A DNA stretch of 64,000 bases from Sphaerosporella brunnea (lineage: Eukaryota > Ascomycota > Pezizomycetes > Pezizales > Pyronemataceae): positions 1-64,000 of the forward strand of contig VXIS01000121.1 of assembly GCA_008704415.1 (NCBI GenBank), given 5' to 3'. Made by a program: the position numbers and the translations under genes. Below the pieces are notes generated by a model. That model searched no databases. It was given only the letters and a program-made list of their open reading frames with translations, and had not been told where the DNA came from. Shown here one piece after another: positions 1 to 64,000 of this stretch (positions are counted from its first letter, which is position 1; each line of letters begins with the position of its first letter).

Positions 1-905
1 GATGTATACCACTCCCTCGAAGACCGCACCGCTTCTGAATCCCTCGAAAAGTCGGGGCTGCAACTTGTGAGGTGCCCCTTCTGTGGATACGCAGAAGTAG
101 ACGAGCTACAACCATACCGTATCCGCCGACCCGTGGCGGCACTGGGCGGACTCTTGGTCGGAACTATCTTTTTCCTCCTCCCCTACGGAAAACAAGTATT
201 CCTACTGCTCCTCATCGCAACATTCACATTCCCGGTCTCGCCGACCCCGCATCTGGAGAAAGCACTCCGAAATATTGCACTGCGCAGACGCGGCGCGTTG
301 TTCAGATGCGAAAACACCCGGTGCAAGCGTGAGAGCTGCATCACGTGCGGGAAGGAATGGATGCCCTTCCACAAGTGCTACGAGAAGGAGGAAGATGCCG
401 CCCGCATTTTTGTCGAGAAGGCGATGGCAGACGCAGTCAAACGGACTTGTCCCCTCTGCCATCTGAGTTTTGTGAAAAGCGATGGTTGTAATAAACTCAC
501 CTGTCCGTGCGGCTACGTTATGTGGTATGTCCCATTCCGAGGAACCCCTGCATACAGAAGCTAACCCCCGTGAATAGCTATATCTGCCGCGCCGACATCC
601 GCACAGTGGGCTACAAACACTTCTGCCAGCACTTCCGCCAGATCCCGGGCACAGCATGCACCGACTGCGACGCCTGCGACCTGTACGCGAACGAAGATGA
701 GGCCGCGGCTATCAAGAACGCTGCTAAACGTGCGGAAGAGGAGTATTGGAGTCGCTGCAAGAAACCCAAGGGTATGAGGTGGAAGGGCGTTCATGCCCCT
801 GGTGAGGGCGTTGTTGGCGCTGCTGGTGGTGGTGGATGGTGGTGGTGGTGGGGCGTTGAGGAGGTCTGGGAGTGGGTACTCGAGTGTGCGGTTGTGTGGG
901 TTTAG
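1..905 (+). CDS. RBR (RING-IBR-RING) E3 ubiquitin ligase, 5'-truncated by window edge
   Basis: C-terminal part of the gene seen complete at 9458-11365; the coding sequence here is identical. Coding segments are 1-524 and 578-905, split by a 53-nt intron (GTATGT...TAG, with CTAAC upstream of the acceptor). The splice joins CGYVM to CYICR and so restores the RING2 cysteine pair. It contains the end of RING1, a hydrophobic insert, the IBR cysteines and RING2 with its CPLC and CPCGYVMCYIC motifs. RBR ligases pass ubiquitin through a RING2 cysteine thioester. The tail is an odd Gly/Trp/Val-rich run. Whether this is a second real copy depends on whether the palindrome is real. Confidence 0.85.
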
Positions 906-2230
906 GGGGGGCGAGTGGGTTGGAGGAGGGGAGCAAGAAGGGGAAGAAAGGGAAGAAAGGGAGAGGGATAGTTTTTTCCTTTTTTGTTGGCGTTACGTGC
1001 TGAGTGGGTCGGTTGAGATGAATCTGGGGTACTTCTTCTTACTTCTTCTAACTGCGAATTCTTATACACGTACTTATCTAGTTACCCCTCTTTCCTGGCT
1101 CTGTGGACTGCTGTGCTTGATATAGATATCAAAAAATCGAAGCTGCTTCTTTGTTGGACCTCTCTGGAAGTTTTCTCTGGAGTAGAGTAGATTGCCTAAC
1201 AGTAGATAGAGAATCTGGGCCCCCGCCCTGAGCTCAGGTTGAGCGTTGCCCTTTTTTTCCATGCTCTTAAATTAAGTGTGCCCTACTAGTATATACTGAT
1301 GATTCTTGGTGGTTGTTGGGGGTCTAGGTAGACTACTCGGAGTGATATCGCTTTTCAATCTCGGAGACTATTATTAAAAAGCTGGCAACGGCGAAGCTTC
1401 GAAGCATGCGCGAAAGAAAGCTTGTGTCAGGACTCGGACTTCATCTATAATTCAACCAAAGCACTGGTTGTGGAGGAATGGGTTGATTAGTTGTTTGTTT
1501 GTGGTGTTAAGGGCCGAGAAGCGCCTGGTATGGGGGGGTTATATTTTGGTGTGGCATTGTACCCATTCAAATCGGCGGGCATTGTAGCTAGCACTTTGCT
1601 GCTCTTTATATGCCATCAATTGATTACTCGGTCCTAATTGGGAACCACGACGGACGAACGTGAGGCAGCCAGAGCGGCGGCGATTTTCAGTGTGTGTTAT
1701 TTTATCATATAGTAAGCGCATGCAATATGCTCGTAATATCTATATTCTCCACCCCATCAACAGCTTTGCTTTTTTAATTTGACCTCCCATTTCGGCTGCC
1801 GTCCAATCAGCTGCCATCATATACGCCAGCCACCTTTGACGACGGGGGAACTCATGGATGGAGACCGGCACATATATGGCTGGGAGCTGAGCATCAAAGT
1901 CGACGAGATCGATCCAGCCGAATATTATCACCGCTCAAACCCCCCCCCCCCCCTCTTTCGACGGGAGTTTGACGGACCTGAGTTCGATCACGATCCAGCG
2001 ACGTGCAGCAGGCCTTGAAACGGCAGCTAGCTATCGATGCTACGAAAGTGTCCCCCCGGTGGGGGAAAAAAAAAAAACTACGAAAAAGGCGTCGGCGCGA
2101 TTTTGAAGGAGGATTATTTCCCCAGAGCATGGAGTGACTATGTCGGCGTTTTTTGTGTGCAGCTGGGGGGGGAGTGTGCGTGTACTAGTACATATTGAAA
2201 CCTGGCGAGGTTGTTGTGTGCTGATGAAAA
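906..2230. other. Intergenic, left arm: no gene seen
   Basis: Downstream of the RBR gene. No reading frame resembles a protein. Low-complexity stretches include C13 near 1940 and A12 near 2067. Mirrored at 8133-9457. Confidence 0.6.
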
Positions 2231-2239
2231 AGTCAGATC

Positions 2240-4080
2240 GAGGACAAATCCGGGGAAACTCCTCCGCAGATCCAGCGCTTGTGTCTGCTGGCGTTTTTTT
2301 CCGATATCCGTGTGATCGAGCAGCACACTGAATGCGGGCGCTCTTCAGTTCTATCGCAAGGAAAGGTCGAGGTTGTTGGAGAACTCCACAAGCTTGGAGC
2401 AACATTCCAGCGCCTAGCAAAACTATTGAAGGCCACCTTGCTGGAGTCCGGGATGACAGGACTCAAACGAGGTTGCAACACGAACATACACTACGGGCTG
2501 TCGAAGAGGTCGGAGCCATGATGGAGCTCATCATCTGGGCAATGCAGCATTGTGATTGGGCTGCTGGAACTGTTACTTGCCGCATAGCACCTACCCATCA
2601 GCGCCGTTAACACCTATATGCTCTCCACCCAAGGAAGTTGCTGCGGCAGGACGGGGACAATGTGTTTACGGGTTTTTGATGGTGTAAATCGACTTTGCTC
2701 TCTCTCTCAGAAGCCAAACGTACGGCGACACATTCCACTGAGGCAGAGGATATCATTGAAGACCTTGAAAAGATTTTACAGGCCGTTTCTAGGCTGCCAG
2801 GAATTACGCCGGGGAATGGGGGGGCATGGGAGGACGCGGAGAAGGCTCTCACGGAATGATCACTGCCTCCCCGCCAATTGAGCTGAATCAAGGGCCCTTT
2901 CGTAAATACGTATCTGGTTAGGGACCAACAAATTCGCTGCGGTTCGGATGGCCCTTGAAGGGTAACGCACTTTTTGCGGCACGATGCTCATTCAAAACAG
3001 TGCGAGGCTGGTGAAAGCAATTTTTCTTGTCTTTCTGCGGAGCCGACCGGACAGCCCGAAAACATCCAAGGGTCTTGTTTCTCGAAGTGATGCAACGGCG
3101 AAGGAGGCTGTTGTAGGAACCATAAGTGTGCTGCTGCCACCTAAATCAGGTGCCGCTGGATCAGCGCGGTATCAAATCATGAGCTCTTTTCAACTCCGAA
3201 TGCAGGAGACAGGATACAACTTTCTCGTCCCATCAATACCATTCTATTCATATGCTCCAGCACTGGAGAGTCATTGCTTCATGTATGTTGGCCACCACCC
3301 GGGTCGTCTTCGCAGTATCGTTCTTGACAACAGAACTTATACTCCTCTGCAGACTTGCGGCCACACCACCGCAGATGTGCAAGTTTTTTTTTTTTTTTTT
3401 TTTTTTGGTCACGTTTCGTCCCGCCCAGGCCAACAACCGTTCGCCAGTCTTTTGCGTAAAAAAAAAAAAAAAAAAAAAACTAATCCTGTGGGTAAGTCAG
3501 TCAGTTCCCCCTCGATTCGATATATCCAGCTTTCACTTGGCTGGGGGGGATTTCTCCGCGAAAAAAACCCGTCCAAGTCATCATGCATCATCATCAACTG
3601 GACGCCGGAGCAGATCCACTCTTGGTCCATCATTCAACCCGAATCGACGGGCTCATCGACTTCCCTGGACTGTGATCTGAGGATGCCGGAGTCGGTGGGT
3701 TTCCATCAGCTTCGCAGTATTTTTTGGGGGAGGGGGGGGGGGTTTTAACCATCCTGTGTCCGGCCGCGTGCGGCTATGCCACGGGCACATGCAGAACTGC
3801 CCTTGGGCCCCCAGGTCCACAGTCGGGTGTGTCCCAGCTTCGCAGTTACATGGCTGTTCGCAAGTGAGGTGCGAAGGAAGCATTATCATTGCAAGGCGGA
3901 AAAAAAAAAAAAAAAGATCATGCAGCTCATTTCCCATGGCGCCAATCCAAAAGCTGCCAACAGGACGGAAATGCAGTGCTGCATGCCTTCTTTGCGTCTA
4001 GCACCACACTCTCCAGTGAACAGCAAGTATTGTAGAAAGTATACTTGCATCACGTACCATCACTCGCCATCACTCTGGAA
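2240..4080 (+). pseudogene. Decayed ankyrin/STAND-like gene, left arm
   Basis: Protein-like fragments follow one another on the + strand but in changing frames. At 2280-2455 there is a helical stretch including VEVVGELHKLGATFQRLAKL; at 2457-2560, in another frame, one including HTLRAVEEVGAMMELIIWAM; at 2712-2859, after a CTCTCTCAG acceptor-like site, one including AEDIIEDLEKILQAVSRLPG and ending in TGA. At 3919-4020 is an ankyrin-like piece (ISHGANPKAA, then DGNAVLH when read with the right-arm base). Runs of T22, A20 and A16 interrupt the frames. Helical N-terminus plus ankyrin suggests a STAND/NLR-like or ankyrin protein remnant; this is inference and no NACHT motif was found. Confidence 0.35.
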
Positions 4081-4334
4081 AGTACTTTCCCTCCCCAGGC
4101 ACAAGTGATTAGTAGTAACATCAAGCAAACAAGCAAACAAGCAAAACAACTCCGCCCAAATTTCATTCCCGGATTGCAGGCCAACCAGCCAATCACATCC
4201 CGGCACTCGGGCCATCTTTCAGAAACCAGGAGTAGAGTAGAGTGACCAAAAGCTAGTACACAAGTGGTCCGTTTCCCCCGCAAAAAAAACAAAAAAAACA
4301 AAAAAAAAACCACGGGAAAAAAGATATGCCAAAC

Positions 4335-5172
4335 CTAAGCATCATCATCCCCCCTAACCCGTTTCTTATTACTATGCCTCAGATCCTTATCCTTGCCCTC
4401 ATCGTCGGAGTCGGGATACTGACTGTCCCTCTCCGCCTCAGCGAGCTGTGCGTTTCTATCTCCAAACGCAACCTCCCACTCCCGGGATCGTTTCCAGTGG
4501 GTAGTTCCCGGCTTCGAAAAGTCGCCCACCTTCTCGGACGAGTCCGGTTTCGGCCCGGGCTGCGCGTGCTGCATGATCTCGCCGTTGATGCTGCGCAGCG
4601 ACCAGGCGAACACCGCCACCTGGCGGATACTCTCCATGAAGTCGTGCGCAGGCACACCGGAAGAGGGCGCTTGCTGTGCTGGGAGCAGAGGTGTGTGCGC
4701 CCAGGGGGACGCAAAGACTCCTGCAGCGCCTGCGGCAGGCAGGCGTGGTCCACGGGCCTTGCGTAGGATTACTACCAGCCCGTCGGAGGTGCAGGAGACT
4801 ACGGCTTCTACCTCTACCTCGGCTACAGTGTTCGCGGAGACGCTGGATTGCGGGGTGGAGGCGCTGCGGGCTTCGGGGTCTGGCTGCTCGTCGTCGCTCG
4901 GGGAGCTGGCGGTGATGGCGCTGTTGACGGGGGTTCTGCTGCTGCTGCTGTTGCGATTTCCGGTAGCGGCGGCGGCGGCGTCGTCTTCGTCGTCTTGGTC
5001 TTCGTCTTCTTCTTCGTCTTCAGCTTCGTCGTCCTCTTCCTCGTCCTCCGCGCTGGGTGATCGCTCCCCATTCCCAATCCGTGGATCCCGCCAGTGGAAA
5101 CGGAGATATGCAATCGAGTCGTTTTCTTTCGCGCGCTCCAGAGCATCGACAGCGTCTTGGAGGCAGTCTTCG
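4335..5172 (-). pseudogene. PAS-domain protein, C-terminal half, cut at the palindrome axis (left arm)
   Basis: The reading frame is open from 5261 to TAG at 4335, but everything upstream of 5172 (about 26 residues) is antisense of the opposite arm and not real protein. The genuine part starts at EDCLQDAVDALERAKEND, then SIAYLRFHWRDP, an acidic and Ser-rich loop, VEAVVSCTSDGLVVILRKA, then FASPWAHTPLLP and a C-terminal helix with VAVFAWSLRSINGEI. This looks like the last helix and strands of a PAS fold with an inserted acidic loop, a layout I associate with fungal PAS proteins. A basic NKKRVRG ends the protein. The N-terminal half is not in the window. The left arm keeps the frame where the right arm breaks it. 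Confidence 0.6.
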
Positions 5173-5182
5173 GATATGCATT
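5173..5182. other. Spacer and symmetry axis of the palindrome
   Basis: Ten unpaired bases (GATATGCATT) between AGGCAGTCTTCG and its exact reverse complement CGAAGACTGCCT. A spacer this short between 5-kb arms would extrude a cruciform or hairpin if real. It is also what a fold-back chimeric read gives. It falls inside a PAS-domain coding sequence. Confidence 0.97.
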
Positions 5183-6021
5183 CGAAGACTGCCTCCAAGA
5201 CGCTGTCGATGCTCTGGAGCGCGCGAAAGAAAACGACTCGATTGCATATCTCCGTTTCCACTGGCGGGATCCACGGATTGGGAATGGGGAGCGATCACCC
5301 AGCGCGGAGGACGAGGAAGAGGACGACGAAGCTGAAGACGAAGAAGAAGACGAAGACCAAGACGACGAAGACGACGCCGCCGCCGCCGCTACCGGAAATC
5401 GCAACAGCAGCAGCAGCAGAACCCCCGTCAACAGCGCCATCACCGCCAGCTCCCCGAGCGACGACGAGCAGCCAGACCCCGAAGCCCGCAGCGCCTCCAC
5501 CCCGCAATCCAGCGTCTCCGCGAACACTGTAGCCGAGGTAGAGGTAGAAGCCGTAGTCTCCTGCACCTCCGACGGGCTGGTAGTAATCCTACGCAAGGCC
5601 CGTTGGACCACGCCTGCCTGCCGCAGGCGCTGCAGGAGTCTTTGCGTCCCCTGGGCGCACACACCTCTGCTCCCAGCACAGCAAGCGCCCTCTTCCGGTG
5701 TGCCCTGCGCACGACTTCATGGAGAGTATCCGCCAGGTGGCGGTGTTCGCCTGGTCGCTGCGCAGCATCAACGGCGAGATCATGCAGCACGCGCAGCCCG
5801 GGCCGAAACCGGACTCGTCCGAGAAGGTGGGCGACTTTTCGAAGCCGGGAACTACCCACTGGAAACGATCCCGGGAGTGGGAGGTTGCGTTTGGAGATAG
5901 AAACGCACAGCTCGCTGAGGCGGAGAGGGACAGTCAGTATCCCGACTCCGACGATGAGGGCAAGGATAAGGATCTGAGGCATAGTAATAAGAAACGGGTT
6001 AGGGGGGATGATGATGCTTAG
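5183..6021 (+). pseudogene. PAS-domain protein, C-terminal half, frameshifted copy (right arm)
   Basis: Mirror of the left-arm copy. It is open from the axis to about 5600, then a one-base gain near 5604, a loss near 5655 and a gain near 5705 move the frame. The last part, from AHDFMESIRQ to the stop TAG at 6019-6021, is again in its own open frame. All three changes are single-base indels, two in short homopolymers, so consensus error is more likely than decay. Confidence 0.6.
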
Positions 6022-9000
6022 GTTTGGCATATCTTTTTTCCCGTGGTTTTTTTTTTGTTTTTTTTGTTTTTTTTGCGGGGGAAACGGACCACTTGTGTAC
6101 TAGCTTTTGGTCACTCTACTCTACTCCTGGTTTCTGAAAGATGGCCGAGTGCCGGGATGTGATTGGCTGGTTGGCCTGCAATCCGGGAATGAAATTTGGG
6201 CGGAGTTGTTTTGCTTGTTTGCTTGTTTGCTTGATGTTACTACTAATCACTTGTGCCTGGGGAGGGAAAGTACTTTCCAGAGTGATGGCGAGTGATGGTA
6301 CGTGATGCAAGTATACTTTCTACAATACTTGCTGTTCACTGGAGAGTGTGGTGCTAGACGCAAAGAAGGCATGCAGCACTGCATTTCCGTCCTGTTTGGC
6401 AGCTTTTGGATTGGCGCCATGGGAAATGAGCTGCATGATCTTTTTTTTTTTTTTTTTCCGCCTTGCAATGAGCTAATGCTTCCTTCGCACCTCACTTGCG
6501 AACAGCCATGTAACTGCGAAGCTGGGACACACCCGACTGTGGACCTGGGGGCCCAAGGGCAGTTCTGCATGTGCCCGTGGCATAGCCGCACGCGGCCGTG
6601 ACACAGGATGGTTAAAACCCCCCCCCCCTCCCCCCAAAAAATACTGCGAAGCTGATGGAAACCCACCGACTCCGGCATCCTCAGATCACAGTCCAGGAAG
6701 TCGATGAGCCCGTCGATTCGGGTTGAATGATGGACCAAGAGTGGATCTGCTTCCGGCGTCCAGTTGATGATGATTGCATGATGACTTGGACGGGTTTTTT
6801 TCGCGGGAGAAATCCCCCCCAGCCAAGTGAAAGCTGGATATATCGAATCGAGGGGGAACTGACTGACTTACCCACAGGATTAGTTTTTTTTTTTTTTTTT
6901 TTTTTACGCAAAAGACTGGCGAACGGTTGTTGGCCTGGGCGGGACGAAACGTGACCAAAAAAAAAAAAAAAAAAAAAAACTTGCACATCTGCGGTGGTGT
7001 GGCCGCAAGTCTGCAGAGGAGTATAAGTTCTGTTGTCAAGAACGATACTGCGAAGACGACCCGGGTGGTGGCCAACATACATGAAGCAATGACTCTCCAG
7101 TGCTGGAGCATATGAATAGAATGGTATTGATGGGACGAGAAAGTTGTATCCTGTCTCCTGCATTCGGAGTTGAAAAGAGCTCATGATTTGATACCGCGCT
7201 GATCCAGCGGCACCTGATTTAGGTGGCAGCAGCACACTTATGGTTCCTACAACAGCCTCCTTCGCCGTTGCATCACTTCGAGAAACAAGACCCTTGGATG
7301 TTTTCGGGCTGTCCGGTCGGCTCCGCAGAAAGACAAGAAAAATTGCTTTCACCAGCCTCGCACTGTTTTGAATGAGCATCGTGCCGCAAAAAGTGCGTTA
7401 CCCTTCAAGGGCCATCCGAACCGCAGCGAATTTGTTGGTCCCTAACCAGATACGTATTTACGAAAGGGCCCTTGATTCAGCTCAATTGGCGGGGAGGCAG
7501 TGATCATTCCGTGAGAGCCTTCTCCGCGTCCTCCCATGCCCCCCCATTCCCCGGCGTAATTCCTGGCAGCCTAGAAACGGCCTGTAAAATCTTTTCAAGG
7601 TCTTCAATGATATCCTCTGCCTCAGTGGAATGTGTCGCCGTACGTTTGGCTTCTGAGAGAGAGAGCAAAGTCGATTTACACCATCAAAAACCCGTAAACA
7701 CATTGTCCCCGTCCTGCCGCAGCAACTTCCTTGGGTGGAGAGCATATAGGTGTTAACGGCGCTGATGGGTAGGTGCTATGCGGCAAGTAACAGTTCCAGC
7801 AGCCCAATCACAATGCTGCATTGCCCAGATGATGAGCTCCATCATGGCTCCGACCTCTTCGACAGCCCGTAGTGTATGTTCGTGTTGCAACCTCGTTTGA
7901 GTCCTGTCATCCCGGACTCCAGCAAGGTGGCCTTCAATAGTTTTGCTAGGCGCTGGAATGTTGCTCCAAGCTTGTGGAGTTCTCCAACAACCTCGACCTT
8001 TCCTTGCGATAGAACTGAAGAGCGCCCGCATTCAGTGTGCTGCTCGATCACACGGATATCGGAAAAAAACGCCAGCAGACACAAGCGCTGGATCTGCGGA
8101 GGAGTTTCCCCGGATTTGTCCTCGATCTGACTTTTTCATCAGCACACAACAACCTCGCCAGGTTTCAATATGTACTAGTACACGCACACTCCCCCCCCAG
8201 CTGCACACAAAAAACGCCGACATAGTCACTCCATGCTCTGGGGAAATAATCCTCCTTCAAAATCGCGCCGACGCCTTTTTCGTAGTTTTTTTTTTTTCCC
8301 CCACCGGGGGGACACTTTCGTAGCATCGATAGCTAGCTGCCGTTTCAAGGCCTGCTGCACGTCGCTGGATCGTGATCGAACTCAGGTCCGTCAAACTCCC
8401 GTCGAAAGAGGGGGGGGGGGGGGTTTGAGCGGTGATAATATTCGGCTGGATCGATCTCGTCGACTTTGATGCTCAGCTCCCAGCCATATATGTGCCGGTC
8501 TCCATCCATGAGTTCCCCCGTCGTCAAAGGTGGCTGGCGTATATGATGGCAGCTGATTGGACGGCAGCCGAAATGGGAGGTCAAATTAAAAAAGCAAAGC
8601 TGTTGATGGGGTGGAGAATATAGATATTACGAGCATATTGCATGCGCTTACTATATGATAAAATAACACACACTGAAAATCGCCGCCGCTCTGGCTGCCT
8701 CACGTTCGTCCGTCGTGGTTCCCAATTAGGACCGAGTAATCAATTGATGGCATATAAAGAGCAGCAAAGTGCTAGCTACAATGCCCGCCGATTTGAATGG
8801 GTACAATGCCACACCAAAATATAACCCCCCCATACCAGGCGCTTCTCGGCCCTTAACACCACAAACAAACAACTAATCAACCCATTCCTCCACAACCAGT
8901 GCTTTGGTTGAATTATAGATGAAGTCCGAGTCCTGACACAAGCTTTCTTTCGCGCATGCTTCGAAGCTTCGCCGTTGCCAGCTTTTTAATAATAGTCTCC

Positions 9001-9457
9001 GAGATTGAAAAGCGATATCACTCCGAGTAGTCTACCTAGACCCCCAACAACCACCAAGAATCATCAGTATATACTAGTAGGGCACACTTAATTTAAGAGC
9101 ATGGAAAAAAAGGGCAACGCTCAACCTGAGCTCAGGGCGGGGGCCCAGATTCTCTATCTACTGTTAGGCAATCTACTCTACTCCAGAGAAAACTTCCAGA
9201 GAGGTCCAACAAAGAAGCAGCTTCGATTTTTTGATATCTATATCAAGCACAGCAGTCCACAGAGCCAGGAAAGAGGGGTAACTAGATAAGTACGTGTATA
9301 AGAATTCGCAGTTAGAAGAAGTAAGAAGAAGTACCCCAGATTCATCTCAACCGACCCACTCAGCACGTAACGCCAACAAAAAAGGAAAAAACTATCCCTC
9401 TCCCTTTCTTCCCTTTCTTCCCCTTCTTGCTCCCCTCCTCCAACCCACTCGCCCCCC
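6022..9457. other. Gene-poor right arm, mirror of 906-4334
   Basis: Holds the reverse-strand copy of the decayed ankyrin/STAND-like gene (about 6280-8120, - strand) and otherwise nothing recognisable. In this arm the bases near 6410 read AAKQDGNAVLHAFF in one frame, a better ankyrin motif than on the left. Long runs: T17 at 6441, T21 near 6885, A23 near 6957, C11 near 6618. Confidence 0.6.
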
Positions 9458-11365
9458 CTAAACCCACACAACCGCACACTCGAGTACCCACTCCCAGACC
9501 TCCTCAACGCCCCACCACCACCACCATCCACCACCACCAGCAGCGCCAACAACGCCCTCACCAGGGGCATGAACGCCCTTCCACCTCATACCCTTGGGTT
9601 TCTTGCAGCGACTCCAATACTCCTCTTCCGCACGTTTAGCAGCGTTCTTGATAGCCGCGGCCTCATCTTCGTTCGCGTACAGGTCGCAGGCGTCGCAGTC
9701 GGTGCATGCTGTGCCCGGGATCTGGCGGAAGTGCTGGCAGAAGTGTTTGTAGCCCACTGTGCGGATGTCGGCGCGGCAGATATAGCTATTCACGGGGGTT
9801 AGCTTCTGTATGCAGGGGTTCCTCGGAATGGGACATACCACATAACGTAGCCGCACGGACAGGTGAGTTTATTACAACCATCGCTTTTCACAAAACTCAG
9901 ATGGCAGAGGGGACAAGTCCGTTTGACTGCGTCTGCCATCGCCTTCTCGACAAAAATGCGGGCGGCATCTTCCTCCTTCTCGTAGCACTTGTGGAAGGGC
10001 ATCCATTCCTTCCCGCACGTGATGCAGCTCTCACGCTTGCACCGGGTGTTTTCGCATCTGAACAACGCGCCGCGTCTGCGCAGTGCAATATTTCGGAGTG
10101 CTTTCTCCAGATGCGGGGTCGGCGAGACCGGGAATGTGAATGTTGCGATGAGGAGCAGTAGGAATACTTGTTTTCCGTAGGGGAGGAGGAAAAAGATAGT
10201 TCCGACCAAGAGTCCGCCCAGTGCCGCCACGGGTCGGCGGATACGGTATGGTTGTAGCTCGTCTACTTCTGCGTATCCACAGAAGGGGCACCTCACAAGT
10301 TGCAGCCCCGACTTTTCGAGGGATTCAGAAGCGGTGCGGTCTTCGAGGGAGTGGTATACATCCTCCGGCAGGACCGCGCGGAGGACGTCGGCGGGAACAA
10401 ACTCCTGGCATGGCGGCTGCGCAGTGGAGGATAGACAAGCGACCGAGGCCTTTTCAGGCAGTAAGCTCTTTCCCTGGCCAAACACGCTTTCCTGCACACT
10501 TCTGCGCAGGCAAGTATGGCAGAAGAAATGGCCCACCGAGCAGGCAACCGTTTCCTCCCACGCGTAGTCGCCGAAGCAGCATTCGCATTCGAACAGCGCC
10601 GAGGCAGCCGCATACTCCGCCTCGTTCAGTAGCGCGGCGATCTTGCGGTCTCCCGCGATTTGCGCCTCGCGCGCGGGACGGCCGAGCTCAAACAACTCGT
10701 CGTCGAGCTCTTTGCTGCCTGTGGGCATCTGGCGGGCATTGGGGAGGTCCTCGGCGCGAGGGGTCCGCCGGAATAGGTTCGAGAGTGAGAAGCGCCAGGA
10801 TTTCGAGGCGATCTCGGAGAGCGTCTCACGGCAGCGTGAGTACTGGAAATTATGCTCTGCCAGCACGGCTTGTATTGTGGCCTTGGAGAGGCCGCGGAAC
10901 TCTTTGTTTCTGCAGAAGTGGCGATCAGCATGGGCGCGCTTGAGGGGAAAGGGGCTACGGGAAGATAGCTTACAGGGCTTTTTGAACTGCTTTTTGATAC
11001 TCGTCTGTCCGGAACTTTTCCCACGGGGCAAGCGCGGGGCCGGGTCGAGTCGCGGAAGTCGCAGCTCGCCCCCGCCGGCTCTTCAAGAGTATCTCGGTCA
11101 CTACATATAGTCTTGACTCCTCCGACGTGGTTGCGAGCAGGCGCCGAACCTCCTCGATGTCGACGCCGGGGAATACTTCGTGTAGGGTCTCGAGGGACTG
11201 GTTCAGGAACGCAGTTTTTGCCTGGGCCAAGGCTGCATCTTGGACGGGAGTGACGATCGCGGCTGAGTTTGCAGTTTGTGGAGGAAAAGAGGAAGAGGAG
11301 GAGGCGTCGACGGGGTTGCTGTTACGTGGTGCGCCCTTTGGGCGGTTGAGGATGCTCGACAGCAT
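9458..11365 (-). CDS. RNF216/TRIAD3-like RBR E3 ubiquitin ligase with CUE-like domain
   Basis: Exons 11365-10974, 10909-9839 and 9785-9458 give 596 residues. Introns are 10910-10973 (GTAAGC...CAG) and 9786-9838 (GTATGT...TAG); both restore the frame. Domains: a CUE-like ubiquitin-binding helix bundle at about 57-95 (LETLHEVFPGVDIEEVRRLL); RING1 beginning CECC with GHFFCHTC; an IBR with CENTRCKRESC; RING2 with CPLC and CPCGYVMCYIC, whose later Cys is the likely thioester site. The CPFCGYAEVD motif and the arrangement match RNF216/TRIAD3. Two hydrophobic stretches lie between RING1 and IBR (VAALGGLLVGTIFFLL and the next 20 residues) and may anchor it in a membrane. The start ATG at 11365 precedes the CUE domain. 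Confidence 0.88.
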
Positions 11366-11937
11366 GGTGCATGGTTAGATGATCGCGGGGGATGGCCAAC
11401 TATACTTCTTCTCGGTGAAGCTTTGATGGGGCTCGGATCCAAAGTTATTTGGGAACTTGGAACTGTGGCTCTGGTCAGCCGCGCGCTCGCTGCACGTTGA
11501 GATCGGATTTGCTCTCAATTGCCGACGCGGCTTGGCGAGGGGGTGTACGCAGCAGGTCAGGAATTGGTCAGTGGTCACCGGTCAGGTGGGCCGGGGCGAT
11601 TCATTCGAAAGATTCAAAAAGAGGTCACATTTCAATGCGCTCCGAGGACAACTGCGGGTCCAAGCTGTGCGGGCCAATGTTTGGCGGGCAGGTGGAGCTC
11701 GCTGAGAGGATGGAGCGGTGGCCCGAGGTTTCAGAAAAACGGTGGAAATGATTCTAGGTCCCATTACCATACATACACGTTTATTTTTGTACAGAGTACA
11801 ATGCTGGCCCCGTCAATTCAACGCTTTCTAGACTTCAGTTCACCATCATGACGCTTCTACGCGGGTATCTCACGCATAGAGACAGACATGTACGCTTCTA
11901 CAACCCCCATCGTAATCACCGGAACGAGATCGCTTGT
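11366..11937. other. Intergenic between RBR promoter and QCR10 3' end
   Basis: Both flanking genes are on the - strand, so this holds the QCR10 3' untranslated region and the RBR promoter. No further gene or clear element is seen. Confidence 0.5.
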
Positions 11938-12490
11938 TTAGAAAGGCTGGAAGAACAACTGTCAGCGCGGAAAAAACATTCGGTTCCAAACCAGGAGTAC
12001 ATACGTTGTCGGAGGCGGGGATGGGCTTCTTGTTGCGCCAGTAGGCACCGATGACGGGGATATTCTGGGATGCCGTTAGCGGTAGTCCAAGATTCTGTAC
12101 CGCACACCAGGTAGATCTACCTTGAGAACATCGTTCTGGACACGAGGGATACCCTCGCCGAGGAACAGAACACCGATGAGAGCAACACCCCCGAAGGCAC
12201 CGGCGGCAATGCCACTGCAGTTCGAAACACAATCAGCATAGTGTCTTTCGGTGCGGGGTCGTGTGTGGGGGACGGCCATACAAAGGAACCAGGCTCTTGA
12301 GAGGGTAGCCACCGACATGGAGGGTGGGCCTCATCCTGCAATGGATGCGTGAGTATGCGCCGCCGGAGACATGTGGAGGAGGGTCGGAGTGACGGAGCCG
12401 CTTACTTGGGGCCGAAGGGAGAAGTGTAGCCAGCCTGATGAGAGCGTTAGAGACTTTGAAGGCTCGCTCGCGCGGGGGGATAATCACCAT
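11938..12490 (-). CDS. QCR10: Cytochrome bc1 complex subunit 10 (QCR10)
   Basis: Small accessory subunit of mitochondrial complex III, built from six exons (12490-12488, 12434-12406, 12335-12282, 12214-12121, 12064-12005, 11946-11938) to an 82-residue protein starting MAGYTSPFGPK. A single membrane helix (GIAAGAFGGVALIGVLFLGE) is followed by GIPRVQNDVLKNIPVIGAYW, matching yeast Qcr10 in layout (membrane helix, then an E-G-x-P motif and a short polar tail). All five introns are GT..AG and 53-70 nt, and every join restores the frame. The first coding exon is only the ATG and the last encodes just Pro-Phe-stop. Yeast Qcr10 has 77 residues, so the length fits. Confidence 0.88.
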
Positions 12491-14086
12491 TTCGTGGGTT
12501 GAGTGAGTTGCGATGGAGGGTGGAGGTCAATCAACGATAGCGACGGGGGGGGGGGGGGTGTGAGCGCGAGTTGGAGAAGAACCCTCAGCAAGACGTTTCG
12601 TTGAAGATGTTCAAGAAACAGCGCTAGAGTTGCTCCGACTTCCGCCTGCTCGCCGGAAACCGTGGCGCCACGGCGTGAGAGCCACAGCGCACCGCCACCG
12701 GAGCCGCCTCGCATGCTTCACCCAGTTTCTCTCTCGTTTCCCCGCGTTTCTGGTGTCGATGGGTTCACCGGTTAATGGGCAATCGAGGCTTAACTCTTCT
12801 CCCCCTTCTCCTCCTGCTCCTCCTCTGCGATGGTTCTGTTGCGAGGCAGTCGATGATGGTGCTCACCGATTCACCATGTCTCCTCCCGAACGCTTCGCAC
12901 CAATCAGCAGCGTGTCGATTCCTGCTAACAACGAGAGTCAGCAAAATCAAAGCAACCATGGCTTTGCTGCATAAGTACTGTACAGTACATGTACCCGGGT
13001 ACTCTATGATATCTGCTCTGTGTATCTACCCTGCGGGCAATCATGACCATCACAGCTAGCACCGCGGATGCTGCCACCGCCCCAGAGCGAAACGAGTGAA
13101 GCACACACACGATACTGACAGCGTTTCTGCTTCCCGCCGGCCCAGCCAGCCAGAAGAACAAAACAAACCACAACAAACGCCCAGCGCCACTCTATGTACT
13201 AGGGTACAAGGGTAATTCGGGTGCCGTTACACACATGCAAAGAGCACCCGACTTCTTTCCTCCATACAACCAAACAATGCCAAGACCTTTGTCGTTCACG
13301 AAGAAGTCGGTATTTTTTTCTTCAAAACACTCAAAAAGGCTCTAGGGAGGCCTACAATGCCACCCCCAGCTTCACAAAGTTCTAGCAGCAATCGTAGTGG
13401 CGTTGCCAGTTGCTGTTTGTTCGGGGAGCACCCGACTTAACGCTGTACCCGAGTACATGTATGTATCGTCGCCAGTTGTTCTGCAGCCCACGCTCGCCGC
13501 CCCTCGCGATAAGCAATAAAAAAACAAAAACGAGTCGCAGCAGATTTCTGCGTCTTCTTCCGGGTTCTCGAGCTTTCCTTTGATCCGCCCTTCTCTGCTT
13601 CCTCGGCCCCTTCAGCAGGCTGGTCAGTGCTGTGACACCCTCCAGAAAAAGCAACCGCACCCTCGCTCGCCAGAGCTTCGCTTTTCCACAAACAAAATCC
13701 GTGTGCCCCCCCCCCCCCCCAAGATGTCCGAGTCCCGTACTTGCCCGACCACAGAGCCGTCTCAAAATTTTATGTAACCCTCCCGTTAAAGCTACTCCAC
13801 CAACTGCCTCCACCACCTCCACGAACCAACCTCCCCCCCCCCCCCGCCCGGTCATTCAATCAGATCGAACGATATTGCCTATCTCCCCCAGCTTTCGGCT
13901 GCACGACGAGTCCCGAGGCTTACCCATCCTGCCCATTGACAATCCAGAGCCATCAAATACCGTCTACTCACCTCCTCACCTGACGTCGACTTCGTTGCCG
14001 TCGTTTCCTCCTTGCTGCTGCCTATCACCATCTCGCTTTTGGATAAAAGCTTAGCTCCCAGCAGCTGTCCCAGAAAACCATAGACT
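12491..14086. other. Intergenic: divergent promoters of QCR10 and the 14.1-kb gene
   Basis: No reading frame resembles protein. It contains G11 near 12545, C14 near 13708 and C13 near 13835. Two short segments repeat GAGCACCCGACTT (near 13241 and 13425). The 5' untranslated region of the next gene probably starts here. Confidence 0.5.
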
Positions 14087-14578
14087 ATGCCTACCAACAG
14101 ACCGTTCCTGGCGAGCCTGTTGGTGGCTTTCCGTGCACACAGTGCCGCGACCCAGTCGTCGCCGTCGCACGGTAACAACAATAACTCACCTCCGCCAAAG
14201 AGTTCAACGGCAAAATCACAAACTGGGGCGTCATCTCCGTCGTCGTCGAGCACGACAGCTGCCGTTGCTGTCGCTGCCGCGGCTGCGCAGCAGGCATCCT
14301 CCAACAACGCAAATGTTCAGCAGCAACCTACGTTTACTTCATCGAGGGGAAGGAGGAGCTCTTCGAGCTCTACCGAGGGCTTTGTAGAACCTCCATCCGG
14401 AGAGAAGTGGTGGATTGGTGGGCGGAACTCGGATGGCCAGGAGAGGTTTTACCGGCTGCAGCCAGTGTAGGTTCCCGAGCGAGATAGCTCGTAGTTTTTT
14501 CCCCGCGATGCTGATGGCCACTACAGGAGACGACATCGGTCGTATGATCGCCTCTCGTTGGATCGGATGTCACTGTGA
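14087..14578 (+). CDS. Small conserved hypothetical protein with C-terminal LSLDRMSL-type tail
   Basis: Exons 14087-14466 and 14527-14578, intron GTAGGT...CTACAG (60 nt), giving 143 residues. The middle is low-complexity Ser/Ala/Gln/Asn. The end is specific: GEKWWIGGRNSDGQERFYRL, then, only after splicing, RRHRSYDRLSLDRMSL and stop. Similar RLSLDRLSL tails end several small fungal proteins of unknown role, which is why I believe the splice and the gene. The start is less sure; upstream exons could exist. No signal peptide is clear, though the first residues are mildly hydrophobic. Confidence 0.5.
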
Positions 14579-17399
14579 GCTGCGGCGCCTATGCCCCCAA
14601 CACACCCCTCCAACTTTGCATATCCCGATGAGCTCGAATATCGATACCAAAAAAAGGTCCGAAGGATTATGGCCGGCCTTCAAAAGTGTTTTTCCGCGAG
14701 TGCGCTTTATCCAGCTCCTCATTATTACGGCAATGGACGATCCGCCCCTTGTCATGTGCATACCGTCTAACCTCCACGACGACGGTTGACTAATCTATTG
14801 CCCTTTTTTGATTCGAGGCTGGACTGTGAATATTGGTTTCTCCATACATTTGACGTCTTGTTGCTTCTGCCATGCATGTCTGTTTTTTTGTACCTCGCTT
14901 CTGTCTTCGCTTCTTTGCGTTGACTTGACTTGATTGATCGACTCTGTGCTTTTATTTGCTTATATTTTGGGATGGTATATGGGATGGCGAAAACGGATTC
15001 TCTTGATTTCTCATTTACGGCTAGAGGACTCTACGCCTACAGCACACAAGTCCGCTTGCAGGTCTTGTTCGGTCAAGTCAAGCCAAGTTTCCGAAGGGAG
15101 GGAGCTAGAAAGATACATACAGACCGGCAGGATTCTTCGCTTCATTTTTTGTTTTATTCCTTTCCATTCTTCATCGAGGGTACAACGGCGTATATGTTGC
15201 TTTTAACTGTTGGGAGTACTTCTATTATTGATTGCACTTGCACTTAGTTTACAAATGGAGTTGGATGATTTCGCAAGTATTTACATTTGAGATCTCCTGT
15301 CAGTGAGATGCCGGCGCCCCTTGCATCGATTGGGTCAGGTCGATTCTTCCGGTACCTCACAGATTTACGTGAGGGAGCGGGATACTTTATTTCCGCTATC
15401 CAGAGAAACCTGCTATCTATGCCCACATTCCCGGCGAGTTGGTCTATCCTCTTCATGGCATATCACTCGCCAGCCTTGCTTACTGGTCTCTCGACAGAGC
15501 CGACACACGCCGTGTTTTCTCGCACTTTCTAACGAGGATGGAAAAAAATCGAAAAGCAGCCATCCGTCCGTGATATCCGTGTCCTTTCGCGTTCTTCAGT
15601 TCTTTCGTGTTCTTCAGCAGCGTCACATGATCACGACTCGCGCTCAGCCGGGTAACTTGACGATTGGTGCTGCGAATTGCGAATGCGGCGATCGCAAATG
15701 AGGAGAGGAGTCCTAGCGCGCATCGTGAGGTTCGAGCTGGAGGTGGATCGTGGGGAGGTCGGCGCGCTAGCCGTTCAGAGCTCCTTGAGCTGTGCGACTT
15801 TTCCGTGGGCGCTGCTGCGGATAGATAGCATTTTCGACGGATGAGGAGTGGTCATGAAGCGAAGACGGAGACTCGTGCAGCTACCGCACAGAATCAGCAG
15901 CGGACAAGAAGCAGCCACTCTATGTATGTATGTATGATATTGCCTACCTCTACTAGTATGTGCCTGAGGCAAACGGGCACGACGGACGGCAGTGTCAGTG
16001 CTCTCTCTCGCTTTCTCTCTCTCTCCCTCTGTCTCTCTCTATCTCTCTCAGTGTAATCACCCAGGCAGCCCAACCTCCGACAACACCACCACTCGCCATT
16101 CCACTTCCAGCGCCTATCTGACTCTCCAGCAACTCTACAGCTAGATCTGACCGCTGGCTGCTTTCCCGTCTCCTCGCATTCATTTTAAGCAACAACACCT
16201 CGTCCACCCCCGCCTCCTCCTCACCTCGACGCTCCACCTGCTCTCTAGACTCCGTTTGTGCGTTGGTGTTTTTTTTATTTTTATTTTTTATTTTTTTGTT
16301 TTTTTTTGGATTTTCGTGCTGCGAGGTTGCGCAACTTCGTAACGTCGCCATAACTCTTCTGGCCGCCTAAAGTAAATCATCCGAACGGTTTCGATTCGTC
16401 GTTGCCTCTCGCGCGCGTTGCGGATCAGGAGCTCCCTCTGGTCCAGTTCCTCTCTACGGTCCGACTGCCTGCTTGTCTGCTGCCCTGCCCTGCTGCTGCT
16501 GCTGCCTGCTGCTTCGACCCACGTCCCACCTTACGAAACCCACACGAGCTGCCTGCAGCGACGAGACGACGACGACGCTGGCTCCTCCTCTTCCTAAAGT
16601 GAAAGCCCTCACTTTGCCCATCCATCCCATCCGAACCGGCGAGGGGCGTCGCCAGCACCCAACCCAAGCAATAATACACTCAACTTTTTCGTGCAACGGT
16701 GATATCTTGTGATATCTCGCTACTGCCTCACTCTATCACCGACACTCCCCGTCATCCTTCCCCTCTCGCTTCACTCTGCTCCCTCTTTTCTACCTCTTCT
16801 GGCTTGTGCACCGCTCCTCACCTTTATAAATTCATTTGGTCGAAACTACCCACCAAACCCGCTACCCGTTAACCAACTCCACCCCCCACCCCCCCCCACC
16901 CCCCCCCCAAAAACCCAACCCAACAACAAACAAACAACATCCCGCCGTCCCGTCACATCGCCACACACCTGCTTACCAAGTACCCCACCGCGCCACCTTC
17001 CTTGCCACCACCACCACCACCACCACCCTCCGTCCGTCCCCAGAACACGGAAACCTCTTAGCCCCGGCGGCTTTATCCAACCGACCAAACTCGATCAACC
17101 TCACAAACCCAGAATTGGTGATTATCTCCATACCTTTTTCTCACGTCTTCTTACTATTTACATTTTATATTTTTTTTCCTTTCTCTAGACGACAAAGCTC
17201 TAAGCACTACTACTCTCTAGTCGTCGGCGTCGTCATTCTTTCATTCCTTTGAAGACTTCTCGGCTGCCTTTTCTCTTTCGTTTTCTTACTCATTCTTTTC
17301 TTATTTCGTCACTCTATTCTACTCCGCAGTAGTAATAGTGCTGAATTTACTTATTCAGTCGTCGCCAGCCTTGGGGTCGACTTCTCGCTGACTTGGAGC
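14579..17399. other. Long intergenic region with simple repeats
   Basis: No gene seen. It holds a (CT)n tract at about 16000-16050, T-rich runs at 16268-16310, C-rich runs at about 16880-16908 and a (CAC)n tract at about 17003-17030. CT-rich and C-rich stretches close to 17400 look like the long pyrimidine-rich 5' leader common in fungal promoters. Confidence 0.5.
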
Positions 17400-19871
17400 A
17401 TGCAGTCACACAGTTCTTGCAGCAGCCTGGGTTGTGGAAACAACACGAACGTTACAGACGGTGAACCTATCGACATCGATCAGAGATCTATCAGGGACGT
17501 TGAATCTTCTTCGCCGTTCGAGCACGCAGAGTCTACTGAAAACCACACGCGGAGTCACGCCGCTACCTCTGCACATCACACACTGTATTCCAATCAAATG
17601 GGTCAGGGTGCTTCTACACCCCGCGATGAAGCTGCTAGGAACCGTGTGAACCGGGCGCGAGAAGCTAGTGGGGGAGGATCAGGGGGTGGTGATGGTCAGC
17701 TGCAGGGAAGTGGGGATGGCGAGGATAGAGCTGCCGCCGTGGCTCGCGCGAGGAGGAGCAGGAGAATACGAAATCACATGGAGCATCTGGCAAGTCGATT
17801 GATGCCCCGTATGTCAGGATCGTCTTCGGCCGCCCCGGCGTCTTCTGCCGCGCGATCTAGAGTCTCCGGTCTACGGTTTCACCGCTCTAGAGTGCGTTTC
17901 TCGCGTTCTCGTTCTCCCTCGCCACCAAGACGGTCAGAGCCCTTAAGCCAACAGAGACACCGCTCGATGCCACCTTTGTCCACTCCTAGACCGGCGCCGA
18001 TATTGCCGGAGTACGGTTTGGACGACATGATGGACATATCCCCGGTCTCCACGGTGACCCCTCAGACTCAGAGTCAGAGTCAGCCTCCAGTTCCGGCAAC
18101 ACCCGCAGGATCGCGGAGATCACGCTTGTCGCGCATGAGGGATTCTATTGGTTCGCTGTCCGGTCTGATGACTTCAGAACTGAACTCAATGCTCAATCGC
18201 CCCAATGCGAGAAGGCCCTCCGAGACCCGCGCTGGTGCCCTCGAGGCTTTGACCGGTGGTACTCGTCGGACCAGCACCATAGATGCTACCATGGATACCG
18301 AATCGACCAGAACTCCTTCCGAAGAGCCTAGCAGGCCAGAGAGGCCGTCGTTGTTTGGAAATGGGCAGAGCTTGTTGGACAACCTACAGAACCCTAGCAG
18401 AATAAGGCCCGGAGAGGACCAGGCTGCCATGTTGTCTAGATTGTTGTCTGTGGCTGCCGCTGCAACAGCTGCGTCGTTGGTCGGAAATGCTGAGGAAGCA
18501 ATCACTCAGGCGCAAGATGTTGGGGGGGATAACGGTGGAGATGGAAGCTTCGAGTCATTCTTGCGGGCATTACAGAACGGGAGGTTGGAGGCTGCGCTGA
18601 GAAACGGAGGAAATGAGATGGGAGGTGGAAGCTCCAGTCCGAACGATGGTGGAGATGGCGTCTTGTCATTGAACTTTTTCAGAATGTTCCGCTTTGGAAG
18701 CACGCCGGCCAACAACGATGGAGATGGAGAGGAGAGCGCTCCGGGAAGTCGGATGGTGCCAGTCATCATTGTTGGCATAAGATCTGTTTCGCCCCGAGAA
18801 TCGGCGGAGGGCGGCGAGGGCGCCAGGCCAGCACCATTCTTCGATGCATTGGCCAACCTACCAGTCAGCATCCCGAGCGTTCATCGGAGGTCGAGACTTG
18901 GCAGCGCGAATGGCCCACACAGACGCACTGCATCGATGGGATCACCAATTTCCCCAATGAGGCCGACTTCCAGCACCAGTTTAAACACAGAGTATGTCCC
19001 CTTTGCGACACCTCAGTCGGATACGCCCACTGGGCCGAGTCCGCCTCCTACAACACCGGCGGATCCTACGTTGCCAGGCAGCTCTTTTCCGTCTCGTCGC
19101 CAGAGCGCTGTCGAACCCGGCACCGTGGGTCCTCTTGGTGAGGGAGACGGTATTGGTTCAGGAAGGGATTCGTTCCGTCGGAGGCTGCCGAGGCCATTTA
19201 GCAGCCCAGACTCGGCTAACCCGTTCAGTCTCCCACAGGGCAGCAACGAAAACGGGGCGCGGGATAGGAACTCTACAGCGGGGCCAAGCCGTCCTTCGAA
19301 CCCGAATGAAGGAACAAGGAGCTGGATCATCTACGTCCTGGGGGGTTCATATCCCGAGAACCATCCCATCCTTACTACCCCAAGTTTGTTTACAGATGTA
19401 GGTTTCGTCCATTTGGATTACTTGTAGAACAACGCTGACTGTGGTAGGAACCCACGTATGAGGATATGACTTTGCTCTCCTCCCTGCTCGGTCCGGCCAA
19501 ACTCCCGGTTGCTGCCAAGGAAGACCTCGAATCTGCTGGCGGTATTTTCACATTTGGCGAGGGTAGCGCGGCTCAGTACGGTCCCGGCAACGCCGATAGG
19601 TGTCTCATCTGTCTTGTGGATTACGAGACTGGCAACGAGTGCCGCAAGCTCGTAAAATGCAACCACATCTTTCACAAGGATTGCATTGATGAGGTATGGC
19701 CCCTGGACCCCGAGAAATGAGAGAATATTTATATTGATGATTTACTAGTGGTTAACGACTGGTCGTAATTCCTGCCCACTCTGCCGAGGAGAGGGAGTGG
19801 AAGAGAAATCGAAGGCATCGGATCGAACGACTCCTGCGACTGCTGCTCCCGCAGCAGCAGCTGCGCACTAA
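17400..19871 (+). CDS. Large RING-H2 finger protein (putative E3 ubiquitin ligase)
   Basis: Exons 17400-19397, 19448-19693 and 19749-19871 give 788 residues. Introns are GTAGGT...GTAG and GTATGG...CTAG, both in phase 0. The first 650 residues are Ser/Pro/Gly/Arg-rich and probably disordered. A conserved block follows (SWIIYVLGGSYPENHPI, then YEDMTLLSSLLGPAKLP). The C-terminus is a complete RING-H2: CLICLVDY, then CNHIFHKDCIDEW and CPLC, where the last Trp and the final Cys pair come only after removing intron 2. The sites C-x2-C, C-x-H, H-x2-C and C-x2-C are all present. RING-H2 domains recruit E2 enzymes; the substrate is unknown. Fungal proteins with this layout are common but little studied. 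Confidence 0.88.
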
Positions 19872-20551
19872 GTGCTTTACTTTTTCGAGTTGCATTGTGC
19901 TCCAGGCTGGGCTGTGGGTTAGACGGTGTGATGAATGGCGTTCTCATCGGTACATTGTGGAATTTCTTTTTTGTGGCTGTTTCCTACTTTCTTTTGTTTT
20001 CCTGGGTTGGGGTAATCTTGTTTGCTTGTTTTGCTTGCTTTGCTTGTGGATTCGTGGTTGCTATTGTTGATCATCTTTGTGGGAGGGGGGTGGTGGGAGG
20101 ATACCTGAGTGTGCTTACTACTGGAGATAGGGAACGAAACAACAATAAGGTGATGAAAGTGGTCTTTTTATTTCCTTGATGTCAACAACTCGTCTTCCTC
20201 ATGTACTTCCTTTTTCCAATTCCCCCATGCTAACTTTGTATTGTTGGGGCCAATTTGTATGGAGGCGTTTGTATTTTCCTTTGTATTGCTTCATTTTTAC
20301 GCATAGCGATGTGGACTTGCGGTGTGCTTGTGTGTTTTTTGTCTTTGTTTTTTTGTTTTTCCCCCTTAATTCCCTTTTTTTTCCCCTTCATCTGCAAGGG
20401 GATCAGGAGAGGCGGATGCATTGGAGGATAGGGACTTTGTAATGCAAAGAATGGCAGGCATTTTTTTCTTCGTCAGACCGAGGGGAGGGCGAGTGATTCT
20501 TTGTGGTCACTATGCACACATCAAGCCAACAACAGTGGCCAACCAAATCTC
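19872..20551. other. Convergent intergenic region
   Basis: Lies between the RING-H2 gene (+) and DHX35 (-), so it holds two 3' untranslated regions. T-rich; no gene seen. Confidence 0.5.
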
Positions 20552-22676
20552 TTACTCCCTCCTCCCCTCATTAACCTTATAATACTCAGGCGCACACTGC
20601 AGCAACCACTCCTTCTCGACCTTGGTGAGATCCCTGATATACGTCTTCTTCCCCGTCTCGACGATTTCATGGAACACTACCCACTCAGCTTTACGATTGA
20701 ATAGTACGCTGCTGGGGTGCGCCCACAGCTGTGTTTCCCCGCCACCGACGAGCCGGAACGTCCCGTCCGCCCGCATCTGCGCCGCGTGCGCAAAGTACCC
20801 ACTCACCAAGCACTTCCTAATAGTCTCCGCCGAAGCCGCATCGCAGCTCGTAGACTCGAGGTCCGGGAAGAATCGCAGGAGGTAGCGCCACAGCTGCTGG
20901 CGGACCGAGACGGCGCGGGTGAGTGCTTTGTAGTTGAGGCTGTGATCGCGGCACCAGGCGGACGAACGCTTTCCGCGGGTGGTGAAGGCGGTGTAGACGT
21001 TTAGCAGGGTTAGATGGTCGCCTTCGTCGACTGCGAACAGGCGCTTTTTGTTCTCGGAGGAGGAGGAGGAGTCGGCGTGCGTGATGAAGACGTTTTGCAC
21101 GGTCGTCATCGCCGCGATGCTGAGCATCTGCGAAAAGCATCCCAGGGAAACGGAGGCGAGGAGCGTTCGGCTGAGCATGGGATCGAGCGGGAGCTCGGCC
21201 ATCTGTAGGCCTAGTGGCCGCGTGAGACGCGCGTACTCGTCGAGCGCACCGAGGGAGTACAGTAGTTCCAGTGCGCGCACCACCAGCTCCGCGGGCGGCG
21301 CGGCCACGAAGTCGAAGCGCGCGATGTTGTCGATGCCGAGGGCCTTCAGCTGCAGTATGGTGCCCGCAAGATCGGAGCGCTGGATCTCGGCCACGGCCAC
21401 ATCTCCCAACGAGGAATGTGCTTTTTCGGTGTACAGCCGGTAGCATTTTCCGGGGCGGGTGCGGCCCGCGCGGCCCGCGCGCTGCGTGGCGGAGGCTTTG
21501 GAGATGGGGATGGCGGTTAGCGTTGAGATGCCCGTCGAGGGGTTGTAGCAGCGCAGCTTCGCGAAGCCGCTGTCGATTACAAAGGCGATTCCGTCGATTG
21601 TTACGGACGCTTCGGCAATGTTGGTGGACAGGATTACTTTCCGGTGGTTTTCAGGTGCCGGGTCGAAGACGGCGAGTTGCTGTGCGAGGGAGAGGCCTGC
21701 GTAGAGTGGGAGGGGAAGGAGCTGCGGTGCCCGGGGATGCAGGTCCGAGGACCGCTCGGTTATGGTGCGGACTGCGCGTTCGATTTCTTCGCGGCCAGTG
21801 AGGAAGACGAGGATATCGCCTTCTCCTTCCTGTGGGTGTGTTCAGCATCCTATCCTGTATGTTGTTGCCCCCAGGAGTGGTAGGTAATACCTTAAGGTGG
21901 ATATCAAAAACCGTCTGCACCGCCTTTTCAACGTAGTCCTCGGTTGGCTCCTCGAGGTACAAGCAATCCACTGGGAAATGTCTCCCCTCAACGCCGACAA
22001 TCGTAGCCACGCCCTCCTCCCCCTCGGCAAAGAACCGCAAAAACTCCTCCGCCTGCAACGTCGCCGAGGATATCACCAGCCGCAAATCCTTCCGCTTCTT
22101 CCGTATCTTTTTTAGCACCCCAAGGAGAATATCCGTGCTTAGCGACCGCTCGTGCGCTTCGTCCACCATTATCACACTGTACCGGCTCAGCAGCGGGTCC
22201 ACCAACGCTTCTCGCAGCAGCATTCCGTCCGTCATGTACTTCACCCTTGTCTGCGGGCCCGTCATATCCTCAAAGCGGATCGAGTACCCTACCTATCCCG
22301 CCATCAGATCAGCCCAGCACCATCAACACCAACACCAAGAACCCAAACGACCAACCTCATCGCCCACAGCCACTCCCATCTCCTCCGCCACCCTCAACGC
22401 AACAGTAGTAGCAGCCACTCTCCGTGGCTGCGTGCACGCAACCATCTTCCCATCCCTCGTGAATGCGCCCCCGCATGAGTGCAGGTATTGCGGCAGCTGC
22501 GTGGTTTTGCCAGAGCCTGTCTCGCCGATTAGGATGGTGACGGGATAGGTGGAGACGGCATAGAGCAGAGATCGCTTGTGTGCTGCTATCGGAAGCGAAG
22601 TCGACGGACGGTAAAAGCCTGGCGCGCCGCTGGGAATGAATTCTTCCGCTTCGGTGAGCCGGTCGAGTGACGCCAT
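20552..22676 (-). CDS. DEAH-box RNA helicase, DHX35-like
   Basis: Exons 22676-22356, 22292-21891 and 21829-20552 give 666 residues; introns of 63 and 61 nt restore the frame. Helicase motifs in order: GETGSGKTTQLPQ (I), TQPRRVAA (Ia), VDEAHERS (II), ISSATLQAEEF (III), ILVFLTGREEIE (IV), LSTNIAEASVTIDGI (V), QRAGRAGRTRPGKCYRL (VI). After these come the winged-helix/ratchet and OB-fold regions, ending with YIRDLTKVEKEWLLQCAPEY. The short N-terminus and the whole length match human DHX35 (703 residues), a helicase found in spliceosome C complexes, better than the longer Prp2/16/22/43 proteins. It is absent from budding yeast and would fit an intron-rich genome. Confidence 0.88.
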
Positions 22677-23868
22677 TTGTGGTGCACGCGTGTGGAAAAG
22701 ATGGCATGATGTCGTGAAACTGGCGCGGGGACACGTGACGAGGCACGTGTGTCGGCTGTTCCGCACTGAATCCGCAATAGAGCTGGTATAATATTACCAA
22801 GCCTGAGTCTTGAAGTTCGAATCTTCCGCGGCGAAACTTCAGCAAATTTACAAATTTAAACAGTGGAACAAAACTCAGAGCAAGCGAGCGAAACGAAATA
22901 TCTTCAAGTTGCAGGTCGATATTCACCATGCTAGAAGGCAGACGTCTCTAGCTAGTATAACCTCACAGAGCGAGGTTTTCTAGTCCAGTTTATCAGCTCT
23001 ATTCCGTAACTTCCGTGGCATAGGTGGGCATTCGGGTATCGTAACTCGTAAACGTACATGACCTTTCGCTTGAGCTCGCCGGTGTGATCCAGCAGAAATA
23101 AAAAGCAAAAGGGGATTCCCATGTGGTCACCCACCATAGTACTACCCTCGCGATACCGTGCTCAGCTGAGCGGACGGGAAGCCGTGTTTTCAAGATTCTG
23201 GAACTGTTTTTCAACGTCCTTGGTGACTGTTTTCAGAGTCCCCATCCGGGCTCCGTTTTGGACTTCATGATCCTTTTTAACCCTGCCATTAGCTTGAATG
23301 TTTCCACTTTTCGTTTTCATCGAAAAGTTGGGACGCAGGCACATTGCTCATTCAATTAGGCCACACCCCCCCTCGTTTACGGTCAGCAACTGGACGCATT
23401 ACGCTCTTACACAGAAAGCTTCTTCTTCTACCTGAGCACTTCTCTGCAGAACTCCAGGCTAAGCAGGCTAGCGAACCGTACAATTTTTGACAACGCTACC
23501 CTCGCGGATCGTGAGGACCAGGAGCAAGGTTCCCCCGCGCAAACTGTCCATTTAACCATAGAAAGACGCCCAGGAGATATCACGATCACGACGAACGCGC
23601 CCATCAAAATAACAGTGACGGAATCCCAGCACCTGAGGCAAGAAGCAGCGGGTGGGCCACATAGCGCAGCACTAAGTACCCAGTGCCACCAGGTATGGTG
23701 CAGGCAGCTATAGACCTAGTCGTCGCACGGATATTTTCGTCGGAAAGTAAGCAGCGGACACGGTGTAGATGGTGGTCAAAGGGTACGAAGTGGTGGGGAC
23801 CAAAGTTCAGAGCGAACGCTGGGACCAGGCGCGCCATCTGCGCCTGGACCGTGACCCCAATAATCAAT
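22677..23868. other. Intergenic, no gene seen
   Basis: DHX35 promoter at the left. The rest shows no protein-like frame and may be decayed transposon sequence, as it runs into the transposase fragment. Confidence 0.45.
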
Positions 23869-24560
23869 TTATTGCCCATCTGCGCCTGGCTCTCGCTGTG
23901 AGACCCGCCGGTGACTGGTATAGACTCGCGCTTTGTACTCCTCGTCTCCAAAGGTGGCGCCTTCCCTATATGCCTGGATAATACGCTGAGTTCGTCGCCA
24001 GCACTTGAAAATAAGCGATGGCTTCACAGACTCCAGAGCTTCTGGGACCGCTTCCTTAAGACCTGATGGTTCCAGCAGTTAGCTGAGTATCATGGCATTA
24101 CCGGCCCGGGGCCTGCCTGAGCTGAGGGTTAAATACCAACGAGAGTGTATTTGCAGTGCTTTCGAGCATAGTGCTTGCACGCGCCCCAGTAATATTCAAT
24201 CCAGTTAAGTTCACAGTGGAACTTAGGATAGAACATTACAAGATGCCCCGCATCCTCAACAATCTCCTCAATGCGACTGCGCTGGCCTTTAAAGTCAGGC
24301 TGCGCCGAGAGGATAGCTGCTGCGCAACAGGTGCGACCCTCAAGGCCATCAGCACAGACGGGGTTTTTGATCCTCTTGGTCTTTTGGCCGGGAGTGGGGT
24401 CTGGTATGTAGCACTGTTGCCGGAGTCCTAAGGGGAAAAAAAATCAGCGGTGGTCTCTTCAGCGGCGTGGACTCAGGGAGTACGTACCTTCCCGCCATAG
24501 TCCTCTCTCACGGAGAACCTGCTCCATCCCTTTGGCGACCTTCAAACACCTTCTCCCCTC
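23869..24560 (-). mobile_element. 3' part of a DDE-type transposase gene (mariner/IS630-like superfamily)
   Basis: On the - strand three coding blocks join in one frame through two clean introns. The block from about 24560 to 24488 reads AKGMEQVLRERGLW; intron 24487-24428 (GTACGT...TTAG); block 24427-24137 reads CCAAAILSAQPDF, IEEIVEDAGHLVMFYPKF and HCELNWIEYYWGACKHYA; intron 24136-24063 (GTATTT...CAG); block 24062-23869 reads GLKEAVPEALESVKPSLIF and ends with TAA. The F-H-C-E-L-N-x-I-E-x-Y-W block holds the last catalytic acid of DDE transposases and is typical of a fungal family. No catalytic first Asp or N-terminal DNA-binding region is visible upstream, where the frame soon meets a stop, so this is a truncated but otherwise undamaged copy. 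Confidence 0.75.
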
Positions 24561-24853
24561 TTCTCATGATGTGCGTTTTCTGATTGTGACGGCGGTTGTA
24601 TAAAGAAGTGGAACGTGGCGACTAGGCTAGGTGCTTGAGGATCCAATAATCCAACCTTTATAATGGTAGAGGAAAGATCCAAGTGGCTGTTGACATCAGG
24701 AAGGGTGGAACTTGTGAGAGGCGCCGTCGGGTACAAAAGCTACGGGCTCGAGTTCCGAGGCAAGAACCCCGTCATCGAGTGTAGAAGTATGAAAAGTAGA
24801 CGACGCTATATCAGCTCAAACCCCCCCATATTCATATCCCCTCGATAAAAATT

Positions 24854-24924
24854 CCCCTATGGCGCAAGTGGTAAGAGTTGCCTACGTCACAGGCGTGCTT
24901 CCGGTTCGAATCCGGCCATGGGGG
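24854..24924 (+). ncRNA. tRNA-like element (degenerate tRNA or SINE head)
   Basis: Has a near-consensus Pol III A box (TGGCGCAAGTGG, 24860-24871) and a perfect B box (GGTTCGAATCC, 24903-24913), at normal tRNA spacing. The ends pair over 9 bp (CCCCTATGG with CCATGGGGG, one G-U). A 5-bp anticodon-like stem closes a 7-base loop with GTC in the anticodon place but C instead of the invariant U33, and the D arm pairs badly. A functional tRNA is therefore unlikely; a tRNA-derived SINE head or a pseudo-tRNA fits better. Confidence 0.4.
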
Positions 24925-26342
24925 GGGTTTCTCCTCTTCGCCCTGCGTGCCCTCTTGGGCCCGGGCGGAAGGTTTTGTTCCTGGGGCGTACATCGAGGAC
25001 GCGTGTTTGTTTGGCTTTTTCTACGCTAATTGTTGATTTTCCAGCTTTAAACCATATATTTTCAGCACGTTTTGCCGGTGAACTATCTCTCCGGCGTTAG
25101 ACACTTTCCTTGCACAGCCCAATCACAACGTCTAACGCCCCTAAAACGTCACAGGAGCATCGGATATGCTGTGGAGACGCTCCACCATCAGAGACCATCT
25201 CGTCACTCACTAATCCAACTCTCCAATACAATCAGCATCCCTACTCTTCATTCCCATCCCATCCCTCCTTCTTCAGGTTCCGGCATGGTCCTTTCACTTC
25301 TACATCCGCCTTCACTACATGTTGTAACGTTTTTCGGTAGATGGGCTGTGTGGAACTTGCCCCCGTCTTCTATATTCGGGCGGAACAAACTCAGAATGGG
25401 TGAACGTCAAATTCATCTTTCCACACCCCCCGAACTCAACACCTACATATTTTCTCTGTTGTAAACTCTTTGTTTAGATCCCAAGCGATTTGGACTTTCT
25501 GTCATTTGAGGCTGAGGCCCATAACGGCACGGTGCTTTGTTTCGGGCTCACCGCGCCTTTTCGCGGGTAGTCGTGGCAAACAGGAAAGAAGTCTTGAGAC
25601 ACGAGTCGTTATTCCAGGCACCGTCATGGGAGACTCCAGGGCAGGCGATAGTTACTCTTCGTTATCCTGATGAAGTGGCCGTAGGCCACACACAACTGTC
25701 ATCAATCATGACCAACACGCACGAGTGATAGATCATTTCAACAGACGAGACGCGAATACCTTTGAGAAGGAGCCGGAGTGATTTTGTGGATTGATAGATA
25801 TTGCAATGTGAAGGAGCGACTTCCTGTGGATAGATCTGGAAGTCGATCCCATCTCAACGACGGCCATAGACTTCCAGATTATGTCCACACGAAAAGAATG
25901 TATCTCTCACTCGAGGCAACCGCCACAAGAAGACGGCAGCCAGATACTGAGAGTTCGCCTCCTCGCCTTGTAAGGGAGGAGGCGAATGTGTATTCTAGGC
26001 TTATGAAATTTTACTTTTTGACTTCACCGATCATTGAAGGACCGACAAAGCTTCGAAAGTGCCAATTCGTGTTTGATATCGATATCGTGAAAGGAAAAAG
26101 AAGCAGATTCTGAGGATAATCGTTTATTCGCGGTCTATGTACATGATATCTAATCGTCGTGGTGGTGGTGGTGGCGGTAACGTGGAAAGAGGTTGAAGTC
26201 AAGGTGACGAACGAAAAAGTTTGTGAGAATTGCGGCTTTTATCCTCGCACAAGTCTTGGCGGGGCTAATTTACGCCGACACACCCGCTCCGCGTCGCGTC
26301 TTCCCCAACCTAAGCCTCATCCACCAACGACAAGTCGCGACC
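24925..26342. other. Intergenic, no gene seen
   Basis: Follows the tRNA-like element and leads to the SMN gene. No convincing protein frame. If the tRNA-like unit is a SINE, its body would start here; I saw no terminal A-run or target duplication. Confidence 0.4.
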
Positions 26343-27050
26343 ATGGCCACCACCAACCCAGACGAAATACAGCTCGACCTTACGCAGGCAGAAGTATGGG
26401 ATGATTCAACGCTGGTAGAGGCGTGGGACGAGGCGTTGACTGAGTACAAAGTATACCATTCCTCATTGGTTATTGCTGTTTTTGAGGTGTTGGGCTTGGA
26501 TGTGCGCTGATACGTGCGCTAGAAATACCACAGTATTGCGGTTACGGGAGAGGATAAAGAGGCTTTGATGAAAGCTGTGGAAGAGGGCCGAGACATTGCC
26601 CCGAAGGAGCCGCCGAAGGAGGAGGTGATGACGGATGCGCCCGCCACTGCACCCGAAACCGATAACCCTGAGACAGCTACGACTGAGGAGCAGCCTGTAG
26701 TCGAAGAAGACAAGCTTTTAGTCGAGAACTTTGATGTGCAGAACAAGGGCATCACCGAAGACAAGGCGCCAGAAGAACCTATTTCTGAATCGCCTGCGCC
26801 AACAGAGCAGCAGCAACAGACTGCGTTTCCATTCGCGCAGATGCACCCTGCTGGACCTGCTGAAGGGTATGCTATCGGTGGAAGTAAGCTTTTCGTCCTC
26901 TAGATAATGTACGAGGATGGAACGCTGACTTTCGCAGATGACGTGTCTATGAGGAATCTCATGATGGCGTGGTACTGGGCCGGCTACTATACCGGCCTTC
27001 GCGAAGGACAGCAGAAGGCCATGGAACATCAGCAGCAACAGCAACAGTAG
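26343..27050 (+). CDS. smn1: Survival motor neuron (SMN) orthologue
   Basis: Exons 26343-26450, 26523-26883 and 26938-27050 give 193 residues. The N-terminus carries the Gemin2-binding helix (QAEVWDDSTLVEAWDEALTE, then YKKYHSI across the first splice), close to fission yeast Smn1 and human SMN. The middle is acidic and Pro/Thr-rich and has no Tudor domain, as in other fungal SMN proteins. The C-terminus is the oligomerising YG box (MRNLMMAWYWAGYYTGLREG), followed by a Gln-rich tail. SMN assembles Sm rings on spliceosomal snRNAs. The start ATG is in a CGACCATGG context; an upstream in-frame region with a signal-like start exists but lacks conserved sequence. Confidence 0.88.
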
Positions 27051-28154
27051 TCAAACAACCGAGTGCCTAGTGTGATAATGGTGAAGTCGTTAAACAACCC
27101 GATACCCCTCTTTAATCGGTTGGCGACAACATCAAACGAGGCTACTAGATGAAGTAATGGGAAGAAGACGAAACAATCCAACTGGCTGTGCAGAAAACTA
27201 CCTTGGTACATTGCGCGGTGTTTAGCAAATGGTGAGGGCTACCGGTCTTGCCGTATTTTTTCTCTTCTAGGCCATGTAATTGATGCTTGTAGAGCGCACT
27301 CCTACATTTAGAATACCGATATCTATTTCAAGGATTGTCCAGAAAATGTACAAGGTTTTTCGTAAGGGATTGACAACTTGGTGGCTCGTTGGCCTCGCTT
27401 GTCGACCCAGAATCGGGAGTTCTGGCCGCCGCATTTTCACAAGGCTAGCCATGTCTTTTAACCGTCATTTGGTGCATAGCCCGAAGCGACTGCATTCGCA
27501 CCACGCTGGTGGTTGTTTCTATCGCGTTTGACGTTTGCTGGGACCAGGGGTGAAGACGTTGGAAATATCCCGTTTAGGCGCTGGTGACTCAGCCCAAACG
27601 CCAACAAGCTTTCTGACACAACGCCAGAAACACATCATGATACATACAAGTCTCGACTACGCAGATCTCTTCGTCCAATGTTAGGAAGCTATCTCGATTA
27701 TGTCCTCGGATGGCGCTCTGGTCCTGGATCTTGCCTGCAGTCTAATTCAGACCTACCATTTTGGGAGCGGACCATGGATTCGTGCTAGGCCTCGCCGCAG
27801 GTGTCCTGTGGACATGCTCTGTGACAGTACAGAAATTTGGAATCGCTTGTGCGGTATCTACAAGGGCCGGATTTCTCTTGGGGAAGTCGATGAATATAAA
27901 CACATCTGGCACCAAGAGGTTTCCTTTTTCCCTTCGCTACCTCTTACCCCATCTCCAATCCAGCCTCTCTTGAGAGCCCATCCTCCTGGTTTCCTTTTTT
28001 CTGCCTTCTTCAACATCGAGTCAGAGACTTCGATCCGTTCACTTCTTAATTCGTTGACGAATTACCGTAATATCACATTTCCCTCTTTCCCGCTGAGCGG
28101 AGTTTTTGCTTTTGGTTTCCTTTCTTCTTACTACCGAGTAATACATTATCCATC
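27051..28154. other. Intergenic between SMN and the cupredoxin gene
   Basis: No gene seen. The last 200 bases are pyrimidine-rich, as expected for the leader of the next gene. Confidence 0.5.
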
Positions 28155-29243
28155 ATGAAGCTGTCTACAACACTCTCACTCCTCTCTACCGCCGGCAGCG
28201 CCTGGGCTACACCACGTGTGGTCGAAATCCTCGGAAACGGCGGGTACGGAATGCCCAATGACGCAGCGATGATGGAGACCACAACGGCGGCGGGCATGAT
28301 GATGGAGACCAGCACTATGATGCACGACGCGGCCATGGCCACAGGAGCGCCAGCAAACATGATGACCACTACCGCGGCAATGATGGAAGCAACAACTCCA
28401 CTCATGAACGAAATCGCCATGACCACCTCTGCGGCAATGATGACGGACACCACCGCTATGATGGCGGACACCGCTATGATGGCAGACACAACCACCATGA
28501 TGGACTCCGCCCCGATGATGTCGGATACCCCCATGGCTGCTGCTATGACCCATACCGTATGTTTCCTCCCTCCTTCCAACCACAACTCAATCTAACAGTG
28601 GTAGGTCATGGTCGGCGGCACTGCAGGGCTAGTCTACACCCCCAGCGAAGTCCAAGCCGCCGTCGGCGACGTCGTTCACTTCGTCATGCTCGCGAAGAAC
28701 CACACAGTAACACAAAGCACCTTCGACAAGCCCTGCGTCAAGATGGCGGGGGGACAAGACAGCGGGTTCCTCCCGAACATGGCGGGTACCGCCGCAGACG
28801 CACCGACGTTCCAAGTCACGGTCGCGGCCACCACACCCACGTGGTGGTACTGCAAGCAGAAAGTCGGCACCCACTGCGGGAAGGGCATGGTTTTCGCCAT
28901 CAACCCCACGGCGGAAAAAAGCTTTGCCACGTTCCAACAGATGGCGATCCAGCAGAACGGGACCGCGGCGGGCACGGGAAGTAGCAGTTCTACTGCTGTG
29001 GCTGGCTCTCCCGTCACGTTGACGGTTGATAACAGCGGCTTGAGTACTATGGTCACGAGCACTACCGCCGCTATGGCGACGATGCCCGCGGCTACTATGA
29101 TCGCGCCTGGATGGAATAACAACGGCAATGCGGGCGCCTGCAGCTGCGCTTGCTTCTGTGGCGTGGGAGCATTCCCGGCCGGCGACGGCGTTGGGGCTTA
29201 CGGCGGGTATGCGGGCAGCATGCCGGCGCCGTGGAGTGGTTAG
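28155..29243 (+). CDS. Secreted Met-rich protein with plastocyanin-like (cupredoxin) domain
   Basis: Exons 28155-28556 and 28605-29243, intron GTATGT...GTAG (48 nt), 346 residues. Residues 1-19 form a signal peptide (MKLSTTLSLLSTAGSAWA). Residues 30-135 are an unusual Met/Thr/Ala run with many MM and MxxM groups. A cupredoxin domain follows (from about 135 to 245): GDVVHFVMLAKNHTVTQS gives the first His, then WWYCKQKVGTHCGKGMVFAI gives Cys, His and Met, so all four type-1 copper ligands are in place. A Thr/Ser-rich stretch and a Cys cluster (CSCACFCG) end the protein. Fungal extracellular serine-rich proteins share this cupredoxin type. A role in copper binding is inferred; no GPI signal is clear. 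Confidence 0.82.
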
Positions 29244-30193
29244 AAGCAAGCGTCGTTGTGTGCAACGTGTTTGCTTTTTTTTTTGTATTCATAGTCTAAT
29301 GTCTTCTTTGGGTGGTTGAGGTGTTTTTTTTGTTTCTCTTAAGCTTCTTCTTTTTGTCATATACTCTACTTGGCTAAAATATTCTGCGGCGCAGATGGGG
29401 GGGGGGGGGGCGGCAGCGGCGGAGGGGATTGTTTTGTAAATGTACTTACCCTAGCAGAGGCCGTTTTGAAAAATGATCATCTGAGCGTTACATGGCCCTT
29501 ACAATTTCTGTGATATAGCCAAAAATTCCCCCCCCGTATGTATTATAACTAAGGGGTAGGTTGGAAAGCTTATAGCTAGCCAGCCCTCTCATCCACCACC
29601 GTCGAAGTCGTGCACCTCGCCTCCCGCAACAGGCGACACCACACTACCAGTACTCGTGGCAGAACTGCAGCTTCTTACTATTTACTCTAGAAAAAGTAAA
29701 AAAAAAAAAAAGGATACATGAGATTTCATCAAGAGTGAGAAGTTAGTTAGTTAGTGATCACCTTCCAGCGTAAAAATAAGTGGGCTGGTCTATCGCTACC
29801 ATATATAGAGCCAACAACCATAGAACAGACATATCGGGCCTCTGCGTTCAGATTGCTTTCATTTCATCTATCGAGTGATCCCTCATGACCCATCCCTCCC
29901 ACTCACACTCACTCACAGATGCAGGCTGAGTTCCGCGCACCGTGAATTCCTTGCATTTCCGTTGCATATCTTTCTACACTTGCTGTGGCCTATCTACTCT
30001 CTCCTTTCATTTACTTCTTTCCATTTGAGATGTTGGTAACAAGTGGAGTTGAGGTGGAAAGCAGCACAGAAAGGAAAAAAAGGACTCATATATTGAATGA
30101 TATTTCCAAAAAAAAAACAGTAAAAAGCAGATTACACCGACAACGCGCCCATGCCCATTGAGGAATCAAGCAAGCAAGCAACAGCAGTCTATT
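29244..30193. other. Convergent intergenic region
   Basis: 3' regions of the cupredoxin gene (+) and glutathione reductase (-). Contains G14 near 29398 and A13 near 29700; no gene seen. Confidence 0.5.
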
Positions 30194-32727
<2,534 letters not shown>

Positions 32728-33567
32728 ATGTCCACCGCCTGGCTCTCCGCCCTGAAGATGCCTGCGCTGCGCCGTCTCTCCGCACTCGTAGGGCTGAACA
32801 TGACCGGCAACAAAACCACGCTTCTGACGCAACTGGCATCCCTCCCGCCGACGTCCTCCGCCTCGCGCATCCTGAGCATCGACATGGGCATCCGCAACCT
32901 TGCGTACTGCGTCCTCGACCTGCCAGCGGGTAAACGGCCTCAGGTCCTAGCCTGGACGCGCACGGCCATTCCCATACCCGAGAGCATCGCGTTGCAGGCG
33001 TTTGCGGCTGCCGCGCACACTCTGGCTACCGATCTGCTGGCCGAGTGGGAGCCGGAATATGTCCTTATCGAACGCCAGCGGTGGAGATCCGCCGGCGGAA
33101 CCGCCGTGCAGGAATGGACCATCAGGGTTAATACCATTGAGGCTATGCTGCATTCCACTTTCTATTGCTTGCACGCCTCTGAGATGAAGTGGGACGGAAC
33201 CGTCGAGAGCGTGGATCCGGGGCGTGTAGCGCGTCTTTGGGCTCCGGAGCGGAAAGGGCGTACAACCGCGGCGCAGGTGAAGAAGCTGAAGAAGGAAGTA
33301 GTGCGGGAGTGGCTGCGGTTAGGCGGGGTGGTGAAGCTGGGGAATGCCAGCGTGGAGCGGACCGCGGAGTTGGTTGCTATTGCGGATACGAAGGGGGCTA
33401 CGAAAAGCGATGGGACCAAGCTGGAGGCGGAGGAAAAGAAGGTGGATGATTTGGCCGATTGCTTGCTGCAGGCTATGGCTTGGAGGAAATGGCAGCAGAA
33501 TAGGCGACTCTTGTTGAGCGGGACGTTACCGGACGAAATGAAAGATATCACAGCGGTGAGGCGGTGA
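32728..33567 (+). CDS. Mitochondrial Holliday junction resolvase, Cce1/Ydc2 family
   Basis: Single exon, 279 residues. After a short basic start with a SAP-like helix (TGNKTTLLTQL) comes the RuvC-like fold: Asp52 in ILSIDMGIRNLAYC, Glu115 in YVLIERQRWRSAGG, AVQEWTIRVNTIEAML, and a late acidic group DDLADCLLQAMAW at about 240-253. These are the metal-binding catalytic positions of yeast Cce1 and fission yeast Ydc2, which resolve four-way junctions in mitochondrial DNA and act in its segregation. The N-terminus could serve as a presequence. The gene runs toward the HNH gene on the opposite strand, with 223 bp between stop codons. Confidence 0.9.
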   Translation: MSTAWLSALKMPALRRLSALVGLNMTGNKTTLLTQLASLPPTSSASRILSIDMGIRNLAYCVLDLPAGKRPQVLAWTRTAIPIPESIALQAFAAAAHTLATDLLAEWEPEYVLIERQRWRSAGGTAVQEWTIRVNTIEAMLHSTFYCLHASEMKWDGTVESVDPGRVARLWAPERKGRTTAAQVKKLKKEVVREWLRLGGVVKLGNASVERTAELVAIADTKGATKSDGTKLEAEEKKVDDLADCLLQAMAWRKWQQNRRLLLSGTLPDEMKDITAVRR

Positions 33568-33699
33568 CACGAGTGACCCTCAACGGGTGATGCCTGCGTG
33601 ATAAACATATGCCGGTCCACCCAGGGAAAAAGTGAAGCTAAATGCTCGACGCCCATCCGAACCCCAGATCCGTAGAACCGCGCGGAGCAAACAAACAGC

Positions 33700-34757
33700 A
33701 GGCTTCGCCCCCTCTTTCGCTTCGGTCAAGGGGTCCCCCTTCACTCATATATAATACATCAATGAACAAAAAAAACTCCGTTTCGAGTCCTCAAACAACC
33801 CCTCGCAATCTCCACACAAACTCCATCTCCAACCTTTCTTGCGCATACGGTTCTGCTCGAATCTCTCCCATCATGCCTGTCCCTGGTGGAAAGTTGTGCT
33901 CGAAGATAGGTTCCCCAGCACCTCTCATATTCGCAAGAACCGACTGGCGGAAATGCCACCTCAGAAGTTGGTCGGGCACACGGTGCGGGTTTGCCGGATC
34001 GCGACAAACAGGATCCAGGATTCGGCCGTCCAAGCCATCCAGATCATCGTCAAACACTACAATTTTGTAGTTATCCTACTATGAATTAGTAGGAGAAATA
34101 AATTCACTCAGTATACTCACATCCGGATTCACCGACAACAAGTACTGATTGAAGTCTTGGTGAATGTCTGCTCGAAGCAGAAAGCCATTCTGCAGCGAGT
34201 TGATCTTCGGAAATCCATTCATGTCCGTGATCCACCGACTGTAACCCTTCTCGATCCAGTGACTTTCACTCTCAAGAGGAAAGATATGAGCCGCTTCGAA
34301 GCTGGACCAGTTCCCACGATAAGCTCTTGTATTCACAACGCCCGATATGACGCATTTTCCATCTCGAGCACGGATTCCACGACGAAAGGCATCTTCCCGC
34401 CCAGAGACGCTGTGTATGAGGCGATGCACCCATGGCTCATTGTTGACCTCAATAGGACCTGTTCAAGTTAGCCAGCGATTGAAGCCCCCACTTCAGCGAG
34501 CACCTACTGTTGCTATAAACGTCATACTCTCCCAGTCCCAGCGAGTTGTTCGTTGCCGTTACGATGTGCCCCGAAGTTCTCTCTTGAACGCGTAGAGGAG
34601 ACTCCGTGATGAGTAGGATCCCAATCATGTCGAGAAAGTTCGCTTCCGTGACCGACCCATTCTGGATGAGTCCGCCCAAAGCGATGCCGGGCTTTGAAGC
34701 ATCGCAAAAGTGCACATTGCGGCCGAGAGAGCGATCGATAGGCATTGAGTGAACTCC
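33700..34757. repeat. HNH module copy 1 (duplicated segment)
   Basis: About 1.06 kb matching 57070-58174 in the same orientation, including the HNH gene, its introns and about 90 bp of 3' flank (from AGGCTTCGCCCCCTC). Similarity stops abruptly after GAGTGAACTCC upstream of the start codon. No terminal inverted repeats are seen around this copy. Confidence 0.85.
33791..34745 (-). CDS. HNH nuclease-domain protein, copy 1
   Basis: Exons 34745-34508, 34458-34121 and 34075-33791 give 286 residues; introns of 49 nt (GTAGGT...CAG) and 45 nt (GTGAGT...TAG). The N-terminal half has VTATNNSLGLGEYDVYSNS, a conserved start of this fungal family. The nuclease core is RARDGKCVISG, then FEAAHIFPLESE and NSLQNGFLLRADIHQDFNQY, giving the H, N and H of the HNH fold with the AHI and ADIH motifs of the fungal HNH_2 type. 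A further conserved part ends with ILDPVCRDP and a WHFRQSVLANMRG block. Such proteins are expanded in Pezizomycotina and of unknown role. It appears intact. See copy 2. Confidence 0.85.
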
Positions 34758-35374
34758 ATCCGTGGTGGGGTTGAAGAAGCTTTGCTACTTCTCAACCAGT
34801 GCGGGGGATGCCCCCCACCTAAACACAAGACGCGACCGTGGCCAAGCCTCACGCTACCCGTCATTTTACCCCTGTTCCACTAGCGGCGTTCCGAACAGAC
34901 CCCTGCCACCAGTGTTCTCAATAGCTGTGGGCTGCATGAGCTGTTGCTCGGGTGGACATCATTGTTGCTTCACCGGTTATCACTCTGTACCAATTCGCGA
35001 CTTTTACATGCAAAGACGCAGCCCACAGCCAGCCAGCCCGGGCTTCGTAGCCGGGCTGATCAAACAGCCCAGCCGGCCCATTTTGGCAGCCAGGCTGACA
35101 GCCCGGGCTTTTTGGGCCGGCCATTGAGAACACTGCCTGTCACAATCCTCATTCCGGAACGTGAGAATTACCCCGTAATTCCTGTGATATACTGCGTGCG
35201 TTCCGCGTTCGGTATCACTCGGTCTGAGCACAGCCTCTGGCTCCAGTGTCAAAGCCTCGAAGAGGGGGTCCTGCGCCCCCTCGTAGAGTGTGTCCCCCCA
35301 CTATCCTATCGCTCAGTTGAGTCTATGTCTTGAAATACACCATGACGCCAATCCTACCCAGATCAACCCAACCT
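34746..35374. other. Intergenic with MITE-like element
   Basis: No gene. It holds the element at 34909-35135 and, at 35190-35300, sequence with GCGTTCGGTATCACTCG that loosely resembles the DNA inside the left end of the HNH element near 56945. Confidence 0.45.
34909..35135. mobile_element. MITE-like element with 13-bp terminal inverted repeats
   Basis: CAGTGTTCTCAAT at 34909-34921 is matched by its exact reverse complement ATTGAGAACACTG at 35123-35135. The interior is rich in CAGCCCGGGCT and GCCGGCC blocks that can pair with each other. Non-coding, 227 bp. No clear target duplication is seen, so the call is tentative. Confidence 0.5.
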
Positions 35375-36511
35375 CTATGCCTGATGAGGCCGCCCACCCT
35401 GCTGCGGTTGCTGCATGGCAGGAGTCGCCAGTCCCATCATCCCTCTACTCGCCTTTTCGGCCTCCGTCCTCAACATATCGAAGTTCATCCTCTCGGGCAG
35501 GCTTTCAGTCCTGACCTGCTTCACCTCATCATCGTCCATGAGTTGCTTGCCAATATCAGTTTCCCTCGTCCACCACTCCACAAACTTCCCCCTCAAATCA
35601 TCGTCTCTGAGGATCGCGTGCTTCGTGTACCTTGCCGCCTGCAAGGACGATCCTGCCTTCTCCATCCTGCCAATACTCTCCTTCAACCTCTCCTCCGTCA
35701 ACCACGTCTCCCACCCAATATTCCAGCGCCTGGTCGCGCTCAACCAAATCGCAGTTCCTAGAATCGCGTCGATGACAGCCATGCCAACCCCACGTATCAC
35801 CCGCATCCTCCAATGCGCCCACACGATCTCACGTTCACTCTTTGCCGCAGCGTTCTGCCGAAACCCATCGCTCGACATCCCCAGGAACCACCACTCGACA
35901 GCGAACAGCGCCAGGGCTGCAAGTGTAGCTTGCATGCGCCACACCTTTCCGAAGTGCGAGAAGTAGCTGCTAGTGGCAATGCCGAGCACAAGCCCATGCA
36001 ACAGATGCGGATACAGAATCGACGGCAGCGCGTACCACAAGAACATGTTCGGCTCGTCGAGATTGCAGTAGGTGCATTCGACGAGCGGAGCCGGGCCGTA
36101 AGCCGCATAGACCAGCCGGGCATCCTTCGAGACCAGCCGCGTACGTAGCGCCTCGTCGAATGGCGTCAACACGCCGTTGCGGATCCGCGTGAGTCGGGTG
36201 AAGAGAACATGGGTGGGGGTCTGCAGGCGGGAGCCGGTCAAGGTGAAGATGTTTTCCGGGGTGTACTGTGGGATTGTGGATAGGAGCGCTATGGAGGCGG
36301 TCAGAAATAGCAGGTTGAGGATGTGGGTGGCGCTGGATGGTGCGCTCTGCGGCGGGTGCGAGGTTTTGGTGCTGGTGTAGAAGCGCCGCGCTTGCGTCCA
36401 GATGAAGGGGCCGAAGAAGAGTGCGAGGCTTTGAATTCTGGGAGGGTTAGAGGTGGATGGAATGGGGGTGGTGGTGGTGGTGGACGGGACTTACTGCGAC
36501 CAGGACACCAT
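35375..36511 (-). CDS. Conserved fungal multi-pass membrane protein of unknown function
   Basis: Exons 36511-36495 and 36437-35375, intron GTAAGT...CCAG (57 nt), 359 residues. The first coding exon has only 17 nt. Likely membrane helices: around 48-65 (LLFLTASIALLSTI), then LWYALPSILYPHLLHGLVLG, ATLAALALFAVEWWFL and MAVIDAILGTAIWLSA. Conserved-looking blocks are YTPENIFTLTGSRLQTPTHV, DARLVYAAYGP and CTYCNLDEP (two Cys, possibly metal-binding). The C-terminal 110 residues are soluble and helical. I recognise the pattern as a widespread uncharacterised Pezizomycotina protein but cannot give a function. Confidence 0.75.
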
Positions 36512-36639
36512 GCTGGCGGTGGTGTTGTTGGAGCAGTTGGGTGTTGTTGGGCGGAGAGTTACATGCAGCTGTGGCTGCTCATCGACGAAGCACAAGCGCA
36601 ACCAAAAACGCCAAGTCTCGACGTGTTCTCTTTATGATT

Positions 36640-37340
36640 CGTCGGCCTACAATGTAGAACTTTTTGGTATTGTGGCCGAGCTGGAATTTACTGCCAGACC
36701 CCTCCCCAGGCGGCATCACACAACTTTTCCCCGATGCCCAAGCCACCTTTAAAAGGCTACAAAACGGTCTGCCCGGCTCGAGGCAATGGATACTGCCGAA
36801 AATTGTCAAAGCCAAACCGACGCTTCAGCATGCAGGATGGAAGACCAGATTCCAATGGGTGCCGGAGCACTCAACGCCCTGGGAAACGAGCTTATTGATC
36901 AACGTGCCAAGAGAGCGGTAGATGTACCATTACAGCTCACCCCCAGGCACAGCCGACATCACGTCAATTGAGGCAAATCACTGAAGCTCAATATCGTGAC
37001 CATCTTGCTTGGACTTGGAAGCAGCGTGCTAGCAAACAATACTACAAACACTACAAACAACGACGCGCTGGTACACGCAACGCTGACGCCATAACTACCA
37101 GAGCTACAAAATTTCTGGCTTTTTGCTATTACCAACTGAAGGTCGACAAAGCACCTACAGGCCCCTACTTGCTGGAGACTAACCGGCACAACAATGGCAA
37201 GTGCTGGTTCTGCAACAAAAGCCTAGTGTAGACCAGGAAGCATTTTTTCAAGTTTGTACGCACTGGCGCAAGAAACAAGCAGGCAGTTATTGAAGCCACA
37301 ATGAAAAAGGGAAAAAAGGGAGTGGAGAAATAAAGATCTC
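36640..37340 (+). mobile_element. Remnant of a LINE (non-LTR) retrotransposon: RNase H and C-terminal region
   Basis: Three overlapping frames read as one decayed polyprotein. First, DAQATFKRLQNGLPGSRQW and KTRFQWVPEHS resemble the RNase H of fungal Tad-like LINEs (the D of SDAQA and the W-V-P-x-H-S motif). After a frameshift near 36868, ALNALGNELIDQRAKRAV continues it. From about 36970, TRATKFLAFCYYQLKVDKAP, then GPYLLETNRHNNGKC and CWFCNK match the C-terminal zinc-binding part. A stop at 37229 and further decay follow. No reverse transcriptase is present, as expected for a 5'-truncated copy. Confidence 0.65.
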
Positions 37341-37876
37341 TTCCCCCATCAATGTCTTGTTGGCCAAAGATTTGGACCTGGTTTAAGAAGCCGACAATGT
37401 AACGATAAATATGCTTTGACCACCTCTTTCCCATGTCAAGCCATGGATTTCTTTATTCCCTTATGCCTTGTTTCCATTACAGACACCCAAGGCCTAAGGG
37501 CAGTCTGCATGTACTACTGTCTACGTCATGGCCGCAAGCGGCCGAATACAACAAAAAAAAAAAAGAGATGTGGCTGCTCACTCGAAAGTCTAAGAGCACA
37601 AACAGCAGCGTAAAAACTCTTTTCGCACAATATCAATCATTTCGGTCATTTCAGATGGACGGTCGAGTGCTCATCGCCATCTCCAACTTCATCTCGCCGT
37701 GACATGTCCGAGTGACCAAACACGTAAATCAAGGGCACATTTGGGAACCCTAGCCTACCGCGTGAAAAGAAAAAAAAAATACCCCAGCCATCTCTGCCAG
37801 CAGTCCTCCCCTCGTCAACCACCACACACCATCACCTCTCCCCTATATCTCCCCCCACTTCCTCACAATAAGAATA
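37341..37876. other. Intergenic, promoter of NOP15
   Basis: No gene. Probably the trailing part of the LINE insertion, then the NOP15 promoter with pyrimidine-rich DNA just before the start. Confidence 0.45.
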
Positions 37877-39846
37877 ATGGCAAGAGGTTCCAAGCGCAAA
37901 GGTATAGCACAAATTCCCCTCCATTGGCCAGCTCTCAATTCCAAGACCTAATCTTTTCGTTCAGCCGCTCCCGCCGCTTCCTCTCAGGCAAAGAAGCCCA
38001 AGAAGGAGACCACCTCCGTCAAGACTGCCGTCCCTTCAAAGCCCGCTGCTTCGTCAAAGAAGGCTGCCGCTGCCCCCGCTGTCGTCCCCGCTGTCGTCCC
38101 CGCTGCCGGCGCCCGCAAGTCACAGCGCAAGAAGGCCGCTGACTTCTACTCCGACAAAGAGGAGTCTGGCGATGAGAGTGAAGATGGAGGATGGGATCAA
38201 CTCGCCGGCAAGGATGCCAAGGGAAAGAAAGCCAAGAAGCCAGCTGCCGCTGCCGCTGCGGCGCCTGCCAAGCAGAAGAAGCCTGCCGTAAAGAAGGCCC
38301 CTGAGCCGGAACCAGAGTCCGCGGTGGAGTCCGATGCTGAGGAAGACGCCAAGATCTCGCTGAACGTCGATGGTCCGGATTCCGAGTCGGAATCGAGCGA
38401 TTCCGAGTTGGATGATCAGACCGCGACGCTGTTGCAAGGATTCGAGAGCAGTGACGAGGAGGAGGTGGTGGACGCTGAGGCTTCCGCCGAGGGCATTGAC
38501 CCGAAGAAGCTGACGAAGGCGAGAATCCCAATTGACAAGAACTTCAAGAAGAAGTTGGAGAAGTTGTCTGGGAAGGAAAAGGTACGTTTATCCACCACCA
38601 ATCCACCACCCCCCACCACTCAATCAAAGCGGGCGCATGCAATGATGAGTCAATTAAAATTCGATTAGTCTTTAAGACATCTACATGGTTACACAATTCT
38701 GTCGTCTGATACCACGCGTCTTGCTTCAATTTCTCCTCCATTCCGCGTTCCATCCATCGGTAGCATGGCTAATAAAGTATCCGCGCTCCATAGACCACTC
38801 CCGGTGTAATCTACATCGGCCGAATCCCCCACGGTTTCTACGAGGTTGAGATGAAGAGCTACTTCTCCCAGTTCGGCACCGTGACACGACTTCGTCTCTC
38901 CCGCAACAAAAAGACTGGCCAGTCAAAACACTACGCTTTCCTCGAGTTCGCGGATGAAGATGTTGCTAAGATCGCCGCCGAAACCATGGACCGCTACCTC
39001 CTCTTCGGACACATCCTCAGGTGCAAGCTCGTCCCTCGCGACAACATCGAGTACATCGAGTCTATTTTCAAGGGGGCCAACAAGCGCTACAAGCCCGCCC
39101 CTCATGCAAAGCGTGCCCGTGCGGAGTTGGAGAAGAAGAAGCCAGAGGAAGTTTGGATCAAGAAGGTGGACAAGGAGAATAGGAGACGGAGGAAGATCAG
39201 CACCCGCCTCAAGGCTAGGGGTATTGATTACAAGTTTGAGGCCCCCGATGCCAAGAAGGCGGATCCTGTGATCGAAACCGCCCCAGAGACCCCTGCTATT
39301 GAGGAGAAGCTCGTGGAGGAGCCCGTGACAGAGAAGCCTGAGGCCAAGACCACTGCTAAGGGAAAGAGGGGAAAGAAGATGGCGGAACCTAAGAAGGTTG
39401 AGGAGAAGCCTGAGGAGAAGGCCGAGGAGAAGCCTGAGGAGACTGTCCCTGCTGTTGAGGAGAAGCCTGCCAAGGCCACCAAGGGCGGCAAAAAGGGTAA
39501 GAAGGCTGAGAAGCCTGCTAAACCCGATGCTGAACTCGAGCCCATTGTGGAGACCCCAGCAGTTGAGGAGAAGACCGCAGAGGATCCCGCCAAGAAGGCG
39601 TCCAAGGGCAAGAAGGCCGATAAGGCGGCTGCCGACAAGGAGTCTGTCACTGAGAAGAAGGAGCCTGTGAAGAAGACTGTCGCCAAGAAGGCTGAAAAGC
39701 CTGCTGCCACTAAGAAGACCGAGAAGCCCGCCGCTGAACAAAAGGTGAAAGGTCCTTCCAAGAAGACTGTCGAGAAGAAGGCCCCTGCTGCTAAGAGCAC
39801 GACGGTGAAGAACAGGATCAGCACCAAGAAGGCGGGCAAGGCGTAA
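37877..39846 (+). CDS. NOP15: Nucleolar RRM protein, NOP15/NIFK-like
   Basis: Exons 37877-37901, 37965-38581 and 38794-39846 give 564 residues. The second intron is 212 nt, the longest in the window. The N-terminal 214 residues are Lys/Ala-rich then acidic. The RRM at about 217-295 has RNP2 VIYIGRI and RNP1 KHYAFLEF, with HGFYEVEMKSYFSQFGTV and FGHILRCKLV around it, the pattern of yeast Nop15 and human NIFK, needed for ITS2 processing in 60S ribosome assembly. A basic part (RRRRKISTRLKARGIDY) follows. The last 210 residues are Lys/Glu/Ala/Pro repeats (EKPEEKAEEKPEE and the like), which make it far longer than yeast Nop15 (220 residues). Confidence 0.85.
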
Positions 39847-40247
39847 AGCCTGTCTCTAAGGGCGTATTGGGATACGGCGTTTTTTCTTTCTTCCCTTATC
39901 ATGATCAAAAGTGTTTGGCATAATGATTTGCTCTGTGGTGTATTCTACAAACTAGAGATTCTCCGCCGGGCGGGTTGGGATTGGCAATGATACCGTGTGC
40001 ATGACTGCACCTACTTCTTTTGTTTTCGGTGGTGCGAATGATGTGAACCGTTACTATTCTCTGTGTTCTCCGATTACGTGATGCCCAATTCTGTAATATC
40101 ATATCCGATTGACAACCCCACCCCCGACTATTGTTTTCAGCAAGCCCAGCTTCTCAGCGATTCATAACGGGCCATAACAAGTATCTCATCAAAAACAGCA
40201 GAGAAAAAAAAAGTATGGTACAAACTCCCTCCTCCTCCTCTCCATCA
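39847..40247. other. Convergent intergenic region
   Basis: 3' ends of NOP15 (+) and GET1 (-). No gene seen. Confidence 0.5.
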
Positions 40248-41027
40248 CTACGCCACCTTCTTCTCCCCCTTCCCCATCACGCGTCTTCTCACCAGCACCG
40301 CCGTGCCGAGACCCAGAACCATCATCACTACCTGGCCGCACGCGAAAGCCCAGACATGGATACTTACGCTGCCGGTAGGCGCACGCGGGAAGGCGAGACC
40401 CCACTCCACGGGGCGCGGCACCCAGCCAACCGGAATCCAGAACATGGGCTGCTTGCTGTACCAGAACTGGAGGAACATTTTCAAGCCGGTAGTGAGGAGC
40501 CATCGGAGGGAGCGGCTGTGGGTTGTGAGGGCGGAGCGCTGGGTAGTCAAGGTGGTGTCTGCGGGCGAGCGAGCGAGCGTCAGCTCCAATAACCCTCCCT
40601 CTCCCTCGCTGCGCTGCGCTGCGCTCGGAAGAAGAAAAGAAAAGAAAAGGGAAACAAAAAAAAAAAAAAAAAAAGCGTACTCAATTTCTCCAACTCGGCA
40701 ACCTTCCGGTCAAGACTCCTGCGCACCTTCGCCCAGCGCGCAAACTCGTCCTGGCTGCTGGTCCCCGCGAGCTCCTTCTTTAGCCGCAGCACCTCCGCGC
40801 GCACCGCTTTCTGCTGCGCTACCGGCGGCTTGTATATGTAGACGTAGATGGCCCATAACTGCTCCATCACCGTCACCATCATCATCATCATCACTGTTAG
40901 CACAACAACTACGGAGGAGAGAGCCCGAGAGGAGATGAGAAAGACGAACAAGCGAGTTGACCATAGAGGTACTGATCAGCTGCGTTAGGATTGTTAACAG
41001 CAGCACAAGGAGGAGTAGTGATATCAT
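40248..41027 (-). CDS. GET1: GET1, receptor subunit for tail-anchored protein insertion
   Basis: Proposed exons 41027-40973, 40893-40681 and 40558-40248 give 192 residues. The start has a membrane helix (MISLLLLVLLLTILTQLI). A cytosolic coiled coil follows (VRAEVLRLKKELAGTSSQDEFARWAKVRRSLD), with the SSQDEFARWAKxRR signature of Get1/WRB, which binds Get3. The second half has FLQFWYSKQPMFWIPVGWVP and VEWGLAFPRAP, also typical. Get1 with Get2 forms the ER channel for tail-anchored proteins. The last intron (122 nt, with an A18-type run) is secure; the first is not, as several GT sites fit and the chosen join leaves a Met-rich stretch. A GTAAGT inside the last exon must be ignored to keep the family motif GSVSIHVW. 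Confidence 0.82.
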
Positions 41028-41569
41028 ATCGGTCGTGTTGGTGTTGATGCGGTGGGTTTGAGGCCGTCGGAGGTGGGTAAGATGTTTGGCGTGAAAAGGA
41101 CACGAGGTAGGTTGCGGCTCCGTTTGGCTTCGCGCGGCAAAAAGTTAACTTTTAGTGTCTGGCAGGTTGCGAGACATCGGCGCTCACTCGGGTAGTGGAT
41201 TTCTACGAAAGGGTTCTTTACCTCCCAAACTTAGAATTTCATTGAGCTGCAAGGGAAGGCGGGGGATGAGAGATTCGGCGTGTTGACAGGGCGTGTATTC
41301 GGTATGCATATAGCAATCAATAATCGTGTGCATGACATTCACAATAACACGCAGCTTTGGAGTTTCCATCACCTGCTGAGCACACACGTTCAAGACATCT
41401 ATCCATTGAAGGATGGCTGCAACGCCGAAAGAAACCCCGACAAAGAAAAAGGCCCTTGGTTGTAGACTACGTTTCCAGTGTAGACATACAGATGCAAATA
41501 ACTCCGGTTCGTAAAAGATTTTTTATTCCCAAACCATCCCGCAAACAACAGAACAGAACTATCAATCGT
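41028..41569. other. Intergenic: GET1 promoter and RPS23 3' region
   Basis: Both genes lie on the - strand. No further gene seen. Confidence 0.5.
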
Positions 41570-42339
41570 TTACGAGCGGGGCTTCTCCTTCTTCTCGGTC
41601 CACAGACTGCGCATTGTCAGTACCAAACGAGTGAATGAGGAAATGGGGGGTACGAACGCGCGAAGACCGACACCGGAGACCTTGACGACCTTGAAACGGA
41701 CACCAGGAATATCACCCTTGGCCTTTCCCTTACGGCCGAAACCGGCGAGGAGGACCTCGTCGTTCTCGTCGACAAAGTTCAGACAACCGTCATTAGGAAC
41801 TAACAGCCCAAAATGTCAGCCATTGCTCCAAATTTCTCCGTCGCGTCAATCCACTCTTCCGCTACCCTCCACCTAGTTTGCCACCGCCATCCAGTTTCCC
41901 CCAACCTTATCCGCAACTCCAAAAATGATCGCGAGAAATGTGAAGCATACCGAAAGCAGTGACCTTCTTTCCGTTCTTGATGAGCTGAACCCTGACACAC
42001 TTTCGGATGGCAGAGTTGGGCTGCTTGGCCTCGACACCGACTTTCTCGAGCACGATTCCCTTGGCGTGGGAGGAGCCTCCAAAGGGGGAAGACTTGAAGG
42101 CAGTTCCCAAAAGGCGCTTCTTGTAGGAAAGATCGGCCCAGCGGCTGTAGGCGCAGTCAGCATCGACTTCGTGTTTCGCGGTTTGTCGCGTCGTGTGGGG
42201 GATTCGTACTTGTCACGACGGTGCGTGCGGAGCTTGCGGGCGGCGTTGAGTCCTCTAGGCTTACCTCTGCAGAACGCAAAAGTCAGTATTTTCGCTCCCT
42301 TCGAAAAGCGGTCGCAAACGGAGACACGCACTTTCCCAT
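41570..42339 (-). CDS. RPS23: 40S ribosomal protein S23 (uS12)
   Basis: Exons 42339-42332, 42266-42210, 42144-41951, 41799-41658 and 41606-41570 give 145 residues, the exact length of eukaryotic Rps23. Sequence [80 protein letters not shown] and the end EKKEKPRS are invariant-type stretches. The PNSAIRK loop with the hydroxylated Pro near the decoding centre is present. The first exon has 8 nt; the longest intron (41800-41950) has 151 nt. The last donor, GTTCGT, is unusual but is the only one that restores [11 protein letters not shown]. Confidence 0.95.
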
Positions 42340-44117
42340 CTTGGTTAATTGTTGTCGTAGATGGAGGTGGTGGGGGTTATCGTCGTCGTTCGGGCGTCAA
42401 ACGGTTTGGTTGGCTTCGCGGTGCAAGGCAACTCTGGAATTGTGGAACTGTGTGTGTGCGAGGCAGATTCGGGTTGTACCCTAGCGCTGGGCCGCAGTCA
42501 CATTTGCGCAAAAACCAGGAAGTGTGGCTTACTAAGTGGCTTACCTTATTGGAATCAACTAATCTAGAGCAGCTGTCACATGATTGGCGTCATATTCTCG
42601 ATCTTCGTCACTCGACAAATGAGCTGCCGCATGCATCTTAGAGGCTGCAAGCTGAGCATCCGGTGGAAGCCGCCGTCGAACGAACAAACGACACCACAGT
42701 ACTCAACAAAACACGCCGCCGCCGCCGACAAGAGCAATCACAGCATCACATGGACGGTGTTTGCCCTCGCTCCTGCACCCCATATGCTGCGTTCGAGCGG
42801 GTGCGGGCACATACCCGCTGTTTCAACTTGCGTTATCAGCGCAGGGAGAGCTTGCCAGATAGACGATCCGCTTTATCATCTGCCGGCAGCATCACGGATA
42901 AAGGCCGTTCGTTGAACAAAGACGAAAAGCAGAGTGCACATTATCTGTTGCCGGTGCGCTGTGTGCTCTATGGCCTGGCCTGTTGAGGGGGGGGGGGCAC
43001 TTGGGACAGCCCTCCCGTTGCGCCTGTCTCGATGGCTTTGTGTTGCTCTGCTCTTCTGCTGTCCATCGTCCCGTGATGGCGGCTGGACCTCTTCCGTTGA
43101 TCCACGCTTCGGTTGTGTGGCGGTGGCGCTAGAAACACAGCACATTAGCCGAGCCGAGATCGGCGCCATCCCGAGCAGACTCTCGCAAACAAACCAGCTC
43201 CGTGTGCATTTCCGCATTTGGGCCCAGGCCCCCACCTCCCATTTTTGCCTCCTTTCACGGTCGTGATGAAAACGGAACATATGAAGCCTCATGCAGCCAC
43301 CTCCATGTAAGTAAGTATGCAGGGACTCCAATCCCCACGAGACCACAGTCAATAAAAACGAGGCATAAAAAAAAAAAAAAAAAACTTCAACCCCCCCCCC
43401 CCCCACTCAGACTCAGATCCGTCCAGCTCCACGCTCAAATGAATCCACTTCTGAATCAGAGTTTTCACAGCACCTCACACCGCAGATGCCACAAATGTGA
43501 GCGATTATGCTTATGCTGCGCCCCACCGCAATCAATATCGTTCTTGATGATGCTGGTTGTATGAGATAATGCCCCCTTTGGGATTGCCATCGAGACATGT
43601 GACGCAGACACATAAGTACCTACACGCCAATGCCGATGCCATACCTCAAGCAACAGTTTGTACCACGCGGAGAGAGAGAGTCTCATAAGCCCGGACTCCG
43701 GAGAATTTGGAGACTCTTGGTATCGAGCAGCAACCTTGCCCAAGCGCGAGAGCCGGCCGCGCAGCTGCATACCCTCCCTCGCATAGATAGTCGGCAACAT
43801 CTTGGGGAAACCCGTCGCCCTAGAACGTCTTCAGTTAGATGGCTCCGACTACGGTGAATGGGCGGTCCGCTTCTCGATGCCTTCGCTTGCCGAATTTATA
43901 CATACCCACGCGACCGCTCGGCCACCTGCTTGCAAACACCCCCCCAATCTCTCCGTGATAGACCGGCCCTGTCTCTTTATAAGTAGCAGCTTCCGTCTCG
44001 ATCATCGAGCGGGTTCCACGGCTACGCATTCCTCAGTCTTGCGCTCACGCCCGTTGCATTGACATCACTCACTCTCGCTCACGACCTCCTTCCTTCCACC
44101 CAACATTATTCTTAACC
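42340..44117. other. Divergent intergenic region of RPS23 and the VTC5-like gene
   Basis: 1.8 kb with no convincing gene. Contains G9 near 42988, A18 at about 43367-43384 and C15 at about 43390-43404. Confidence 0.45.
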
Positions 44118-46945
44118 ATGAAGTACGGCGACACTCTGGCCTTACGTTCCGTCCAAGAATGGCTACCATGTGAGACGGACACCTCCCACCCCCCACAATT
44201 GTGTCCACCGCAATGCGTGCTCACAGCCGTAGATAACGTTGACTACACCGAGATAAAGAACCTGATCAAAGAGTACACCACCAAGAGACCTCCAGTCACG
44301 ACTTCTGACCAGCACACCGAGTTCGAAGATGAGCTCTTTGAGGTTTTCATGGACCAATTGGGCAGGGTGCGTATGCACCTTTGGTGACACAACACAATGG
44401 TTTCTTGCTCACCACACTTTCAGATCGATCTTTTCGTCAAAAGCAAAGCTGGAGAAATCGATCGCAGAATAGGTGGGGACGATTTCTGGCCCAATAGCTG
44501 TTACACGTGCTTATAAGACCGTTTTTAAGTCGGCTGTGGACGGCAGATCACGGAACTCGGGAATAATCGCAAACGCAGAAAAGCCCACATCGCAAACCGT
44601 TATGCAAAAATCGAGCAGGAAGTTATTCGGTATGACGTGATGGATTCATGGTACTGGAAAGAAGCTAACGTGGGGTGCTAAATAGCGTTGGGCATGATAT
44701 CCAGTCGCTCTCCCGCTTCGTGAACGTTCAGCGAACCGCATTCCACAAGCTCCTCAAAAAGTACCGAAAATGGACAGGCTCTGCCTGTCTGCCCGACAGA
44801 GTCCGCATTATCCTCGAATCCCCCACGGCCTTCCACCGTCACAACTTCGACCAAAACGTAATAGAAGTCTCTGAACTTTTGACCGCAGTTCGAGATGGGA
44901 TAAATACGCTTTCCGACGATGTCTTTTCTGCACCCTCCCGACAGAATTTACACAATGACCGCACACATGCCGCTACCAATGGGACTGCGCGCCAAGATCA
45001 TACCAGAAGCCGATTGGACCTGGACCTGGCGTTTGCGACATCTCAAATCACCAACCACGGTGGCTGCGCTGTGTTCTGGGTCCATAATGAGCAGTAATTT
45101 ACACCCGCCCCCCCACATCGAACGCAACGTTAACTTGGCTGGCGTTGCAGTATAATCGAGTTGCAGGTTTTCCTTCTCAGGCATCTCACGCTTCAAGCAT
45201 CTTCGCCAACCACAAGTGTTGCGGCAACACCTCTGGCTTCTAGAAGGAACTCGGAGGCCAGCTTTGCGGTGAAGGGCGACTCTGTTGGTTGCGTTATACT
45301 TGACGACCTCAATACTTTCTCTAACATCCAAAACACTACTACTATCGACGAGGTTACCAAATCCGCCATGAGAACTGCCGGCCGTATTCAGTGGTGCTCT
45401 AGTGACGCGGAAGCTGCTGTAGTTGTATCTGATCATTCCGGCACTATTTTGGAGGACTTGCGGCCCATAGAGATTGTGGAAGTGAAGACGAAGAAGAAGC
45501 AGATCGAGGCCTTACTAGACCCCAAATCCGCGATCCCAAGCCTTCGAGAAGTGGAAAGCATGCAACAAAGGCGCGATATGGAAAAGATTCGCGCGTGGCT
45601 TAAATCACATCCCGGCGTGACTCCTCTAGCGAAGATTTTCAGCCACAGAAACCGTTTCTCCGGGCGAGTGGCTGGCGGTGAAGCTTGGGCATTCGTTGAC
45701 CGAGACATAAAGATGGTTTCATATAGCGGTGAACGTGGAGGGTTGACCACGGATGACGAAGGCTCTGAAGCGGCAAAAGTGATTGAATTCCCACATGCGG
45801 TTGTTTCGGTCCAATGGGATGGCAAGCAGACTCCCGCGTTCATCCATGAGCTCACTCATAGTCATTTTGTAGGTCCAAAATCTTGGATATCATCCAATCC
45901 ATGACTTACAATCTCTGTTAGGTTGAAAGTGTCCCTGGATTCTCGATCGAAATTCACGCGATAGCGGTCCTTTACGAACCCAAGGACATGCTGCCACCTG
46001 TCTGGGTAAGGATGCGTTTCTCCGTTTCTTCCAGCCAATGACTGACAGACTTCATAGCTTCCAGCATTGAGCAAAGACATTCGGAAGACGCCGACTCAGA
46101 GGCCTGCGCACAGTCGGCGAAGCTCTTCGCACATTTTCTTCTCAAATGCTTCCTCAAAGAATTCATCCGTCACCACTGGTGATTCGGGGCGGCAGTACCA
46201 GTCAACCCCCGGAACTTCGGATGTCGGTGTTCTCGAGAATTCTCGCAAGAAGAGAAAACGCAGGGCTGCAAGAGAGATCAAATCCATAAGCAACGCGCGG
46301 TACTGGAACGAATTTGATGACGATGAGGAACATGAAGAGCCATACACCGTCCTCATACGCCCTTCATCGTCCTATTCTTACGATGATCCTACAGAACAAT
46401 CGCTAACCGCGTACATGTTATCTTCGTTGACCAGGGTATTTTCTCTCATCCGGAATGGATTCCGCAGAGATAAGGGCAAGAAGAGGAGCGAGCAATCTCC
46501 ATTGCTAGGAGGGATATCATCAGGACTGGATACCGATTCCGAACCCGATTATGATGGTGCGAGTGAATCTGGCATCCGGAACTATAACACCTTCGGTATC
46601 ATGCCCAGCCGCAGAACAGTTTACGATGCTGGCCACATGGCATTATTAACCATTTCGTTTTTGATGCTGATGGTGTCCGGTGCACTCGCGGTAGGCGAGT
46701 CATTGTCGGGTCACAAACGAGGGCATAAACATATTGGAAAACTGCTGGTTGTTGACCTGAGTGTGTTGGTTGGAGTGTTGATTTGTTTGACTACAGGAGT
46801 GCTGGGTCTCACAATATTTTTGGTGGGAGCCAGAAGAGTTAGCTGGCCGCACAGACTCTCCGTCTTGAGCACCTTTGCGGCGGTATGTGTCGGCTGTGGT
46901 GTTATCCTTACGATGACGAGTAGAGATATCATGGGCGAGGCTTGA
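44118..46945 (+). CDS. SPX-domain vacuolar transporter chaperone-like protein, VTC5-like
   Basis: Proposed exons 44118-44169, 44227-44366, 44424-44472, 44530-44629, 44686-45093, 45151-45868, 45922-46005, 46058-46945 give 812 residues. The N-terminal SPX domain (MKYGDTLALRSVQEW, DYTEIKNLIKEYT, RYAKIEQEVI, HKLLKKYRKWTGS) senses inositol pyrophosphates. The central region matches the VTC fold (VFWVHNEHIIELQVFLLRHL, completed by splicing) but I see no full polyphosphate polymerase Lys/Arg set. Three membrane helices close the protein at about 711-730, 745-775 and 784-805. This layout matches yeast Vtc5, which stimulates vacuolar polyphosphate synthesis. The third intron is the weak point: the acceptor used (TAAG at 44529) adds six residues. 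Confidence 0.8.
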
Positions 46946-47990
46946 TACTCTGTAGGCCTTTGCCTTTCGGGTACAAGCGGGTTGCGGGGAAGGTTCGACG
47001 GATCGGAAGTGCTCCCTCTTGTCGTGCGGGGTGATGGATGGGTGGGTGTGATCGCGTATGTGCATGCGTGTGTCTTTTTGTTTGCGTGTAGTGTGCTCCG
47101 TTGTTTTCATATGCGTCCAGTGATTCCGGCGGGGCGCTCGGCGTTGATAAGGAGTCTCGTTAGCAGCGCTACGGTTTTTTTCATGCAGGACTGAGATTCA
47201 AGTATAAATTTTTATCTTTGTTCGAGGTATCCTGTGTGTTGTTGGGGGTATTTTGGCTTCAAATTCCTGTCTGTAAATACTTCAACGAAGTGATGATGAG
47301 TTGATGTTTGAATTATGGTCAATCGCCTGTGGAGATGATACCCGTCGCGTCGTCGTCACATACTTTGCGTTCTAGGTAGTAGGCATATTACTTCATTGGC
47401 TGAGTACGCGCTGCTGCTACATCTCACGAAATCCTCAGTGCTTCAAGCCGAACCGGCTGGTGCTGCCGAGTGCGTTTACATGACACGCATTGTGCCGCGC
47501 CGCGCCTCATTACGTACGAGCCACCGAAGTCTCCCATGGACCTCCATCTTGGGCCCCAAGAGAAGGTCCTGTTATCTTGGAGAGCAGATACCGGTATCAG
47601 AATGATAAAGGGTTGGTTGCTTTTTTTTTCTTTTCTTCTTCTTCTTCGGCTGATCTACTTGTCCTCGTGAAGTGTTTTACATCTCCGCCTTCTGTTTGCT
47701 CCCCACGCCATGGCGCGACGTTTTGACGCGGAAGGCGCAGTGTGGGAATGATAGCATGTGACTGGTTGTACCGACGGATGGCCTTCGGCCATTCTACATA
47801 GGTAGCTCAGAGCTGTCTCCCCTGAACACTAGTACAGTGTCTTGAATAGCTGAAGGTGATTCATGGGGGCAGGAGACAGATAACCAGCCCAGTGATGTGC
47901 TGTGCTGTGAACCTGTTCGAGGATCCTTTGCGGTGGGTTTAGGGATTTCCAACTTCTCACGAAATAAAGGAGGGATTATGTCTTGGATGC
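46946..47990. other. Intergenic, no gene seen
   Basis: 3' region of the VTC5-like gene, then uncharacterised sequence up to the decayed FAA hydrolase. Confidence 0.45.
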
Positions 47991-47999
47991 GGGAATTGT

Positions 48000-48900
48000 A
48001 GGGTTTGATGACGAAGAAGCTCATAATATTCCACAGCCGTGCCCAACCTCCATCGCATGCCCCTCGGCGGACCACTCCGCCGGGGGTTCCCGTCATAATA
48101 ATAATAATCGGCCCCTTCCTCAGCGTCGTTCCCTGCGAACAAAACGCCACAATCTCCGCAATTCCAAAGATGAGAGCAGTAGTGTTAGCCCCTGTCTCAG
48201 CTCGCCATTGACGCGTGTTCTCAGCTGGAGGTTTCCAGTGCTTGGTATATGTTGGGAAACTATCGCTGGCCCCAAAGCATTTCGAAGAACAGAATTGTGG
48301 CACCGCGCCGGCGTGGTGCGGGCAGCGCTGTCAGGTTCGGGCGGAGACGTAGCTGGCGATGGTGCGCGTGGAAGGCGGGTATGTTTTTGCCGGTGGATGG
48401 TCTGGGCTTATGATTAGCGAGAGGAAGGGAGGAAGTGGAGATGGAGGGACACACTAATTCACCCTCATAGTTGCATTGCTATGGGATGTCCTCCACCCAC
48501 CCAGTGACGGAGTGGTGGGCTTGATGAAGATGCTAGGATACGCAGCCCGCTTCGCGGACCTTATCCCCTCACCATCCAAGCACGGCCGCGCCCCTGGATG
48601 CTTCCTGTAATTCAACGCCACACACCTCACAATCTGCACCTGCTCCGCTGGACCTCGTGGACCTCTTCGGTGACAACTGCGTCACGGCGATCCTACGTGC
48701 GCGAAGGGCGCTGGCCTTGAACAGCGTGCCGACGTTGGTGGTGCTGGAGTTGGCGGGGGTGATGGGCTCGCCGGTGTGGACGGCCAGACACTAGATACCA
48801 TTTTTCCTGCGAGTGAGAGGCTGCGAGGGATGATTGCGAGATCTTCGTGGGCGCCATGTTGCAGTACTGTGGAGGGGCTTGCCTCGGAGCCTCTGAGATT
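48000..48900 (-). pseudogene. Decayed fumarylacetoacetate-hydrolase family gene
   Basis: Reading the - strand from high to low, family motifs appear in order but in different frames: HTGEPITPANS at about 48750; VQIVRCVALNYRKHP at 48605-48650 (family IxRCIGLNYxxH); YPSIFIKPTTPSLGG at 48505-48550 (PxxFxKPxxxLxG); FCSSKCFGASDSF at 48255-48300 or, one frame over, ALGPAIVSQ (the GPxI motif); LQLRTRVNGEL at 48200-48235; and IFGIAEIVAFCSQGTTLRKG with MTGTPGGV at 48070-48170 (family SQGTTLEPG and TGTPAGV). The central acidic metal-binding and VGNDVSAR region is missing. Frameshifts plus a deletion mark a pseudogene. Confidence 0.65.
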
Positions 48901-49112
48901 GACGTTGGTCGGTTGCTGCAAGTTCCCCTCTTCGAGCCACATCATCAGCCCCACCCAATGGCTTCGCGTTTTCACGATATCAAACCTCTGAGTAAGCCTA
49001 GACATCTCTTTCCACCACGTATTACACGATCCCTCTGGAGCGGGGCGTGGACTGCTGCTTCAGCTGCTTTACTCTTCTCATCTTTACTTCAATTCAATCG
49101 GAAAAACACATC

Positions 49113-49873
49113 ATGACCACCTTCTTCGACACCGCCAAGGGCAACTTCAAGAACGTTCCCGTCGTCGACAACAGGATCAGCACCACCGAGTTCTTGGAAG
49201 CTGCTGAGGGTGTCGTCCAGCTCTTCGGTACCTCTCCTATCGCAACCAGTCACGCTCAATTGCGCTGACGTTCGCCCGCGCGACAGATGCGCTGGGAAAC
49301 AAGGCGTTCGTTCCTGTCCAGAACGACATGACCGGCAACATCAAGGTAGCTTAGCTTCCCAGCTGCGCGTTCGAGTCATAGTAACAACAACGCGCCTTTC
49401 TAGAAAATCCGCGACCGCCAGCTCGCAAAGCCCGCCGAGTCCGGCACCTTGCAGGCTCTCGTTGAGGCCGAGCTTGCCGAGAAGGCAAAGACCGCTTCTG
49501 AAGGTCTTCTGTGGTTGAACCGGTTCGCTTCTCCCCCTCAGCTCCAGCTCCAGCTCCAGCAAAGCTGACCTTTTTCTATCCCAGCGGCCTTGAGTTCACC
49601 TCCCGCGCTCTCCGCAAGAACGTCGACAGCACCGAAGAGCTTACGCACTCGTTCTCGACGTCCTACGAGAGCACTCTCAAGAAGCACCACAATTTCGTCG
49701 TCAAGGGCATTTTCAGCCTTGCCATGAAGGCTTGCCCTTACCGTGATGATTTCTACAAGAAGCTTGGTGATGACCAGGCGAAGGTCCTTGAGCAGCTGCG
49801 TGAGTGGCTTGAGGCGTTGGAGAAGATTGTGTTGCTCTTGAATGCTTTCTTGGCGGAGAAGAATATCAAATAG
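49113..49873 (+). CDS. Glycolipid transfer protein, HET-C2 family
   Basis: Exons 49113-49227, 49287-49345, 49404-49522 and 49585-49873 give 193 residues; three introns of 58-62 nt restore the frame. The GLTP fold is covered end to end: STTEFLEAAEGVVQLFDALG, then FVPVQNDMTGNIKKIRDRQL with the Asp, Asn and Lys that bind the sugar headgroup, GLLWLNRGLEFTS with the stacking Trp, KKHHNFVVKGIFSLAM with the His that binds the ceramide amide, and PYRDDFYKKLG. Such proteins move glycosphingolipids between membranes. The closest named homologue is HET-C2 of Podospora anserina (208 residues), whose alleles take part in vegetative incompatibility together with HET-D/E NLR proteins. An allorecognition role here is not shown. 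Confidence 0.9.
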
Positions 49874-50702
49874 AGTCTTGGGCACCTATAGGGGAGGGGG
49901 GAGAGATGGATATCCAATTGAATTGATACGTACTCGTATATTTATTAGATTCCTTGCTGCGGCATCCTGCATATCGATATCGTGCATGTCCACACCGTCT
50001 CGAGTATCTCCGATGCGATGTATTCAGTGGCTTTCCACTTTTGGTATGACGAAATAATTAGTAGATTGAGCTTGGCTCGAATGTGGGTTCTTCGTGAACA
50101 TGCGGATTTCCACATCAACACCTGTGGATGCGAGGAGTTATATATAATAAGCGGCTGGGGCGATTCTTAAGCGTCCCGAGCGGCCGTGTGGTCTTCACGA
50201 GGGTGGTTTTCTCGAGGAGGAGGAAGTGCTTTTTGCTTGTGGCGCCCTTTGGACGTCCCGGCCGCGGTGGCAGCGGCGGCGGAGCAAAGGGTATGAACTT
50301 GAGCCCACCTCCTTTGCTCCAGAGACACAACAACAATAACAGCAAAACGTGTCCTTTTTCCTCCAGGATCTCTTCTGCCTCCTCCTCCTCCTCCTCCTCC
50401 AGGCGCTTGTTTGTTTATCCTATTTGCTCGGCTCGCTTGCACGCGCTTTCGCTTTGGAGCCTGTCAGCTTTCGTCGATTGCACACGTTGCGCGTTCCGAA
50501 CGAAACCACCCAACCCAAATTCCCATTTCCTTGTGACGTCGCTGCAACCTCCTCAGCATCTGCGGAATTCAAAGCAGGATCGCTCCGGCAGGAGGGAAAA
50601 CACAACAATCACCATTACCCCCTTCCCCCCCCCCCCCCAGTCAACGCACCACGACTCCTCATCTTCAACAGATAAGCTGCGGAAAGAAGAAAAAAAAAAG
50701 AT
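49874..50702. other. Intergenic: promoter and 5' leader of PCT1
   Basis: No gene; pyrimidine- and C-rich tracts (C14 near 50626) close to the PCT1 start. Confidence 0.5.
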
Positions 50703-52260
50703 ATGTCGTCAATCCCATCTGACACCATCCCCAAGAGGAAACGAAGCAACACTCGCACCTCCGCCGCCGCCGCCGCCGCCGCAGACATCGCCATGAGCAA
50801 CGCACACCCTACCTCGGGCGAGGAAGCTGACGCTGAGCTTTCCTACGACTCCTCGGCTGCCGTCGGTGGAGAGCGCGAGATTACCACGAGCCATCCGGCC
50901 AAGCGGGCTAAGCGTCACTCGGCCACCAGCAGACACAAGGACGAGGGCGAGAAGTCCGAGACGACGGAAGCAAGCTCGATAATCGAGGAGCGGATCAGCG
51001 GAGGAACGGAAGGAAGAGACCGGCGGAAGTCTTCAGCCTCCTCATCTGCGTCTCTGAGAAGTGCTCCACCCAAGATGAATGCCATTTTGCCACCAGAAGA
51101 GTTGGCCGCCCTTTGTCCCAGCGGATACTCCATGAACCCACCGCCTACGGATCGGCCCGTCAGGGTATATGCTGACGGCGTCTTCGATTTGTTTCACCTT
51201 GGGTGAGACCCCCGGCAATTCCATCTGTGCACAAATAAAAGCTGACGGTGGATCGTAGACACATGCGGCAGCTTGAGCAGGCCAAGAAGGCCTTCCCCAA
51301 TACTTACCTCCTCGTTGGAATCCCGAGCGATACCGAGACCCACAAGCGGAAGGGCCTCACTGTGCTTACGGACAAGGAGCGTGCCGAATCTTTGCGGCAT
51401 TGCAAATGGGTGGACGAGGTCATCGAGGATGCACCTTGGATTGTTACCCCGGATTTCCTGGAAAAACATGCAATTGACTATGTTGCACACGACGACGAGC
51501 CTTATGTGTCTGAGGACAGTGATGACATTTACAAGCCTTGCAAACAGGCTGGAAAGTTCATGGTCACGCAAAGAACTGAAGGAATATCTACCACTTACAT
51601 CATCACCAAGTATGTTTTTTTTTTTTTTTTGTACCTTTATCGGTGTTGAATGCTGACTAGGATGCAGGATCGTTCGCGACTATGAGAAATACATCTCGCG
51701 ACAGCTCAAGCGTGGTGCAACCCGGCAAGAACTGAACCTCAGTTGGCTCAAGAAGAATGAGATGGATATCAAACGCCATGTTGCGGAACTTCGGGAAACC
51801 ATCAAGAACAACTGGTCCAACACCGGCCGGGAACTTCGCGACGAGTTCAAGAACTACTGGGCACCGTCACCCAGGCCATCCAGCCCTTATCAATTTGGAT
51901 CTTCAGCGTCAAAGGAGAATGTTGCTTCCCCGGAGAATGGCAGAACACTGGCACCGAGTTGGGCACACCTTGGAGATTCTCAATCGAGGCCTCAGAGCCC
52001 GCACACTGAGTTTGCCAACGGCTACTCGCTGGGCCTAATAGGTGGAGTTCGGTCTTGGGTACGTACTAGCGCTGTCACTTTGCGCAGGATAGGTCTAACT
52101 AGGAGCGCTCTAGATGCGGAACCGGGCTAGTAGATCAGGTTCACTGGCGGCGTCAGACAACTCATCAGACGAGGACGAGCCGAAGAGCCCCACTAAAGAG
52201 AGCCCGCCCGGTGAGCCCGCCGCCAAACCAAGCTCGCTCAAGGGCCTCACCAGTCCATGA
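50703..52260 (+). CDS. PCT1: Choline-phosphate cytidylyltransferase
   Basis: Exons 50703-51202, 51259-51609, 51668-52058 and 52114-52260 give 462 residues. The N-terminal 145 residues are Ser/Ala/Lys-rich with basic runs (PAKRAKRH), a likely nuclear signal. The catalytic domain begins [16 protein letters not shown], whose HxGH (about 165-168) is completed by the first splice, and includes [22 protein letters not shown] and [12 protein letters not shown] (RTEG at about 272-275), all hallmark motifs. A helical membrane-binding region follows ([19 protein letters not shown]), then a Ser/Pro-rich, probably phosphorylated tail. The enzyme makes CDP-choline, the rate-limiting step of the Kennedy pathway to phosphatidylcholine. 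Confidence 0.94.
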
Positions 52261-53186
52261 CGAAGCGGGGTAGACGGGGAGCGGGGTTGTTGAAAAATTG
52301 GGTGCATTGTTATATCGTCGCTGGTGCAAAGGACCGAATTAATTTCTCGACAGTCGACACGGATGGTTGGCCAGCTTCCCTTTCGTACTGGCGTCATATC
52401 ATACCGACCTACTACTACTTGTTTTCTACTTTCTTTAATGGTATGACGCGACGCTTAGGATCATAGAAAAGTGGGAATGTTATGGTCTTTTCGGTCTCAG
52501 TGTTGGACCGAGAATTTGTGTGAGCTTTTTTGTCGGCACGTTCGCTGGGATATAGGTTAATTTAGAAGCACGTTTGCCTCTCCTTATCTATCGTGTCACG
52601 TTCCTGTGGCTTGCCTCGCCTTCCTTTGAATCCTTTCGCCTGTTGAGTCGGCAAGGTCCGCCCGGCAGCCTAGCATGGACCAGTACGAGTGAGAGCGGTG
52701 GACTGAGTGAGATTCTGTGTGTGAGCGGATGTTGACCAATGCTGCCCGGCCAATTCCCCTTCACACAAAAGAGCTTCAGATTGAGAAATCGTCTTTACTT
52801 GCCCCGAAACACTAATCGGTGCACCAAGCCTTCAAGTGTTTCAATTCGTGATTAGAGAAAAGGTGAAAATGAAAATAATCTCTGAAACTTCTTTATAGTA
52901 ATTGGCTACTTTCAGAACCATTTCAGGAACATTTTTCAGGTTTTTAGAAGGCTTCAGGTAGGTAGCACAATCCTTCTATAGGTATCTTTAGAACACTCCG
53001 GAGAAGGATTTCTGCCCGTTTAAAGCTTTAACCACAGGTATAAAAGCCATTTCTTCCTGTCTCCCATTTTTCCTTTCTTTCATTCCTTCTTCACTATCCC
53101 AAATCAAAATACAACTTGTACCAAAAATTTTCACCTTCAGCTGTCTACGAGCACTTTTCTTTTTTACCCCTTAACATCTTCCAACA
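52261..53186. other. Intergenic, promoter of the RING1-only gene
   Basis: About 925 bp with no gene. AT-rich repeats around 52900-53000 (TTTCAGG variants). The TATA box lies near its end. Confidence 0.5.
53039..53046 (+). promoter_or_regulatory. TATA box
   Basis: TATAAAAG 141 bp before the ATG at 53187, followed by a pyrimidine-rich stretch as in fungal core promoters. The clearest TATA box I saw in the window. Confidence 0.55.
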
Positions 53187-53915
53187 ATGTTTGATAAACT
53201 AGACGGCTATGCTTACGACTCAGATGAAGAGGGGGAGCAACTAGAACGGGCGGTTCTCAATAGTTTCAAAGACCGCATTAGGTCTACCACCGGTCCTTCC
53301 ACTACATCAGGTTTTCCTGGCCCTCGAGCTGCCCCGGGACAGGCTGGACCTTCTAATTATGCCGGCCGCCCACCAACTCCTGAGAGACGCGGGTTCCAGG
53401 CACAGTACGGGGTTGAAGATCAGCGGGGTAGAGGAGGTCCACCAGTTATTGCCCAGCCTCGACAACAACAACCCCCGATTGTCCAGCCCGGCAGGTGGCC
53501 AGGTTCTGGTTACCCTGGAGCCCCTGCGCAGCCACAGGGGGCTTCTCCACCGCCGCCTCCGCCGCCACCACCGCCTACACCCTCGCATTCAGCTCCTGCT
53601 GCTGCTGCTGCCCCAGTCCCCCCCAGTCTCGTCGGCCGCGTGCAACAGTCCCGGCGGCTCACGCCCGAAAAGTGTGTCTGCTGCGAGCGGGTGATTACTG
53701 GGCTGATATATAGAGCTGGTGTGGGCTGCAACCACGCCTTCTGCGGGGAGTGCTTGAAGATGTTTGTTATGCACTCGGTAAATATGTATGATGCGACGTT
53801 TCCGCCGCGGTGTTGTCGGCTGCCGCTGGATCTCGAGGTCGTTAGGCTGTGCGTGGAAGAGGAGACATTTAGGGCGTATATTCGGAGGCTGGAGATGAGG
53901 CGGGAGGGGTGGTGA
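53187..53915 (+). CDS. RING1-only relative of RBR ubiquitin ligases
   Basis: Single exon, 242 residues. It starts MFDKLDGYAYDSDEEGEQLE, then a long Pro/Gly/Gln-rich disordered region with a proline run. At about 162-225 is a RING1-like domain: CVCCERVI, then CNHAFCGECLKMFVMHS and FPPRCCRLPLDLEVV, which is the RING1 and its distal FPPRCC motif as seen in fungal RBR proteins. The protein ends about 30 residues later (FRAYIRRLEMR). The IBR and RING2 that would carry catalysis are absent, and the stop is followed directly by non-coding sequence. It may be a truncated RBR gene or a RING1 adaptor; its good promoter favours an expressed gene. Confidence 0.72.
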   Translation: MFDKLDGYAYDSDEEGEQLERAVLNSFKDRIRSTTGPSTTSGFPGPRAAPGQAGPSNYAGRPPTPERRGFQAQYGVEDQRGRGGPPVIAQPRQQQPPIVQPGRWPGSGYPGAPAQPQGASPPPPPPPPPPTPSHSAPAAAAAPVPPSLVGRVQQSRRLTPEKCVCCERVITGLIYRAGVGCNHAFCGECLKMFVMHSVNMYDATFPPRCCRLPLDLEVVRLCVEEETFRAYIRRLEMRREGW

Positions 53916-54208
53916 GAGGGTGAAGTTGTTTGGACTGGATATGGCTTTTAAATTTGTTTTTGTTTTGTTTTCTCCTTTTTTTCCTTTTGTTTGTTTGATA
54001 TAGATATGGCCATGGACTTTAAGCATTACGTTACTTTGAGATGCGGTATTTGTACGGGTTTGCAAAATGGCGTTTGCAGGAGCTCACCTTCTATGTAGTG
54101 GGTATGTCTGTCTGCACCCGAGTGGCACCCGAGTGACCTCCTATGCTCCAGCCTGTCACAAACCTGACGCGCCACCTAGCTTGGCTCCAGCTCCCTTCCA
54201 CACCAACC
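53916..54208. other. Short intergenic stretch
   Basis: 3' region of the RING1-only gene and promoter of the next gene. Confidence 0.4.
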
Positions 54209-54781
54209 ATGTCCCGACGCACCACCAACCCACACCTTCTCCTCCTCCCTACTTCCAGCGCTGGGGGCGGGGACTCATCAACACCCCTCACGCCGTTCAG
54301 CTCCTCGCCTCTCAGCAGCAGCGCGTCCGCGCTCAGCACCTCGACGACCACGGGGCCCCTCAACACCACCACCACCGCCGCCGCCGCCTCCGCCGCTGCC
54401 GGCGCGACCACCGCTTCTCCCCGCTCCGAGGCGCTGTGGACACAGATGCAGAGCGCGCTGCTGGAGGTCGAGGCTTCGCACACGGCGCTGTTTTTTGGGC
54501 CTTCGCACGCGCGGGCGCTGGAGGAGCTTAGGGGCGCGCAGATGGCGTTGGCGCAGGCGTGGATGCTTGATGATGCTACTGCTGCTGCTCCTGGTGGTGG
54601 TGGGGATGTAGGGGGTAGTGGTGGTGGTGGTGGTGGGAAGAAGGCGGGCGCTGATGCGCACTTTATGAGGATTGCGGATGGGGTTCGAGATGTTTCGAGG
54701 AAGCTGGAGAGGGTTGCGGAGGCGATGAGGGGTGTCGAGATGGAGAGCAGGGGGATTTGGGAGGAGGGTAGTTTAGTTTAG
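54209..54781 (+). CDS. Small conserved fungal protein of unknown function
   Basis: Single exon, 190 residues from ATG at 54209 (an in-frame ATG at 54143 is also possible). The N-terminal third is Ser/Thr/Ala-rich. The rest is helical with a conserved look: EALWTQMQSALLEVEASHTA, then GPSHARALEELRGAQMALAQ, a Gly-rich loop, and FMRIADGVRDVSRKLERVAE ending near ESRGIWEE. The spacing of hydrophobic residues suggests a coiled-coil hairpin. I recall similar fungal proteins without a function. Composition is GC-rich, like the neighbours. Confidence 0.6.
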   Translation: MSRRTTNPHLLLLPTSSAGGGDSSTPLTPFSSSPLSSSASALSTSTTTGPLNTTTTAAAASAAAGATTASPRSEALWTQMQSALLEVEASHTALFFGPSHARALEELRGAQMALAQAWMLDDATAAAPGGGGDVGGSGGGGGGKKAGADAHFMRIADGVRDVSRKLERVAEAMRGVEMESRGIWEEGSLV

Positions 54782-55737
54782 GGAAGGAGGAGGAGGGGGA
54801 GGGGGAGGAGGGGATGCTACATACTACTGATTGTGGCTTAATTGTTAATAGGTTCTTTTTTTTTCTTTTCTTTTTTTTTTTTGTGCTTGTGCTTATGGAG
54901 ATACTTCTTAGTAAATACGTCTTGGTGATGGATGGGCGGTATGTATGCACACTACCGGCCGCGTATGAGACAAAACATGGCCGCACCTCATTGGCTACCA
55001 ATACTACTTAACTCCTGCACCCCGCCGCCTGCTGCTGCTGCTGCTGCCTTGCCTTGCCATCTCATCCTCTTCCCACCCACGACCCTTATTATAATGGTAT
55101 ACATCTTTCCAAGTCCTTGCTCCGCAAGAACTCACAAAGCTTTTAGGAAGCCTCCTCCCATTGAGCTCCCACCACCACCACCACCACCACCACCACCCGT
55201 GAAAGAAAAAAAAAGCATATGATGATGCTGCTGCTGCAAACGAAAGAAACGACTCCCGCCGCGGGCTCGGCCGGTGGCATGGGCCCGGAAGAGCGCTGGA
55301 AAGCTATGACCGGAAACCCCGCCGGGGTGAAATTGGAGTACTTCCAGCCGCTGCCGCCGCCGCCGGGGATGCTGTTGATGTATATGGTCCGAAGGGCGCT
55401 GTGGGTTGAAGACGAGGATTGCGAGGAGGAGTGCGAGGAGGGGGAGAGGAAGTGATGAGGGAGGGAGGAGGAGGAGGAGGGAGAGAGGGAGGGGTTTTGG
55501 AGTTCTGGTTTGAAAAGGCACAGGTGCTGCTTGCTTTTGGGATATTGCGCTTGGGAAATGCTTGGGACGGCGTTGGATGGGACACTTTACGAGAATGGAA
55601 GCTATGTCGACTCGGTTGATACCTCCTCGAAATGGAAGATGGAGATTTACACGAGTGATGCGTTGTGATGGCGCTTCAATGTTCTTCGCCCTTCCACTTT
55701 CTTTCTAGGTGTGCTGTCTAGCAACAACGGAGTACAT
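54782..55737. other. Intergenic, no supported gene
   Basis: Contains (CCA)n at about 55168-55197 and a 78-codon frame at 55219-55455 (starting MMMLLLQTKE) that I cannot support. The rest is purine-rich, G/A tracts near 55440-55495. Confidence 0.4.
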
Positions 55738-56766
55738 CTAAGTGGACGCTCCATTTCCATGTCCACGGTCCGGCGGCGATATGACAGGAGGCTTTTCTCT
55801 CTGGCCAAACCTCCTAATCCACGTCACCGCCCTCTCCTCCAACACTATCTCCCTCGCCCTCTCCTCTCCCATGCCCTCTACACTCCCACACTTCTCTAGC
55901 ATCTCCAAAACCCTCTCTCTGGCCGCGGGACTCACCCTCCCGACCAGTGTGCGAAGGGTACACCAAACGCTCTCATGGCCGGGCGCGACCTCCCTCGCAT
56001 ATTCCACCGCCTCCACAACGACCTTCTCGACCGTCTGCACGCGCTCACACCTTTCCAGCAACCAGCCCAAGAAAGCCCACACGCCCACATCCTCGGCATG
56101 TCTCCAGCAAAAACTCAGTTGTCTCTCGACCTCCTGGTCCTCCTCCTCCTGGGCAGCCCCCGCGAACCGTTCAACTACCCACCGCGCGTGGTTCCACGCG
56201 TAATAATTCCTCGGGTGGACCTCTGCGCTTTTCCTGACTATGTCTAGTTCAGTCGTCGTCGTGGAGGTGGCGGCGGTCGAGGCGGCGGACACGCAGGAAA
56301 GCACCCATCTCCGATGCGCCCACAGCAGCGGCGACTTGTTGTGCCGCGGCAACGGCGAGGTCAGCAGGCTTTCCAGCCACACCAGCTCCTCGCCCGCCGC
56401 CAGGTGCGTGTGGAAGTACCGTTTCCGCGTGTTGAGCGCCGTGAGGTGCTCGCTCGCCGCGAGCAGGAGGATCGTGGTTGCGTCTAGCAGCTCGCGCGGT
56501 GACGGGGACGGGTAAAGCTGGAAGATGCGGCGCGCGTGGACGAAGGCGGTGATGAGACATTGCTTGGGAATCCCGAGGTGCGGTGGTGAGCTGAGGATTT
56601 CCGTGTAGGGTGCTGGAAGGAGTGAGATTTGACTGGGCGTGTGTCGGTGCGTGTGGAAGAAGGCTAGGAGTGTGGTGTATTCGAGCGGCGGCGGGGGTGC
56701 GGTGATAGGTGGTAGCGGAGTGGGAGATGCCGGCGGCAGAGCTGCTGGCGGCGACGGGGAGGACAT
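55738..56766 (-). CDS. Protein prenyltransferase alpha-repeat protein, PTAR1/ECM9-like
   Basis: Single exon, 342 residues from ATG at 56766; the frame is open further up but only through a TTG, and a transposon TIR begins 53 bp upstream. Protein prenyltransferase alpha-subunit repeats are visible: NKSPLLWAHRRWVLSCV and HPRNYYAWNHARWVVERF, both with the WxxRxxV core, and further degenerate repeats at CWRHAEDVGVWAFLGWLL and PGHESVWCTLRTLV. The mammalian homologue PTAR1 is the alpha subunit of geranylgeranyltransferase III, which modifies the SNARE Ykt6; yeast ECM9 is the suggested counterpart. It would pair with a beta subunit encoded elsewhere. Confidence 0.78.
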   Translation of the reverse strand: MSSPSPPAALPPASPTPLPPITAPPPPLEYTTLLAFFHTHRHTPSQISLLPAPYTEILSSPPHLGIPKQCLITAFVHARRIFQLYPSPSPRELLDATTILLLAASEHLTALNTRKRYFHTHLAAGEELVWLESLLTSPLPRHNKSPLLWAHRRWVLSCVSAASTAATSTTTTELDIVRKSAEVHPRNYYAWNHARWVVERFAGAAQEEEDQEVERQLSFCWRHAEDVGVWAFLGWLLERCERVQTVEKVVVEAVEYAREVAPGHESVWCTLRTLVGRVSPAARERVLEMLEKCGSVEGMGEERAREIVLEERAVTWIRRFGQREKPPVISPPDRGHGNGAST

Positions 56767-56818
56767 CGCGGGAGCCGTGCGGAGAACAGGGGAGCTTGAT
56801 GAAGCTGGGACAACCCTA

Positions 56819-56862
56819 CCGTATAAACTCGCCAATAAGCAACACGGGCCGAAGAAGTGGGG
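56819..56862 (+). repeat. Left terminal inverted repeat of the HNH element
   Basis: 44 bp, exact reverse complement of 58229-58272. Outer flank TA at 56817-56818. Confidence 0.92.
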
Positions 56863-57069
56863 TAATGGGTGTAATGTGCCAAGATCCAATCACAAGCAAT
56901 CTTACCTTTTGCTTCGCAAAGGTTTAGTTGCTGAGAACGCTTAGCGTTCGGTCTCACTCGCCTCAGTCAAAGCCTCTTCTCTTCGGTCAGAGTGCCACAT
57001 TAAGCCCCAGTGCTCAATAAAAGAAAGAGGTCTCCCCCACTCAAACTATCGAGTCGCTCCGCTCCTTGA

Positions 57070-58174
57070 GGCTTCGCCCCCTCTTTCGCTCCGCTCAAGG
57101 GGTCCCCCTCGTTGACAACGTGAATTTCATGAATAAGAAATGACATAATCAATAAATAAAAAAACACCAATGAGTAGAAAAAGACAAGTAACTCCTCAGC
57201 CAATCCCTCGCAATCTCCACGCAAACTCCATCTCCAACCTTTCTTGCGCATACGGTTCCTCTCGAATCGTTCCCATCATGTCTGTTCCCGGTGGAAAGTC
57301 GTGCTCGAAGATAGGTTCCCCAGCACCTCTCATATTCGCAAAGACCGACTGGCGGAAATGCCACCTCAGAAGTTGGTCGGGAACACGGTGCGGGTTTGCC
57401 GGATCGCGACAAACAGGATCCAGGATTCGGCCGTCCAAGCCCAGGTTATCGTCGCCGAACACCACGATTTTATAATTGTCCTATTATGAATTAGTAGGAG
57501 AAATAAATTCACTCAGTATACTCACATCCGGATTCACCGACAACAAGTACTGATCGAAGTCTTGGTGAATGTCCCCACGAAGCAGAAAGCCATTCTGCAG
57601 CGAGTGGATCTTTGAAACTCCATTCGTGTTGTCCATGTCCGTGATCCACCGACTGTAACCCTTCTCGATCCAGTAACTTTCACTCTCGAGAGGAAAGATA
57701 TGAGCCGCTTCGAAGCCGGACCAGTTCCCACGATAAGCTCCGCGATTCACAACGCCTGATATGACGCATTTTCCATCTCGAGCACGGATTCCATGACGAA
57801 AGGCATCTTCCCGCCCAGAGACGCTGTGTGTAATGAGGCGATGCACCCATGGCTCATTGTTGACCTCAATAGGACCTGTTCAAGTTAGCCAGCGATTGAA
57901 GCCCCCACTTCAGCGAGCACCTACTGTTGCTATAAACGTCATACTCTCCCAGTCCCAGCGAGTTGTTCGTTGCCGTTACGATGTGCCCCGAAGTTCTCTC
58001 TTGAACGCGTAGAGGAGGCTCCGTGATGAGTAGGATCCCAATCATGTCGAGAAAGTTCGCTTCCGTGACCGACCCATTCTGGATGAGTCCGCCCAAAGCG
58101 ACGCCAGGCTTTGAAGCATCGTAAAAGTGCACATTGCGGCCGAGAGAGCGATCGATAGGCATTGAGTGAACTCC
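57070..58174. repeat. HNH module copy 2 (duplicated segment)
   Basis: Match to 33700-34757 in the same orientation. This copy lies inside the TIR element. Coding parts are nearly identical; non-coding 3' flank is more diverged. Confidence 0.85.
57196..58162 (-). CDS. HNH nuclease-domain protein, copy 2 (inside TIR element)
   Basis: Exons 58162-57925, 57875-57526 and 57480-57196 give 290 residues, with introns of 49 and 45 nt at the same places as copy 1. The HNH core is unchanged: RARDGKCVISG, FEAAHIFPLESE, QNGFLLRGDIHQDFDQY. It differs from copy 1 by four extra residues (one in LITHSV, three in DMDNTNGVSK) and scattered substitutions, all in frame, so both copies look under selection or recently duplicated. 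A nuclease with this fold cuts DNA or RNA through a metal at the HNH site. Being the sole gene of a TIR element makes a role in its movement possible, but this is inference; it may simply be captured cargo. Confidence 0.87.
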
Positions 58175-58228
58175 GTGTGTGCTGTCCTTATATAGAGAAC
58201 ATGAGCTCCCTACCCCTGCAAAGCTCCG

Positions 58229-58272
58229 CCCCACTTCTTCGGCCCGTGTTGCTTATTGGCGAGTTTATACGG
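58229..58272 (-). repeat. Right terminal inverted repeat of the HNH element
   Basis: 44 bp, exact reverse complement of 56819-56862; outer flank TA at 58273-58274. The HNH start codon lies 66 bp inside, so the promoter must sit in or across this repeat. Confidence 0.92.
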
Positions 58273-58408
58273 TACCCCGCTGTTTCACATGGCTTATCAC
58301 ACTCTCACTATTCGAGACAAACAGCACCACTTGTCCTGTAACTCGCTCGCGGCTTGATCTACATAATTCCAAACATACACTGTGGTGTTTTCTGCCATTG
58401 TATTCAGC

Positions 58409-59789
58409 TCAGTCCTTCTTCCGGCCAACCCAGAATTGTGCCTGATAGGCATTTCTGCTCAAGCTCTCCTGGTCCCAACTATATCCCGCCAAATTGCCCT
58501 TGATCTTTCCCTTCCATTCCTCCACGTCCGGGAACGTATCATCCCCCCATTTCTCATCCACAGGCAAGAGTTCAAACCCAATCTTCTCGGCCACCCGAAG
58601 CACTTCATCAAGACTCAATTCGATCAGCGGCGCTGTTCCATACAGCAGCGGCCCCAAATTGGCCCAGATACCGCCGGGCTTCAACACCTTGTGTATCGTC
58701 TCCAGATAATCCACAATATTCCTTGCAGTATCAATGAAGAACAACGTAACAACGGCATCAAAACCACTTTCTTCCAGCGGCAAAAACGCCTTCACAAAAT
58801 CCCCCTCTATAAGTCTGAGCCTGTTCAATACATCTCGCTGCGGCAGCACCTCTGGAAACGTAGCCGCGCGCAGCATGCTCTCGTTGGAGCGATGGTGGCT
58901 CCACCAGTTGATATTGGGGTGGAAAGTATGGCCATCAATCTTGGCGATGGGATTTTCTTGGTGCAACGAAAGAATATAGCGATGCGCAAGCGTCATGTAC
59001 GGCGAGAACTCATTCGCTACAACGTCGAAGCCCTGCGCCGCCAGCTCGTATGCCAGTCTCCCCAGCCCCGCACCAGGAACCAGCACTCGTGTCTGCCGCC
59101 CCTCCCGCAGCTGGTTCGGGAACAAAGTCTTCATCGTAGTCAAGATCGGTGGGAACGTCGCGGACCGCTCATGTTCGCCCGCTGAAGACCAGTCGCGTAC
59201 AAAGTGCTTTAATGCCTGCACTACCTGCGTGTGATCGCCGGAAGCGCGGCCGCGGGTTTTTTCGTATGCGTGCAGCTCAAGAGAGGAGATGTTGTAGTAT
59301 CTCATTCCGAAGTCACGTACGGCTTTCGCGACGCGATCATTCGTGTTCGCGGCGGCAGTCGCTTGCGAGATCTTGGTGTAGTACTTGAGGCTCTGAAGAA
59401 GATGCTAAACAAGCCAAAAGAGGCTGGTATAAGAAAGAGGTCAATTGATTCAAGGCTCAATTGGGCCAATGAATTGGAGGGTATAGGCACACCAGCTTCT
59501 GCTGCGACGGGAGCTTGTTGTATTCCCTCTTCTTCTTGTGCAGCGCCGCGTTCGCTTTGATTTTGTATTGTGAGAGTCCCGAGAGCGCGGCCAGCACCTT
59601 ACTACGATCGACCCCAACGCCGGTCACGACAGGACCGCTGCTAGTCAGCCGCTGGAAGTAGGAGAGGAACAGCGGGTACTGCAGGGCCAGGATGATGGCG
59701 AGACAGGCTATCAGCAGCGAAAAGCGGGCGGTCACTGACACTCCCGGCTTCATTTCGATGGCGGGCGGGGGTTGGGGGAGGGAGGACAT
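58409..59789 (-). CDS. N2227 family methyltransferase (CARNMT1-like) with membrane anchor
   Basis: Exons 59789-59493 and 59404-58409, intron GTGTGC...TTTAG (88 nt), 430 residues. An N-terminal membrane helix (FSLLIACLAIILALQYPLFL, about 23-42) precedes the N2227 domain. Family marks are AVRDFGMRYYNISSLELHAY, the S-adenosylmethionine loop VLVPGAGLGRLAYELA, FDVVANEFSPYMTLAHRYIL, LIEGDFVKAF, FFIDTARNIVDYLETIHKVL and KPGGIWANLGPLLYG. Human CARNMT1 and yeast YNL092W, of this family, methylate carnosine or related histidine-containing substrates. The substrate here is unknown. The membrane anchor is not a general trait of the family and may place it at the ER or mitochondrial surface. Confidence 0.88.
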
Positions 59790-60372
59790 CGCGATGTCGA
59801 CGTCGTGCGGTTGAAAGGTGGGGGGTTGGAGGCAAAGAGTGCACGCAGAAAGCTTGGCGATGTGACTTGACTGATGGAGTGCGGGTCTGGTGCATAGCTC
59901 ACGGCGGTAATTAGAAATTATGCTTGACTCGAGGACCGCGATCACTGCACATCGAATGGCATTGCATAAGTTGCATAAGTGCCGAGGTAGATGCTTGGTG
60001 TGGGAACTTCCGTCCAGCTCATGTGTGACTAGGCCCAAGCTGGAAATAGATTTAAAGTTAAGCGGCATCAGGACACGGCCTTCGTCTGCGATGCTTTCGT
60101 CCGCCTTGCATTAGCGCGTGCAGGCGAGATGGGGGATCTCGACGACAATATCTCGACCACCAGACGTCCAATTGCTACCAAGCTCAAACCCAAGCATCCT
60201 GAGATAGTAGCGAACAAAAGAGAATAAGAAAAGCCAGCAACGCGCCCTGCTTCATAAGCAAAGCTCCAAACCCCACCCTACCCACTGCTGCACCCCCTTC
60301 AGGACCTTTGAAGCCATACCACAGCCCGCTCTTTTCCCGGCAGAAAGCGCTGTAGTGGTTTGTTTCTGCATA
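59790..60372. other. Intergenic, promoter of the N2227 gene
   Basis: No gene seen between the N2227 start and the MITE. Confidence 0.45.
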
Positions 60373-60575
60373 CCGTATTGACTCGGCTATAAGAGACCCC
60401 CCCCCCCCAGATTTGGTTAGCGGCACAGAATTGCCTTATAGGGAATTTAATGTCTCCAAAAGGAAGTCAGTAAAAACAAAAACTCTCCTTGGTAAGCTTG
60501 AAAATTTTCCTATAAAGCAATTCTTTGCCGCTAACCAAATCTGGGGGGGGGTCTCGTATAGCCGAGTCAATACGG
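60373..60575. mobile_element. 203-bp MITE with about 70-bp inverted repeats and TA flanks
   Basis: Left end CCGTATTGACTCGGCTATAA... and right end are reverse complements for about 70 bp with few differences (C11 against G9 and five or so substitutions). TA lies outside both ends (60371-60372 and 60576-60577). Only about 60 bp separate the repeats. The outermost bases CCGTAT and the following ACTCG match the TIR of the HNH element, so both may use the same transposition machinery. Confidence 0.88.
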
Positions 60576-60577
60576 TA

Positions 60578-60770
60578 GGAAACTTTGCAAGCTCTCAATC
60601 AAAATCCTTCTGGCGGTTCCAGTGGGCTTTTTTGCCTTTTCCGCCTTTTCCGCCTTTTCCGCCTTTTTTGTCTTCACCTTTTCCGCCTTCTCCGCCTTTT
60701 CTGCTTTGCTTTCTTGGCCTTCTCCATCCTGCTCCCTAGGTTCAAGCTCCCTAGCCTCCAGCTCAGTTCA
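60578..60770 (-). pseudogene. Lys/Glu/Ala-rich coding fragment with 9-bp repeats, ended by the MITE
   Basis: Tandem GCCTTTTCC units (60631-60715) read on the - strand as repeated AEK within a frame that runs from about 60770, through KKPTGTARRILIESLQSF, to LPY-stop, where CCGTATTGA is the end of the MITE. No start codon or conserved domain is seen. It could be the tail of a basic protein or chance. Confidence 0.3.
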
Positions 60771-60779
60771 GTCAGCTAA

Positions 60780-63700
60780 TGCAAGGCGGACGAAAGTATG
60801 TTGCTCTAATTAAGTAAGTATCTAACCTTAAAATTTGTTCTGAGACCAAAGTGCTACAATGCCAACCAATTCGCTAGTGTGGGCAGATATGCCGCCGAGG
60901 AGTTTTATGCCACCGAGCCTCAAAAAAAAAAACTTCCAATGAAATAATGAAACACAAAAAACAGGTACAAAAAATTCGCAAAAACACCACGCCATGCTGT
61001 AAATAGTCCAAGTTTTTCTCGATTTTTACGGTAAAAATCGATAAATATAATCCCCATTAACCACTAACCCTGACCACTTACTCCGAACCCGTAGCCCCCC
61101 ACCCCTGACTCTGAACCGCGCCCTAACTCAGATCCTAGCCCTATCTCTAACCCTCCCCCGCTCACAGTGATTTCTTTTCCGCTTTTTGGGGATTTTTTTC
61201 GGTTATTTTTTGGCATAAAACTTCTGACCATTCTGATCGGGACCAAGATATCGAGTGATACATGAAGATGCAATCGCCGCTCTCGCTCTCGGTCTTGTCG
61301 GTGCTAAAGAGCCCCCGGGGCACGCCCTTCACCACAGGCGCCAGTTTGTCTTGCCGATACAGTAATCACACAACTGTCTCTCGGCCCCAGGTCCGTGATG
61401 AAGCCAACCAAAAATCCCGGCTGAACCAAGATACTTTTCATAACTGAAAGGAGCGTTAATCATGCAGGGTATATGCTCTAACCGTCTCGCACTCAGCCCT
61501 GCCGGCGCTAATTTCAGCCCCGAAAACGTTCTTGTCAGGGAGATGTCGTTCCCGTCGGTGTTTCGCCATGCCAACATCACGTGGGTGGGGCGGACTTCCG
61601 TCGGAGGTCATGGCCCTTTCTCGGAGCCATAACCCTTTGTGTCGTGCCGTCCCAATGCCGGCACAGGTGATCCATACCCCAGAGGTTTGTCTCTTCTGCA
61701 CTCGGCGAAGTCCTCGGGACGCTCAAGCAGAGACTGGGCTTCGGGCAGCCAATGTTTGGAGTCCGAGCCCTCGACAGCCATGTCCAGCGCAACTCGGGCG
61801 TTCTGGCCAGGGCATAGTTTCGGCATCGTCTGTAACCCCAGGCCTTTACACCGGATTGCGCTACGCAGAAGCGATTTGAATCATTCCATCGTAACGTTGG
61901 CTTCCCTTCCATCCACACCCTGCGCTTCTATGTAGATGTTTCAATAGTTGGTGGCCAATACATAGCTGATTCCCGAGGCTTCCAGACCCTCGATTAAAAA
62001 TCTCCACCCCAAGCACGTAACGTCACTCGCTCACTCGCCACCGTCTTACCACCCTCCGCCACCACGTACGTATCTCGCGTGGACTTCAGGCACGGCACGC
62101 CCATCCGAGACAACAAGTGCATCCGAAACCACGCGCGGCGGCATCCCCTGTCCAGCCAACAGTCTGCCCGGAAATGTCGAGTCTCACCACTCGCAGCATG
62201 CGTTATTCTTTCTAATACGATGCACGCAGCTTTGGGGGCTTTCTTCGTTCGGGAAGCTCGGTAGCTCGCATGTGTGGTTCCCCTTTCCTCGACAGCACCG
62301 AGTCTCACTCGGCTGTATGTGTAAACTGGCCCTGGAGAAGGTAGATATAGGTTGAACGTGTCAAGCTGACGCGTGTAAGTAGGACGTGGCCCACTATATA
62401 TCCTCCCAACTGTGTTCACAAGCTCAGGCGAGATTCCTTCTTTGGCCCGCGCTCACCCGCCTCCACCGTAGATAGAGTAGATACTCCAAACACCTAATTC
62501 CCCAACCTGACCCAGGCACAGTACAGCAAGCCGACAAGCAAACGACAGGGCAAGGACACGGCCGGCGACAGTTTCTCCGCGGGGTCCTTCAAAGTAGGCA
62601 ACTAGAGTAGACGCCTAGGTTAGATAGATCTCCAAGATATTGATCCGCCGCGGCGGGTCGGGGGTGCTTATCCTTGGCTCGCCTTTTTTTTCTTTTTCTT
62701 TCTTGTCTTACCTCAAACTTTTTTTTTTTTTTCTAAGCGCAGCTCTAGAGCTTTCCGTTGTTTAGTAGCTTGATGATAACAGTGTACAGAAAGAAGTAGA
62801 GGTGAGGGATGACGTTGCCATGCTCTGGCTGGTTAGGGCATTCTGCGGACTTCACCTTGCTCAATCGTTCCTCATACCTTTTCAACAACTCTTCGAGTGA
62901 TACCACATGCACTGCCCTATTCGAGTGTGCCAGATCACGGATTTCTTGGGACAATGGCGTGCAAGAAAAGTTTTTACATGTATGATGCAAACATGCAGGC
63001 CGGCGCCATGATATGGAACGTTAACGTCGCCGGTCTTCGGAGAAGTGCGCTCGGTCGCTCGGACGGGCACCCACAGATACGATATCATCGGTGGATGGGT
63101 AAGATGAAGAAAAAAGGCTTTGCTGGAGGTGCAGGTGATGACAATACGTATGCCCTTTGCTTTTGCTTTCCATGGGAACGGGGAGCCCGGCCCACATGTG
63201 GGACCGCTTATCGTGGGGATAGCTGCAGCAAGTTTTTTTGTAACAACCGCACCGGGTTGGGAATGGGGGCTGCACGTGACTGGATATATCCATATACAGC
63301 GTCTTTCATGTCTCTTGCCGTTATTGGGGATGCAACCTTGGCGCTCCAAGTGGTTCGGCCTGGCGTGAGGAGGAAGAAACCCTTCCGCCTTCTTTCGTTC
63401 TCATCATGAACACCAGCAACCTCTGTTGCGTTTGATATCTCCAAAACATCTTCTATATCAATCGTCCAAGCCCTGAAAAATTCCCTCCCCAGTTCACAGG
63501 TCGGGCTCAAGCTTCCCAAACACATCTTGATCGGTGGGATTTTGTGGTGTTTCAGATCCCTTTGGTTACACTTGTAGCGGTCTCCCGTGTAACATACGCA
63601 ATGCCTTTCAATGACGACGAGGAGGCAGAAGCTGCTGATGTAGGAAATGACGTGAGACAGATTTGCTGTTTACTGGAGCGATAAAACTTCGAGAGTGGCA

Positions 63701-64000
63701 AAGTAAAAGTACAAAGGCCGCGGATTTTAGATAGGCTGCTGTAGCACGACATCGAAATGAATAAACGACTATTTTATGTTTTCCGCCTCGTCAGGGCCTA
63801 GGGCCCTTTCTGGCTGGTTGGCGGCCAGCCCGGCAGATCCCCAAAGCCGAACTGTCTACCCCATTGAGAGTGACAAGGCGGCGTCCATCATCTGCAGCCT
63901 CGCCAGTGTGTAAAGCCTCGTGGGGAAACTGAGACTTGCGCCTGCTAAGCCACCGCTGGCATCCGCTCTAGATATTCAATAATGGTAAGAGAAAAGTTTG
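60780..64000. other. Gene-poor end of the window
   Basis: No gene I can support. It holds degenerate telomere-like sequence (61055-61160), T-rich runs near 62690 and 62720, and at about 63120-63300 (+) a stretch reading GPHVGPLIVGIAAASFFVTT then GWEWGLHVTGYIHI, weakly like an MFS transporter piece. Small frames on the - strand at 61330-61920 look protein-like in composition but match nothing I know. Confidence 0.4.
61055..61160. repeat. Degenerate telomere-like repeats
   Basis: Many variants of CCCTAA: ACTAACCCTGACC, GCGCCCTAACTC, CCTAGCCCTATCTCTAACCCT. None is a perfect run. Might be an old interstitial telomere tract or chance in a C-rich stretch. Confidence 0.3.

Follow-up and report, generated by a model that had tools for sequence, protein, structure and literature searches.

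An HNH nuclease gene between perfect inverted repeats in the fungus Sphaerosporella brunnea is probably a passenger captured by a MITE

Does a nuclease gene enclosed by perfect terminal inverted repeats (TIRs) move these repeats, or is it carried by them? The question is raised by a 1,458-bp unit in the window, the whole stretch of 64,000 nucleotides of Sphaerosporella brunnea DNA that was analysed (contig VXIS01000121.1). The original prediction described 44-bp perfect inverted repeats with TA on both sides. It preferred a new system driven by the HNH enzyme; its second option was a nonautonomous element that had captured a host gene. The repeats are indeed perfect and slightly longer than described: two arms of 46 nt, TA included (56817-56862 and 58229-58274), are 100% complementary and lie 1,366 nt apart. 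A perfect arm pair of this length is far beyond chance. The TA was also seen, at both outer ends of the unit.

The predicted HNH gene is intact. It lies on the minus strand, starts with the ATG at 58162 and comprises three exons: exon 1 (57925-58162) carries the DUF7881 domain (PF25324, 4.3e-24), exon 2 (57526-57875) the HNH_2 domain (PF13391, 3.8e-16), and exon 3 (57196-57480) ends with TGA. The product has 290 amino acids and no internal stop. A public S. brunnea protein, P0001, is 100% identical to it over 290 aa, in agreement with the three-exon gene model. As expected, this DUF7881-HNH_2 gene is the only one found inside the TIRs. A DDE transposase was sought between them and none was found; hence, the unit is not an autonomous Tc1/mariner element. 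The neighbouring genes encode a prenyltransferase alpha-subunit repeat protein (PTAR1-like) and a CARME/N2227 methyltransferase. The unit lies upstream of the PTAR1-like gene, 50 bp from the ATG at 56766 (interval 56766-56817), and may supply part of the promoter of this gene or have altered it. A further TACCG-type foldback element of ~207 bp, with the ends TACCGTATTGACTC, is present in the window at 60371-60577 and resembles, by eye, C38:73255-73479.

The arms occur elsewhere in the assembly (50.6 Mb in 640 contigs, the scope of all genome searches). A left-arm probe of 67 bases gave 20 genome matches, and ten loci were then read. Intact foldback elements of 151 bp are present at C350:30508-30658 and C637:27095-27245, and one of 149 bp at C257:67762-67910, each with TA at both ends. 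The remaining loci contain broken copies; those at C495, C401 and C61 share their flanks and were counted as one event. These short, noncoding TIR elements in several copies are MITEs, and at none of the ten loci do they carry an HNH gene. An intact but divergent relative, 70% identical over its length, is found at C387. As single-stranded DNA, the C350 copy is predicted to fold back into a hairpin whose loop comprises the 15 nt of positions 69-83; the energy of the fold is -81.5 kcal/mol, compared with a mean of -18.3 for shuffled sequences (z -21).

Comparison of the window unit with the C350 copy reveals that its first 81 and last 47 bases are identical. The left MITE part (TA, TIR and stem, with the greater part of the loop; MITE positions 1-81 of 151) is located at 56817-56897 on the plus strand, with 81/81 matches; the right arm (positions 105-151, TA at its end) at 58228-58274 on the plus strand, with 47/47 matches. 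The 23 bp of positions 82-104 are gone, and an insert of 1,330 bp (56898-58227, minus strand) stands in their place. The two arms are parts of one MITE. Over 81+46 bases, the C637 copy shows 3+1 mismatches to the window unit and the C257 copy 6+3; C350 is therefore the best match to the copy that existed before the capture. The left junction of the insert sits in the hairpin loop, and the missing 23 bp begin in this loop. Among the seven independent broken copies, four (window, C18, C70 and C133) end at positions 73-87, in the loop or within a few bases of it, and the other three (C12, the C401/C495/C61 group and C635) end elsewhere. This count was made post hoc on few cases, and the C133 copy is ambiguous, as it partly continues past the break; a clustering of broken ends at the loop is hence no more than hinted at.

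The insert contains more than the coding sequence. The 3' flank of the gene (module X, 56898-57150, minus strand) is rich in short palindromes, and pieces of it are also found at C638, C192, C205, C149, C101, C601 and C66. On the other side, a promoter-like segment with a TATA-like motif (module Y, 58187-58230, minus strand) shows 89.8% identity to a sequence found at C638 in front of a neighbouring gene. With module Y positioned downstream of HNH at C638, the possibility was weighed that the HNH unit is circularly permuted; it was dropped, as part of module Y (27/27) also precedes the C638 HNH gene. Since both introns, the promoter and the 3' flank were kept, the insert was copied as DNA and not from mRNA. 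The window unit is probably a C350-type, TA-flanked foldback MITE in which the centre was replaced by a copied host gene, that is, a single-copy Pack-TIR (transduplication): copied host gene sequence is found between the TIRs of a known TIR element.

The original prediction treated the TIRs and the HNH gene as one element family, and the census of TIRs does not bear this out. The exact T-type 14-mer, TACCGTATAAACTC, is present at 32 sites in the genome, all of them covered by the census. Nine neighbouring pairs among them are convergent. One is the window unit (1,458 bp), seven measure 151-225 bp, and the ninth, at C495, spans 7,418 bp and has a right end that belongs to a broken MITE. The window unit is the only TIR-HNH-TIR unit among these 32 exact sites. 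A related end, the C-type TACCGCATAAACTCGC, occurs at 190 sites, and the 100 listed give 32 adjacent pairs: 26 measure 102-130 bp, the others 369, 433, 628 and 2,379 bp and 9.7 and 42.7 kb. The three pairs read (369, 628 and 2,379 bp) are all MITEs with a nested transposon, namely another short TIR element at C149 and at C151 (by eye) and a decayed Tc1-type DDE element at C142. MITE centres hence accept DNA. A looser scan for the TIR (up to three mismatches) gave 193 matches, against 2 for a reversed control pattern, and a TIR search of a phage collection gave no match.

The genome contains at least 86 matches to the DDE_3 profile, none of them between exact T-type TIR pairs (32 sites). No transposase tied to the TACCG TIRs was found among the exact T-type pairs, 100 of the 190 C-type sites and the three C-type pairs read. 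It had been suggested that the same TIRs might surround a DDE transposase, and C142:7295-9673 appeared to be such a case. In this locus (C142:7200-9770), an interior 56-bp perfect inverted repeat (TACTCACGCCGCC...) bounds the Tc1-type DDE element. The element possesses TIRs of its own and lies inside a TACCG MITE; copies of it at C615, C175 and C212 lack TACCG ends. It was rejected as the autonomous partner. The DDE elements of C291 and C565, which are related to it, carry other TIRs.

The HNH gene itself is not alone. The PF25324 profile matches the genome six times: in the window unit, at C26:34500-34724 of the same window, at C638, twice at C192 and at C590. The PF13391 profile has 48 matches. 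DNA identity to the window gene is 94% for C26:33788-34757, 92% for the two C192 copies, 84% for C149 and 72% for C638 and C590. The nearest paralog (33788-34757 of the window, minus strand) is 22 kb from the unit on the same contig, with no TACCG TIRs nearby; the shared promoter is missing from it, as is most of module X. When it is aligned to the TIR-bound gene, its reading frame stays open and shows two in-frame gaps. TIRs with up to three mismatches were sought in the 5.2-kb C192 loci, the 4.5-kb C590 locus and window positions 31000-37500, and none was present. The TIR pair of C149 is a separate 369-bp unit beside HNH remnants, and the two weak, same-strand TIR matches at C638 do not flank the HNH gene. 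A TIR pair around an HNH gene is therefore absent at the five paralogous loci scanned and at the window paralog. The paralogs cease to match the window copy at differing points, leaving ragged ends, and no long, high-identity inverted repeat encloses them, except that the two HNH remnants of C149 are in inverted order. The outcome named beforehand as speaking against an HNH-TIR system, a sole unit with related HNH genes outside TIRs, is what this genome contains.

No donor for the whole insert at high identity was found among the loci found in the genome. The 94% and 92% paralogs cover only part of the insert: the C192 copies are without the outer flanks, and C638 has both the promoter and module X but only 72% identity. 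At C192, a 5.2-kb HNH-bearing stretch is present twice (24988-30192 and 60217-65421), inverted and 99.9% identical, on one 66-kb contig. A reading frame with a Rad52/22 domain (PF04098, 4.9e-51; L012:3300-3809) adjoins the C638 HNH gene. An unrelated gene family encodes proteins beginning with MPPRSATTKDRSKK or MPLKSAKTKDRNKK, with no Pfam family above the cut-off. Promoter-side and 3' modules are common to HNH genes and this family at C638 (L012), C205 (L016) and C601 (L027), as if flanks had been shuffled between the two.

For the window gene, dS is 0.116 and dN 0.046 against C26:34k, and dS 0.036 and dN 0.049 against C192; C192 and C26:34k differ by a dS of 0.083 and a dN of 0.075. Comparisons with C638 are saturated in dS, with a dN of about 0.26-0.28. 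Judging from these values, the recent HNH copies look weakly constrained or relaxed. A protein search gave 779 homologs. In an alignment of 44 chosen from the best 120 of these 779, 30 columns are invariant, and the putative H/N/H residues assigned here (H138, N174 and H183) are invariant or nearly so. A conserved family with relaxed recent copies fits an often-duplicating host gene family; family conservation does not demonstrate a working mobility enzyme. Tuber species, each with several paralogs, account for many of the best 120 matches, which suggests a repeated expansion of the HNH family in Pezizomycetes. In the AlphaFold model, the HNH part is of poor quality (mean pLDDT 49.8). Searching solved structures by profile with the HNH protein gave no match, and DUF7881 is absent from the openly licensed literature searched.

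Could the nuclease nevertheless have inserted itself? As a homing enzyme, it would cut the hairpin or cruciform centres of MITEs, its gene would be copied into the break, and it would spread by its own cutting. The insert does begin in the hairpin loop, the putative H138, N174 and H183 are conserved as described, and the family is large in fungi. However, this genome has one such junction only, and no recurrent site proper to the gene was found; none of the five paralogous loci, nor the window paralog, sits in a MITE centre, the HNH copies have different ends, and the other broken MITE copies are without HNH. Homing is hence extremely unlikely, and the same slight chance is given to its extended form, a structure-guided DUF7881-HNH homing gene that parasitises palindromic MITEs and is then carried by the MITE transposase. 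HNH homing endonuclease genes encode the nuclease domain that the window gene also has, and they have a recurrent target site and an intron or intein setting. The window gene, by contrast, lacks both and belongs to a large DUF7881-HNH_2 fungal family. The HNH-driven system preferred by the original prediction thus has the HNH-less MITEs, the single unit in 32 sites and the five paralog loci without an enclosing TIR pair against it.

Other origins of the junctions can be weighed on the same evidence. Nested elements in other MITEs of the superfamily would agree with a discrete HNH cassette, inserted as a unit with its own ends by nested transposition. Yet the two ends of the insert share no inverted repeat, 23 bp of the target were lost with no target duplication seen, and the paralogs terminate at different points. 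Helitrons end in 5' TC and 3' CTRR, and such ends were not seen by eye. A cassette is improbable on these grounds. There is even less reason to believe that the HNH gene was resident and became flanked by two separate copies or halves of a MITE: HNH paralogs without TIRs do exist, but the arms complement each other as parts of a single C350-type copy, its left-arm variants included. An assembly artefact that joined a MITE contig to an HNH contig might be imagined, as both parts are repeats. The published S. brunnea draft, which may be another version (51.6 Mb, 872 contigs vs. 640 here), is a PacBio assembly of about 900x according to an excerpt of PMC6908789, and an artefact is extremely unlikely.

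Capture of the HNH gene by the MITE is favoured because the arms alone form 151-bp MITEs and the HNH paralogs are found outside such TIRs, with different ends. This was the second option of the original prediction, and it is the one supported. Most likely, the HNH gene is carried as a passenger rather than driving a new mobile element. Judging from the TA at both ends, the first step would have been the insertion of a C350-type MITE at a TA that lies 50 bp from the PTAR1-like ATG, on its upstream side. The position of the junction suggests that the palindrome then suffered a double-strand break near its loop. Repair may have copied a nearby HNH locus, as DNA in view of the introns, guided by a few shared bases; the candidates, seen by eye with the distant C638 copy as a stand-in donor, are a short TCTT close to the left junction and a GCC at the right-hand one. 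Both ends having been kept, the unit would in principle be movable in trans, and the whole 1,458 bp might still be mobile, provided that a matching transposase of the Tc1/mariner type acts on these ends. Joined flanks of the unit matched, in this genome, only its own two flanks, and an empty site was not seen. The missing empty site, full donor and tied transposase, the short microhomology and the few loop cases count against capture.

If capture is right, this is a well-resolved case of a fungal MITE that acquired an entire gene of functional appearance together with its introns and promoter, and the MITE in its pre-capture form persists at full identity elsewhere in the genome. It would illustrate a route from a 151-bp hairpin to a gene-bearing TIR element. 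It also cautions that a lone nuclease gene inside perfect TIRs need not imply a new transposition enzyme.

No report of a MITE carrying an HNH gene was found in the openly licensed literature, the scope of the search, which excluded subscription journals. Gene capture by TIR elements is, as far as the excerpts of the three sources go, already known in plants (PMC8903248), in animals (PMC8277862) and, in fungi, from one hAT case (PMC3538342). In animals, single-copy Pack-TIRs show a cis bias towards nearby donors; their breakpoints are internal, microhomology is seen, and their origin is ascribed to gap filling without transposition in the excerpted part of Tan et al. 2021 (PMC8277862). The window unit is similar in its host copy between TIRs, its single copy, its internal breakpoint, the nearby paralog and the short sequence shared at the junctions. 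Unlike those described in that excerpt, it is fungal, contains a whole intron-bearing gene with its promoter, and is hosted by a near-perfect hairpin MITE.

Plant Pack-TYPE elements include Pack-Mariner elements with TA duplications, and the Mariner types are mostly of low copy number (PMC8903248, in part). Like them, the window unit is a TA-flanked, nonautonomous TIR element that holds captured coding DNA. A section title of that paper ascribes capture to the mobilisation of neighbouring insertions, whereas the window unit is one MITE with a central replacement. In Pyrenophora tritici-repentis, the transduplication of a histone H3-like gene by a hAT element is termed the first fungal case in the excerpt of PMC3538342. 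Both are fungal DNA transposons with a host-like gene between TIRs. The hAT element, as described there, is multi-copy and has a form with transposase; the window unit, on the contrary, is a TA-flanked MITE in one copy and without transposase.
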